A DNA stretch of 46,801 bases, from the NCBI GenBank assembly GCA_024404875.1, contig JAKSPK010000015.1, positions 1 to 46,801 on the forward strand, read 5' to 3'. The translations under genes and the position numbers were made by a program. A model generated the notes under the pieces. It did not search any database. It saw nothing but the letters and a program-made list of their open reading frames with translations, and had not been told where the DNA came from. Below, piece by piece: positions 1-46,801 of the stretch (position 1 is its first letter; the number at the start of each line of letters is the position of its first letter). The DNA is from Oscillospiraceae bacterium (lineage in GTDB: Bacteria; Bacillota; Clostridia; Oscillospirales; Ruminococcaceae).

Positions 1-42
1 GTTTCCAGCGGATCTCCGTCCACAGATCAGAATCAAGCCTGC

Positions 43-771
43 TTACATTTTATCGGCTTTTGCAGCGGCTTCTTCGAGCGTCATGTTGTAGAACATTCCG
101 GCGGCAAGCAGTCTGCCGGATTTTGGCTGCTCAATGAATGCGCCGACGATGACGCCGGGCAGCGCGGATTCCGGTGCATTCGGTGCGTGCGGTCCGCCGA
201 GATCAGTCCGGCACCAGCCGGGATCGGTCAGATTGATGGCAACCCCTGTGCCCTCAAGCTTTGAGCCAAGGTCAATCGTGACCTTATCGAGTGCGGCCTT
301 GCTGGCGGAATAGCCTGCCTGCTCCGGTTCGAGCCGGATGCCGCTGGTCGTATTGACCACTCTGCCGAAACCGCGCTCGATCATCTTTGGAATGAAGTGA
401 TAGCAGAGCATCATCGGCGAGACCGTGTTGATCTGGAAGCTCGTCATGTAATCGCTGACGGGCGTCTGCCAGTAATCGGAACGATAGGCGATCTGCACAC
501 CGGCATTGTTCAGGATGACATCGACCGGTACGCCGAGCGCGTCGATCTCCGCAATGGCCTGCTCCACGGACTTTGCATCCGCGAGATCGCAGGCGACCTC
601 ATAAACCCGGACGCTTTCCGAGAGCACCGCTGCGAGCGGCGCAGTGTGCTGTTTGTCACGGCTGAGCAAGATCAAATTGCAGCCGTGTTCTGCGAGCGCT
701 TCTGCGGCGAGTTTGCCGATGCCACGGCTTGCACCGGTGACGAGCGCCCATTTTCCTTTCAGATTCAACAT
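43..771 (-). CDS. SDR family NAD(P)-dependent oxidoreductase
   Basis: A 242-residue classical short-chain dehydrogenase/reductase, the normal length for the family. Visible motifs are the N-terminal cofactor-binding TGASRGIG (residues 12-19), the structural NNAG near residue 90 and the catalytic YSASK. Together these give the Rossmann fold with the Tyr-Lys pair. Members reduce or oxidise carbonyl/alcohol groups on small substrates, and the substrate cannot be read from the sequence. There is no signal peptide, so it is cytosolic. The start is supported by a GGAGAGGG ribosome binding site just upstream and by a sigma-A promoter at 836-864. It diverges from the amino acid transporter genes and seems monocistronic. 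The 42 bases downstream to the window edge show nothing further. The family call is certain; the reaction is unknown. Confidence 0.9.
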   Translation of the reverse strand: MLNLKGKWALVTGASRGIGKLAAEALAEHGCNLILLSRDKQHTAPLAAVLSESVRVYEVACDLADAKSVEQAIAEIDALGVPVDVILNNAGVQIAYRSDYWQTPVSDYMTSFQINTVSPMMLCYHFIPKMIERGFGRVVNTTSGIRLEPEQAGYSASKAALDKVTIDLGSKLEGTGVAINLTDPGWCRTDLGGPHAPNAPESALPGVIVGAFIEQPKSGRLLAAGMFYNMTLEEAAAKADKM

Positions 772-835
772 AAAACCCTCTCCTTTTCATGTGATCCGTA
801 TTTCGGTGCATTTATGACAATACACCGATAAAGGT

Positions 836-864
836 ATCATAACATAAATCGCGCAAAATGTCAA
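836..864 (-). promoter_or_regulatory. Promoter of the SDR gene
   Basis: On the minus strand there is a perfect -35 TTGACA (complement of 859-864) and a -10 TATGAT (complement of 836-841), separated by 17 bp. It lies about 65 bp upstream of the SDR start codon. Confidence 0.7.
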
Positions 865-909
865 CTGTTCCGCATCTTTTGCACGACGAAAAACATCTGG
901 AAAGAGCTA

Positions 910-938
910 TTGCTTTTTCTGCGATAATGTGGTAAAAT
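910..938 (+). promoter_or_regulatory. Promoter of the amino acid ABC transporter operon
   Basis: -35 TTGCTT (910-915), 17 bp spacer, -10 TAAAAT (933-938) preceded by TGG. The spacer closely resembles that of the promoter at 28520-28548. It lies about 45 bp before the chosen TTG start. Confidence 0.7.
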
Positions 939-983
939 GATAATATGAGAATACTGTTTTTTGACAGAAAGGAAGCGATCATT

Positions 984-3224
984 TTGAAATTGCGGAGCAT
1001 TGCGGCCGCATGGACGGCAGGACTTATGATGACAGGACTTTGTACCGGACTGATCGGCGGAATCACGGTCTCTGCGGCGCAAAAATTTACTGTCGGTTTT
1101 GACGCGGAGTTTCCGCCTTACGGCTATCAGGATGAATCCGGCGAATATGTCGGCTTCGATCTTTCGCTGGCTGAGGAGGTTTGCAGACGGCGCGGCTGGG
1201 AGCTGGTGAAAACACCGATCGAGTGGAATTCCAAGGACCTCGAACTCGAGACCGGTGCCATCGACTGCATCTGGAACGGCTTTACGATCAACGGCAGAGA
1301 GGACAGCTATACATGGACGGTGCCGTATGTCGATAATTCGCAGGTTGCGGTCGTGCGGAAGGATTCCAGTGTCAGCAGCCTGGACGATCTGAAAGGCAGG
1401 ATTGTTGCAGTGCAGGCAGACAGCTCGGCGCTGGCGGCATTCACCGGTGAGGATGCTGAGGAAAAGAATATCGAGCTTGCAAAGCAGTTCAAGGAGCTTC
1501 AGCAGGTCGGTGATTATAATAGTGCATTTCTGAATCTCGAAAGCGGCGCGGTCGATGCTGTCTGCATGGACATCGGTGTAGCAAAATACGAAATGGAAAA
1601 GCGCGGCGATAACTTCAAAATGCTGGACGAGCATATCTCTTCGGAGGAATATGGCGTCGGTTTCCTCAAAGGCAATACCGAGCTGCGTGATCAGGTGCAG
1701 GATACGCTCTATGAAATGGTGAACGATAACACCTTCACTCAGATCGCTGCGGACTGGGGACTCTCCGATGCAGTCTGCCTCAATGCATCTGTTTCGGCAA
1801 CTGAGAATGACAGCCGCACGATCTTCACGGTTGGTTTTGATGCAGAGTTCCCGCCCTATGGCTATCAGGACGAATCCGGCGAATATGTCGGCTTTGATCT
1901 TTCGCTGGCAGAGGAGGTCTGCAAGCGACGCGGCTGGGAGCTGGTCAAGCAGCCGATTGATTGGAATTCCAAGGATATGGAGCTGGAGACCGGTGCGATC
2001 GACTGCATCTGGAACGGATTTACGATCAATGGCAGAGAAGACAGCTATACATGGTCGAGCGCATATATTGACAATTCGCAGGTTGTTGTTGTGCGAATCG
2101 ATTCCGATATCCGCGGGATCGGCGATCTGAGCGGAAAAACAGTCGCAGTGCAGGCAGACAGTTCCGCGCTGGCGGCATTCACCGGCGAGGATGCCGAGGA
2201 AAAGAACATCGAGCTTGCAAAGAGCTTCAAGGAGCTTCAGCAGGTCGGCGATTACAACAGTGCATTTCTGAATCTCGAAAGCGGCGCGGTTGATGCGGTC
2301 TGCATGGACATCGGCGTTGCAAAATATGAGATCGAGAAGCGCGAGGGCTTCCGGAAGCTGGATGAGACTGTGTCCTCGGAGGTCTACGGCATCGGCTTCC
2401 TCAAGGGCAATACGGCGCTGCGCGATCAGGTCGAATCCACGCTCATGGAAATGCTCAAAGACGGCACCTTTATGCAGATCGCCGAGAAATGGGGACTGGA
2501 GGAAAGTGTCTGTCTGACTACGGAAAGCAGCAATACCACGGATGAAAAGACCGTGGAAGAGGTATCGTTCCCGGAAAAGCTGCTGAGCATCTGCAAACAA
2601 CTGCTGCGCGGTGTCGGTGCATCGTTCGCGATCTTCTTCCTGACACTGCTGTTCTCACTTCCGCTCGGTCTGCTGATTGCAGCGGGCAGAATGAGCCGCT
2701 TCAAACCGCTGCGCTGGCTTGTCTCGGTCTATATCTCGATCGTCCGCGGAACGCCGCTGATGCTGCAATTACTGGTCGTATTCTTCGGCCCATACTATCT
2801 GTTCCGGATGCAGACATCCGCATCATACCGCTTCTATGCGGTTGTCATCGGTTTCACGCTGAACTATGCGGCGTATTTCGCAGAGATCTATCGCTCCGGC
2901 ATTCAGGCAGTCCCGAAGGGGCAGTATGAAGCGAGCGCGATCCTCGGCTACAGCGGAATGCAGCGCTTCTTCCGGATTATCTTCCCGCAGATGGTCAAGA
3001 ATATCATTCCTTCGGTGACAAACGAGGTCATTACGCTGGTCAAAGATACCTCGCTTGCATTCGCGATCTCTTATACGGAAATGTTTACGCTGGCGAAGCA
3101 GGTCGCCGCAGCAGAGGCAACGATCATGCCGCTGTTCATTGCAGGTTTGTTCTATTATGTGTTTAATGCGATCGTAGCCTTTGTCATGGACCGCATTGAG
3201 AAGAAACTGAACTATTTCAGATAA
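984..3224 (+). CDS. Amino acid ABC transporter: two tandem substrate-binding domains fused to the permease (GlnP-like)
   Basis: A membrane importer subunit of about 746 residues. An upstream ATG at 945 is in frame, but the TTG at 984 is preferred: it has an AGAAAGGAAG Shine-Dalgarno at the right distance and opens directly into a Lys-positive, hydrophobic signal segment ending near TVSA. Order: signal segment (1-33), substrate-binding domain 1 (about 35-275), domain 2 (about 281-520), then a permease domain (about 535-745) with several membrane helices and the EAA-type loop EASAILGYSGMQRFF. The two binding domains are near copies, both beginning FTVGFDAEFPPYGYQ, and are repeated at DNA level with a 738 bp period. 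This is the architecture of GlnP of lactococci, a polar or acidic amino acid importer. It is followed 12 bp later by its ATPase. The type of substrate is inferred from the family. Confidence 0.92.
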   Translation: MKLRSIAAAWTAGLMMTGLCTGLIGGITVSAAQKFTVGFDAEFPPYGYQDESGEYVGFDLSLAEEVCRRRGWELVKTPIEWNSKDLELETGAIDCIWNGFTINGREDSYTWTVPYVDNSQVAVVRKDSSVSSLDDLKGRIVAVQADSSALAAFTGEDAEEKNIELAKQFKELQQVGDYNSAFLNLESGAVDAVCMDIGVAKYEMEKRGDNFKMLDEHISSEEYGVGFLKGNTELRDQVQDTLYEMVNDNTFTQIAADWGLSDAVCLNASVSATENDSRTIFTVGFDAEFPPYGYQDESGEYVGFDLSLAEEVCKRRGWELVKQPIDWNSKDMELETGAIDCIWNGFTINGREDSYTWSSAYIDNSQVVVVRIDSDIRGIGDLSGKTVAVQADSSALAAFTGEDAEEKNIELAKSFKELQQVGDYNSAFLNLESGAVDAVCMDIGVAKYEIEKREGFRKLDETVSSEVYGIGFLKGNTALRDQVESTLMEMLKDGTFMQIAEKWGLEESVCLTTESSNTTDEKTVEEVSFPEKLLSICKQLLRGVGASFAIFFLTLLFSLPLGLLIAAGRMSRFKPLRWLVSVYISIVRGTPLMLQLLVVFFGPYYLFRMQTSASYRFYAVVIGFTLNYAAYFAEIYRSGIQAVPKGQYEASAILGYSGMQRFFRIIFPQMVKNIIPSVTNEVITLVKDTSLAFAISYTEMFTLAKQVAAAEATIMPLFIAGLFYYVFNAIVAFVMDRIEKKLNYFR
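1086..2510 (+). repeat. In-gene tandem duplication of the substrate-binding domain
   Basis: The segment beginning at 1086 recurs from 1824 (offset 738 bp, 246 codons). Long blocks are almost identical in both protein and DNA, for example the stretch encoding ADSSALAAFTGEDAEEKNIE. Differences cluster in the loop after SYTW and near the end of each domain. Confidence 0.9.
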
Positions 3225-3236
3225 GGGGGAGACAAC

Positions 3237-3998
3237 ATGGAATATTTACTTGAAGTCAAGAATCTCCGCAAGCGTTTCGGCGATCTTGAGGTTCTGAAGG
3301 ATATCAGTATGCGCATCGGCGCGGGTGAGGTCGTTTCGATCCTCGGCCCGTCCGGTTCGGGAAAATCGACATTTCTGCGCTGCCTTTCGATGCTTGAGAC
3401 GGTGGACGGCGGCTCGATGGTCTACTGCGGAAAAAAGGCGGTCATGGAGCAGGACGGTAAACTGCAGTATGCCGGAAAAGAGGACATGACCGAGATCAAG
3501 CGGAGCTTCAGCCTGGTCTTTCAGAATTTCAACCTGTTCCCGCATTTCTCGGTCATGCGGAATATTACGGATGCACCGATCCGTGTACTGAATCGCAGCC
3601 GCGAAGAGGTCATGGAGGAGGCGAAGAAGCTTCTGAAGAAAATGGGGCTTGCGGATAAGGGTGACTATTATCCCTATCAGCTTTCCGGCGGTCAGCAGCA
3701 GCGTGTTGCGATTGCGCGTGCGCTGGCAATGAAGCCCCAAATGCTCTTTTTCGATGAACCGACTTCTGCGCTGGATCCGGAGCTGACAGCTGAGATTCTC
3801 AAGGTCCTGAAGGAGCTGGCAGCGGAGAAGATGACCATGCTGATTGTGACACATGAGATCGACTTTGCACGAAGCGTCTCGAACCATGTTGTGTTCATGG
3901 ACGGCGGCTTGATCGTTGAGGAAGGCGATCCGCGTGATGTCATCGACCATCCGTCCAATGACCGGACGCGGGCGTTCCTGAAAAAGCTGGAGCAGTAA
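3237..3998 (+). CDS. Amino acid ABC transporter ATP-binding protein (GlnQ-like)
   Basis: A 253-residue cytoplasmic ATPase that powers the fused binding-protein/permease encoded just upstream. It shows Walker A GPSGSGKST (residues 37-45), the Q-loop FQNFNLFPH, the ABC signature LSGGQQQR, Walker B MLFFDEPTSALD and the switch His in VTHEI. Length and sequence fit the polar amino acid transporter ATPase group. The gene starts 12 bp after the permease stop, with an AAGGGGGAG ribosome binding site, so the two form one operon. No terminator with a clear T-run was seen after it. Downstream is an imperfect palindrome at 4022-4083. Confidence 0.95.
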   Translation: MEYLLEVKNLRKRFGDLEVLKDISMRIGAGEVVSILGPSGSGKSTFLRCLSMLETVDGGSMVYCGKKAVMEQDGKLQYAGKEDMTEIKRSFSLVFQNFNLFPHFSVMRNITDAPIRVLNRSREEVMEEAKKLLKKMGLADKGDYYPYQLSGGQQQRVAIARALAMKPQMLFFDEPTSALDPELTAEILKVLKELAAEKMTMLIVTHEIDFARSVSNHVVFMDGGLIVEEGDPRDVIDHPSNDRTRAFLKKLEQ

Positions 3999-4021
3999 GT
4001 CAGTGCATATTTTGCAATTCA

Positions 4022-4083
4022 GGCATCATCGCACAAAGCCCTCCTAACAGCTTAGCAACGCATTTGCTTTGTGCAGTATTGCC
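4022..4083. repeat. Intergenic imperfect palindrome, copy A of a short inverted-repeat family
   Basis: Left arm 4022-4038 and right arm 4067-4083 are inverted copies, with a perfect 8 bp core (GCACAAAG / CTTTGTGC) and partial match outside it (ends GGCA...TGCC). The left part resembles 21783-21815, and the outer arm resembles the perfect hairpin at 43869-43906. It may act as a transcript-end hairpin for the transporter operon, but no T-run follows. Confidence 0.55.
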
Positions 4084-4197
4084 AAAAGAATTTTAGATTA
4101 AATTCAGGTTTCTATGGTACAATCGTGTTATAAGGGGAAATATCTGGCCGATACAAACAGTGGGCATCCGAATGTCATGAAAACAAGGAGGATCATC

Positions 4198-6954
4198 ATG
4201 AAACAGTATCACAATGCGCGGCGCATTTTTGCCGCAGCACTTGGCGCATTCCTCATCGTGAGCAATGCCGCGGCCGTAGTGCCGGCGGTCAGCGCGGCGG
4301 AGGCAGTCGTCATCAACGAAGTTTGCACGAAGAATTCCACACTCGCTGCACCGGACGGACAGTTTTACGATTATGTGGAGCTATATAATACGACCGGCAG
4401 TCCGGTCAGCATCGGCGGCTGGACTCTGAGCGATGATCCGGCTGATCCGGCACGCTACCGCATTCCGGACGGCATATCTGTCCCTGCGAACGGCTTTTAT
4501 GTCATCTACTGCGGCGTGGTCGAAGGCACGGAGGGTGCGGCGTTCGGCCTTTCCAAGGACGGTGAAACGCTGACACTGAGCAATGCGGACGGTGCCGCAG
4601 CGGAAACCGTCGAGGTTCCTGCGCTCGCATCAGACAATGCTTACGGTCGTATTCCGGACGGGGGCGAGCAGTTCGGCATTCTTTCACAGCTCAGCCCCGG
4701 CAGCGGCAATCACGCAGAGCAGGCAACAGTTACGGTCAAGGCACCGGAGTTTTCAAAAGAGAGCGGTTTCTATAACGACAGCTTTGAGCTGATGCTGACT
4801 GCGCCAGAGGGCTGTACGGTCTATTATACGCTTGACGGCAGCGATCCGACGGTATCTTCGGAGCGGTACAATCAGCCGATCCGCGTATACGACAGAACAT
4901 CCGAAGCGAATGTGTATTCCGCAGTTACGGATATCGCGGAAGGCTACAGAGCGCCGTCGAGACCGGTCGACAAGGCGATGATCGTCCGTGCGGCAGCTGT
5001 TGATGCGAATGGCAATATCAGCGAAATCATCACAAAGTCCTATTTCATCGGCTATGCGCAGAACGATTATGCGATGAATATGCGCGTAATCTCGCTCGTC
5101 ACCGATCCGGATAATCTGTTCGACCGCGAAAAGGGAATCTATGTCCGCGGCAAGGTCTATGAGGACTGGCGGAGTGATCCGTCTGCGGATCACTCGCTGC
5201 AATCGTGGGAACAGCCTGGAAATTATACGCAGTCCGGCATGGAATGGGAGCGCCCGGCGAATATTACCGTCTTTGAGAATGGTCAGGCAGCCTATAATGC
5301 GAATATCGGCATCCGTATGCACGGCGGCGCAACGCGTTCTGCTTCACAGAAGAGCTTTAAGCTCTATGCCCGTCTGGATTACGGAACCCGCAAAATGGAA
5401 TACGATTTCTTCAATGGTGAGCTGAAAAACATCAAGGGCAAGGTAATCGACTCCTTTGATAAGCTTATGCTGCGTAACGGCGGCAACGACGATAAGGCAA
5501 AGGTGCGTGACCGCCTGAATCAGGAAATGGTCGAAGACCGTGCATTCGGTACGCAGAAGCAGACCGAATGCGTCGTGTTCATCGACGGCGAATTCTGGGG
5601 TACATATAATATTGTCGAGAAGATCGGCAAGGAATACATCGCGGACCATTACAAGGTCAAGGAGGATTCGGTCTGCATGATCAAGACCGATGAGCTGGAG
5701 GACGGCACCAGTCAGGGCTTTGCAGATTATGAGGCACTGAAGGCACTTGCGAATTCCGGTAATTTCGGCGATGCGGCATTCTATGAGAGTTTTTGCAAGC
5801 TCGTTGATATCGACAGCTATACGCAATATATGGCAGCCGAGTTCTTCATCGGAAACAGCGATTTCGGCGACAATAACTATGCGCTCTGGAAAACCGAATC
5901 GGTCGATGATACAAAGCAGTATGCGGATGGAAAATGGCGTTTTCTGATGTTCGATACAGAATACGGTCAGGGACTTTATAATCAGAGTAATTCCAGCACC
6001 AGCACTTTCGATACGCTGCGCCGGAAAGACTGCTGGATGTCGAAACTGTTCTTCGGCTTGTTTGATGCGAATGATGCTTTTCGTGAGGCATTTACCCGCG
6101 CATATTTTGATCTCTGTAACGAGAATTACCGCTCTGACCGCGTGTTGCAGAGACTGACAGAATTGCAGGAGCTCTATACGCCGTCTATGATTGATACCTA
6201 TACGCGCTTTGCTTATTCCAGCGGCGGATGGGGATTCCCCGACTGGGGCGGCCAGGGACAGAACGGATCGAACACTGCCCTTAATAACGAATTCAATACG
6301 ATCAGAAGCTTCTGGCAGGAACGCGCATCGAGAGCTGGTCAGCTTCTGGTCTCAGCATCACGGAATAAGGTCAGCGGCGAGACAATCCGCGTGACCGTGA
6401 ACAATTCCGCAGAGCAGGGGACGGTCGGCTTCAATACGCTGGTGCTTGGCTGCGAAAACGGCGCGTGGTCGGGAAGCTATCCGAAGAATCTTCCGCTGAC
6501 GCTGAATGCAGAGCCGAAGGAGGGCTATGCATTCTCCGAATGGAAGGTCACCGGCGCGGACTATGCCGAAGGCAATGCCCAGACCGCATCTGCCGTGATC
6601 GTTCCGGGCGGCGGAGAAGTAACAGTCGAGGCTGTCTATGTGCTGGATGAACAGCAGCCGACAGATCCGCCTGAGACAGATACACCTGAAACGGATCCGC
6701 CTGAGACAGATACGCCCGAGACGGACCCGCCCCAGATCGAAAACAAGCTGCTTCTGGGAGATGCGGATTGCAGTGGTGAAGTCGATGTCTCGGATGCGGT
6801 CATGATCGCTCGGTTTGCAACCGAGGACAGAGATTGCAAGATTACCGAGCAGGGCAAGATGAATGCGGATGTCAACTTCAACAAGCAGGTCGATCTTGAT
6901 GACGGTACGCTCGTTCTGCAATTCGTCGCAAAGCTCATTCTCGATTTTCAGTAA
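4198..6954 (+). CDS. Secreted LTD/CotH-domain protein with C-terminal type I dockerin
   Basis: About 918 residues, exported and probably docked onto a cellulosome. The ATG at 4198 is chosen over the in-frame ATG at 4114 because AAGGAGG sits 6 nt upstream and a clean signal peptide follows (cleavage near residue 34, VSA-AE). Order: lamin-tail-like domain (about 38-140, INEVCTKN and GGWTLSD), a chitobiase-C-like beta domain with YYTLDGSDPT (about 180-290), a CotH kinase-like domain (about 293-720, with MHGGATR, His375, and VRDRLNQEM), a beta-repeat segment, a Thr/Pro/Glu linker of alternating DPPET and DTPET units (about 819-845), and a two-repeat dockerin (about 850-915, GDADCSGEVDVSD and NADVNFNKQVDLDD calcium-binding loops). 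CotH kinases phosphorylate spore-coat proteins; the role of the cellulosomal versions is unresolved. Domain calls are strong; activity is inferred. Confidence 0.92.
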   Translation: MKQYHNARRIFAAALGAFLIVSNAAAVVPAVSAAEAVVINEVCTKNSTLAAPDGQFYDYVELYNTTGSPVSIGGWTLSDDPADPARYRIPDGISVPANGFYVIYCGVVEGTEGAAFGLSKDGETLTLSNADGAAAETVEVPALASDNAYGRIPDGGEQFGILSQLSPGSGNHAEQATVTVKAPEFSKESGFYNDSFELMLTAPEGCTVYYTLDGSDPTVSSERYNQPIRVYDRTSEANVYSAVTDIAEGYRAPSRPVDKAMIVRAAAVDANGNISEIITKSYFIGYAQNDYAMNMRVISLVTDPDNLFDREKGIYVRGKVYEDWRSDPSADHSLQSWEQPGNYTQSGMEWERPANITVFENGQAAYNANIGIRMHGGATRSASQKSFKLYARLDYGTRKMEYDFFNGELKNIKGKVIDSFDKLMLRNGGNDDKAKVRDRLNQEMVEDRAFGTQKQTECVVFIDGEFWGTYNIVEKIGKEYIADHYKVKEDSVCMIKTDELEDGTSQGFADYEALKALANSGNFGDAAFYESFCKLVDIDSYTQYMAAEFFIGNSDFGDNNYALWKTESVDDTKQYADGKWRFLMFDTEYGQGLYNQSNSSTSTFDTLRRKDCWMSKLFFGLFDANDAFREAFTRAYFDLCNENYRSDRVLQRLTELQELYTPSMIDTYTRFAYSSGGWGFPDWGGQGQNGSNTALNNEFNTIRSFWQERASRAGQLLVSASRNKVSGETIRVTVNNSAEQGTVGFNTLVLGCENGAWSGSYPKNLPLTLNAEPKEGYAFSEWKVTGADYAEGNAQTASAVIVPGGGEVTVEAVYVLDEQQPTDPPETDTPETDPPETDTPETDPPQIENKLLLGDADCSGEVDVSDAVMIARFATEDRDCKITEQGKMNADVNFNKQVDLDDGTLVLQFVAKLILDFQ

Positions 6955-6967
6955 ATAATATATCATG

Positions 6968-7010
6968 GAGCTTCCCGGCTGTGTATGAAAGACGGCCGGG
7001 AAGCTCTTTA
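6968..7010 (+). terminator. Intrinsic terminator after the dockerin gene
   Basis: A perfect 12 bp GC-rich stem (GAGCTTCCCGGC 6968-6979 with its complement 6995-7006), a 15 nt loop, then TTTAT. It is placed 14 bp after the stop codon. Confidence 0.85.
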
Positions 7011-7060
7011 TCCGGATGAATGATGTCTGCACCAATCTTTGTATCAGACGCTCAGTATAG

Positions 7061-7089
7061 TTGACTTTTTATGCATTTTGTGGTATGAT
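7061..7089 (+). promoter_or_regulatory. Promoter of the membrane protein gene at 7143
   Basis: -35 TTGACT (7061-7066), 17 bp spacer ending TGTGG, -10 TATGAT (7084-7089). It lies about 54 bp upstream of the chosen GTG start. Confidence 0.75.
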
Positions 7090-7142
7090 ATAAAAGTATA
7101 TGTATGCCCGGAACAGAGCGGGCGGAAAAGGGGAGACCGGCT

Positions 7143-7718
7143 GTGCAAAAGTGCTTCTGCAGCAGTCGGTGTGCGTACATGATGAATAACCGAAATATGA
7201 GCAGCCGTGTCGCACTCGGCGGAATTGTCGCGGCACTCTGCATCGTCATAATGTTCCTGACGGGCGTTCTGCCGGCGCTGTATATCGCCGCACCGATGGC
7301 CGCCGGTCTGCTGATGATCGTTCTGGTCGAGGAGGTCTCGGTCGGCTGGGCATGGCTGACCTATCTGGCCGTGAGTCTGCTCTCACTGATTGTTACCTTT
7401 GACAAGGAAGCCGCACTGATGTTCATTCTGTTCTTCGGCTATTATCCGATGCTCCGGATATGGATCGAGCAGTTCCGTGCAAAACCGCTGAAAACCGCCT
7501 GCAAATTTGCGGTGTTCAATTTCTTTCTCGTTGCGGATTACATCATGACCGTCTATGTGCTCGGCCTGCCGACCTTCGACGATACGGGCAAAGTCATGTA
7601 TGTCATTCTGATTCTCGCATTCAATCTTGTATTCTATTTTTATGAACGCATACTCTCCCGCATGGACTGGTTCTATCATCAGATTTTCGTGCGGAAAGTG
7701 CTCGGCCGCAGACGCTGA
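7143..7718 (+). CDS. Integral membrane protein of unknown function
   Basis: About 191 residues starting at GTG 7143, which has AAGGGGAG 7 nt upstream. An in-frame ATG at 7104 and internal ATGs from 7179 are alternatives. After a short Cys-containing lead the protein has five or six hydrophobic segments: ALGGIVAALCIVIMFLTGVL, ALYIAAPMAAGLLMIVLV, WAWLTYLAVSLLSLIV, AALMFILFFGYYPML, a segment around FFLVADYIMTVYVLG, and VMYVILILAFNLVFYFY. The C-terminus is basic (KVLGRRR). The layout resembles small-molecule uptake S-components of ECF transporters, but I do not recognise a signature and make no functional call. It has its own promoter and is followed 27 bp later by a zinc-ribbon membrane protein, so the two are probably cotranscribed. 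Confidence 0.8.
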   Translation: MQKCFCSSRCAYMMNNRNMSSRVALGGIVAALCIVIMFLTGVLPALYIAAPMAAGLLMIVLVEEVSVGWAWLTYLAVSLLSLIVTFDKEAALMFILFFGYYPMLRIWIEQFRAKPLKTACKFAVFNFFLVADYIMTVYVLGLPTFDDTGKVMYVILILAFNLVFYFYERILSRMDWFYHQIFVRKVLGRRR

Positions 7719-7745
7719 GCAGCAGAAGTGAAAAGGAGTAACACT

Positions 7746-8339
7746 ATGGCAATAAAAACAGTAATATGCCCGTTCTGTGGAACACAGGTTCAGGTGGAAG
7801 AGGGGCAGTATTCCCACTGTCCCACCTGCGCGACTGAGCTGAATACAGCGCCATCGAATGACGGATTTGCATTCGCGCCGCAGGATGTGCCGGCCGCACC
7901 GGAATTGCAGTTTGCGCCGCCGCCTGAACCCGCACCGATGCAGCCGCAGCAGATGCAGATGCCGTTGCAGATGGCCGGTGTTGTCCAGATGCAGCAGCGG
8001 TATTCTCCGGCGCAATTACAGGAGGCGGAGAAGAAGCGCCGGAACTGGACTATTATGAATTGCGGGCTTATGGGTTTTCAGGCGCTGCTCTTTGCATTCG
8101 GCGTGCTGTTTGCATCTATGAACAAGCGTTTCGGGACTCCGATGATCCTGTCATGGCTGCTGACGCTGCCGTTTTTCGCAATTGTATCTGCGATGAAACG
8201 GCCGGATGAAGCATACATCGAAAAGAAGCCGATGAGCAGAATCGTGTACGGCATCCTGTATTTTCTGCTGAGCACAGCGGCGACCGCGACGGTTGGCAGC
8301 ATTCTGTTCGCAATCTTAGCGGGACTGGTCGATCTTTAA
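7746..8339 (+). CDS. Zinc-ribbon membrane protein of unknown function
   Basis: About 197 residues from ATG 7746, preceded by AAAAGGAG; the in-frame ATG at 7728 lacks a site. The N-terminus is a zinc ribbon with two CxxC pairs (CPFCGTQV and CPTCATEL, residues about 8-30). Next is a Pro/Gln/Met-rich flexible linker (about 35-85), then membrane segments near NCGLMGFQALLFAFGVLFA, MILSWLLTLPFFAIVSAM and YGILYFLLSTAATATVGSIL. This zinc-ribbon plus linker plus membrane layout is common in Firmicutes and its function is not established. It probably shares a transcript with the upstream membrane protein. Confidence 0.8.
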   Translation: MAIKTVICPFCGTQVQVEEGQYSHCPTCATELNTAPSNDGFAFAPQDVPAAPELQFAPPPEPAPMQPQQMQMPLQMAGVVQMQQRYSPAQLQEAEKKRRNWTIMNCGLMGFQALLFAFGVLFASMNKRFGTPMILSWLLTLPFFAIVSAMKRPDEAYIEKKPMSRIVYGILYFLLSTAATATVGSILFAILAGLVDL

Positions 8340-8646
8340 TCAGCAGAGGCTTGTTTTGGATGATTCTGTATTCATAGTAACCGGGAAGAATATGAAATTG
8401 CCCAAAAGAATCAAAGGCGAAACAAAGAACAGGCGCAGACTGATACACACTCTTTTGATCCGGGCTTTCTGTTTGCAATGATCTGTTTACCTTATAACCT
8501 TAGTGGTCTGGCTGATAGCTGCACTCTCATACTGAATATGAAGAAGCAGTACTGGCTGTAAAACTGCCTGATAATGCGGAATGCAATTTGAACTGAATCA
8601 CCATTCGCATTGAAATATAAATATTATAAAAAGGAGTTCTTTAATC
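8340..8646. other. Intergenic region before aspS, no recognised feature
   Basis: About 307 bp without a convincing gene. It ends in an AAAAGGAG ribosome binding site for aspS (8628-8635) and becomes AT-rich just before it, which may be the promoter region, but no clean 17 bp-spaced pair was found. No T-box specifier or TGGTACCGCG-type element is present. Confidence 0.5.
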
Positions 8647-10422
8647 ATGGACACAATGCAAGGAATGAAGCGTACCTGCTATTGCGGCGAGGTGCTGGAA
8701 GCGGGCAAGACCGTCACAGTCGGCGGCTTTGTCGATGCTGTACGAGACAAAGGCGGAATCCTGTTCATCGTTCTGCGCGACCGCACGGGCGTTGTTCAGC
8801 TTACCTTTGACGATACGACCGACCGTGCTCTCTTTGAGAAGGCCGCATCCTGCAAGTCGGAATATGTCATTATGGCAAAGGGAGATGTTCGCGAGCGCGA
8901 GAGCAAAACGGACAAGATCGCGACCGGTCATGTCGAGATTTATGTCACCGAGCTGCGCATTCTCGCAAAGGCAAAGACGCCGCCTTTTGAGATTACCGCA
9001 CAGACGAAGGTCAATGAGGAGCTGCGCCTGAAATACCGCTATCTTGATCTGCGCAGAGCACCGCTTCAGCAGAATCTGATTCTGCGTCATAAAATCGCAC
9101 AATGTGCAAGACAGTATTTCTATGAGAACGGCTTCCTTGAGATTGAAACACCGATGATGATGAAGTCCACGCCGGAGGGCGCAAGAGACTATCTCGTTCC
9201 CTCGCGTGTGCATCACGGAGAATTTTATGCGCTGCCGCAGTCCCCGCAGATCTACAAGCAGCTCCTTATGGTAGCAGGTTATGATAAATATATCCAGCTT
9301 GCCCGCTGCTTCCGCGATGAGGATCTTCGTGCGGACCGTCAGCCGGAGTTCACGCAGATTGACCTTGAAATGAGCTTTGTCGATGTAGACGACATCCTTG
9401 ATATCACAGAGGGATTTTTGATCCGCCTGTTCCGCGATGTTATGGGCAAGGAGCTGAAAACACCGCTGCCGCGCCTGACCTATACCGAGGCAATGGACCG
9501 CTTCGGCTCGGATAAGCCGGATCTGCGTTTCGGCATGGAGCTGACCGATCTTTCCGAGAACGTAAAGGATACGGAATTTGCAGTATTTCAGAATGCACTG
9601 ACGGCGGGCGGCTCGGTGCGCTGCATCACGGCGAAGAATGCAGCCGGTACGCTGACACGCAAGGAGATCGACAAGCTGACCGAAATGGTCAGAGGCATTG
9701 GTGCAAAGGGTCTTGCATATATCCGCTGGGTGGATGCGGAGCCGAGCTGCTCCTTCGGCAAATTCCTCAAAGAAGGCGAGCTGGATGCGATCCTGAAAGC
9801 AGCAGGTGCAGAGCAGGGCGATGTCGTGCTGATCGTCGCGGACAAGAATTCCGTAACGCTGCCGGTGCTGGGCGCACTGCGCAACCATCTCGGCAGAAAA
9901 CTCGATCTGATTCCGGAGAACGAATTCAATTTCCTGTGGATCACGCAGTTCCCGTTCTTCGAGAAGGACGAGGAGACCGGTGAATGGCTCGCGATGCATC
10001 ATCCGTTCACGATGCCGATGGACGAGTGCCTGCAATATCTCGATACCGCGCCGGAGAAGGTCTTTGCAAAGGCCTATGATCTGGTGCTGAACGGCACGGA
10101 GCTTTGCTCCGGTTCGATCCGCATTACGGATTATGAATTGCAGCAGAAAATGTTTGAATCGCTTGGTCTGACCGATGAGGAAATCGAAGCAAAATTCGGC
10201 TTCCTGGTTGAAGCGTATAAGTACGGCGCACCGCCTCACGGTGGTCTTGGCATCGGTCTGGACAGACTGACGATGACGCTGGCACAGTGCGATTCGCTGC
10301 GCGATGTAGTCGCGTTCCCGAAGGTGCAGAATGCGCGTGAGCTGATGAGCGGCTGCCCGTCGCCGGTGGATAAGGCAAGCCTTGATATTCTTGGCATTGC
10401 AGCCATCGAAAGCGAGTCCTGA
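8647..10422 (+). CDS. aspS: Aspartyl-tRNA synthetase
   Basis: 591 residues, the full bacterial-type length. The enzyme charges tRNA-Asp in the cytosol. It has an N-terminal OB-fold anticodon-binding domain (about 1-110), class II motif 2 around RCFRDEDLRADRQPEFTQID, a bacterial GAD-type insertion in the middle (about 290-420), and motif 3 GLGIGLDRLTM near the C-terminus. The start has AAAAGGAG upstream. Whether it is discriminating or also charges tRNA-Asn cannot be decided here. The next gene starts 41 bp downstream without a terminator between them, so cotranscription is likely. Confidence 0.97.
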   Translation: MDTMQGMKRTCYCGEVLEAGKTVTVGGFVDAVRDKGGILFIVLRDRTGVVQLTFDDTTDRALFEKAASCKSEYVIMAKGDVRERESKTDKIATGHVEIYVTELRILAKAKTPPFEITAQTKVNEELRLKYRYLDLRRAPLQQNLILRHKIAQCARQYFYENGFLEIETPMMMKSTPEGARDYLVPSRVHHGEFYALPQSPQIYKQLLMVAGYDKYIQLARCFRDEDLRADRQPEFTQIDLEMSFVDVDDILDITEGFLIRLFRDVMGKELKTPLPRLTYTEAMDRFGSDKPDLRFGMELTDLSENVKDTEFAVFQNALTAGGSVRCITAKNAAGTLTRKEIDKLTEMVRGIGAKGLAYIRWVDAEPSCSFGKFLKEGELDAILKAAGAEQGDVVLIVADKNSVTLPVLGALRNHLGRKLDLIPENEFNFLWITQFPFFEKDEETGEWLAMHHPFTMPMDECLQYLDTAPEKVFAKAYDLVLNGTELCSGSIRITDYELQQKMFESLGLTDEEIEAKFGFLVEAYKYGAPPHGGLGIGLDRLTMTLAQCDSLRDVVAFPKVQNARELMSGCPSPVDKASLDILGIAAIESES

Positions 10423-10463
10423 TCCGCAGCTGAGAGAATTGAAAAAAGAGGGGAATCATAAAG

Positions 10464-11504
10464 ATGAATGTACCGGAATTGATGACACAGATCCGTCTGG
10501 AAATGACCGGCGATCTGAAAAAGGATATGGAGTATTTGACTCAGCTGGCGGAGGATCTCCGGAATGAGCCGAATGCCGATGAACTGACAAAGGCTGTAAT
10601 GGAGCATGCGTTTTCGATCATGCCAGAGGATGTGCGGAAGGACATGGAGGAACGCACGATGATCGACGGAAAGCGTCTGGATCTCATTTATCGCGATGCG
10701 CTGGCGCTGGTCGATGCGAAAAAAACAGCCGAAGCAAAGGAATTGCTCGCGGCGCTTTCAGACAAGATCGCGCAGTATTTTGAGGGTGATGCTCCGAAGT
10801 ATTTCAGCTTCCGTAATCCATTTGAATACCATATGTACCGTCACTTCTATCCGGATGATACGAATTTTGACAGCGCACCGTTTGACTTTGCGGCCTATCT
10901 TTCACTGTATGGCTATGTACTGATCGAGGAGCGTAATGTCCGCGAAGCGCGGAAGGTGCTGCTGCGTGCGCAGAAGTTCAATCCGGTCAGTGCAGATGCG
11001 CGTTTTGAAATGGCAGAGCTCTGCAAGCTGGCACAAAATATGCCCGATCTCCTGAAGGTCAATCAGGAGACGCTCCCGCTCTGCACAACGGCGGACAGAA
11101 TGGCGCGTGTGCTGGCGAATATGGGCTACTATTGCTATGCAACGCAGGATTTTTATTCCGCCGCCGTGTTCTATTTTGAGAGTGTGCGTTTTGCGCCATC
11201 AAAGGCTGTGGAATTTGAATTGCAGGATGTTGTTCGCCGCATGAACACCTTTGGACAGAAGTTTGCGCCGCCAACAAAAGGTCAGACGCTCGATGTATAC
11301 GAGAAGTACAGCATGAAGCAGCCGCCGAATTCAGAGCTGGTAAATCTTGCTGTCGTGATGATTCAGCAGGCGCATAAATTTAACCGGACCGATCTGGAGG
11401 CATTCTTTAACCGTGTTGCATTTGATTTGACGAATGACCCGCAGTTCCGCGAGGAAATGAAACGGATCGCAGCGGCAAAGCGCGCGGAGAATCAGTCTGA
11501 ATAA
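10464..11504 (+). CDS. TPR-like helical protein of unknown function
   Basis: 346 residues, soluble, with no signal peptide or membrane segment. The sequence is predominantly helical, and the middle (about 70-270) has repeat-like helix pairs typical of tetratricopeptide proteins: ALALVDAKKTAEAKELLAAL, YVLIEERNVREARKVLLRAQ with NPVSADARFEMAEL, and YCYATQDFYSAAVFYFESV. This suggests a protein-protein interaction scaffold. AGAGGGG lies upstream of ATG 10464. It follows aspS closely and may share its transcript, with no functional link known to me. I do not recognise a named family. Confidence 0.8.
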   Translation: MNVPELMTQIRLEMTGDLKKDMEYLTQLAEDLRNEPNADELTKAVMEHAFSIMPEDVRKDMEERTMIDGKRLDLIYRDALALVDAKKTAEAKELLAALSDKIAQYFEGDAPKYFSFRNPFEYHMYRHFYPDDTNFDSAPFDFAAYLSLYGYVLIEERNVREARKVLLRAQKFNPVSADARFEMAELCKLAQNMPDLLKVNQETLPLCTTADRMARVLANMGYYCYATQDFYSAAVFYFESVRFAPSKAVEFELQDVVRRMNTFGQKFAPPTKGQTLDVYEKYSMKQPPNSELVNLAVVMIQQAHKFNRTDLEAFFNRVAFDLTNDPQFREEMKRIAAAKRAENQSE

Positions 11505-11555
11505 TTTTAGTCGGGCAGGGCATTCCAGTCCGCCGCATAAACAGAGGTTACCGAT

Positions 11556-12587
11556 ATGAAAACGATTCAGCCTTCCGATTCGCGCCTGCAATTTATGGGG
11601 CGCATCGACTTCACCGATCCGGCTGCACCGGATTTTTACTGGGCAGGTTCACTGGTGCAGTTTGCTTTCACGGGTACGCAGCTTACATTCATCATTGAAA
11701 ATCATGTCAGCTACAATGGTCTCCAGCTTGGCTGTATCATTGACGGGCAGGAACATACCTTGCAGCTTGATGATTCCGATAACCGCTATGATATCCCGAT
11801 CAGCGGCGCCGGAAAGCACCGCTGTATCCTGTTCAAGCGGCAGGATTCGACGCATCATTTTATACTGCGCAGCATTCTGCTTTCAGATGACGGTGATCTC
11901 GTCGAGCTTCCGCCGCTGCCGGCACTGAAGCTTGAATGCTACGGCGACAGCGTCACGGCCGGTTCTGTTGTAGAGGCGGTCGACCATGTTGCAGGGAATG
12001 ACCCGCCGGTCTACGATTCCGTATATGACAATGCATGGCACAGCTATGCGATGCAGGCGGCGCGTCTTCTGAATGCACAGGTGCATCTGGTTGCGCAGGG
12101 CGGAATCGCGCTGTTCGATCACACCGGCTGGTTTGCCGACGGCCGATACGGCATGGAGACCGCCTATGACAAGCTCTGCTATTTTCCGGATGTACCGATG
12201 ACACAGTGGGATTTTTCGCGCTATACGCCGGATTATGTCACATTTGCGATCGGGCAGAACGATCAGCATTTTGATGGAAAGGATCAGCTGCTTGACGAGC
12301 GTCAGCGGGAGCATTGGCTGGAGCATTACTGTCTGTTGATCCGTGATCTGATGCAGAAGTATCCGGATGCGGTGTTTATTCTGATGTTGACGGTGCTGAT
12401 GCATGATCCGTTCTGGGAAGAGCTGCTGGATGAGGCCTGTGAGCGAATTGGAAGCCGACGTGTGAAGCGTTTCCGGTTCACGCGCAGCGGCAAGGCAACA
12501 CCGGGGCATCCGCGCATTCCGGAGCAATGTGAAATGGCCTGCGAGCTTGCGGAGTATATCATGGCGCTGCAGAGCGGCATTCAGTGA
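11556..12587 (+). CDS. CE2-like SGNH carbohydrate acetyl esterase
   Basis: 343 residues. The N-terminal third (1-120) is a beta-rich jelly-roll-like domain (MGRIDFTDPAAPDFYWAGS), followed by an SGNH hydrolase domain starting LECYGDSVTAG, where the Ser is the nucleophile. Block III is GQNDQH and block V GHPRIPEQ carries the His. The usual Asp two or three residues before the His is absent, as is common in CE2 enzymes that work with a Ser-His dyad. CE2 enzymes remove acetyl groups from xylan- or mannan-type sugars. No signal peptide is visible, so it should act in the cytosol on imported oligosaccharides. Its last 29 bp overlap the convergent gene on the other strand. Confidence 0.85.
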   Translation: MKTIQPSDSRLQFMGRIDFTDPAAPDFYWAGSLVQFAFTGTQLTFIIENHVSYNGLQLGCIIDGQEHTLQLDDSDNRYDIPISGAGKHRCILFKRQDSTHHFILRSILLSDDGDLVELPPLPALKLECYGDSVTAGSVVEAVDHVAGNDPPVYDSVYDNAWHSYAMQAARLLNAQVHLVAQGGIALFDHTGWFADGRYGMETAYDKLCYFPDVPMTQWDFSRYTPDYVTFAIGQNDQHFDGKDQLLDERQREHWLEHYCLLIRDLMQKYPDAVFILMLTVLMHDPFWEELLDEACERIGSRRVKRFRFTRSGKATPGHPRIPEQCEMACELAEYIMALQSGIQ

Positions 12588-13002
12588 CAGCGTCCGTTGT
12601 GCGCATGGAACTGTGCGGTATCTCATACTGCCGGCAGAAGCGCTTGGCGATGAAGACAGCTGCAAGGCAGAGCAGATACCACACCGCTGAGAACTGCAGA
12701 CAGATCTGTCCGAGAAGATTGAACGGTCTGTCGGAATAGTCCCAGACATGCCAGCCCATAATGAGGTTGTCAAATACGCCGACTGTGAACTCCGACGCGG
12801 TGACGAATACCGCAGCGAACAGTGCACGGACAGCAGCAGGTGCGTCGAGCCGGTGCTCCATGCTGCCGACCATGCAGAAGGAGATTCCGCCGAGGAGCCC
12901 CATTGTCCAGTGTGTATATCCGCGGACGGCGATCTCAAAAAATGCATATGCAAAAAAACCGAATAAAAATGCAGCGATGTATTCGCCGGGATTGTTTTTC
13001 AT
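12559..13002 (-). CDS. CmpB-type putative ABC transporter permease family membrane protein
   Basis: 147 residues, four to five hydrophobic segments and a hydrophilic C-terminal tail. The stretch with YSDRPFNLLGQICLQFSAVW is the hallmark of the membrane family PF06541 (putative ABC transporter CmpB), whose transport role is not proven. AAAGGAG lies 9 nt upstream of the start on the minus strand. The 3' end overlaps the converging esterase gene by 29 bp. No ATPase partner is adjacent. Confidence 0.8.
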   Translation of the reverse strand: MKNNPGEYIAAFLFGFFAYAFFEIAVRGYTHWTMGLLGGISFCMVGSMEHRLDAPAAVRALFAAVFVTASEFTVGVFDNLIMGWHVWDYSDRPFNLLGQICLQFSAVWYLLCLAAVFIAKRFCRQYEIPHSSMRTTDAVTECRSAAP

Positions 13003-13122
13003 GGAATGCCGCTCCTTTTCCGCAGACGGATTTGCTGAGTGCAGCTCAGCGGAACATCCGTATTATATGCGCGGAATGCGGCAATATTCCGGCGTGCTGT
13101 ATATACGATCAGGAGGAAATTT

Positions 13123-14685
13123 ATGCGAGAAAGCGGAATACTGCTTCCGGTCTCGGCGCTGCCGTCGAAGCACGGCATCGGCAAGCTCGGACAGGCTGCC
13201 TATGATTTTGTGGATTTTCTGCGCGGAGCAGGCTGCCATTACTGGCAGGTGCTGCCGCTGACACAGACCAGCTACGGCGATTCACCGTATCAGTCGCCGT
13301 CCTGTTTTGCCGGCAATCCGTATCTGATCGACTTTGATCTGCTCACGGAACGCGGCTGGCTTCACCCCTCGGATTACGATGGCTTGCAGTGGGACAGCGA
13401 TGCAAAGACAATCGACTACGCACTGCTCTATCAGAATGTGACGCCGGTTCTGCGTATTGCCTTCCGGAATTTTACGAAGCATATCCCATCGGATTTCCGG
13501 AAATTCTGCACGGAGCAGAAGGCGTGGCTGAATGACTATGCGGTCTTCATGGCGATCAAGGAGACAAACGGCGGCAAGCCGTGGTATGAATGGGATGCGC
13601 CGCTTGCACTCTGCGAAAAAGATGCCGTGAAGCGTGTGAAGCAGGAGCTTTCGGAGGAGATCGAATTCTATCGCTTCGTGCAGTATTGTTTCTTCATGCA
13701 GTGGAGTGCGGTGAAGAAGTACGCAAACGAAAAAGGAATCCGCATCATCGGCGATATTCCGATTTATGCTGCATATGACAGTGCAGAGGTCTGGGCGCAG
13801 CCGAAGCTGTTTCAGCTCGACAGGGATAAAAAACCGATCGCCGTTGCGGGCTGTCCGCCCGATGCATTTGCTGTGACCGGTCAGCTCTGGGGAAATCCGC
13901 TCTGGAACTGGGACGACATGGCGAAGAACAACTATGCATGGTGGCTGGATCGCATCGGGTTCACACTGAAGCTCTACGATGTTGTCCGCATCGACCATTT
14001 CCGCGGTTTTGAGCGCTATTACGCAATCCCCTACGGTGCGGAGACCGCAGAGAACGGAAAATGGATCAAGGGGCCGGACTATGCCCTCTGGAAAGCGGCA
14101 AAGGAAAAATTCGGAAAGATGAATGTCATTGCTGAGGATCTCGGCAATATTACGCCAGCGGTCATCCGGTTGCTCCGGCGTACAGGCTTCCCCGGCATGA
14201 AGGTTTTGCAGTTCGGGTTCGACAGCGATGCGGAGAATCCGTATCTGCCGCATAATTTTGCAACCGACAACTGCATCTGCTATACCGGCACGCATGACAA
14301 CCACACTCTGCGCGGCTGGGTCAAGAGCAATGCCGCCAGCACGAACGCATATGCGATGCGCTATCTTGGAGTAAAGAAAACGAAAAAGCTTCCGAAGGCG
14401 ATGCTGCACGCGACATGGGCAACGATTGCAAGGATTGCGGTTGCACCGATGCAGGATTTCCTGAATGCGCCGCCGTCTGACCGGATTAATACGCCTTCAA
14501 CGCTCGGCGGCAACTGGATCTATCGTACACAGCTTTCGGACTATTCCGCGAAGTTGTGCCGGAAGATTTATGAGCTGAATGTGACCTTCGGACGGCTGAA
14601 TCAGCCAGAGGAGAAAGTGCAGAAACCGAAGCGAGGCCGTTCGAAGAAAGCAGCCGAGCCGGCAGCGGAGGATGCTGAATCGTAA
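13123..14685 (+). CDS. malQ: 4-alpha-glucanotransferase (amylomaltase)
   Basis: 520 residues in GH77, the usual bacterial length. It transfers alpha-1,4-glucan segments between maltodextrins or to glucose in the cytosol. ATG 13123 is chosen for its AGGAGG 6 nt upstream; an in-frame ATG at 13039 has none. Recognisable features are the N-terminal GILLPVSALPSKHGIG, YWQVLPLTQT, SPYQSPSCFAGN, the nucleophile region VRIDHFRGFE, the acid/base region VIAEDLG, and THDNHT. After the catalytic domain there is a short Lys/Arg-rich then acidic tail (KRGRSKKAAEPAAEDAES), unusual but not disruptive. Flanking esterase genes suggest a general intracellular oligosaccharide-processing cluster. Confidence 0.96.
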   Translation: MRESGILLPVSALPSKHGIGKLGQAAYDFVDFLRGAGCHYWQVLPLTQTSYGDSPYQSPSCFAGNPYLIDFDLLTERGWLHPSDYDGLQWDSDAKTIDYALLYQNVTPVLRIAFRNFTKHIPSDFRKFCTEQKAWLNDYAVFMAIKETNGGKPWYEWDAPLALCEKDAVKRVKQELSEEIEFYRFVQYCFFMQWSAVKKYANEKGIRIIGDIPIYAAYDSAEVWAQPKLFQLDRDKKPIAVAGCPPDAFAVTGQLWGNPLWNWDDMAKNNYAWWLDRIGFTLKLYDVVRIDHFRGFERYYAIPYGAETAENGKWIKGPDYALWKAAKEKFGKMNVIAEDLGNITPAVIRLLRRTGFPGMKVLQFGFDSDAENPYLPHNFATDNCICYTGTHDNHTLRGWVKSNAASTNAYAMRYLGVKKTKKLPKAMLHATWATIARIAVAPMQDFLNAPPSDRINTPSTLGGNWIYRTQLSDYSAKLCRKIYELNVTFGRLNQPEEKVQKPKRGRSKKAAEPAAEDAES

Positions 14686-14807
14686 AGATTACCGCAGGAT
14701 TGTTCGTGCAATGTCTGCTGCACGGCGCAGATCACGGCAAAAAGATCGGCAGATGATTTCGAGAGACAGTTGGCGCATCAATAATATACAGATAAAGAGG
14801 TTTACCG

Positions 14808-16373
14808 ATGAGGACAGCAGCAATTTTCAGCGACCGCATGGTTTTGCAGCGTGAAAAACCAATCGCAGTCTGGGGCGACGGAAGGGATGGTCAGCATGTG
14901 ACCGTTTCGCTCGGCGGACACAGCGCCTCGGCGGTCATCTGTGACGGAAAATGGCGCGTGACGCTTCCGCCGATGCCTGCCGCCGAGAATCTGACCATGA
15001 CAGTCACGGACGGTGCAGTGCAGATTATCTATCGCGAGATCGCGGTCGGAGAGGTCTGGCTTTGCGGCGGTCAGAGCAATATGGAATTTGAAATCAAGGA
15101 CGAGCTTCACGGTGAAGCGGTGCTGGATTCGCTTCGGCCGGAATGCGGCGTGCGGTTCTATTATACGCCGAAACAGCGCATTATCGACGAAAGCTTCGAT
15201 GCAGCCGAGCGTAATACCGCGTGGAGCTATGCGACGCCGGAGGGTGCGCGTGCATGGTCAGCAGTCGGATTGTATTTTGCGCTGTCATTGGCAAAGCGCC
15301 TCGGCGTGACGGTCGGATTGATTGGCTGTAACTGGGGCGGGACATCGGCATCGGTCTGGGTCTCTCGGAATGTGCTGGAGCAGAATGCGGAGATTCGTCC
15401 TTATATAGATGAATACGACGCAGCGACTGCCGGCAAAACGCGTGAGGAGCTGATCGCGGAGTTCGATGAATACGCCGCCTATCAGGATGTGTGGTGGGGA
15501 CGATACTCCGCGTACATGGAGGAACATCCTGAAGCATCGTGGGATCAGGCGCAGGAAGCAGTCGGTGCGTCACGCTATCCGGGGCCAATGGGACCGAAGA
15601 ATGAATGCCGTCCCTGCGGCGGTTATGAGACCATGCTGCAGAGAGTTGCACCCTATACGCTGCGCGGTTTTCTGTATTACCAGGGCGAATCGGACGATCA
15701 TCGCCCTGCGTCCTATGAAACGCTGCTGACGGCATTGATCGGCTGCTGGCGGCGCGACTGGGGCGATCCGGAGCTGCCGTTCCTGAATGTGCAGCTGCCG
15801 ATGTTCCGCTATTTGAATGATCCTGATTATCAGCACTGGTGTCTGATCCGCGAAGCGCAGATGCGTGTTTACCGCAAGCTGCGGAATACCGGACTTGCAG
15901 TCCTGACCGACTGCGGCGAGCTGGACAATATCCACCCGAAGGACAAGGCGCAGGTCGGCTACCGTCTGTATTTACAGGCACTGAGCGAAGTCTATCATCT
16001 GATGCCGCGGGAACAGGCAGCTTCGCCGATGATGACGGGCGGCTATGCCGACGGAAAAAGCTATGTCATCTTGACAGAAAACGCAGAAAAGGGCTTCCGC
16101 CTGACCGGTGAGGCAGCCGGCTTCCTGCTGGCCGGTGAGGACGGCATATTCTATCCGGCCTCGGCATCCTTTGCACCGAACCGCATTACGCTGACTGCAG
16201 AGGCCGTGCCGCTGCCGAAGTATGCGCGGTATGCATGGACAAATTATTTTGCGCCGGTCACGGTCTTTGGCATGAACGGTCTGCCGCTTGCGCCGTTCCG
16301 GACGGATTCGTTTGATGCGCAGACGGCTGAGAATACTGAAAAGCGCAATGCGCCCTCTGCATCTTCGGAGTGA
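14808..16373 (+). CDS. Sialate O-acetylesterase-like (SASA/CE6-like) esterase
   Basis: 521 residues. An N-terminal beta region (1-85) precedes an SGNH-like domain beginning VWLCGGQSNMEFEI, where the Ser of GQSN is the nucleophile. FLYYQGESD and DNIHPKDKAQVG supply the other catalytic block, with the Asp-x-x-His arrangement. The family removes acetyl esters from sialic acids or, in plant-fibre degraders, from xylan and related glycans. The name sialate esterase reflects family membership, not a shown substrate. No signal peptide is visible, so it is cytosolic. AGAGG precedes the start. It lies 122 bp after malQ on the same strand. Confidence 0.88.
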   Translation: MRTAAIFSDRMVLQREKPIAVWGDGRDGQHVTVSLGGHSASAVICDGKWRVTLPPMPAAENLTMTVTDGAVQIIYREIAVGEVWLCGGQSNMEFEIKDELHGEAVLDSLRPECGVRFYYTPKQRIIDESFDAAERNTAWSYATPEGARAWSAVGLYFALSLAKRLGVTVGLIGCNWGGTSASVWVSRNVLEQNAEIRPYIDEYDAATAGKTREELIAEFDEYAAYQDVWWGRYSAYMEEHPEASWDQAQEAVGASRYPGPMGPKNECRPCGGYETMLQRVAPYTLRGFLYYQGESDDHRPASYETLLTALIGCWRRDWGDPELPFLNVQLPMFRYLNDPDYQHWCLIREAQMRVYRKLRNTGLAVLTDCGELDNIHPKDKAQVGYRLYLQALSEVYHLMPREQAASPMMTGGYADGKSYVILTENAEKGFRLTGEAAGFLLAGEDGIFYPASASFAPNRITLTAEAVPLPKYARYAWTNYFAPVTVFGMNGLPLAPFRTDSFDAQTAENTEKRNAPSASSE

Positions 16374-16442
16374 TGCGCAGGCTTCAAAGCGGATACGGCA
16401 ATACTTTCCGGTTGGTAAATGTTAAAATGATATGGCAAAACC

Positions 16443-16471
16443 TTGACATTTTCGGAAAAAAGCGTTATAAT
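16443..16471 (+). promoter_or_regulatory. Promoter of the transglutaminase-like gene
   Basis: Perfect -35 TTGACA (16443-16448), 17 bp spacer, perfect -10 TATAAT (16466-16471). It lies about 58 bp upstream of the start at 16529. Confidence 0.85.
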
Positions 16472-16528
16472 GAACTGTACGAATTTACTATAACAGTCTG
16501 AGTGTTCGACTGAATGAAAGGATATGAG

Positions 16529-18079
16529 ATGAAGCGATTCAGTAACCCAAAGCAGGAGCAGAGGTCTGCTGGCTCTGATGACAAAAAGATCCAGCGGGGA
16601 TATATGTTTGCAGGACTGATGCTGCTCGCGGTCATTATCGTCATTCTGGTCTCTGCAGTAATTCACCGCAGCAAGGACGGACAGTCTGTGCTGGCCGAGG
16701 CACCGGATTATGTGACGGATCAGTTGACCGTCTGGAGCGGAGAGCCAATTCCCTCGCCGTATTCATTCCTTTACGCTCGGACAAGCCATCTTGTCAGCGA
16801 GGCACGGTATGCAGAGATCCCTGATCTTTCTGTCGGCGATCATGAAGTTGCAATCCTTCTGCGGATGAATGACGGAACAACGCGAACCGAAAATGCGGTG
16901 CTGAAGGTCAGAGAGCCCGTCATGCGCATGGAGGCCGGAACGGTCGCAACTGCAGAGCAGATGCTCGGCAGCGGCTTTAAGGATGCGATCATTACGCCGC
17001 CTGTCTCGCAGTTCACAGAGCTTGGATCCTATCCGGTAACGGTTTCGCTTGATGGCAGGGATTATCCCTTCACGCTGATCGTGCAGGATACGACTGCCCC
17101 GATCCTGAAGATCAAAAATAATCTGAAGTTTTTTGTCAATCAGAAGATCACCGCAGAAGATTTTGTCGAAGACTGCGATGATCTTTCGGAGGTTGAGTTC
17201 CATTTCTCGGCGGAACCGAGTACACTCTCTGAAGGTACGCATACGGTTCAGCTGATCGCGACTGATTCCGGCGGCAATAGCCAGACCTACGATATCTCTT
17301 ATGAGGTCGGCGGTGACGGCGAAGCGCCGATGATTCAGGGTGTCACGAAAATGCAGACCGTCGCGGGTGTACGGATCGACTATCTGCGCGGCGTCAAAGC
17401 AATCGACCTTGGTGACGGCACTGTCGAGGTCAATGTGCAGGAGCCTCCCGCATTCGATATTAAGCAGCCCGGTACATATGAAATTGTGTATTCTGCAAAC
17501 GATTCCGCCGGCAATATCGGCAAGGAGACCGCGGAGCTGGTCGTTCTGCCTGCGGTCGGGAGTCTGGATTTGCTGACTTCCGATGATGTCATGCGTATGG
17601 GTGATTATATCATCGGTGAGCTGAAAAAGGTGACGAGTTACGGCGAAAGACAGGGCTTTGCGCGTGCAATCTTCGATTATGTGCAGACGCATATGCAGTA
17701 TGTCAACGGCACGAACAATGATGATTGGCAGAAAGCAGCAGTTTCGGCACTCTCGCTCGGCTACGGCGATTCTGCGAACTATTACGGGCTGTCCCGTCTG
17801 CTGCTGACCTGCGCGGAATTTGACAATATGATGGTTGAGCGGCAGAGCTCGCAAGAAATCAATCAGGATGACAGTGAGCCGAAACAGTCGGCGTGGTATG
17901 CACCGCATTTCTGGAATCTGGCGCGTGTCAACGGTGCATGGTATCATTTCGATGCCTCTCCGTATTACGGCGGCAGTGATTTCTTCCTCTGGACGGATGC
18001 GCAGATCGACTATTTCTCTGCGCTGCATGGTAATTGCTATGAGCGTGACAAGAGCCTTTATCCGCTGACACCGAACTGA
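16529..18079 (+). CDS. Membrane-anchored Ig-like/transglutaminase-fold protein lacking the catalytic Cys
   Basis: About 516 residues. ATG 16529 has GAAAGG upstream, while the in-frame ATG at 16514 overlaps that site. Order: cytoplasmic stretch (1-25), one membrane helix (about 29-52), then an extracytoplasmic part with two beta domains of the DUF5011/HYR type (DTTAPILKIK, TVQLIATDSGGN, YEIVYSANDSAGN). The C-terminal transglutaminase-like core (about 355-510) has LGYGDSANYYGLSRLL, APHFWNL and YHFDASPYYGG. His460 and Asp475 fit the triad, but the expected Cys is Ser415 (codon TCT). It is therefore probably a non-catalytic binding domain, or uses Ser. It has its own strong promoter, and the next gene follows 50 bp later. 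Confidence 0.85.
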   Translation: MKRFSNPKQEQRSAGSDDKKIQRGYMFAGLMLLAVIIVILVSAVIHRSKDGQSVLAEAPDYVTDQLTVWSGEPIPSPYSFLYARTSHLVSEARYAEIPDLSVGDHEVAILLRMNDGTTRTENAVLKVREPVMRMEAGTVATAEQMLGSGFKDAIITPPVSQFTELGSYPVTVSLDGRDYPFTLIVQDTTAPILKIKNNLKFFVNQKITAEDFVEDCDDLSEVEFHFSAEPSTLSEGTHTVQLIATDSGGNSQTYDISYEVGGDGEAPMIQGVTKMQTVAGVRIDYLRGVKAIDLGDGTVEVNVQEPPAFDIKQPGTYEIVYSANDSAGNIGKETAELVVLPAVGSLDLLTSDDVMRMGDYIIGELKKVTSYGERQGFARAIFDYVQTHMQYVNGTNNDDWQKAAVSALSLGYGDSANYYGLSRLLLTCAEFDNMMVERQSSQEINQDDSEPKQSAWYAPHFWNLARVNGAWYHFDASPYYGGSDFFLWTDAQIDYFSALHGNCYERDKSLYPLTPN

Positions 18080-18129
18080 GCGGATGTATCAAAGAAGAAA
18101 AAAGATCATGGAAGGAAAGGGCGAAAAGT

Positions 18130-18963
18130 ATGGGATTGTTCAAGAAATCGTCAGCGGATAAGGTACGCTATCGCTATAAGGATCGCGTTGAGCGTGCTGA
18201 ATTCCGCGGCAAGGAGATCAATGAGGTAGTGATGCCGGATACGGTGCGGATCATCGGCGAGAGCGGGTTTCGCGACTGCAAGCAGCTGACACGCATAGGG
18301 CTTTCCAATACGCTCTGTGAGATCGGCGCGTATGCATTCCGTGACTGTACGGCACTGGAAAACGTGCTGATGCCGGGAGAGATGTTCTATCCGGACGGCA
18401 CACACGGCGTGATCGGACTGGGCAGCTTTGAGGGCTGTACCAAGCTCCGCGAGATTGTGATTCCGGAGGGAGTCCGTGTGATCGAGCCGAATGCGTTCCA
18501 TAACTGCACATCGCTGGAGACTGTTCACTTTCCGAAGTCGCTGTGTGCTGTTCGTAACGGTGCGTTTTCCGGCTGCGTGAATCTGAAAGCGATTATTGCA
18601 AATTCTCTTCCGGAGATCATTGCGTTTGATGCATTCCGTGGTACTCCTTATGAGGAAACAGTGCGTCAACAGCGAACACCTGTACTGACAGTCATGCATA
18701 CTTCTTCCTTTGGTTTGCCGGTAATCTATCAGTTCTCTGCGATCCAGCGGCTGATTGGCACAGAGCAGTCAGACGGAGATATGACCGTTCAGCTCGATGC
18801 AGTGGACGAAAATCGTGTTGCCTTTCGTATTACACAGTACAAGCACGCGGGCGGCAGCCACATGGTTCCGGCCAATGTGCCGACACGGCTGTTCTATGAG
18901 GAATACGACTGCACCGGCCGCACCGGAATGCAGAAAGAAGAGATCATCGCGTCCTACAGATAA
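18130..18963 (+). CDS. BspA-type leucine-rich repeat protein
   Basis: 277 residues with no signal peptide. Four or five LRR_5 repeats run from about residue 20 to 165, for example MPDTVRIIGESGFRDCKQLT, LCEIGAYAFRDCTALENVLM, VIEPNAFHNCTSLETVHF and CAVRNGAFSGCVNLKAII. The C-terminal 100 residues are a different beta-rich module. BspA-like repeats serve in binding, and here the protein appears cytosolic or non-classically located. AAGGAAAGGG lies upstream of the start. It follows the membrane-anchored transglutaminase-like gene and ends at a strong terminator, so the two may form one transcript. Confidence 0.85.
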   Translation: MGLFKKSSADKVRYRYKDRVERAEFRGKEINEVVMPDTVRIIGESGFRDCKQLTRIGLSNTLCEIGAYAFRDCTALENVLMPGEMFYPDGTHGVIGLGSFEGCTKLREIVIPEGVRVIEPNAFHNCTSLETVHFPKSLCAVRNGAFSGCVNLKAIIANSLPEIIAFDAFRGTPYEETVRQQRTPVLTVMHTSSFGLPVIYQFSAIQRLIGTEQSDGDMTVQLDAVDENRVAFRITQYKHAGGSHMVPANVPTRLFYEEYDCTGRTGMQKEEIIASYR

Positions 18964-18969
18964 CAAAAG

Positions 18970-19000
18970 CCCCCTCTCATCAGAGAGGGGGTTCTATTTT
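18970..19000 (+). terminator. Intrinsic terminator after the LRR gene
   Basis: A 9 bp GC-rich stem CCCCCTCTC (18970-18978) with its complement (18983-18991) and loop ATCA, followed by TTCTATTTT. Confidence 0.85.
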
Positions 19001-19047
19001 GTGTTGTTTCAGCATATTCTGCAAAAGATCCGGGAGGAGGAATGCGG

Positions 19048-20187
19048 ATGAAACGATGCAGGATCGGTGCGCTCTGTATGGTCGGAATATGGCTGCTGAC
19101 AGCGGCACCGGCGGTCTCGGCTGCTGCGGAACCTGAGATCGGCGCGAAAGCGTATGTGCTGATCGACGGACTGACCGGACAGGTCGTGTGCGGAAGCAAT
19201 GCCGATGAAAAGCGGCCGATGGCCAGTACAACAAAGATTATGACCACATTGCTCACGCTGGAAAGCTGCGATCTCGATGAGCCTTTCATCGTTGACAGCG
19301 AGGCAATCATGGTCGAGGGAAGTTCGATGGGTTTGCAGCCAGGTGATACGGTCACAAAGCGGGTGCTCTGCACGGGTATGCTGCTGCCCTCCGGCAACGA
19401 TGGCGCGAATGCCGCGGCTGTTAAGGTCGGCGGAGATATACCGCATTTTGTTGAAATGATGAATGCGCGTGCTGCTGAAATCGGCATGACGCGGACCTGC
19501 TTCGCAACCCCCTCCGGACTTGATGACGAGGGACACGGTGCTTCTGCATATGACATGGCGCTGCTGGCGCGTGAGGCACTGAAAAATGACGATTTTGCAG
19601 CGATCTGCTCGCAGAAGTCGATGACCGTATCCTACGGAAATCCGCCCTATGCACGGACGCTGACGAATACGAATAAGCTGCTCAGCATGGACGATTCGGT
19701 GATTGGCGTCAAGACAGGTTTCACCGATGCGGCAGGGCGATGCCTTGTCAGTGCAGCGGAACGAGGCGGCAGACGGCTGATCTGCGTGACGCTGTTTGAT
19801 CGTAACGACTGGGCTGATCACGAAGCGCTGTATGATTACGGATTTGCAGCAGCGCAGGATTATACTGTTCCGCTGCCGGATGGTCTGACCGCGGATGTCG
19901 AAGGCGGCAGTGTGCAGAAGATCCGCTGTTATCTGTCGGAGCCGCTGCATCTGACAGCGTGGAACGGTATCCCGCCGGAAGTCCGGACAACGGTTGAAAT
20001 GCCGCCGTTTCTGGTCGCGCCAGTTGAAAAGGGGGAGCAGATCGGAACTGTGATTTTTCACAGCGGCAGATTAGAGACGGCAAGGCTGCCGCTTCTCGCG
20101 GCGGAATCTGCTGAAGCGTTGCCAACGAAGCCGAAAGAATCGCCGCTGCAAAGCGTTCTGGACTGGTTCAGAAGCCTGTTTGGATGA
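19048..20187 (+). CDS. D-alanyl-D-alanine carboxypeptidase (S11 family, DacF-like)
   Basis: About 379 residues. It trims the terminal D-Ala of peptidoglycan stem peptides outside the membrane. ATG 19048 is preferred over ATG 19042 because GGAGG ends 7 nt before it. A signal peptide (about 1-25) precedes the penicillin-binding domain with SxxK = STTK (PMASTTKIM), SxN = SGN (LLPSGNDGAN) and KTG (VIGVKTGFTDAAG). A C-terminal beta domain (about 260-350) and a terminal amphipathic helix (SVLDWFRSLFG) follow, the latter fitting membrane association as in DacA/DacF. The spore-linked DacF role cannot be assumed, as no sporulation genes are adjacent. Confidence 0.94.
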   Translation: MKRCRIGALCMVGIWLLTAAPAVSAAAEPEIGAKAYVLIDGLTGQVVCGSNADEKRPMASTTKIMTTLLTLESCDLDEPFIVDSEAIMVEGSSMGLQPGDTVTKRVLCTGMLLPSGNDGANAAAVKVGGDIPHFVEMMNARAAEIGMTRTCFATPSGLDDEGHGASAYDMALLAREALKNDDFAAICSQKSMTVSYGNPPYARTLTNTNKLLSMDDSVIGVKTGFTDAAGRCLVSAAERGGRRLICVTLFDRNDWADHEALYDYGFAAAQDYTVPLPDGLTADVEGGSVQKIRCYLSEPLHLTAWNGIPPEVRTTVEMPPFLVAPVEKGEQIGTVIFHSGRLETARLPLLAAESAEALPTKPKESPLQSVLDWFRSLFG

Positions 20188-20279
20188 TTGCTATTTGTAT
20201 AATCTCCGTCGATTTTTACAATTGAACAAAGAACGGTGCGTTGATTCCTTTTACTTTTGACAAAAATCACAAAATCAGC

Positions 20280-20308
20280 TTGACTAATCATATGAAATCG
20301 GGTATAAT
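20280..20308 (+). promoter_or_regulatory. Promoter of the mntP leader transcript
   Basis: -35 TTGACT (20280-20285), 17 bp spacer, perfect -10 TATAAT (20303-20308). Transcription would start near 20315, giving a leader of about 180 nt before mntP. Confidence 0.8.
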
Positions 20309-20313
20309 AAGCA

Positions 20314-20464
20314 TTAGGTGAGCGTTGGGTTTCGGCATCCGAGTCCTTTCCTCCGAGACTGATTCAGGCGCTTACCGCATTGACATGATCATGATGATCA
20401 ATGCCCTCTCGAAAAATTTACCCGTAACCAAAGGAGTCCTCTCGTTCGGCGAGAGGGCTGTTTT
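20314..20464 (+). ncRNA. Structured mntP leader, candidate metal-responsive riboswitch with terminator
   Basis: An 8 bp stem (317-324 with 369-376 of 20xxx, one G-U) encloses two small hairpins (around 20332-20341 and 20342-20361) that each carry TCCGAG. A 7 bp hairpin follows directly (20377-20383 with 20398-20404). Further on, 20438-20444 pairs with 20450-20456 around a TTCGG loop and is followed by GCTGTTTT, forming a terminator. The 3' side 20450-20458 can instead pair perfectly over 9 bp with 20403-20411, so two structures are mutually exclusive. Position before an Mn exporter suggests a manganese switch of the yybP-ykoY kind, but I do not find the GGGGAGTAGC-type core of that class. It could be a divergent member or a different RNA. 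Confidence 0.6.
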
Positions 20465-20495
20465 GGTATTATACGTATTTTATGAGGTGAAGCAA

Positions 20496-21083
20496 ATGGA
20501 TATTATGTTCTTTGTTAACAGCGTTCTGTTAGGCGCAGGGCTTGCGATGGATGCTTTCACGGTTTCGCTGGCGAACGGACTGCACGAGCCGCGGATGCCT
20601 CGCAGAAAGTCGGCCGGAATCGCAGGTGTCTTTGCGGGATTTCAGTTTCTGATGCCGGTGATCGGCTGGTTTTGTGTGCATACGGTTCTGCATTATTTTC
20701 AGGCTTTCGAGAAACTGATTCCTTGGATCGCGCTCGGACTGCTCGGCTTCATCGGCGGCAAGATGCTGCTGGATGGTATCCGCTCGGTGCGATGTCCGGA
20801 GCAGCAGGAGGATGAGCCTGCGCTTGGGAAGACTGCACTGCTGGTGCAGGGGCTTGCGACTTCGATTGATGCGCTTTCAGTCGGATTTACGATCGCGGAT
20901 TATAAGCTGCCGAAGGCGCTGCTTGTTGCGGGCATTATCGGTGTCGTGACCTATGTGATCTGCCGTGCGGGTATTGCAATCGGCCGGAAAGCCGGCATGC
21001 ATCTTGCCGGAAAAGCAACGGTTGTCGGCGGACTGCTGCTGATTGGAATCGGCATTGAGATTTTCGTAACACATATGTGGTGA
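20496..21083 (+). CDS. mntP: Manganese efflux pump MntP
   Basis: 195 residues, the normal MntP length. ATG 20496 has GAGGTGA 5 nt upstream; the frame is open further 5' but that part is leader RNA. Six hydrophobic segments form two repeated halves. The first contains the conserved acidic pair around AMDAFTVSLANGL and the second the matching LATSIDALSVGFTI, which supply the Mn-binding Asp residues. GLLGFIGGKMLLDGI is also typical. It exports excess Mn(II) across the cytoplasmic membrane. It is preceded by its own promoter and a structured leader with a terminator, so expression is probably controlled by transcription attenuation. Confidence 0.93.
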   Translation: MDIMFFVNSVLLGAGLAMDAFTVSLANGLHEPRMPRRKSAGIAGVFAGFQFLMPVIGWFCVHTVLHYFQAFEKLIPWIALGLLGFIGGKMLLDGIRSVRCPEQQEDEPALGKTALLVQGLATSIDALSVGFTIADYKLPKALLVAGIIGVVTYVICRAGIAIGRKAGMHLAGKATVVGGLLLIGIGIEIFVTHMW

Positions 21084-21160
21084 GTGCATTGTGCAGCACA
21101 AGCCCCTTGAGGGGATTCAACCTATGACCAATCAGGATTTCGGAGAATGAATAAAAGACT

Positions 21161-21778
21161 ATGAGCAAATTTACGGAATATATCGGAAGCCAGTTTGGCA
21201 ATCCGCGCGGACTTATCGGAAGAATCTGTTGCATCATTATGAATGTGATTAACAAAGCAATGTATAAAAAAACAGTTGCGCTAATTGATGCAGGTCCGAA
21301 TGATAAGGTTATGGATATAGGCTATGGCAATGGTTATTTTTTGAAATACCTCTATAAAAAAACGAGGTCCGATTTGTATGGAATCGACATATCCGCTGAT
21401 ATGCTGAAACGGGCGACAAAGACAAATAAAGAAGCATGGAAGCAAGGAAAGTTACATTTGCAATCAGGTGATTGCTGCGCTTTGCCTTATAATGATAGTA
21501 CATTTATTGCAATCTCGTCAATTAATACGGTTTATTTTTGGAGTGATACTGTAAAAGGTCTATCTGAGATTTTCAGAGTATTAAAGACGGGCGGATCGTT
21601 TTATAATGTCGTATATACAAAAGAATTTCTCGATGAATTGGCGTATACAAAAAAAGGTTTCAAGAAGTTTGATTCGAAACAATTGGTTGAACTTGGCAAA
21701 CAGGCTGGTTTTGATCATATTCAAGTAAAGCATATTGTCAAAGGAAAAAGCTTTGTGGTGATATATTCAAAGCAGTAA
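21161..21778 (+). CDS. Class I SAM-dependent methyltransferase (UbiE/type 11-like)
   Basis: 205 residues, cytosolic. The SAM-binding motif I is VMDIGYGNGYFLKYL (near residue 50), the acidic residue binding the ribose lies in YGIDISADML, and motif post-II is FIAISSINTVYFWSD with LSEIFRVLKTGGSFY. The substrate cannot be predicted. The base composition is clearly more AT-rich than the neighbours, with many AAA/AAT/TTT codons, suggesting recent acquisition. The ribosome binding site is poor (CGGAGAATG, 14-20 nt upstream). It sits between mntP and the RNase P RNA gene without a visible promoter of its own. Confidence 0.85.
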   Translation: MSKFTEYIGSQFGNPRGLIGRICCIIMNVINKAMYKKTVALIDAGPNDKVMDIGYGNGYFLKYLYKKTRSDLYGIDISADMLKRATKTNKEAWKQGKLHLQSGDCCALPYNDSTFIAISSINTVYFWSDTVKGLSEIFRVLKTGGSFYNVVYTKEFLDELAYTKKGFKKFDSKQLVELGKQAGFDHIQVKHIVKGKSFVVIYSKQ

Positions 21779-21782
21779 GACA

Positions 21783-21815
21783 GCACCGCACAAAGCCCGC
21801 CTGACGGCTTGACAA
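21783..21815 (+). repeat. Copy B (half element) of the short inverted-repeat family
   Basis: Resembles the left part of 4022-4083 over about 30 bases (CGCACAAAGCCC then CCTGACGGCTT against CCTAACAGCTT). The right arm is missing. Its end supplies the TTGACA -35 box of the RNase P RNA promoter. Confidence 0.45.
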
Positions 21816-21837
21816 ACAGGGCGTTTTATGGTAAAAT
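21809..21837 (+). promoter_or_regulatory. Promoter of rnpB
   Basis: Perfect -35 TTGACA (21809-21814), 17 bp spacer, -10 TAAAAT (21832-21837). It lies 6 bp before the first bases of the RNase P RNA. Confidence 0.85.
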
Positions 21838-21843
21838 ATCATA

Positions 21844-22214
21844 GTGAGTGAACTGCGCAGTCGCGGCGGCGCTTCAGGCCGGCGAGGAAAGTCCGGGCAT
21901 CACAGAGCTGGGTAACTGCTAACGGCAGCCGGGGGCGACCCTAGGGCTAGTGCAACAGAAATGAGACTTCCGTCAGTCTTTGACCGGCGGTAAAGGTGGA
22001 AAGGTGCGGTAAGAGCGCACCGGAGCGTATGAGAATACGCTGCCGTGTAAACCCTGCCCGATGCAACGCTGATTGGTGTATCAGGTCATAACGTCTGCTC
22101 GGCGGATCTGGTACAAAGGCGGCTCGATCGTTCCGGCGACGGAACGGCTAGATAAATGACTGCGGTCGGTTTCTCCGGAAACCGTTACAGAACCCGGCTT
22201 ACAGGTTCGGTCAC
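21844..22214 (+). ncRNA. rnpB: RNase P RNA, bacterial class A
   Basis: The catalytic RNA that cleaves the 5' leader from pre-tRNA. Diagnostic conserved blocks occur in the right order: GAGGAAAGTCCGGGC (from 21884), ACAGAAATGAGAC, the GGTAAAGGTGGAAAGGTG region, GGTAAGAGCGCACC, TGTAAACCC, GATAAATGACTGC and ACAGAACCCGGCTTAC. The ends pair as helix P1 (5' GTGAGTGAAC with 3' GTTCGGTCAC). Length is about 371 nt. The GGTAAGAGCGCACC hairpin and overall order fit type A, ancestral, not the Bacillus type B. It has its own promoter just upstream and a terminator just downstream. The ends are set from P1 pairing and are accurate to a few bases. Confidence 0.97.
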
Positions 22215-22223
22215 GCTGGAATG

Positions 22224-22251
22224 CCGATGCGCCCGAAACGCATCGGTTTTT
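22224..22251 (+). terminator. Intrinsic terminator of rnpB
   Basis: An 8 bp stem CCGATGCG (22224-22231) with CGCATCGG (22239-22246), 7 nt loop, then TTTTT (22247-22251). It lies 10 bp after the RNase P RNA end. Confidence 0.9.
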
Positions 22252-22279
22252 CTGCATGAAAGCCAGAAAGGTCTATGTT

Positions 22280-22912
22280 ATGTCGAATAAAATCATTTTA
22301 GTCGCTCTGCTGGTTGTGCTTGGTGCTGCGCTGATCGCGGGCATTGTTGTATTGCAGGACAAAAAGCAAAAACCGGAGGATTCAGCAGAAAGCTCTGCTG
22401 CAGCCGTCACGGAGATGCTGATTGTGCCGGACTCGATCCCGGAGCGCTTCTCATTTGAGCCGCCGCAGGAGTTTTCCGAAACTGCATCCAAGTATTACAC
22501 AAAATATTATGTACTGAACGATGCTTCGATCATCGTGACAGGTGAGCCGATTACGATTTACGGCGAAACGCTGGAGGATTATGCGAAGTCCGTAAAGTCG
22601 CAGTATGAGGAGACTGCGGACAACTTTATGCTTTACAGCGAAGAAGATGTTCGTGTCAGCGGGATGGACTGCAAGGTCTATGAGTTTACATATGACATCG
22701 GTACGGGAGACGATGCGCCGTCAATGGAATGTACAACAGCCGTTTTTGTGCAGGGCGATGAGGCATTTATCATGACCTGCAAGAGCCGGAAGGAAAACTA
22801 TACGAACTACCGCTCGGCATTTCGTCGTGCGATTGAATCGGTAAAGATCGCGGATACAAATGCCGTGCAGACTTCTTCTGCTGAGACAGAAACGGCGGAG
22901 CCTTTGCAGTAA
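22280..22912 (+). CDS. Exported DcrB/PsbP-like protein of unknown function
   Basis: About 210 residues from ATG 22280 (AGAAAGG 8 nt upstream); an in-frame ATG at 22256 lies within the tail after the rnpB terminator. One N-terminal membrane helix (KIILVALLVVLGAALIAGIVV, no lipobox Cys) is followed by a Ser/Ala/Glu linker and a single domain (about 50-190). Its pattern, PERFSFEPPQEF then ASIIVTGEPI then VSGMDCKVYEFTYDI then AFIMTCKSRKENYTNYRSAF, resembles the PsbP/DUF1795 (DcrB) fold. The C-terminal tail is Thr/Glu-rich. It probably faces outward while anchored in the membrane. The fold assignment is an inference from the pattern. Confidence 0.75.
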   Translation: MSNKIILVALLVVLGAALIAGIVVLQDKKQKPEDSAESSAAAVTEMLIVPDSIPERFSFEPPQEFSETASKYYTKYYVLNDASIIVTGEPITIYGETLEDYAKSVKSQYEETADNFMLYSEEDVRVSGMDCKVYEFTYDIGTGDDAPSMECTTAVFVQGDEAFIMTCKSRKENYTNYRSAFRRAIESVKIADTNAVQTSSAETETAEPLQ

Positions 22913-23041
22913 TTTGTTCAAAAACATATGGACATTGCAGAAATGCATACAAACGCTCAGTGTTTTATTGTGAAAATGCACAAATCACATAAGCGAAAAA
23001 CTACAAACCTGACAATCTTTCAGTTTTTGCTGGATAGGGAT

Positions 23042-23070
23042 TTGACAAATCACGAATTTTTGGTTATAAT
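23042..23070 (+). promoter_or_regulatory. Promoter of the MinD-like gene
   Basis: Perfect -35 TTGACA (23042-23047), 17 bp spacer, perfect -10 TATAAT (23065-23070). It lies about 120 bp before the start codon, leaving a long leader. Confidence 0.85.
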
Positions 23071-23076
23071 ATAAGA

Positions 23077-23191
23077 GATAGTCGTGTGCCCTGAAACAGG
23101 TGCGCGTCTGAATTCATATTGATCTGCGCATCCTGATGAACTGTTGCGCAGGGCTGCTGAACGCAGCAGCCTTTGAAAGGAGTCATTCTCT
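23077..23191 (+). promoter_or_regulatory. Hairpin-rich 5' leader of the MinD-like gene
   Basis: Three successive hairpins can form: around 23087-23105 (CCTG...CAGG core), CTGCGCA 23124-23130 with TGCGCAG 23145-23151, and GCTGCTG 23153-23159 with CAGCAGC 23164-23170 (loop AACG). The last ends about 4 nt before the GAAAGGAG ribosome binding site. It may control translation or stabilise the mRNA; no T-run follows the hairpins. Confidence 0.4.
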
Positions 23192-23932
23192 ATGTCTAAA
23201 ATGATAGCCGTTACATCCGGAAAAGGCGGAACCGGTAAATCCACGATCTGTGCAGGTCTTGGCTATACGCTCGCGAAGCAGGGCAGCCGTACCCTGATCA
23301 TTGAACTGGATTTCGGTCTTCGCTGTATCGACATCATCTTTGGTATGACAGGGCAGATCAAATATGACCTCAGTGACGTTCTGGAGGGCAAGATCTCCGC
23401 ACTGGATGCTGTTTCCCGTGTGCCGATGGCGGGCAACCTGTTCGTTCTCCCGGCACCGAAGAATCCGTTCCTCCAGGTAACGGTCGAACAGATCATTGCG
23501 ATCTGTCAGTCAGTGCGTAAATATTATGATTATATCATCATTGATACCGGTGCCGGCATCAATAACCATGTTTTCGATATTGTAGAACAGGCGAACCTCA
23601 TTCTTGTTGTTACGACGCCGGATCCGATCTGTGTGCGTGATGCGCAGATGATGTCGGATGAATTCTATGCGCGCGGCAATCGCCGTCAGAGACTCATCAT
23701 CAATAAGGTGAGCAAGAAAGCGATCGGCGCTGAGCTGGTGCGTGACCTCGACGAGATCATTGATACGATCGGCGTGCAGCTGATTGGTGTTATCCCGGAG
23801 GATTATCAGCTTGTGATTGCGACTGGCAAGGGTGAACCGATCCCGTCCACAGCGCCGAGTCTCGCTGCATTCGATGCGATATCCAAGCGCCTGCGCGGTG
23901 AAAGTACTCCGCTTACTGTGAAAATCGGCTGA
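23192..23932 (+). CDS. MinD/ParA-superfamily ATPase
   Basis: 246 residues. It has a deviant Walker A KGGTGKST (residues about 11-18), switch I around ELDFGLRCIDIIFG and Walker B YDYIIIDTGAGI. The MinD-type GLR motif is present, but where MinD has DADIGLRNLD this protein has ELDFGLRCID. MinD homologues bind the membrane as ATP dimers and place the division site with MinC/MinE or DivIVA. No minC or minE lies in the window, so the role is uncertain. The C-terminus (FDAISKRLRGE) could be a weak membrane-targeting helix. A GAAAGGAG site precedes the start, with a strong promoter and a structured leader. The MgsA-like gene follows after 95 bp. Confidence 0.85.
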   Translation: MSKMIAVTSGKGGTGKSTICAGLGYTLAKQGSRTLIIELDFGLRCIDIIFGMTGQIKYDLSDVLEGKISALDAVSRVPMAGNLFVLPAPKNPFLQVTVEQIIAICQSVRKYYDYIIIDTGAGINNHVFDIVEQANLILVVTTPDPICVRDAQMMSDEFYARGNRRQRLIINKVSKKAIGAELVRDLDEIIDTIGVQLIGVIPEDYQLVIATGKGEPIPSTAPSLAAFDAISKRLRGESTPLTVKIG

Positions 23933-24027
23933 TCCGCTTTCTTCGTAAACAGAACGCGGCCCGGCTGGGCAATTTGCAGACCGATTCATGACTCTATGAT
24001 AGTTTATACAGAAAGGATGAATTCAGA

Positions 24028-24435
24028 ATGACTATAGCTTTGATTGCCCATGATGCCAAAAAAGAATTGATGATCCAGTTTTGTACCGCGTATTCGGGGA
24101 TTCTCAGCCGACACGTTCTCTGCGCGACCGGTACGACCGGCAAGCAGGTCGCCGAGGCAACAGGACTTCCGATCAAGCGTTTTCTCAGCGGAGCACAGGG
24201 CGGCGGTCAGGAGATTTGTTCACGCATTTCCTGCGATGAAATTGATGTTCTGCTCTTCTTCCGCGATCCGATCAATCCGAAGGTGAATGAGCCGACAGAT
24301 ATGAATCTGCTCCGGCTTTGCGATGTGCATAATGTTCCGGTCGCGACGAATATCGCAACCGCAGAAGCACTGATCCTTGCTCTGGAACGCGGAGATCTCG
24401 ACTGGCGCGAGATCGGAAACCCGAATGTTGTCTGA
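24028..24435 (+). CDS. Methylglyoxal synthase-like protein with substituted active site
   Basis: 135 residues, the length and sequence pattern of MgsA, which converts dihydroxyacetone phosphate to methylglyoxal and phosphate. Conserved parts are ALIAHDAKK (His equivalent to E. coli His19), the phosphate-binding ATGTTGKQ, FFRDP, and VPVATNIATAEALI. Key residues differ, however. The GGDQQ motif holding the catalytic base (E. coli Asp71) is GGGQE, and the PHDPD segment holding His98 and Asp101 is VNEPT. Bases around 24199-24217 and 24262-24303 read through without a frameshift, so these are real substitutions. It may be an inactive or altered-function paralogue. It follows the MinD-like gene by 95 bp. 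AGAAAGGA precedes the start. Confidence 0.88.
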   Translation: MTIALIAHDAKKELMIQFCTAYSGILSRHVLCATGTTGKQVAEATGLPIKRFLSGAQGGGQEICSRISCDEIDVLLFFRDPINPKVNEPTDMNLLRLCDVHNVPVATNIATAEALILALERGDLDWREIGNPNVV

Positions 24436-24451
24436 CAATTTGAGCGATCTG

Positions 24452-24482
24452 ATTGCCCCTCTCAATGAGAAGGGGCAATTCT
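24452..24482 (+). terminator. Probable weak terminator after the MgsA-like gene
   Basis: A 9 bp stem ATTGCCCCT (24452-24460) with AGGGGCAAT (24471-24479) and inner CTC/GAG pairing with one bulge. The following TCTGTGTTT is a poor T-run. Confidence 0.55.
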
Positions 24483-24643
24483 GTGTTTATGAGGTACGGG
24501 CAAATGTGCATGGAAAAGTGATCCGCTCCGGCTTCGGATACGGTTTGAAAAGCATGCTTTACCGTACAAACAAATAACTGAAAAATGCGCGTTTTCGCTG
24601 AAGGAAGCGTTTGCTGCGCAGGAAGAATGAGAGGAAAAATCTT

Positions 24644-25936
24644 ATGGCAAATTATCTCAAGCGCCCGCAGGGCACCGAAGATGTCACACCGGCACGCATC
24701 CACAAGTGGAAGACGGTTGAGACAGTGACACGCGCCGTCGCGGAGAGCTTTGGCTTTTCCGAGATCCGCATTCCGACCTTTGAAGTTACGGAGCTGTTTC
24801 AGCGTTCTGTCGGCGAGACGACAGATGTTGTGCAGAAAGAAATGTATTCTGTCATCGCCCGCGAAACGCAGTTCACGCTGCGCCCGGAGGGTACTGCCGG
24901 AACGATCCGCGCGATGCTGCAAAACGGTATGCTTGCGGAGGCACTGCCGCAGAAGGTGTTCTATCAGCTTTCCTGCTTCCGCCATGAGCGTCCGCAGGCC
25001 GGCAGACTGCGTGAATTTCATCAGTTCGGCGTGGAGCTGGCCGGTGCTGCATCTCCTTATGCGGATGCAGAGATCATTCTGCTCGGAAAGACTGTCCTCG
25101 ACCGCCTTGGTCTCAAAGATATTGTGCTGAATATCAACAGCATCGGCTGTCCGAAATGCCGTGCGGCGTATCAGGCCGCGCTGCGGGCGTTCTTTGAACC
25201 GCACCGTGAGGTGCTTTGCGAGACCTGTCAGGAGCGTCTTGTGCGCAATCCGATGCGCCTGCTCGACTGCAAGAGCAAGGAGGATCAGGCAATCGCAAAG
25301 GATGCGCCGGTTATTCTCGATTATCTCTGTGAGGAGTGCAGCACGCACTTTGAAGCAGTCAAGTCCGCGCTGACCGATATGGGCGTGGAATTTGTCATCA
25401 ATCCGAAGATCGTTCGCGGTCTGGATTACTATACCAAGACCGTCTTTGAGTTTATTACGAACTGCATCGGCGCACAGGGTACCGTTTGTGCGGGCGGCCG
25501 CTATGACGGACTGATCGAACAGCTTGGCGGGCAGCCGATCCCGGCGCTTGGCTTCGGCATGGGACTTGAGCGGCTTATTCTGACAATGGAAAGTCAGGAA
25601 TGCGCATTCATGGAACCGCAACGCTGCGAGGTGTATCTTGCACCGATGGACGATTCCGCTAAGCCGACGGCACTGCGCTATGCGAATGCACTGCGTGAAA
25701 TGGGCGTACGTGCAGAGTTTGATCTGGTCGGCCGCAGCTTTAAGGCACAGATGAAATATGCAAATAATATCGGCACAAAATACCTTGTCGTGCTCGGCTC
25801 AAATGAACTGGAGCAGGGCAGAGGACAGCTGAAAAATATGGAGACCGGTAAGCAGACAGAGATCCGGCTGGATACGGCGGAGCATTTTACAGCAGATTAT
25901 TCAGATATTTCGCTCACCGATCAGTTTGGTGAATAA
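24644..25936 (+). CDS. hisS: Histidyl-tRNA synthetase
   Basis: 430 residues, the usual length of bacterial HisRS. It charges tRNA-His. ATG 24644 is chosen (GAGAGG upstream, conserved start ANYLKRPQGTEDVTP); the frame is open further upstream from 24611. Class II motif 2 is around FTLRPEGTAG and CFRHERPQAGRLREFHQFG, the histidine-binding motifs are GLDYYTKTVFEF and GGRYDGLIEQLGG, and motif 3 is LGFGMGLERLI. The C-terminal anticodon-binding domain spans about residues 335-425. No T-box sequence was found in the 200 bp upstream. Confidence 0.97.
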   Translation: MANYLKRPQGTEDVTPARIHKWKTVETVTRAVAESFGFSEIRIPTFEVTELFQRSVGETTDVVQKEMYSVIARETQFTLRPEGTAGTIRAMLQNGMLAEALPQKVFYQLSCFRHERPQAGRLREFHQFGVELAGAASPYADAEIILLGKTVLDRLGLKDIVLNINSIGCPKCRAAYQAALRAFFEPHREVLCETCQERLVRNPMRLLDCKSKEDQAIAKDAPVILDYLCEECSTHFEAVKSALTDMGVEFVINPKIVRGLDYYTKTVFEFITNCIGAQGTVCAGGRYDGLIEQLGGQPIPALGFGMGLERLILTMESQECAFMEPQRCEVYLAPMDDSAKPTALRYANALREMGVRAEFDLVGRSFKAQMKYANNIGTKYLVVLGSNELEQGRGQLKNMETGKQTEIRLDTAEHFTADYSDISLTDQFGE

Positions 25937-26011
25937 TCTGACCGGAGGCGCGGGGACGCGTTGATCCGAAATGCATGACGGCGGAGTTCCCTCCGAAAGG
26001 TTTTTTGCTAT

Positions 26012-28042
26012 ATGAAAGAAGTATTACGCCAGATATCTGAATTCCTGCGGTCGAGCTTTCTCGTTTTGCTTGTGCTTGCTGCGGCAGGACTGGGCATATA
26101 TCGTCTTGCGAAGCTGCAAATCGTTGCTGCGGAAGAGGAAAAGCAGCAGGCGCGCATCTCGGAGCAGGTTTATACACAGGTGATTCCTGCGACACGCGGC
26201 GAGATCGTGGACTGCAACGGCGAGCCGATTGTGTCGAACAAGATCGGTTACAGCCTGATTCTCGAAAAAGCGTATTTCCCGGAGGATCATGCAGAGGGCA
26301 ATGCAGTCATCATGGGCTGCGTCAATCTGCTGAAGGAGGCGGGCTACGATTGGAATGATACCATGCCGATCACTGACCGTTTCCCGTATATTTTCGTCAA
26401 TGACCGCAAGAACGACATTGCCGAGATGAAAAAAAATCTGCGGCTGAATCAGTATGCGACTGCGGAGAACTGTTTCGACAAGATCCGTTCGGATTATGAG
26501 ATCGGAGATGAATACTCTGAGGAGGAACAGCGTATTCTCGCCGGCATCAGATATGAGATGCTCCTGCGCGGCTTTTCCATGTCCAATGTGTTCTATTTCT
26601 CGGATGATATCGACCTGCGGACGGTCACGCGCATTAAAGAGCTGCGCGTCAAGCTTCCGGGTATCAATGTTACCGAGAACGCGATCCGTACCGTCGAAAA
26701 CGGCAAGGTTATCCCGCATGAGATCGGCTATGTCGGCCCGATTTATTCGCAGGAGGAATATAACGAACTGAAAGCGAACGGCCACGATGACTATACACTC
26801 TCCGATCAGGTCGGCAAGACTGGTCTGGAAAGTGCCTGTGAAGCGGATCTCCGCGGATTCAATGGCAGGAAGGAGATCACCGTGACGAACGGCGAGGTCA
26901 GCTCAACCGTCATCACGCAGGAGCCGGTCGGCGGCAAGACGATTCAGATCACGGTTAATTCCAAGATGCAGATGCAGCTGCAGGATCATCTGGAGAATTA
27001 CTGCAAGCTGCTGCGTGAGACCGATGCGCAGTGCCGCGACCTGAACGCCGGCGCGATTGTTGTGCTGGATACCAAGGATAATGCCGTTCTGAGCATGGCG
27101 ACCAGTCCGACTTATGATTTGTCGGATCTGCTGGAGGATTACAAAGCCGTTTCAGAGCAGGACAATTATCCGCTTATCAACCGTGCAACAGACGGTCTTT
27201 ACCGTCCCGGCTCGACCTTTAAGACCGTGACGGCGACAGCCGGTTTGGATTCCGGCATTATCAACGCCAATTCGGACTTTTTCTGCGGCACGAATTTCAC
27301 ATATATCGACCACACATTTCACTGCACCGGCTATCATGAGAATATCAATGTCACTGGTGCGATCGCGGTCTCCTGCAATATTTTCTTCTATGAGCTTGGC
27401 ATCCGGCTTGGACTTGACCGCCTGATGGACTATGAGCGGCTATATGGTCTGGGCAGCCCGCTCGGACTGGAATCCGGCGACAGCGGCGGTTATCTCGCCT
27501 GTCCGGAGACCTTTGAGCGGCTTGGCATTCAGTGGTATGTCGGTGAGCTGACGCAGGCTGCGATTGGTCAGTCTGAGGTGCAGGTCACGCCGCTGCAAAT
27601 GGCGACGGTTGCGTCAACAATCGCGAATAACGGTCAGCGCTGGAAGCCGCATCTGATCCATTCCTACTGGAATAATATCATGACCGAGCAGCTTTCGGTC
27701 AAGGCACCGGAGCTGTCTGCACAGGTCGCGCAGAACAATGCGGACGAGGTTTATCCCTATATTACAGCAGGTATGGTGGATGCAGCCTCTGTGCCGATGA
27801 TGCCGGAATATGACTTGAGCAGCCTGCCCTTTGATGTCGCGATCAAGACCGGTACGCCGCAGTCGCCGCGCGGTACAGACTCTTTCGTTATCGGCTTTGC
27901 GCCGGCAGATATGCCGGAGATCGCATTTTGCGCGATGCTGGAGGGCGGCAAAAATGCCAAGTGTATGGTCAGGGGCATTCTGGAAAGCTATGCGGCAAAT
28001 TATCCGCGCTCTCAGATCGGCCGCGGTCTGAAGAAAAAGTGA
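26012..28042 (+). CDS. Class B penicillin-binding protein (PBP2-like transpeptidase)
   Basis: 676 residues. A short cytoplasmic tail and one membrane helix (about 14-35) are followed by the PBP dimerisation domain (from TRGEIVDCNGEPIVSN, about 60-310) and the transpeptidase domain. Catalytic motifs are SxxK = STFK (RPGSTFKTV), SxN = SCN (AVSCNIFFYELG) and KTG = KTGTPQ. It cross-links peptidoglycan outside the membrane and, judged by the family, works with a SEDS glycosyltransferase such as RodA; none is in the window. The dimerisation domain has an insertion-rich region (about 110-230), as in Gram-positive PBP2/elongation proteins. It follows hisS by 75 bp, where a small CGGAG/CTCCG hairpin precedes the ribosome binding site. 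Confidence 0.94.
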   Translation: MKEVLRQISEFLRSSFLVLLVLAAAGLGIYRLAKLQIVAAEEEKQQARISEQVYTQVIPATRGEIVDCNGEPIVSNKIGYSLILEKAYFPEDHAEGNAVIMGCVNLLKEAGYDWNDTMPITDRFPYIFVNDRKNDIAEMKKNLRLNQYATAENCFDKIRSDYEIGDEYSEEEQRILAGIRYEMLLRGFSMSNVFYFSDDIDLRTVTRIKELRVKLPGINVTENAIRTVENGKVIPHEIGYVGPIYSQEEYNELKANGHDDYTLSDQVGKTGLESACEADLRGFNGRKEITVTNGEVSSTVITQEPVGGKTIQITVNSKMQMQLQDHLENYCKLLRETDAQCRDLNAGAIVVLDTKDNAVLSMATSPTYDLSDLLEDYKAVSEQDNYPLINRATDGLYRPGSTFKTVTATAGLDSGIINANSDFFCGTNFTYIDHTFHCTGYHENINVTGAIAVSCNIFFYELGIRLGLDRLMDYERLYGLGSPLGLESGDSGGYLACPETFERLGIQWYVGELTQAAIGQSEVQVTPLQMATVASTIANNGQRWKPHLIHSYWNNIMTEQLSVKAPELSAQVAQNNADEVYPYITAGMVDAASVPMMPEYDLSSLPFDVAIKTGTPQSPRGTDSFVIGFAPADMPEIAFCAMLEGGKNAKCMVRGILESYAANYPRSQIGRGLKKK

Positions 28043-28072
28043 TACGGCGCGGAAAATTGGGAGCGAATGCAG

Positions 28073-28414
28073 ATGAATATTCAGGTTTTCGGAAAATCTA
28101 AATGCTTTGATACTAAAAAAGCTGAGCGCTTTTTCAAGGAACGCGGGGTGAAGTTTCAGCGGATTGATTTGCCGGATAAAGGCATGAGCCGCCGCGAGCT
28201 GGAAAGCGTAATCCGGGCAGTCGGCGGCATGGAACCGCTGGTCGATCCGAAGGATCAGGACTATGCGCTCTGGCAGCATCTTCTGCCGGATGCGCAGTTC
28301 GATATGCTGCTGGAAACGCCGGAGATGCTGCGCACACCGATTGTCCGCAACGGACAAAAGGCAACAGTCGGTGCAGCGGAAGCAGTCTGGAAACAGTGGA
28401 TCGCTGAGGGTTGA
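28073..28414 (+). CDS. ArsC/Spx/YffB-like thioredoxin-fold protein
   Basis: 113 residues, cytosolic. ATG 28073 fits the GGGAG site better than ATG 28067. The N-terminus NIQVFGKSKCFDTKKAERFF carries the single redox Cys (Cys11) at the ArsC-family position, but followed by FDT rather than a second Cys. The cis-Pro loop region is LRTPIVRNG. The family includes glutaredoxin-type arsenate reductases, Spx regulators and proteins of unknown role; without the extra Cys or neighbouring ars genes an arsenate function is not supported. It starts 30 bp after the penicillin-binding protein gene and is probably cotranscribed with it. Confidence 0.87.
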   Translation: MNIQVFGKSKCFDTKKAERFFKERGVKFQRIDLPDKGMSRRELESVIRAVGGMEPLVDPKDQDYALWQHLLPDAQFDMLLETPEMLRTPIVRNGQKATVGAAEAVWKQWIAEG

Positions 28415-28519
28415 GATAGATATCTCGCGAAGCTGACGAAGCTGCTGGCTGCAATGGAATGGTGCGATGTGAAATGGCTGACGCCGGAGAAGAATGTGAC
28501 ATTATTTTGATTGAATCCA

Positions 28520-28548
28520 TTGCACTTTTTGCGATAATATGGTATAAT
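28520..28548 (+). promoter_or_regulatory. Promoter of the barnase-barstar operon
   Basis: -35 TTGCAC (28520-28525), 17 bp spacer ending TATGG, perfect -10 TATAAT (28543-28548). It lies about 42 bp before the lipoprotein start. Confidence 0.85.
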
Positions 28549-28590
28549 GGAATCATCGGCCGTGAGCTGAATCGAAAGGAAGGCAGAAGC

Positions 28591-29226
28591 ATGAAACGAC
28601 TATTGGCAATATTGGCAGCGGGATTGCTCCTGCCGGTTGCCGGCTGCGGAAAAAAGCCGACGGAGCCGCAGAACAGTGAACCCGAATATAACCTCGTTAT
28701 TGAGGATACGACGAAGCCTGCGGAGACTGCGCAGATGCAGACCGTCACCGAGGTTGTTACGGATACGCAGGTTGGTACAGTCACGAGTGTCGTTGATGCT
28801 CCGCAGGAGGAAGATAGTAGTTCGGTCTATGAAGCAAGCGAACTGACAGAGACTGAGCCACTTGTCGTCGATGTGAAGATCGACAAGGACGGCACCTATA
28901 CCACAAAGGACGATGTCGCGCTTTATATTTACACCTACGGCGAGCTGCCGCACAACTTTATCTCGAAGAAGAAAGCGCAGAAGCTTGGCTGGGAGGGCGG
29001 CTCGCTGGAACCCTATGCGCCCGGCTGCTGCATCGGCGGAAGCTTTTTCGGAAATTATGAAGGCGCTTTGCCTGAAAAGGAAGGACGCGAATATACCGAA
29101 TGCGATATCGACACACTCGGCAAGCAATCGCGCGGTGCGAAGCGCATTGTCTTTTCGAATGACGGACTTATCTATTATACCGGAGATCACTACAAGACCT
29201 TTGAATTATTGTATGGGGAGGAATAG
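28591..29226 (+). CDS. Lipoprotein with C-terminal barnase-type ribonuclease domain
   Basis: 211 residues from ATG 28591 (GAAAGGAAGG upstream). A lipoprotein signal peptide ends in the lipobox VAGC (Cys19), so the protein is exported and lipid-anchored. A Thr/Glu/Val-rich low-complexity linker (about 20-90) precedes a barnase/guanyl-specific ribonuclease domain (about 92-211). The match to Bacillus barnase is direct: LPHNFISKKKAQKLGW, CIGGSFFGNYEGALPEKEGR, and DHYKTF. All catalytic residues are kept: Lys126 (barnase Lys27), Glu170 (Glu73), Arg181 and Arg185 (Arg83, Arg87) and His200 (His102). It should cleave RNA after guanosine. A barstar gene follows 2 bp after the stop. The anchored form is unlike the freely secreted barnase. 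Confidence 0.93.
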   Translation: MKRLLAILAAGLLLPVAGCGKKPTEPQNSEPEYNLVIEDTTKPAETAQMQTVTEVVTDTQVGTVTSVVDAPQEEDSSSVYEASELTETEPLVVDVKIDKDGTYTTKDDVALYIYTYGELPHNFISKKKAQKLGWEGGSLEPYAPGCCIGGSFFGNYEGALPEKEGREYTECDIDTLGKQSRGAKRIVFSNDGLIYYTGDHYKTFELLYGEE

Positions 29227-29228
29227 CT

Positions 29229-29498
29229 ATGAATGTGACGATCGACTGCGCACAGATCCGCACGAAGTCGGATTTCCACACAAAATTTTCACAGATGCTG
29301 AAGCTGCCGGGCTTTTACGGCGAAAATCTCGACGCGCTGCATGACTGTTTGACTGATCTGCCGCAGAGATCTGTCATCACGCTGCTCCATACGCAATGCC
29401 TGATCGACAATCTCGGCCCCTATGGGCGCGCTGCAATCTCCGCAATGGCACACGCCGAGCGTGAGAATGCCGGCTGGCTGACGATCAATATGCTGTGA
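29229..29498 (+). CDS. Barstar family ribonuclease inhibitor
   Basis: 89 residues, the same length as Bacillus barstar. The protein is cytosolic (no signal peptide). The helix that plugs the ribonuclease active site is conserved as FYGENLDALHDCL, with Asp35 and Asp39 at identical numbering. Barstar Tyr29 and Trp38 are Phe and His here. Acidic residues near 77-79 lie where barstar has Glu76. Its ribosome binding site (GGGGAGGAA) overlaps the end of the ribonuclease gene, 2 bp apart, which suggests translational coupling so that inhibitor is made with toxin. It protects the producing cell before the ribonuclease is exported. Confidence 0.92.
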   Translation: MNVTIDCAQIRTKSDFHTKFSQMLKLPGFYGENLDALHDCLTDLPQRSVITLLHTQCLIDNLGPYGRAAISAMAHAERENAGWLTINML

Positions 29499-29501
29499 AA
29501 C

Positions 29502-29530
29502 AGACGCACCTCGCTTTGAGGTGCGTCTTT
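29502..29530 (+). terminator. Intrinsic terminator of the barnase-barstar operon
   Basis: An 11 bp perfect stem AGACGCACCTC (29502-29512) with its complement (29518-29528), loop GCTTT, then a short T-run. It is placed just after the barstar stop. Confidence 0.85.
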
Positions 29531-29664
29531 ACATTTCAAAATCCGTTTGCATCTGCTTGGCCGGGAAAGAATAGGACTGCAAAAAATGCCGGTGCGTATC
29601 CGGAAAGAAACCCGTCGGAAGGTTGCCGGATTTCTGGACAAACTGCCTGAAAAATGCAGATTTC

Positions 29665-29693
29665 TTGACTTTCCCTGAAAACTGTGATATAAT
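29665..29693 (+). promoter_or_regulatory. Promoter of the CDF-MBOAT-SGNH operon
   Basis: -35 TTGACT (29665-29670), 17 bp spacer, perfect -10 TATAAT (29688-29693). It lies about 52 bp before the start at 29745. Confidence 0.85.
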
Positions 29694-29744
29694 AATTAGG
29701 CCTGTATTTCCCGTATAGCCCTACAAATGCAACAGGAGGACGAC

Positions 29745-30860
29745 ATGAAACAGGTTCGCAGCCGTTCCGGAGAGATAACCAGAGTCAGCCGATACGGCAT
29801 TGCTGTGAATATTGTACTGGTGCTGTTCAAAGCGGCAGTCGGTCTTGCTGCGCATTCGATTGCTGTCGTGTTGGACGCCGTTAATAACTTGACAGATGCT
29901 GTATCATCACTGATTACAATCATTGGCACAAAGCTCGCAGGCAAGGCTGCTGACCGAAAGCATCCTTACGGCCACGGGCGGATTGAATATATTGCGGCCA
30001 CCTTAGTCGCACTTATGATCCTCGCAGCGGGATTGACATCGCTGAAAGAATCCATAAACAAGCTCCTTCATCCGGAGGCGCTGAATTATACTTTTGTCTC
30101 TGTGATCGTCATTCTCGGCGCGTTGGCGGCAAAGGTGCTGCTTGGTACCTATTACCGCAGAAAGGGAACCGAACTGAATTCGGATTCGCTGAAGGCTTCC
30201 GGCACAGATGCGCTGTTTGATGCCGTGATCTCACTGGCAACGCTGATCTCCGCTGTTGTCAGCATGACATTCGGATTGAATCTGGAGGGCGTGCTCGGCA
30301 TTGTGATCTCGCTCCTGATCCTGAAAGCAGGACTGGAGATTATCACTGGAACGATCAGCCGTATTATCGGCACCCGGACGGATGATGCGCTGACGGCAAA
30401 GATTCGGGAAGTGATATGTGCTGATCCGAATGTTCGCGGCGTCTACGACTTGATCCTGCATAACTACGGGCCGGAGACATATTTTGGTTCTGTGCATATT
30501 GAAGTGGATGACAATATGTCTGCACGGGAGATTGACGCGCTTTCGCGAAGCCTTGCCGGAGAAATCTATCGGTCGTTTAGCGTGCTGATGACATTCGGCA
30601 TTTACGCAGCGAATACGCATAATGAAACGGCAGTTGAAATCCGCAGTGCTGTGAATGAGATCACCGGCCGTTTTCCGGCGATCCGGCAGGTTCACGGCTT
30701 TTATCTGGAGGAATTCGCGCGAATCGTTTCATTCGATATTCTGCTTGATTACGATATCAACGATCCGGATACGATCACGGATGTAATCCGGCTGGCACTG
30801 GCGGAACGCTTTCCGGATTATGATTTCTATATTAACATTGACCGCGATTTCAGCGAATAA
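29745..30860 (+). CDS. Cation diffusion facilitator, Mn-type metal exporter
   Basis: 371 residues. ATG 29745 has AGGAGG upstream; the in-frame ATG at 29727 does not. Six membrane helices (about 15-205) are followed by a cytosolic metal-binding dimerisation domain (about 210-290) and an extra C-terminal domain of ferredoxin-like character. The metal site reads NxxxD in helix 2 (Asn47-Asp51, AVNNLTDAV) and DxxxD in helix 5 (TDALFDAV), with KHPYGHGRIEYIAA after helix 2. This N/D-D/D set is typical of manganese (or iron) exporters such as MntE rather than of zinc CDFs with HxxxD. It is first in an operon with only 21 bp to the MBOAT gene. Confidence 0.9.
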   Translation: MKQVRSRSGEITRVSRYGIAVNIVLVLFKAAVGLAAHSIAVVLDAVNNLTDAVSSLITIIGTKLAGKAADRKHPYGHGRIEYIAATLVALMILAAGLTSLKESINKLLHPEALNYTFVSVIVILGALAAKVLLGTYYRRKGTELNSDSLKASGTDALFDAVISLATLISAVVSMTFGLNLEGVLGIVISLLILKAGLEIITGTISRIIGTRTDDALTAKIREVICADPNVRGVYDLILHNYGPETYFGSVHIEVDDNMSAREIDALSRSLAGEIYRSFSVLMTFGIYAANTHNETAVEIRSAVNEITGRFPAIRQVHGFYLEEFARIVSFDILLDYDINDPDTITDVIRLALAERFPDYDFYINIDRDFSE

Positions 30861-30881
30861 ACACAGAGAGGGAGACTGTAT

Positions 30882-32432
30882 ATGGTATTCAGCAGCTTTG
30901 CATTTCTGCTATGGTTTCTGCCGTTCTGTCTGATTGCATATATGCTGATGCAGAAGCCGCAGAAGAATTTGGTTCTGCTGATTTTCAGCATCGTTTTTTA
31001 TGCATACGGTGCTGTCGAAACGCCGCTGTATCTCTGGCTGATCCTCGGCTCCGTTGTCATCAACTGGGGCTGCGGCATGATGATCGGCCGGCGCGACGGC
31101 AGGGAAAAGCTATGGCTGACGCTCGGCCTGATCTGGGATTTAGGCAATCTGTTCGTTTTCAAATATACCGATTTCTTCATTCAGAATCTTAATGCGATTG
31201 GATTCCGATTGCCGCTGACGAATCTTGTTTTGCCGCTTGGCATCAGCTTCTTCACATTCCAGATCGCATCCTATCTGATTGATGTATACCGAGGGCAGGT
31301 TGATGTGGAATACGACCTGATCGACCTTGGCACCTATATCCTGATGTTCCCGCAGCTCATCGCAGGCCCGATCGTGCGTTTTTCCGATGTGCAGAAGGAG
31401 CTGCATGAACGCCGCGTCAGGCCGGAGGAGTTTCATGAGGGCGTGCAGCTTTTCATCATCGGTCTCGGCCGCAAGGTACTGCTCGCGAATATGCTCGGCC
31501 TGCTCTGGACGGATCTGCAATCGGTCGGCTATGATGCGATCTCCGGAAAAGCCGCGTGGATGGGCATCATTGCCTACAGTATGCAGCTGTATTTTGACTT
31601 CTCCGGTTATTCGCAGATGGCAATCGGCATGGGACTGATGTTCGGCTTCCATTTTCCGAAAAACTTCGATCATCCGTATATCTCGACTACGATGACCGAA
31701 TTCTGGCGACGCTGGCATATCACACTCGGCACATGGTTCAAGGAATATGTGTATTTCCCGCTTGGCGGCAACCGCAAGGGAAAGCGGAGAATGTATCTGA
31801 ATATGTTCATTGTCTGGACGCTGACCGGCTTCTGGCACGGCGCCGACTGGAACTTCCTCCTTTGGGGAATGCTGCTGTTCTGTCTGCTCTCGATTGAGAA
31901 GGCGGGTCTTGGCAAAGCCCTCGAAAAGCGCAAATGGCTTGGCCATCTCTATATGCTCTTCTGGATCCCGATGTCGTGGCTGCTGTTCGCGATCACTGAT
32001 ATGAAGCAGCTTGGGATGTATTTTTCAAAGCTCTGGGGCTTCGGCGGACCAGCGCTCATGGCAAAGGATTATGTGAAATACTGGGGCACTTACGGCAAAT
32101 GGCTCATCATCGGTCTGATCTTCTGCACTGCATTTCCAGAGAAGCTTTTCAAGGCAATGAAGGAACGGCAGAAGTATCCGGCAAGCCGTTATTTCTGGAT
32201 CGTCGAAACCGCAGGTATTGCGGCATATGTTATCATAGCACAGAAATGGTGGTTTGCACTGCTGCTCGTCGTGCCGTATCTGCGTGAGATGCTCTGCCGG
32301 CGCGTACCGAAGCAGAATATCAAGCGGTTTCTTCAGTTTTTCTGGGTGCCGGAGCTTGCTGTTGTACTCTTCGCATCCATGTATTGTATCTATATGGGAA
32401 TGAACAACCCGTTCCTGTATTTCCGTTTCTGA
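30882..32432 (+). CDS. MBOAT family O-acyltransferase (AlgI/DltB-like)
   Basis: 516 residues, about ten membrane segments. Conserved MBOAT regions are LPLGISFFTFQIASYLIDVYRG, MFPQLIAGPIVRF, FDFSGYSQMAIG, MTEFWRRWHITLGTWFKEYV, FPLGGNRKG and the active-site His in LTGFWHGADWNF. These enzymes move an acyl group, usually acetyl, from the cytosol across the membrane to a partner that modifies surface polysaccharides or teichoic acids. No dlt genes are near, so it is more like AlgI, acting with the SGNH protein encoded 19 bp downstream. GAGAGGGAG precedes the start. Confidence 0.94.
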   Translation: MVFSSFAFLLWFLPFCLIAYMLMQKPQKNLVLLIFSIVFYAYGAVETPLYLWLILGSVVINWGCGMMIGRRDGREKLWLTLGLIWDLGNLFVFKYTDFFIQNLNAIGFRLPLTNLVLPLGISFFTFQIASYLIDVYRGQVDVEYDLIDLGTYILMFPQLIAGPIVRFSDVQKELHERRVRPEEFHEGVQLFIIGLGRKVLLANMLGLLWTDLQSVGYDAISGKAAWMGIIAYSMQLYFDFSGYSQMAIGMGLMFGFHFPKNFDHPYISTTMTEFWRRWHITLGTWFKEYVYFPLGGNRKGKRRMYLNMFIVWTLTGFWHGADWNFLLWGMLLFCLLSIEKAGLGKALEKRKWLGHLYMLFWIPMSWLLFAITDMKQLGMYFSKLWGFGGPALMAKDYVKYWGTYGKWLIIGLIFCTAFPEKLFKAMKERQKYPASRYFWIVETAGIAAYVIIAQKWWFALLLVVPYLREMLCRRVPKQNIKRFLQFFWVPELAVVLFASMYCIYMGMNNPFLYFRF

Positions 32433-32451
32433 TTATTGAGGAGGAATCAAA

Positions 32452-33678
32452 ATGAGTGAAAAACAACCGGAACGCAATGGCCGCAGACCCGCGGACGGTG
32501 AGCGGCCGCAGAGATCAGCAAATGGCGAACGCCCGCGCAGAACAGCAGATGGCGAACGCCCTCGCAGAACAGCAGACGGCGAGCGCACGCGCAGAGCAGC
32601 AGACGGCGAGCGTCCGCGCAGACCGCGCACAGATGACGCACATCGTACACGCCGAGCTGCGGAGGTTGCAGAGCGTCCGGTGCGCCGTGCGCGTCCGGAG
32701 GGTTCGCGTGCGGTAGAACGCAGTGCAGCGCAGTCTCAGAGAAGCGATGACGCAAAAAAGAAGACGATTATTCGCTCGGCTGCGGCGGTTGCAGTGATCG
32801 TGCTGTTCCTGATCGTCGGCAAGATCTTCTTCTGGAACCAGGATAGCACAAAGAATACGCAGGGCAATGAGGTCTCTGTTGCGGAGGTCGGTGTCACAAC
32901 CACAACAGAGATCACCACGACAACCGCTGAGACCACAACCGTTACGACAACCGAGGCGACCGCGGAGGTGCATTTCGAGACCTACCCGCTGACTGCAGGC
33001 GATGCTGATGCATCGACTCAGACACAGGCTGTGACTGATGCTGATGCCGCGCAGACGGAGGCTGTTACGACCGAGGCTGCCGCAACGGGATTCCCTGTCA
33101 ATGCGCCGGAAGGCTACTTCAATGACGCATTGTTTATCGGCGATTCCAGAACGGTCGGACAGGCCTGTTTCGGCCCGATTGAAGGCGCGACCTATTTTGC
33201 TACCGTCGGTCTTGCGACCTATAAGATTGATGAGGCTGTCAGCGAGGTTCCGGGGACAGATGGCATGAGCTTTGCGGATGCGCTTGCGATGAAGCAGTTT
33301 ACAAAGGTTTACATTATGCTCGGCATCAACGAGCTGGGCAATGACCTCAATATGACGATGAACAATTTCAAAAACCTGATTGCCCGCATTCAGCAGGCAC
33401 AGCCGAATGCAGTTATCATCATCGAAGCGAATCTCCATGTTTCGGCAATACGCCACAACAGTGATGCGCTTGTCAATAATACGGTCATCAACAGTTTCAA
33501 CGCCGGCCTTGCGCAGTTTGCCGATAATAACAAGATCTATTATATTGATGTCAATCCGGTTTTCGATGATGCGAACGGCTGCCTGACAGCTGAATACACG
33601 AGCGACGGTACGCATCCCTATGCGAACCAGTACGCGAACTGGGCAGACTTCATTCGCAAGAATGCCGTTGTGAAATAA
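32452..33678 (+). CDS. Membrane-anchored SGNH hydrolase-type protein with Arg-rich repeat tail
   Basis: 408 residues, with GAGGAGG upstream of ATG 32452. The N-terminal ~100 residues are cytoplasmic, disordered and strongly basic, with five 9-residue units around DGERPRRTA and more RR-containing sequence. One membrane helix (about 104-124) follows, then a Thr-rich outer linker (TTTTEITTTTAETT) and an SGNH domain (about 220-408). The catalytic blocks are complete: LFIGDSRTVG (Ser), MLGINELGND, and DGTHPYANQY (Asp, His). With the adjacent MBOAT it probably carries out the outer transfer step of O-acetylation of a wall or capsular glycan, by analogy to AlgJ/AlgX or PatB. This is an inference. 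Confidence 0.9.
   Translation: MSEKQPERNGRRPADGERPQRSANGERPRRTADGERPRRTADGERTRRAADGERPRRPRTDDAHRTRRAAEVAERPVRRARPEGSRAVERSAAQSQRSDDAKKKTIIRSAAAVAVIVLFLIVGKIFFWNQDSTKNTQGNEVSVAEVGVTTTTEITTTTAETTTVTTTEATAEVHFETYPLTAGDADASTQTQAVTDADAAQTEAVTTEAAATGFPVNAPEGYFNDALFIGDSRTVGQACFGPIEGATYFATVGLATYKIDEAVSEVPGTDGMSFADALAMKQFTKVYIMLGINELGNDLNMTMNNFKNLIARIQQAQPNAVIIIEANLHVSAIRHNSDALVNNTVINSFNAGLAQFADNNKIYYIDVNPVFDDANGCLTAEYTSDGTHPYANQYANWADFIRKNAVVK
32494..32628 (+). repeat. 27-bp in-frame tandem repeat
   Basis: Five consecutive 27 bp units start at 32494, 32521, 32548, 32575 and 32602, each encoding a variant of (D/N)GER(P/T)(R/Q)R(T/S/A/P)A. Units 2-4 are nearly identical in DNA. It could vary in copy number between strains. 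Confidence 0.85.
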
Positions 33679-33695
33679 GCAGGGCAGGTGAGGGA

Positions 33696-33929
33696 ATGGC
33701 AATCAAGCTTCCGCAGCAGGATCGAATCGGAAAGATGTTGTCGCTGATTCAGCTCATCATCTTTGTGGTTCTGTTTCTTGCAATCTATCTGCTGCTGCGC
33801 CGTGTTGTGCATTTGTGGATCCTTCGGATTCTGATTCTGCTGTTGGATTACGCAGCTGTCAGCATGATCGTATATGTTGTAATCCGTCCGCTTTTTGCGA
33901 AGATTGAGGAGCGTATTCGGAAAAAGTAA
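33696..33929 (+). CDS. Small two-helix membrane protein
   Basis: 77 residues with two hydrophobic helices (about 17-37 and 43-64) and basic ends (MAIKLPQQDR, EERIRKK), which suggests both termini are cytosolic. It starts 17 bp after the SGNH gene with GGTGAGGG upstream and is the last gene of the MBOAT operon. It may be a small subunit or chaperone of the acylation machinery; that role is only contextual. I recognise no family. Confidence 0.75.
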   Translation: MAIKLPQQDRIGKMLSLIQLIIFVVLFLAIYLLLRRVVHLWILRILILLLDYAAVSMIVYVVIRPLFAKIEERIRKK

Positions 33930-33934
33930 CGAAA

Positions 33935-33966
33935 AATCTCCGATGGATTTCGGTTCATCGGAGATT
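33935..33966 (+). terminator. Possible terminator after the MBOAT operon
   Basis: An 11 bp stem AATCTCCGATG (33935-33945) with its complement (33956-33966) and a 10 nt loop. The T-run is weak (GCTGTATATTT), so termination may be partial. Confidence 0.5.
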
Positions 33967-33992
33967 GCTGTATATTTGCCAAGGAGTTGTTT

Positions 33993-34787
33993 ATGAGCCA
34001 TATTGCGATAGCAAAGGAGACACTTGCCGTCATCAAGGCAGGCGAGTATCTGTATGACGGTCGAACGGTGCGGCTTCCGGAGAACAGTCACGCAGCGGTT
34101 GAGGTCATCTCGCCAATAAGCGGTGCCGCGCTGCTGGAAGCACCGATGCCTGAGGAAGGCGAGATGTGCAGGATCGCGGTGACAACGGATGATTCGATTT
34201 CGGCGGCGCTGAAGCTGCGGCATCCACTCGTGATGAATTTCGCGAATGCACATCATCCGGGCGGCGGCTTTATGCTCGGTGCGAGTGCGCAGGAGGAGGC
34301 GATCTGCCGCTGCAGTACGCTTTATGCTTCCATTTCATCACAGGCAGCAGGGGAGATGTACCGTTATAACAATACGCATCTTTCTGCGGTTGAATCGGAT
34401 TATATGCTGTTTTCGCCGGAGGTGACGGTTTTCCGGGATGGTGCCTGTCATTTTCTTGCAGAGCCGGCGACGATCTCCGTCATGACGGTTCCGGCACCGA
34501 ACCGCCGGGGCGCTGCCATATTTGCATCGGGCGACAAAATCGGTGAGGCGATGTATCGCCGCATCTGCATCATGCTGCGGTTTGCGGCGCAGCGCGGCAT
34601 TCGCGATCTCGTGCTGGGAGCATGGGGCTGCGGTGCATTCGGCAACGCTCCGCAGGCAGTCTCCGGTTATTTCAAGCGCGCGCTGCTTGACAATCGTCTC
34701 GGCGCATATTTTGATACGGTTGTTTTTGCGATTTACGGCAGAACCGACAGTAAGAACTATCTTGCATTCAAGGAAACATTCGGCTGA
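33993..34787 (+). CDS. TIGR02452 family, bacterial-type poly(ADP-ribose) glycohydrolase
   Basis: 264 residues, cytosolic. ATG 33993 with AAGGAG 6 nt upstream. The PARG signature is present: FANAHHPGGGFMLGASAQEE, i.e. GGG followed seven residues later by QEE, where the Glu pair is catalytic. WGCGAFGN near the C-terminus is the second conserved macrodomain loop. The macrodomain-like fold hydrolyses ADP-ribose polymers or mono-ADP-ribosylated targets. No ADP-ribosyltransferase gene is in the window. It is separated by a hairpin from the MBOAT operon and lacks an obvious promoter of its own, so partial readthrough is possible. Confidence 0.92.
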   Translation: MSHIAIAKETLAVIKAGEYLYDGRTVRLPENSHAAVEVISPISGAALLEAPMPEEGEMCRIAVTTDDSISAALKLRHPLVMNFANAHHPGGGFMLGASAQEEAICRCSTLYASISSQAAGEMYRYNNTHLSAVESDYMLFSPEVTVFRDGACHFLAEPATISVMTVPAPNRRGAAIFASGDKIGEAMYRRICIMLRFAAQRGIRDLVLGAWGCGAFGNAPQAVSGYFKRALLDNRLGAYFDTVVFAIYGRTDSKNYLAFKETFG

Positions 34788-34819
34788 ATGCGTTCAAAGT
34801 CCGCATGATGCCGCTCTGT

Positions 34820-34851
34820 GAAGCCCAGCTGTTTCCCTACGGCTGGGTTTC
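34820..34851 (+). terminator. Probable terminator after the PARG-like gene
   Basis: A 10 bp stem GAAGCCCAGC (34820-34829) with GCTGGGTTTC (34842-34851), one G-U pair, 12 nt loop. The right arm itself contains TTT; no longer T-run follows. Confidence 0.5.
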
Positions 34852-34860
34852 GCAATACAT

Positions 34861-34906
34861 AAAAAACGCCGCAGCATCCTGCATAGACGAGGATGCTGCG
34901 GTGTTT
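34861..34906. terminator. Bidirectional terminator between converging genes
   Basis: A 17 bp nearly perfect stem (34864-34880 with 34890-34906) and a 9 nt loop. On the minus strand it is followed by six T (34861-34866 are A), making a strong terminator for the ABC transporter gene. On the plus strand it ends GTGTTTGTGT and can back up termination of the PARG-like gene. Confidence 0.88.
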
Positions 34907-34918
34907 GTGTATATTGAA

Positions 34919-37900
34919 TTACTCGGAGCGCAGTGCGATGACCGGATCCTTCTTAGCAGCGAGCTTTGCCGGGATGATACCCGCGATCAAGGTCAGCAGA
35001 ACCGAGATCGCAATCAGAATCACAGCATAGATTGGCCGCAGGAAAGCGATATCCGGTGCGCCGGATGCTTTCTCAATGATCATGTTGATCGGGATATCGA
35101 GCAGCATTGTGATGCATACACCAATCAGACCAGCGACCAGTCCGACGATGAATGTTTCCGCATTGAACACACGGCTGATATCGCGCTTCGATGCACCGAT
35201 TGAGCGGAGAATACCGATTTCCTTGGTGCGTTCGAGAACGGAGATATAGGTGATAATGCCGATCATGATCGACGAAACGACCAGCGAGATCGAAACAAAT
35301 CCAATCAGTACATAGGAGACCATATTAATGATCTTCGTCACGGAGCTGAGCAGAATGCCGATGTAGTCGGTGTATTCAATGCCGGCGTCCTTGTCGGTCT
35401 GCTCATCGTTGTAGCGCTGGATGAACTCCTCGAACTTTTCTTTTGCCTCAAAGCTTTCGGAATAGATCTGGATCGCGTTTGGCGAATCCGGATCACGGAG
35501 TCCGAGCTTTTGCAGATTGCCTTCATAGGTGTTGTCGGTAGACTTCGAAAGAATCTGCTCTTTGAAAATCTTGAGCAGCATATCCTCGTCCATTGTTGCG
35601 AGTGCAGCCTTCATGCTTTCACGGTCTCTGGCAGGATTGATCGACTGTGTGAGCTGGGAGATCTGCTCTTCGGTCATATCGCCGAGCTTCTTGCGGATTG
35701 CGTCCGCAGTCAGCTGCGATTCCATCATGCCCTTATAGAGCTCAAGCAGCCTGTCATCGTCATCATCCAGTCCCTGCAGCATCTTCGGATCGGGGTCGAT
35801 TCCAGCCTGCTCGGCGAGCATCATCATCAGAGCGCCCTGACCTTCCTTGGTTTTCGCAAATGCCTTTGCATCGTCAAGCGTGATGCCTTCGAGCATGACC
35901 GGAGCAACAGCGTTTGTCAGCTCCTCATCACTCATGGAATTGAGACTGTCAAGCACATCCTCCGGCTGGATCGAATTGCCGTACATATTGGTGAACATTA
36001 CCTGAAGCTGTGCGAATTCCGCTTCGCTCATGTTGTCGAGATATTTGTATACATCATCGATCGTGACATCTTCATGATCTTCGAATTCATAGCCGGTAAA
36101 GACATCAATTTCGGGATCATCCTGCTGTGCCTTGACGATATCGGTTTTCGCGATCTCGTCGAGCAGATAATCAACCAGCTCCTGCGTATAGCAGATTGTT
36201 CCGGGCATCAGTGCACCGGCGACGGAACCGGACTTCTTTCGTACGATACCGGAGATCTGGACAGGTACGCCATCCTCGATCTTCTTCGCCATGTATTCAT
36301 CATCGCGTGTGCGGTCTTTCCAGCAGTTTTCCGTCTTGTCAAATTCATAGAAATCGGTGTTGAGGATCACGCGGAACTGCATATTTTCAAGATCCTTGTA
36401 ATCGAAGCTCTCCGAACGCGCTTCGACACCCTTGCCGGACATGATGTCTTCAAACATACCGGAAATTTCATCCGGATCACGCAGGCCGAGACCGTAGAGT
36501 GTCATGCCGTTGATCTCATTGTAATCGTCGACAACGAGGATTGCTTCGTTCTTGTTCTCGGGCCAGTGGCCGCTGATAACATCATACTGCTGATCGAGCA
36601 GGGCACGGTCACCGTAGATCAGCGACCAGACATCCATGCCGTCCGTGCTGGCCTGCATGATGCCTGAATATGAGGAGGACAAGCCGTTTTTGTCGTAGCC
36701 GAGCATATCGTAATATGCATTCACCAGCGGATTCGGGTTAACAGGCGTAATATCGTCCGTTGTATCCGCAAGATAGACCTGCGGCTGAATGTTGTAGGAA
36801 TACTCGATGTTGTATTTCTTCAGCTCATCAGCATGATCTTCGATATACTTCTTGAATTTCTTCATGTCATTCTGTTTGACTTCGGAAACCATTGCATTGA
36901 GCATTTCGGCGTGCTGACCTGTCGAATAGACCTTATCGAGCGGATGCTCTTCCTTATGTTCCGCCTGACCGGAAAGATTCTCGACCAGTCCGGAGAGATC
37001 AATCGACTGCGAAAGGATTGTCAGCGGATAGGAGGAAAGCGTATTTTCCTGCACTGTATTGATATAGTTCTGGAAGCCGTCAGAGAGCGAAAGGATCAGC
37101 GAGATGCCGATAATGCCGATACTGCCTGCAAAGGAGGTCAGAATTGTCCGTGCCTTTTTCGTCAGCAGATTGTTCAGCGAGAGCGAGAATGCGGTTCCCA
37201 TGCTCATAGAGACGCGCTTATCCTTTTTCTTTTTGCCCTCCTGCTCTTTGGCAGCGGCATCGAGGATGGACTGCCTTTCCTTGATGGCGGTCTTTTCGTC
37301 ATAGGGCATGGAGTCGCTCTGGATTTTTCCGTCGAGCAGGCGGATAATACGCGTTGCATATTGTTCGGCAAGCTCCGGATTGTGCGTTACCATGATAACA
37401 AGGCGATCCTGTGCGATCTCCTTGAGCAGTTCCATGATCTGAACACTGGTCTCGGTATCGAGTGCGCCGGTTGGTTCATCAGCGAGCAGGATTTCCGGAT
37501 CGTTGATGAGTGCACGGGCGATTGCGACACGCTGCATCTGACCGCCGGACATCTGATTCGGCCTTTTAAAGATCTGGTCGCCGAGTCCGACCTTTTCGAG
37601 CATCTTCTTGGCGCGCTCACGACGCTCCGATTTGGAGATGCCGGAGAGCGTCAGTGCCAGCTCAACATTGGAGAGAACAGTCTGATGCGGGATGAGATTG
37701 TATGTTTGAAAGACGAAGCCAATCGTATGATTGCGGTAGTGGTCCCAGTCTCTGTCCTTATATTCTTTTGTCGATTTGTTAGAGATTGTCAGATCGCCGG
37801 AGGTGTAGCGGTCGAGACCACCGATGATGTTGAGCAGTGTGGTTTTTCCGCAGCCAGAGGGGCCGAGGATCGCCACGAATTCATTCTGTCGGAATTGGAT

Positions 37901-37975
37901 GTCGATGCCCTTGAGCGCCGGTACTTCGGAATCGCCTGCAAGGTAATTTTTGGTTATGCCTTTCAGTCCGAGCAA
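34919..37975 (-). CDS. MacB-like ABC transporter, ATPase fused to FtsX-type permease
   Basis: About 1018 residues starting at TTG 37975, which has AAGGAAAGG upstream and opens at the conserved LGLKGITKNYLAGD. The frame runs on to 38104, but that part looks non-coding. ATPase domain (about 1-230): Walker A GPSGCGKTT, signature MSGGQMQR, Walker B ILLADEPTGALD. A linker and first membrane helix (TSFAGSIGIIGISLILSL) follow near 275-295, then an unusually long outer domain of about 580 residues, then three C-terminal helices with VLERTKEIGILRSIGASKRDI between the first two. The family (MacB/LolD-E type) works as a mechanotransmitter for peptide or antibiotic export, lipoprotein handling or cell-wall signalling. 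No separate permease or two-component system is adjacent. Confidence 0.93.
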   Translation of the reverse strand: MLGLKGITKNYLAGDSEVPALKGIDIQFRQNEFVAILGPSGCGKTTLLNIIGGLDRYTSGDLTISNKSTKEYKDRDWDHYRNHTIGFVFQTYNLIPHQTVLSNVELALTLSGISKSERRERAKKMLEKVGLGDQIFKRPNQMSGGQMQRVAIARALINDPEILLADEPTGALDTETSVQIMELLKEIAQDRLVIMVTHNPELAEQYATRIIRLLDGKIQSDSMPYDEKTAIKERQSILDAAAKEQEGKKKKDKRVSMSMGTAFSLSLNNLLTKKARTILTSFAGSIGIIGISLILSLSDGFQNYINTVQENTLSSYPLTILSQSIDLSGLVENLSGQAEHKEEHPLDKVYSTGQHAEMLNAMVSEVKQNDMKKFKKYIEDHADELKKYNIEYSYNIQPQVYLADTTDDITPVNPNPLVNAYYDMLGYDKNGLSSSYSGIMQASTDGMDVWSLIYGDRALLDQQYDVISGHWPENKNEAILVVDDYNEINGMTLYGLGLRDPDEISGMFEDIMSGKGVEARSESFDYKDLENMQFRVILNTDFYEFDKTENCWKDRTRDDEYMAKKIEDGVPVQISGIVRKKSGSVAGALMPGTICYTQELVDYLLDEIAKTDIVKAQQDDPEIDVFTGYEFEDHEDVTIDDVYKYLDNMSEAEFAQLQVMFTNMYGNSIQPEDVLDSLNSMSDEELTNAVAPVMLEGITLDDAKAFAKTKEGQGALMMMLAEQAGIDPDPKMLQGLDDDDDRLLELYKGMMESQLTADAIRKKLGDMTEEQISQLTQSINPARDRESMKAALATMDEDMLLKIFKEQILSKSTDNTYEGNLQKLGLRDPDSPNAIQIYSESFEAKEKFEEFIQRYNDEQTDKDAGIEYTDYIGILLSSVTKIINMVSYVLIGFVSISLVVSSIMIGIITYISVLERTKEIGILRSIGASKRDISRVFNAETFIVGLVAGLIGVCITMLLDIPINMIIEKASGAPDIAFLRPIYAVILIAISVLLTLIAGIIPAKLAAKKDPVIALRSE

Positions 37976-38146
37976 GATATCACAGCCTTTCCTTAATTTG
38001 TATAAATGGATACATTTTTCCAAAATACGAACGCAGTATAGCACAGAAATGTGACGGTTATATGAAAACCGTACGGATTTCGGCGTTTTGTGCATATGCA
38101 TCAATCGGGTAGGTGATTTTTAGCAATATTTACAAATATGAGCTGC

Positions 38147-38176
38147 AAAAAAAACAGCAGGGGAGTTACCCTGCTG
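38147..38176 (-). terminator. Terminator of the ttcA-tsaD-trmN6-rsmI operon
   Basis: Read on the minus strand: stem CAGCAGGG / CCCTGCTG (38169-38176 with 38155-38162), 6 nt loop, followed by a run of eight T (38147-38154 are A). It lies just after the rsmI stop. Confidence 0.9.
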
Positions 38177-38181
38177 CTTAT

Positions 38182-39018
38182 TTATGATTCATCGTCAAGA
38201 AGTGCCTGATAGAGCTGCCGCTTGGGATAACCGCATTCCGCAGCGAGCTGCTTACAGACATCCGATGCGCGTTCGCCCGCGGCAATGCGTTCCCGTGCGA
38301 TCGCCAGAACGCTTTCAAGCGTCGGACGGGCGGATGCTTCGTCCTGCTTTGCGCCCGCGATCACCAGCACAAATTCGCCGCGCGGCGTATTATCCGTATA
38401 ATACGCGATTGCCTCAGAAAATGTCGTTTTTCGCATCTCTTCGTGGATTTTTGTCAGCTCGCGGCAAATGCTCAGCGAGCGGTCTCCGAATGCCGCATAC
38501 ATATCCTTCAGGGTGTTGAGCAGCTTATGCGGTGCTTCATAAAATACCATTGTGCGAGGCTCGTTCCTGAGCATTTCGAGGTGCGAAAAGCGCTGCTTTT
38601 TCGTAACCGAAAGAAATCCTTCAAAGCAGAAGCGTGTCGTATCCTGACCGGAGATTGCCAGCGCAGAGATCACTGCGCTCGGCCCCGGAACGACCTGCAT
38701 TTGGATATTTTCCGCGATGCAGCACTGTACGAGCAGTGCGCCGGGATCAGAGATGCAGGGCATTCCCGCGTCGGTGACGACTGCGCAGGATTCGCCTGCG
38801 GCAAGCCGGTCTGCAATTTGCCTGATCACAGCCTCCGGACTGTGTTCGTGATAGCTGACAAGCGGCGTATGCAGATCGAAATGCGACAGCAGCTTGCGCG
38901 TGACACGGGTATCCTCCGCCGCGATGAAATCGACGCTGCCGAGGATCTCAAGCTGCCGCTCTGTGATGTCGCCGAGATTACCGATCGGCGTTCCGACGAT
39001 ATATAATGTTCCACTCAT
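38182..39018 (-). CDS. rsmI: 16S rRNA (cytidine(1402)-2'-O)-methyltransferase
   Basis: 278 residues, the usual length. It methylates the ribose of C1402 in the decoding centre of 16S rRNA using SAM. It shows the tetrapyrrole-methylase fold, with the N-terminal GTLYIVGTPIGNLGDIT, AAEDTRVTRKLL, SYHEHS, AVVTDAGMPCISDPG and VPGPSAVISAL, all typical of RsmI. Its ATG overlaps the stop of the upstream trmN6 by 4 bp (ATGA), so translation is coupled. It is the last gene of the operon and is followed by a strong terminator. Confidence 0.96.
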   Translation of the reverse strand: MSGTLYIVGTPIGNLGDITERQLEILGSVDFIAAEDTRVTRKLLSHFDLHTPLVSYHEHSPEAVIRQIADRLAAGESCAVVTDAGMPCISDPGALLVQCCIAENIQMQVVPGPSAVISALAISGQDTTRFCFEGFLSVTKKQRFSHLEMLRNEPRTMVFYEAPHKLLNTLKDMYAAFGDRSLSICRELTKIHEEMRKTTFSEAIAYYTDNTPRGEFVLVIAGAKQDEASARPTLESVLAIARERIAAGERASDVCKQLAAECGYPKRQLYQALLDDES

Positions 39019-39728
39019 AAATACTTGTCTCCGAAATGACAGATTTGTGCGGCTTCAGCGGTCATGTCGCCGCCGGAGCGAACAAACAGTGCCGGCTCGA
39101 TCTGCAAAAAAGGCTTAGCAGATTTTCTGCCCTCCAATAAGAACAGCCACGGCGCCGACTCCGGCGTTTTGCTGACCATACGCAGACGCTTCGGCTCAAT
39201 GTGGTTCTCGCGCATTGCGCAGATGACATCGGCAAGGCGTTCCGGCCGGCAGCACAGGCAGAAGCGCCCGTGATACTGTAAAAGCCGCGATGCCGCTGCG
39301 CAGATATCGCGGATATCCCCGGCAGTCTCATGCCGCGCTGTCTGCCGCTGTGCATCGGCGGACTGAATGCCGGAATTTGCTGCTTTATAGGGCGGATTGC
39401 AGGTCACAAGGTCAAATTGTCCTGCGGGAAGCATCGGCAGATTACGCAGATCAGCGCAGATCGGCTCAATATTGCGCCCGCCGCTTTTTTCGATACCGAG
39501 ACGAAGCTGCTCAATCGCATCCGGCTGGATATCGACCGCCCAGATTTTTTTCGGCGGGCGGTGCCGCTGCATAAGCAGGGGGATGATGCCGCAGCCGGTG
39601 CCGAGATCGCAGACCAGATCCTTTTCCCGGTAGCGGCAAAAGCCGGTCAGCAGAAAGGCATCTGTACCGAAGCTGTGCACCTTACTCCGGCAGACATAGA
39701 GCCCTGCTTTCAGTTCCTCATAAATCAT
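39015..39728 (-). CDS. trmN6: tRNA1(Val) (adenine(37)-N6)-methyltransferase-like
   Basis: 237 residues, class I SAM methyltransferase of the TrmN6/YfiC type. Motif I is VCDLGTGCGIIPLLM, the ribose-binding acidic residue lies in WAVDIQPDA, and the catalytic motif is FDLVTCNPPY, the NPPY signature of adenine-N6 methylases. The early part KVHSFGTDAFLLTGF is also family-typical. It methylates A37 of tRNA-Val by homology; the target in Firmicutes is not proven. It overlaps tsaD at its start and rsmI at its end by 4 bp each. Confidence 0.92.
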   Translation of the reverse strand: MIYEELKAGLYVCRSKVHSFGTDAFLLTGFCRYREKDLVCDLGTGCGIIPLLMQRHRPPKKIWAVDIQPDAIEQLRLGIEKSGGRNIEPICADLRNLPMLPAGQFDLVTCNPPYKAANSGIQSADAQRQTARHETAGDIRDICAAASRLLQYHGRFCLCCRPERLADVICAMRENHIEPKRLRMVSKTPESAPWLFLLEGRKSAKPFLQIEPALFVRSGGDMTAEAAQICHFGDKYL

Positions 39729-40759
39729 AACGCGGTCTCCCCGCGCAGCTCCTTTGAGGCGACAGCATTCAGCGATTCATCCGCCGTGATGCCTGCCCTG
39801 AGGTTGAAATATCCCTGCGCTGCGATCATGGCCGCGTTGTCTCCGCAGAGTGCAACGGGCGGCATATAAAAGCGGAATCCGTTCTTACGGCAGGCCTCAG
39901 AAAGCATATTCCGTACGCCGGAATTTGCCGAGACACCGCCGGAGAGTGCGACTGTTTGATAGCCGAATTCCTTCGCAGCTGCGATCGTTTTCTTTGTCAC
40001 ATCTTCGGCAATCGCTTCCTGCAATGCTGCAGAAAGATCATCGGTACTGACCATCTCGCCAACCTGCTCTGCATGATGCAGAAGATTAACAATATAGGTT
40101 TTCAGGCCGGAGAAACTGAAATCGTAGGGACTGCCCTCCATTTTCGCTTTCGGCAGTTTGAATGCCTTGGCATTGCCGCGCTGCGCGGCCTGATCGACAT
40201 GAACGCCGCCCGGATATGGAAATCCCATTGCGCGCGCGCATTTATCAAAGCATTCGCCTGCGGCATCGTCACGAGTCCGACCGATGGTGCGGAATGTCGT
40301 ATAGTCCAGCACCTCCGCGATGCGCGTATGTCCGCCGCTGACGATCAGGCCGAGATAGGGCGGCTCCAGAACAGGAAGATCTGCCGTCGCCGGAACGAGA
40401 TAATTCGCAGCAGCGTGCCCCTCGGTATGATGAACGGGGATCAGTGGCTTGCCGGACATCATCGCGAGTCCCTTTGCAAAACTTACGCCGACCAGCAGCG
40501 CGCCGATCAGCCCGGGCGCATATGTCACGGCAATGCCGTCTGCATCGTCGAGCGTCATATTTGCATCGGCAAGTGCTTTTGACACGACCGCCAGGATATT
40601 CTCACAGTGCCGGCGGGATGCCAGCTCCGGCACAACACCGCCAAACTGCTTATGCTCCTCTGCCTGCGATGCGATGACATTGGAAAGGATGTATCTGCCG
40701 TCCTCTACAACAGCCGCCGCTGTTTCATCGCAGGAGCTTTCAATTCCCAAGATCCGCAT
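39725..40759 (-). CDS. tsaD: tRNA N6-adenosine threonylcarbamoyltransferase
   Basis: 344 residues, normal length. It transfers the threonylcarbamoyl group to A37 of ANN-decoding tRNAs (t6A) with TsaB and TsaE, neither of which is in the window. Signatures: MRILGIESSCDETAAAVVEDG, the metal-binding HxEGH (VHHTEGHAAAN), VSGGHT, DDAAGECFDK, and the late SGGVSAN. It begins within the end of ttcA (20 bp overlap) and ends overlapping trmN6, so all four genes are translated from one message. Confidence 0.97.
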   Translation of the reverse strand: MRILGIESSCDETAAAVVEDGRYILSNVIASQAEEHKQFGGVVPELASRRHCENILAVVSKALADANMTLDDADGIAVTYAPGLIGALLVGVSFAKGLAMMSGKPLIPVHHTEGHAAANYLVPATADLPVLEPPYLGLIVSGGHTRIAEVLDYTTFRTIGRTRDDAAGECFDKCARAMGFPYPGGVHVDQAAQRGNAKAFKLPKAKMEGSPYDFSFSGLKTYIVNLLHHAEQVGEMVSTDDLSAALQEAIAEDVTKKTIAAAKEFGYQTVALSGGVSANSGVRNMLSEACRKNGFRFYMPPVALCGDNAAMIAAQGYFNLRAGITADESLNAVASKELRGETAL

Positions 40760-41582
40760 ATTGTCCCTCTCTCAGCCGTCTGGCGATTTCCTTTTCGAGC
40801 ATATGAAAGCGTTCGGGCTTTCCGTTGGTTTCGGGGTTATCCATAGACAGATTGCGCACATAGGTCTTGCCGCCCCAGCCGTCAACATTGGCACGGCGCA
40901 TTGCACCGAATACCCGCGTTTTGAAGCCGGAATGCAGCTTTTCCTGTGCGCGGATGAATTCCTTCATGGATTCGCGTGAGGTGTGCCCGTCCACGGGGCA
41001 ACGGGATTTTACGATTTCCTGAATATCCTGCCGCGCTGCGCGGATGATATCAGATTCCGGCGCAAAGCTCAGCGGTCGTATCAGGGTCAGATCCTTGCGC
41101 GAGAGATAGGATTTCGGTGCATAGCAGCCGATTCGCCCCTCAATGAACAGATTCATCAGAAATGTCTCGATCGCGTCGTCATTGTGATGGCCGAGCGCGA
41201 GCTTGTTGCAGCCGAGTGCTTTGGCATTGTCATGCAGCGCACCGCGCCGCATTTTCGCGCACAGACTGCATGGATGCGTTTCCTTGCGGTGATCGAACAC
41301 GATCTGCCCGATCTGCGTCCGGATCACATGATACTCGACACCGATCTGCTCACAGAAAGCGGACACCGGTGAATAATCCGTCTCTATGCCGTTAAACTGT
41401 GGATCCAGCGTGATCCCGACCAGCTCATAATCGAATAGGCCGAAGCGCTGGAAATCCCGCAATGCTGCTAGCAATACAAGACTGTCCTTACCGCCTGAGA
41501 TGCCGATTGCGATTCTGTCGCCGTTCTGAATGAGGTCAAATTCCTGCACCGCGCGGCGCAGATAACCCAAGATCCGTTGCAT
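40740..41582 (-). CDS. ttcA: tRNA 2-thiocytidine biosynthesis protein TtcA-like
   Basis: 280 residues from ATG 41582, which has GGAGG close upstream; the frame is open to 41627 but without a site. The PP-loop ATP-binding motif is GISGGKDSLVLL (about 28-39). A CxxC pair in HPCSLCAKMRRG and a third Cys in SRCPVDGH are placed as in TtcA, where they bind a 4Fe-4S cluster. GHHNDDAIETFLMNLF is conserved. It thiolates cytidine 32 in some tRNAs. It heads the overlapping tRNA/rRNA-modification operon. A terminator lies just upstream, so a promoter must lie in the short gap or transcription reads through. Confidence 0.9.
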   Translation of the reverse strand: MQRILGYLRRAVQEFDLIQNGDRIAIGISGGKDSLVLLAALRDFQRFGLFDYELVGITLDPQFNGIETDYSPVSAFCEQIGVEYHVIRTQIGQIVFDHRKETHPCSLCAKMRRGALHDNAKALGCNKLALGHHNDDAIETFLMNLFIEGRIGCYAPKSYLSRKDLTLIRPLSFAPESDIIRAARQDIQEIVKSRCPVDGHTSRESMKEFIRAQEKLHSGFKTRVFGAMRRANVDGWGGKTYVRNLSMDNPETNGKPERFHMLEKEIARRLREGQYADLGN

Positions 41583-41602
41583 ATTCCTCCACCTCTCTGC
41601 AC

Positions 41603-41635
41603 AAAAAACGGGAAAGCATAAATGCAATCCCGTTT
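41603..41635 (-). terminator. Intrinsic terminator after the acidic membrane protein gene
   Basis: On the minus strand, AAACGGGA / TCCCGTTT (41628-41635 with 41606-41613) and a 14 nt loop, followed by a T-run (41603-41608 are A). It separates this gene from ttcA. Confidence 0.8.
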
Positions 41636-41656
41636 CTGGTATGCGGTTCCTTTAGA

Positions 41657-41962
41657 TTATTCCTTGTCGAGAGCATCCTTGATTGCGTCAGCAGCTTCGT
41701 CAGCAAGATCCTCAGCAGCTTCAGCGATATCCTCAGCAGCTTCTTCGACAGCCTCTGCTGCCTCATCAGCGAGATCCTCAGCCGCTTCCTTCGCCTCGTC
41801 ACAAACGCCGCAGTCTTCGCAGAAGAGATCGTCATCATCATCGAATTCATCTGCATCGTAACGGCAGCTCGCTTCATCCTGACGCTTTTTCAGGATCATA
41901 GCTGCAACAGCGGCACCGGCTGCAGCGGCCGCTAACAATGCAAAAGCAGTACCTTTTTTCAT
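41657..41962 (-). CDS. Small membrane protein with acidic Ala/Glu/Asp repeat (YtxH-like layout)
   Basis: About 101 residues from ATG 41962, with AAAGAGGA upstream; the in-frame ATG at 42022 is too far 5'. An N-terminal membrane helix (TAFALLAAAAAGAAVAAMIL) is followed by a basic patch (KKRQ), a cluster of Asp and Cys (DEFDDDDDLFCEDCGVCDEA) and a helix of repeated EAAEDLADEAAE units to the end, amphipathic and very acidic. The layout recalls YtxH-type stress proteins, although those are not so acidic. The four Cys plus Asp could bind a metal. It has its own promoter and terminator. Confidence 0.75.
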   Translation of the reverse strand: MKKGTAFALLAAAAAGAAVAAMILKKRQDEASCRYDADEFDDDDDLFCEDCGVCDEAKEAAEDLADEAAEAVEEAAEDIAEAAEDLADEAADAIKDALDKE

Positions 41963-42048
41963 AGCCAATCCTCTTTCTCCGCAAGGTGATTTGAGCGGCA
42001 AACGCCGAATGACCGTGCCCAAGCGGCTGCAGCGGTTCCTCTATTTCT

Positions 42049-42077
42049 ATTATAACACAAATTGCAGAGAATTTCAA
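42049..42077 (-). promoter_or_regulatory. Promoter of the acidic membrane protein gene
   Basis: Minus strand: -35 TTGAAA (complement of 42072-42077), 17 bp spacer, perfect -10 TATAAT (complement of 42049-42054). It lies about 87 bp before the start at 41962. Confidence 0.75.
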
Positions 42078-42105
42078 GCACTTTTTTATGTTTTTTTCAA
42101 AAACC

Positions 42106-43833
42106 TTATATAAGCGCTATGTAATAGTCGTGATTATTATTGGTTTCACAGTCCAGACGGTACTGACCGCCGCCTTCAGGCTGCATTCCCATAGTCTCAT
42201 AGAAATGCTCGACCATTTTATTCTTCGCAGTCGGCAGATACTCAGCATGTAGATACCGGAATCCGGCTTCGCGGGCCATTTTTACGATATTGTCAAACAG
42301 GCATTCCTCGACACCGCGCCGCAGGACACGGCAGCTCATCAGCCATGTATTGACAAACAGTGTATCCTCAGATTCCTTTTTGCAGATGACGACACTGATA
42401 AGACCGTGTTCGCCGAAGCGGTCTGAAAGTGTCATATACCTTGTAAAATATGCAGGATCGGCTGCCATTGCAGAGATATCAGTCTCGGAATAGCGCTGTG
42501 TGCGGAGATTAAACTGATTGGAGCGCTGTGTAAGCTGTGCGATGCGCGGAAAATGGAACGAATCAAAGGGGAGGATCTTTCCCTGCATTTCAAGCGATTT
42601 CAGGTAATCTTCATAGGATGTAAACGAAGCCTGTGCAGCGGAACGGCTGGCCTCCGCCTGATACTGTGCGGTGCGTGCTGCATCCTCCTCCGAGTAACTG
42701 ACCGCCTCGAACAGATGCAGCGAACGCAGATAGTCGGGCACCTCAGCCGGATCCTCCGGCAGCTCCGGAACGGTCACCTCCGGCAGCATCTCTCGGACGA
42801 GATTGCGCTCAAAGGGATTGTCATCGAGGAAGACGAAGCTGTCCAGGCCGATGTTGAGTGTATTGCGGATATTCTGAATATTCTGCGCCTTGTTGTCCCA
42901 GTTCGCGACAAATGCGGCAAAGTCTTCGAGATGCAGGACCATCTCCGGATGCTTCTCGAACGGCTCGCGTGCGGTATCGTCATTGTTCTTGCTGCACACT
43001 GCGAGCAAAATGCCGCGGCGCTTGAGCTCTAGCAGCCAGCCTTGCAGATCCGTGAATGCAGGGCCGTCGCCGAGCTCACCAAGCTGGATGCCGTCGATGC
43101 CGTCATCGCCGATGACGCCGCCCCAAAGCGTATTATCCAGATCAACGACTACGCATTTTTTCACGCGTCCTGCCAGTGCTGTTACAGTATCAAGGATACG
43201 CGCTGCTACGACCGGCAGCGCATCGGTGCAGACCGCCATTTTCGCGAGATACCATGTTCTGTCCTGATAAAACGCATCTCTGCCGAGCTGCGCCTGTATG
43301 CTGCTGAGTGCGATCGGATAAATGCTCGGATAATCCTGCGCAGCGGATTCGGAGAGCAGCAGATTCAGCTTCCGAACCTGAAACGCAAAGGATGCGGGTG
43401 TCCGCAGGGCAAAGCTGCCGAAGACGCTGTCCTCCGGTTCCGGAAAATCGACCTGAAAGATTTTGGCTTTTGAGACCGCGCCGATTGCATCCCAGAACTG
43501 CCGCAGCCGGTTGATCTCGTTATTGGCAAATGCCGTCCGGCTTGCCGGAATGGTATCATAAAAGCGAATTTTCAGTTTTTCGAGGGAGGTGAAGAGCAGA
43601 ATGTAGTCCGGCTGAAATGCATAGACCTCCGAATTCGGATCCATGAGCTGCGCGGCAAGCTGATCGTAATCCGCATCCAGTACTTCGACCGGAAATTCCC
43701 GCCGCACGGATTCTCCGCGCAGTGCAGTCGCAAGCTGCTGTGTTGCGCAGTCACCAACGATCGCCAGACGCTTTTTGCCGTCTCGGCACTGCTTTGCGAG
43801 CTTTTTCAGCTCGGTATAGCTGACTGTTTCCAA
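42106..43833 (-). CDS. FkbH-like HAD-IIIC family protein
   Basis: About 575 residues, starting at TTG 43833, which has GAAAGGA 9 nt upstream; the frame continues to 43881. An N-terminal SGNH-like region (about 20-190, with LAIVGDCATQQL) precedes the HAD phosphatase domain with KCVVVDLDNTLWGGVIGDDG (motif I), AVCSKNND (motif II) and FVFLDDNPFERNLVRE (motif IV). A C-terminal GNAT-like domain (about 420-570) contains SVVICKKESEDTLFVNTWLMSCRVLRRGVE. FkbH proteins load glyceryl units onto acyl carrier proteins in polyketide synthesis, and relatives act in polysaccharide pathways. No acyl carrier protein or partner synthase is in the window, so the product is unknown. Confidence 0.9.
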   Translation of the reverse strand: METVSYTELKKLAKQCRDGKKRLAIVGDCATQQLATALRGESVRREFPVEVLDADYDQLAAQLMDPNSEVYAFQPDYILLFTSLEKLKIRFYDTIPASRTAFANNEINRLRQFWDAIGAVSKAKIFQVDFPEPEDSVFGSFALRTPASFAFQVRKLNLLLSESAAQDYPSIYPIALSSIQAQLGRDAFYQDRTWYLAKMAVCTDALPVVAARILDTVTALAGRVKKCVVVDLDNTLWGGVIGDDGIDGIQLGELGDGPAFTDLQGWLLELKRRGILLAVCSKNNDDTAREPFEKHPEMVLHLEDFAAFVANWDNKAQNIQNIRNTLNIGLDSFVFLDDNPFERNLVREMLPEVTVPELPEDPAEVPDYLRSLHLFEAVSYSEEDAARTAQYQAEASRSAAQASFTSYEDYLKSLEMQGKILPFDSFHFPRIAQLTQRSNQFNLRTQRYSETDISAMAADPAYFTRYMTLSDRFGEHGLISVVICKKESEDTLFVNTWLMSCRVLRRGVEECLFDNIVKMAREAGFRYLHAEYLPTAKNKMVEHFYETMGMQPEGGGQYRLDCETNNNHDYYIALI

Positions 43834-43868
43834 TTTGATTCGTCCTTTCTTTTGTATCACTGCTTTGG

Positions 43869-43906
43869 GGCAATACCGCACAGAGCCGATTTGGTGCGGT
43901 ATTGCC
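43869..43906. repeat. Perfect 13-bp inverted repeat, copy C of the short inverted-repeat family
   Basis: GGCAATACCGCAC (43869-43881) and its exact complement (43894-43906) around a 12 nt loop, between the GH5-like stop and the FkbH-like start. The outer arm matches the outer arm of 4022-4083 (TATTGCC ends). No T-run follows on either strand, so it is not a standard terminator, though it could stall transcription or protect mRNA ends. Confidence 0.65.
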
Positions 43907-43916
43907 TATTATACGC

Positions 43917-45086
43917 TTACGGGAAGATCTTATCCTCGATCTGTGAGAGCATATTTTTAGAATATGCCGTGACCTCCTCAAAGCCGCCGTTGTTATCGGT
44001 ACCGGTCGAGGTCCACGGATATACGCCGTCCCAGCCGTTGTCATAGAGCTGCTGTGCGGCACTGACCAGATCAATTTTCTCCAGCTCCGAGCCTTTCGCC
44101 GAGCATTCGCCCATGACATTCGGCTTGGTGGTATCAAGACCGTATTCTTCGGGTGTCATGCCGAACGGCACACCATACCACTCGATCATCCAGTCATAGA
44201 AATGCACCGAGTTGAAGTCCATATAAGAATCCGTTCCGGCATAGTATTCGAGAAGCTGATCGGAAACGACATTCGTGCCGCGGGTATCGGAGTTGTTCGG
44301 GATATAGCCGATACCGGTTGTGACGAGAATATCACTGTTGCGGTGGATTGCCTGTGCGCACTGTCCGAAGAAGCGGACGAGCGGCTTCCAGTCGAGCTTG
44401 CCCTCCTCTTTGTTCTCATGGATCCAGTCAGGTTCGTTGCAAAGATCGATACTATATAAATAATCGTTGCTGTCGTAGCGTTTTGCAAACGGGATGATAT
44501 AATTGTCCACATAGCTCTGGGAGAGCTTTTCATCTTCGATCATTGTGCGGAATTTGTTGTGATTGCGGTTGCCGTCCTTGCAGCAGTCGAAGGACATCAT
44601 GGTTGCCATGATGTAGATTTTTTCCTCGGCGGCGATCGCCATGAGCTGATCGACATGATTCCAGAATTTGTCGCTCATGCCGGAGACGCTGCCGTCCTTG
44701 TCAAAGCGGATTCCCGCGTCGCCGCTGCACAGGATCCAGACGCGGGAGGAATTGATGCCGGCCTCGTGAAGAGCATGGAAATGCTCTTTCCAGAAGGCTG
44801 CATCGAAATTGCCGCCGAAATCGTCCCAGTTGTCCCACGGGGTATTCGTACCGCAGAACCAGATGGGCTTTCCGCCCGCCATGAATTTCCCGTCTTCGAT
44901 CGTGACCTTGGCGCTGCCGTCCGAGACGACTAACTCGACATCGGCAAGTGAATCCGATGCCGTGCTGTTATCTTTCCCGGCGGATTCGGAGGATTCACCG
45001 GCGGAGGGATTACCCGCGCAGCCGGAGAGCGTGAGCGCAGCCGTCAGAGCGGCGAGTGCGCAGAGAAACAGTTTTCTTTTTTTCAT
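43917..45086 (-). CDS. GH5-like (beta-mannanase/cellulase-fold) surface lipoprotein
   Basis: 389 residues. A lipoprotein signal ends LTLSGC, followed by a Ser/Gly/Glu linker (24-50) and a (beta/alpha)8 glycosidase of the GH5 clan. Recognisable parts: WFCGTNTPWDNW, NSSRVWILCSG, YSIDLCNEPDW with the acid/base Glu218, VHFYDWM, and NVMGECSAKG with the nucleophile Glu327. The sequence has the character of endo-beta-mannanases and related enzymes, but the substrate is not proven. It is anchored outside the cell and lacks a dockerin, unlike the protein at 4198. AGAGGA lies upstream of the start. The FkbH-like gene follows after a strong hairpin. Confidence 0.88.
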   Translation of the reverse strand: MKKRKLFLCALAALTAALTLSGCAGNPSAGESSESAGKDNSTASDSLADVELVVSDGSAKVTIEDGKFMAGGKPIWFCGTNTPWDNWDDFGGNFDAAFWKEHFHALHEAGINSSRVWILCSGDAGIRFDKDGSVSGMSDKFWNHVDQLMAIAAEEKIYIMATMMSFDCCKDGNRNHNKFRTMIEDEKLSQSYVDNYIIPFAKRYDSNDYLYSIDLCNEPDWIHENKEEGKLDWKPLVRFFGQCAQAIHRNSDILVTTGIGYIPNNSDTRGTNVVSDQLLEYYAGTDSYMDFNSVHFYDWMIEWYGVPFGMTPEEYGLDTTKPNVMGECSAKGSELEKIDLVSAAQQLYDNGWDGVYPWTSTGTDNNGGFEEVTAYSKNMLSQIEDKIFP

Positions 45087-45178
45087 ATGATATCCTCTTC
45101 TATGACAATATCGCGCGGAGCAGCTTCAAACCATCAGGTGAGCTTTGCGCGGTTCTGTTATATCTCTGTATTTCGTGT

Positions 45179-45784
45179 TCAGCTGTCGTATTTGCGGACG
45201 CGGAGCGGAATGCCGAGATTGTCGGCAACTGCCTGTGCCGCTTCGATCTCCGACTGCGGGATTACATCAACGACGGTGAACATGACCTTCGGAACAAACT
45301 TTTTGCAATCCAGTGCAAATTTCTGCATTGCTCCAAATGCATTGTCCCATTTCGGGCGTGTGACCGCCATGTATTCCTTTTCGGTGCCGGCATTCAGGCT
45401 GATCGAAACGGTGTCGATCAGGCCGGCAAAGCTGGAAGCGGTCTGCTTATCGTGGATCAGGTCGGAAAGACCGTTTGTGTTCAGGCGGATCGGCGGGCAG
45501 CCGGGCTGCTCCTTTGCGTAGGCCGCAGTCAGCAGCAGCAGAGGGAGTGCTTCGGTCGGTTCGCCGTAGCCGCAGAAGACCAGTTCCGTAAACTGACTGA
45601 GATCCCACTTTGCGAATGCTGCTTTGATCTCATCAAGATCGGGATCATGCTCAAGCCAGAGGCTGTCTGAGCCATAAGCGCCATCGCCGTTCTGCCGGAT
45701 ACAGAAGGTGCAGGCGCATGGACATTTGTTGGTCAGATTGATATAAAGATGCTGACCGACTGGATAAAGAATCGTCATTGCCAT
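45179..45784 (-). CDS. Radical SAM protein, TatD-associated type
   Basis: 201 residues, starting at ATG 45784 with AGAAAGG upstream; the frame is open to 45907 but upstream of the promoter -10. The 4Fe-4S cluster motif CxxxCxxC is in NKCPCACTFCIRQ, and the SAM-binding glycine motif is ELVFCGYGEPTEA. It matches the small radical SAM family often found next to TatD nucleases (TIGR04038), although no tatD is in this window. The reaction is unknown. It has its own promoter at 45818-45846. Confidence 0.88.
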   Translation of the reverse strand: MAMTILYPVGQHLYINLTNKCPCACTFCIRQNGDGAYGSDSLWLEHDPDLDEIKAAFAKWDLSQFTELVFCGYGEPTEALPLLLLTAAYAKEQPGCPPIRLNTNGLSDLIHDKQTASSFAGLIDTVSISLNAGTEKEYMAVTRPKWDNAFGAMQKFALDCKKFVPKVMFTVVDVIPQSEIEAAQAVADNLGIPLRVRKYDS

Positions 45785-45817
45785 AGGGCATTCTACCTTT
45801 CTGCTGTATTTGCTTTT

Positions 45818-45846
45818 ATTATAGCATATTTCAGCGAAAAGTGCAA
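45818..45846 (-). promoter_or_regulatory. Promoter of the radical SAM gene
   Basis: Minus strand: -35 TTGCAC (complement of 45841-45846), 17 bp spacer, perfect -10 TATAAT (complement of 45818-45823). The -35 and following T-run match the barnase operon promoter. Confidence 0.85.
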
Positions 45847-45987
45847 TGGATACGGAAGAATAAAAAAAGCGTATTTCACAACCTGGTTTTATTTCGGAGC
45901 CGGGCACTGCCAGGTTATGGCATATAAGCGAAAAAGAAAATGACTCGGCACTGGGTTAACCGAGAAAAGATCGAAAAGATCTTCAAA

Positions 45988-46173
45988 TCAGGCGATCAAG
46001 ATAATAATCACGGATTTTGAAACGAACAGTTCCGTCAGGTACTGCTCCGCGTCAATCCCGTTAGCCTGCGCTGTGACAACAATCGAATACAGCGCGACCC
46101 TGCACGCCGCTCCTTTCGCTTTATTACCCAAAGAATCAACAGCTTCAATGCAGGCGTTCTCCCGCCTGTAGAA
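45988..46173 (-). pseudogene. IS66-type transposase C-terminal remnant
   Basis: A 61-codon open stretch on the minus strand ending TGA at 45990-45988. It translates to sequence including NKAKGAACRVALYSIV and VTAQANGIDAEQYLTELF, the typical C-terminus of IS66 family transposases (the SAIVYSIVETAKANGL-like block). An in-frame TAG stands immediately upstream (46174-46176), and no start codon or catalytic DDE region remains. It is a decayed fragment, without recognisable terminal repeats. Confidence 0.72.
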
Positions 46174-46179
46174 CTAAGA

Positions 46180-46801
46180 GATCTTCAACCGGGCTGGTGC
46201 ACCATGCCACCTGATGTCTGTCTATTTCAGATTTGGGGTATTCTCTGACTGCACATTACTTGACAATTGAACTTTGGAAGTAATTGCGCTAAAGATAGAG
46301 GATGTAATCATAACAAGCATCATTGACAAAAACGAAACCCCAGCACTGTAAATCAAGTACACTATATAGTTACAAAAGATCACTCCTTGTGAATGGAGTG
46401 CTTTCTTGTCAATGATACACAACAGTTTGCATCAAAACCATAATGCAGTTGTAGTCATCTACAAATCTTGTGTAATTTTGAATTTTATGGAGTTTTGTGG
46501 ATTTTTGTGGAGCTTTATATGATATTGTAAACCAATTGGTTTCAAAAGGTACTTGAAAGTTTAATCTGGTATAATCAATCCTCGTAAAATCGCCATTTTT
46601 CAAGGCTGAAAATGTAAAAAAAGCCATATTGCGCCAAACCCAGAAAACAGTAAAAAACGCATTTTGCGGTAGATAGTTGGTAGAACCCAACTTTGAAGAA
46701 ACTTGGTAGAAAACGAAAAAAGTTGGTAGAAAGCTCTGTTGACATCAAAAATTGAATATTCCGAAAGCGGATGGTGTTTCATATAACGTGAAGTGCTGTC
46801 C
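46180..46801. other. AT-rich non-coding tail of the window
   Basis: About 620 bp clearly richer in A+T than the rest. No convincing gene: short frames lack ribosome binding sites. It holds a 10 bp inverted pair TCATTGACAA / TTGTCAATGA (around 46321 and 46407), a small hairpin CACTCC/GGAGTG followed by CTTTCTT (46381-46406), and three TTGGTAGA direct repeats (46677-46730). The region continues beyond the window. Confidence 0.5.
46676..46731 (+). repeat. Three short direct repeats of TTGGTAGAA
   Basis: TTGGTAGAA occurs from about 46677, 46703 and 46723 (spacings 26 and 20 bp), with a partial copy CGGTAGA at 46668. They could be binding sites or chance in AT-rich DNA. Confidence 0.5.

What the first reader, a model, noticed from the sequence alone, without database searches (positions are those of the whole stretch)
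28520..29530. Lipid-anchored barnase with a coupled barstar in a gut/rumen Firmicute
Seen: a lipoprotein signal (VAGC), a long Thr/Glu linker, and a barnase domain with all five catalytic residues kept (Lys126, Glu170, Arg181, Arg185, His200), followed 2 bp later by an 89-residue barstar with Asp35 and Asp39, all between its own promoter and terminator. Known: Bacillus barnase is freely secreted. Inferred: tethering to the outer face of the membrane could make it a contact-dependent or defensive ribonuclease, or a nutrient/extracellular-RNA processing enzyme, with barstar as pre-export immunity. The combination differs from the textbook pair.
Basis: partly seen in the sequence, partly recalled or inferred. 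Interest (0 to 1): 0.75.

Follow-up and report, generated by a model that had tools for sequence, protein, structure and literature searches.

The report
Membrane-tethered barnase with its barstar inhibitor
A gut/rumen bacterium carries a classic RNA-cutting enzyme that is probably fixed to the outside of its membrane by a fatty anchor and a long flexible stalk, next to the gene for its inhibitor; this tethered form turns out to be the usual one in its bacterial order, unlike the freely released textbook enzyme of Bacillus.

Summary
Observation confirmed. Window 28591-29226 encodes a 211-aa lipoprotein (VAGC, Cys19) with an ~85-residue Thr/Glu linker and a barnase domain (Pfam 1.8e-19) keeping Lys126, Glu170, Arg181, Arg185, His200; barstar (89 aa) starts 2 bp later. 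It differs from Bacillus, not from its own order: of 182 loci classed, 148 are surface-type (121 lipobox-like, 21 transmembrane-like by rule, 3 dockerin, 1 signal plus repeats, 2 unreadable); no bare secreted form was recognised. In the genus 26 of 30 genomes carry it, all 26 with adjacent barstar; 22 have a lipobox, 4 a longer hydrophobic segment, so the anchor varies while tethering seems kept. The domain is under strong purifying selection (dN/dS 0.01-0.07), without delivery domain or immunity array in this genome: a resident surface RNase rather than a polymorphic toxin. In another genus (5 species, one lineage) the active site is lost and no barstar is found in the genomes, as expected if barstar serves against catalysis. 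Most likely role: surface RNA digestion for nutrients, barstar as pre-export protection (inferred). New variant of a known kind.

The parts
28520..28548 (+). promoter: weak -35 TTGCAC (28520-28525), 17-nt spacer, extended -10 TGGTATAAT ending 28548
   Evidence: read; a -10 with TG within 110 bp upstream in 21 of 26 genus loci
28574..28583 (+). ribosome-binding site GAAAGGAAGG for the lipoprotein gene
28591..29226 (+). lipoprotein barnase gene, 211 aa
   Evidence: PF00545 E 1.8e-19; 26 of 30 genus genomes carry a barnase
28591..28647 (+). type II signal peptide and lipobox VAGC (Cys19)
   Evidence: sequence; lipobox in 22 of 26 genus orthologues; Lsp and Lgt present
28648..28902 (+). Thr/Glu/Ala-rich linker, about 85 residues
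   Evidence: genus linkers 28% identical on average, 24% Thr, 13% Glu; dN/dS 0.14-0.51
28903..29223 (+). barnase catalytic domain; K126, E170, R181, R185, H200
   Evidence: dN/dS 0.01-0.07
29215..29221 (+). ribosome-binding site GGGGAGG of barstar, inside the end of the barnase gene
29229..29498 (+). barstar, 89 aa, D35 and D39, no signal sequence
   Evidence: PF01337 E 1.9e-19; PDB barstar by profile 4.1e-18
29502..29528 (+). terminator-like hairpin, 12 pairs, weak T tract
   Evidence: no more such hits than in shuffles

Best explanation
A two-gene unit with its own promoter makes a guanyl-type RNase that is exported, lipidated at Cys19 and held on the outer face of the membrane, with a flexible ~85-residue stalk that lets the catalytic domain sit in or beyond the wall. 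Barstar, translated from the same message and not exported, blocks any copy that folds before or instead of export. At the surface the enzyme cuts RNA from lysed plant, protozoal and bacterial cells next to the cell, so that products are used by the producer rather than shared. Shown by sequence: anatomy, intact active site, conservation, coupling, purifying selection, anchor-like N-termini across the order. Inferred: lipidation, RNase activity, barstar binding, nutrient role.
For: Catalytic K27/E73/R83/R87/H102 (barnase numbering) in 26 of 26 genus orthologues and 142 of 148 surface-type loci. Barstar adjacent in 124 of 148; D35 in 124 of 124 and D39 in 123 of 124 of them. Of 148 surface-type loci 121 lipobox-like, 21 TM-like, 3 dockerin; of the 80 nearest loci kept from genome contigs, which overlap the first set, 70 lipobox, 65 of these with barstar. 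Anchor state (lipid or TM) changes at least 11 times on a quick domain tree, 3 times in the genus. Natural control: the 5 catalytically broken lipoprotein barnases (genus g31) lack barstar in the whole genome, 0 of 5, although still conserved (dN/dS 0.03-0.21). dN/dS of domain 0.01-0.07 and barstar 0-0.17: no arms race. None of seven window neighbours found near the unit in 12 of 20 genus loci. A Bacillus relative, balifase, is induced by phosphate starvation, as is binase (PMC5021464, passages).
Against: No functional data. No 5'-nucleotidase (PF02872) match in the incomplete genome, and the one Bmp-family match (nucleoside-binding lipoprotein family) is partial, 3-168 of 301, in a 672-aa frame, so a downstream nutrient pathway is unproven. 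24 of 148 surface-type loci have no adjacent barstar; after the 5 dead ones 19 intact ones remain: 13 genomes have a barstar elsewhere (5 of those 13 have it beside a second barnase) and 6 show none (one locus cut at a contig edge, one genome 70% complete), so barstar is not strictly needed. The lipobox is lost in 4 of 26 genus members; there an AXA-like cleavage, hence release, cannot be excluded. In the family the gene is patchy (87 of 396 genomes, 62 of 283 better ones), so it is not essential.
Confidence: 0.6

Rival explanations
1. Contact-dependent or short-range antibacterial toxin: the tethered barnase enters neighbouring cells and barstar is immunity against siblings.
For: Toxin-then-immunity gene order; barnase is used in polymorphic toxins (PMC3482391, passages); lipobox-anchored effectors are described in Amoebophilus (same paper).
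Against: No delivery or translocation domain in Pfam; domain 86% identical on average in the genus with dN/dS 0.01-0.07; one barnase and one barstar in the 87%-complete genome, whereas phage-type barnases in L135 and L138 have five barstar matches downstream; common in the genus (26 of 30).
Confidence: 0.15
2. Barrier enzyme: the surface RNase protects against incoming RNA (RNA phage, vesicle RNA) or trims surface-bound RNA in biofilm, not nutrition.
For: Position at the outer face; broad conservation.
Against: Neither protein matches a PADLOC defence family; the nearest neighbours are ArsC-like, PBP2, HisS, cation efflux, MBOAT, GDSL and PARG-type genes; RNA phages of these hosts are not established (recalled).
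Confidence: 0.1
3. Released RNase: the anchor is transient and the enzyme is shed, so it works as free Bacillus barnase.
For: The linker is long and fast-evolving and could be cut by proteases; 4 of 26 genus members lack the lipid Cys and could be cleaved.
Against: In two genomes of one family (G842, G1148) a lipobox barnase and a secreted-type barnase coexist, which suggests distinct roles; 145 of 146 readable order-level surface-type loci have an anchor-like element.
Confidence: 0.1
4. Cytoplasmic toxin-antitoxin module with a chance signal-like N-terminus.
For: Barnase and barstar act as toxin and antidote when co-expressed in cells (PMC12322067 and PMC8625414, abstracts in the listing).
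Against: An export signal or membrane segment in all 146 readable surface-type loci of the order; linker retained.
Confidence: 0.02

Closest known systems
Bacillus amyloliquefaciens barnase and barstar (N1/T1 guanyl RNase, PF00545; PF01337)
   Same: Domain family by sequence (E 1.7e-24), all five catalytic positions, barstar Asp35/Asp39.
   Different: Barnase is released as a free 110-residue protein (PMC8625414, passages). Here: lipobox, long linker, inhibitor 2 bp downstream; position 59 is Tyr instead of Arg and barstar position 76 is His instead of Glu, i.e. residues named in the known interface (PMC8837141, passages) are lost on both sides.
Bacillus licheniformis balifase operon (RNase plus barstar orthologue)
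   Same: RNase and inhibitor in one operon; reported as unique there (PMC5021464, passages). PMC8837141 states that barstar is absent from that species (passages); the two papers disagree.
   Different: Balifase is secreted freely.
Simple barnase-barstar gene pairs of Zhang et al. 2012
   Same: They call such pairs widely distributed and a possible incipient toxin-immunity order (PMC3482391, passages).
   Different: No lipid-tethered or dockerin barnase is described in the passages seen (12 of 14 places).
MuF polymorphic toxins with barnase C-terminus
   Same: Barnase plus barstar; one in the same genus (L028, PF04233 2.2e-9). The MuF toxin family is described in PMC5576092 (passages; the word barnase does not occur in its main text).
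   Different: Phage head-type N-terminus, no signal, in two loci five barstar matches; domain match weaker (L028 38.8 bits against 72 for the window).

Membership tests
Barnase/N1-T1 guanyl RNase (PF00545) | domain match over curated cut-off | tested here: met
   70.5 bits against 24
Barnase/N1-T1 guanyl RNase (PF00545) | catalytic Lys27, Glu73, Arg83, Arg87, His102 (roles recalled) | tested here: met
   all present; 26 of 26 in genus
Barnase/N1-T1 guanyl RNase (PF00545) | guanosine-specific RNA cleavage | not testable with these tools
   needs the purified domain
Barstar (PF01337) | domain match, Asp35 and Asp39, no signal sequence | tested here: met
   69.9 bits against 23.4; residues
Barstar (PF01337) | Glu76 facing barnase Arg59 (a feature of the Bacillus complex, not of the family as a whole) | tested here: not met
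   His76/Tyr59 here; acidic 76 lost in 25 of 26 and Arg59 in 26 of 26 genus pairs
Bacterial lipoprotein | n-region Lys/Arg, h-region, [LVI][ASTVI][GAS]C (motif recalled) | tested here: met
   MKRLLAILAAGLLLPVAGC
Bacterial lipoprotein | Lgt and Lsp in the host | tested here: met
   one match each
Bacterial lipoprotein | lipidated in vivo | not testable with these tools
   labelling needed
Polymorphic toxin system | dedicated trafficking domain with variable C-terminal toxins | tested here: not met
   only anchor plus linker; C-terminal domain constant, 86% mean identity in genus
Polymorphic toxin system | orphan cassettes or immunity arrays | tested here: not met
   one barnase and one barstar in the genome, 87% complete
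Type II toxin-antitoxin | both proteins cytoplasmic | tested here: not met
   signal and lipobox; export itself is inferred

The most novel reading that the evidence does not exclude
Cell-surface tethering is the selected trait: across Clostridia, barnase is a private surface RNase held by interchangeable anchors (lipid, transmembrane segment, cellulosomal dockerin), and in one genus it became a conserved catalytically dead surface protein, perhaps an RNA receptor, that shed its barstar.
Probability: 0.4. Interest if true: 0.6.

Novelty: new variant of a known kind. Interest (0 to 1): 0.42.

Why it matters
Barnase-barstar is a leading model of protein folding and tight binding, yet its natural role is poorly known (recalled). 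If the usual natural form in gut and rumen Clostridia is a cell-held RNase, that argues for private use of extracellular RNA and offers testable hosts, a natural set of 124 adjacent enzyme-inhibitor pairs in which a known contact (59/76) varies, and a dead-enzyme lineage without inhibitor as a control. It would also be a route by which gut Firmicutes handle dietary and microbial RNA.

Tried and rejected
Contact toxin: rejected as the leading reading (no delivery domain, strong purifying selection, no immunity array in this genome). Functional linkage through neighbours: none seen; 8 of 20 genus loci keep at least one of the seven window neighbours tested (ArsC-like, PBP2 or HisS; one also cation efflux and MBOAT), 12 of 20 keep none; several of these stretches are cut by contig ends. 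Rfam over 27900-29800: nothing. PADLOC: nothing. Phage records: no match to the lipoprotein. Plasmid records: 13 with partial matches, none covering 80%. Literature for a lipid-anchored barnase: the searches show none in their listings; only passages of five papers were seen, so absence from print is not proven. Structure prediction was not obtained. The Arg59/acidic-76 association (26 of 28 against 48 of 96) is not corrected for relatedness; outside the genus it weakens (26 of 28 against 47 of 70, p 0.009). Transmembrane against cleaved signal was judged by rule and eye, not by a trained predictor. The crude gene finder misplaces genes; tblastn replaced it. Dropped rows: nine weak places (38.4 bits or less) were not fetched; L002 was dropped as a duplicate of L001; L125 and L136 were left out of the surface set (a large toxin-like protein and a locus open at its contig edge). 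L032 and L167 (Pro at -2) were counted as lipobox by eye.

Full report
What is there. The window lies in an unnamed 2.37-Mb, 114-contig draft genome, 86.9% complete. Gene 28591-29226 encodes a 211-aa protein with a lipoprotein signal (Cys19), an ~85-residue Thr/Glu-rich linker and a C-terminal barnase domain; barstar follows after 2 bp. The genome shows one barnase and one barstar, and one match each for the Lsp and Lgt enzymes that make lipoproteins.

Genus. 26 of 30 genomes carry a barnase (12 of 13 of the better ones); one of them also has a phage-type second copy, L028. All 26 orthologues have barstar directly downstream. 22 have a lipobox; L004, L008, L017 and L018 have a hydrophobic segment without the Cys. 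L024 has nearly the same N-terminus as L017/L018 but still ends in AGGC, so the change looks like loss of the lipid Cys with lengthening of the hydrophobic run (20-23 apolar residues in the four against a mean of 17.4 in the 22; two of the 22, L012 and L024, also reach 21-22). Cleavage there cannot be excluded. On a quick domain tree the anchor changed at least 3 times in the genus and 11 times overall (about 105 columns, support not inspected).

Order. Barnase was found in 87 of 396 family genomes and 80 of 394 order genomes (the samples overlap). 182 loci were classed by rule: 119 lipobox, 25 hydrophobic without lipobox, 3 dockerin, 19 MuF-like, 3 contig-edge, 13 other. After reading by eye the surface-type set is 148: 121 lipobox-like, 21 TM-like, 3 dockerin, 1 signal peptide plus repeats (L113), 2 unreadable. 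No bare secreted barnase was recognised in it. Dockerin is found by Pfam in all three (E 1.5e-7 to 2e-5); those genomes (G541, G491, G710) also have a TM-type barnase with barstar and one cohesin match each, over the cut-off in one of three, so a cellulosomal partner is only weakly supported. This set overlaps the first one and leans to near relatives.

Phylum. 19 of 398 genomes match. Of 21 new loci examined, 19 gave a barnase: by eye 7 lipobox, 5 TM-like, 5 secreted-type, 1 fused behind a hydrolase-like region, 1 large toxin-like protein. The secreted type occurs in two families (f54, f110). Two f54 genomes (G842, G1148) hold both a lipobox and a secreted-type barnase.

Catalysis and inhibitor. 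Of 148 surface-type loci 142 keep all five catalytic positions; 123 of these 142 have adjacent barstar. L062 has Thr at 27 and keeps barstar. Five loci of genus g31 (L120, L124, L126, L127, L132) have Thr/Ser27, Gln73, Arg/Gln102 and Ala60, and none of the five genomes has a barstar match. Their domain is still under purifying selection (dN/dS 0.03-0.21 in the 8 of 10 pairs where it could be computed). This is one genus, so probably one event. Of the 19 intact loci without adjacent barstar, 13 genomes have one elsewhere and 6 show none.

Interface. Asp35 is kept in 124 of 124 and Asp39 in 123 of 124 adjacent barstars. Where barnase has Arg59, barstar position 76 is acidic in 26 of 28; otherwise in 48 of 96; in the genus both are lost (26 of 26 and 25 of 26) (not corrected for relatedness). 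The pair seems to have been rewired at a known contact (residues named in PMC8837141, passages).

Selection. Over nine genus pairs, dN/dS was 0.01-0.07 for the domain, 0-0.17 for barstar and 0.14-0.51 for the linker. Mean identity in the genus: domain 86%, barstar 60%, linker 28%. The unit is not tied to neighbours and an extended -10 lies upstream in 21 of 26 loci.

Mechanism. Export, lipidation and a stalk (85 residues could reach about 30 nm fully stretched; estimate) place the enzyme outside; barstar protects the cytoplasm. The nutrient reading rests on the conserved enzyme, the lack of toxin hallmarks and phosphate-starvation induction of Bacillus relatives (PMC5021464, passages). It is inference. 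The missing 5'-nucleotidase match and the only partial Bmp match give it no pathway support, though the genome is incomplete.

Novelty. Each part is known, and simple pairs were called widely distributed in 2012 (PMC3482391, passages); a public record already labels one relative 'ribonuclease domain-containing protein'. What seems undescribed, within the searches named, is that tethering is the rule in this order, by several anchors, and that a lineage with a lost active site has no inhibitor.

Noticed in passing
L120, L124, L126, L127, L132 (genus g31): Lipid-anchored barnase with Lys27, Glu60, Glu73 and His102 all replaced, still under purifying selection, and no barstar match in any of the five genomes: a conserved surface pseudo-RNase, perhaps an RNA-binding protein.
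   Followed up: partly
L160, L163, L169: Proteins with a signal-like N-terminus, a dockerin domain and a barnase domain, without adjacent barstar, in genomes that also carry a transmembrane-anchored barnase with barstar.
   Followed up: partly
L028 and 18 further loci classed MuF-like by motif, e.g. L135, L138: Phage Mu F-like head protein fused to barnase (Pfam-tested for L028 only) with barstar downstream; L135 and L138 carry five barstar matches in a row.
   Followed up: no
L310: Barnase domain behind a region that looks like an alpha/beta-hydrolase (by eye, not searched) in one open frame, barstar 20 bp downstream.
   Followed up: no
window genome G000, contigs C20, C49, C53, C60, C82: Twelve cohesin matches, several in one long open frame: the host probably builds a cellulosome.
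   Followed up: no
window 30882-33678: MBOAT O-acyltransferase (nearest NCBIfam DltB, below its cut-off) followed by a GDSL hydrolase with a hydrophobic segment and a low-complexity Arg/Asp-rich N-terminus: perhaps a surface-polymer acylation pair.
   Followed up: no
L090, L092, L109 (genus g43): Lipoprotein barnase followed, instead of barstar, by an open frame that looked to me like an aminoglycoside adenylyltransferase (recalled resemblance, not searched); two of the three genomes have a barstar elsewhere, the third is 70% complete.
   Followed up: no
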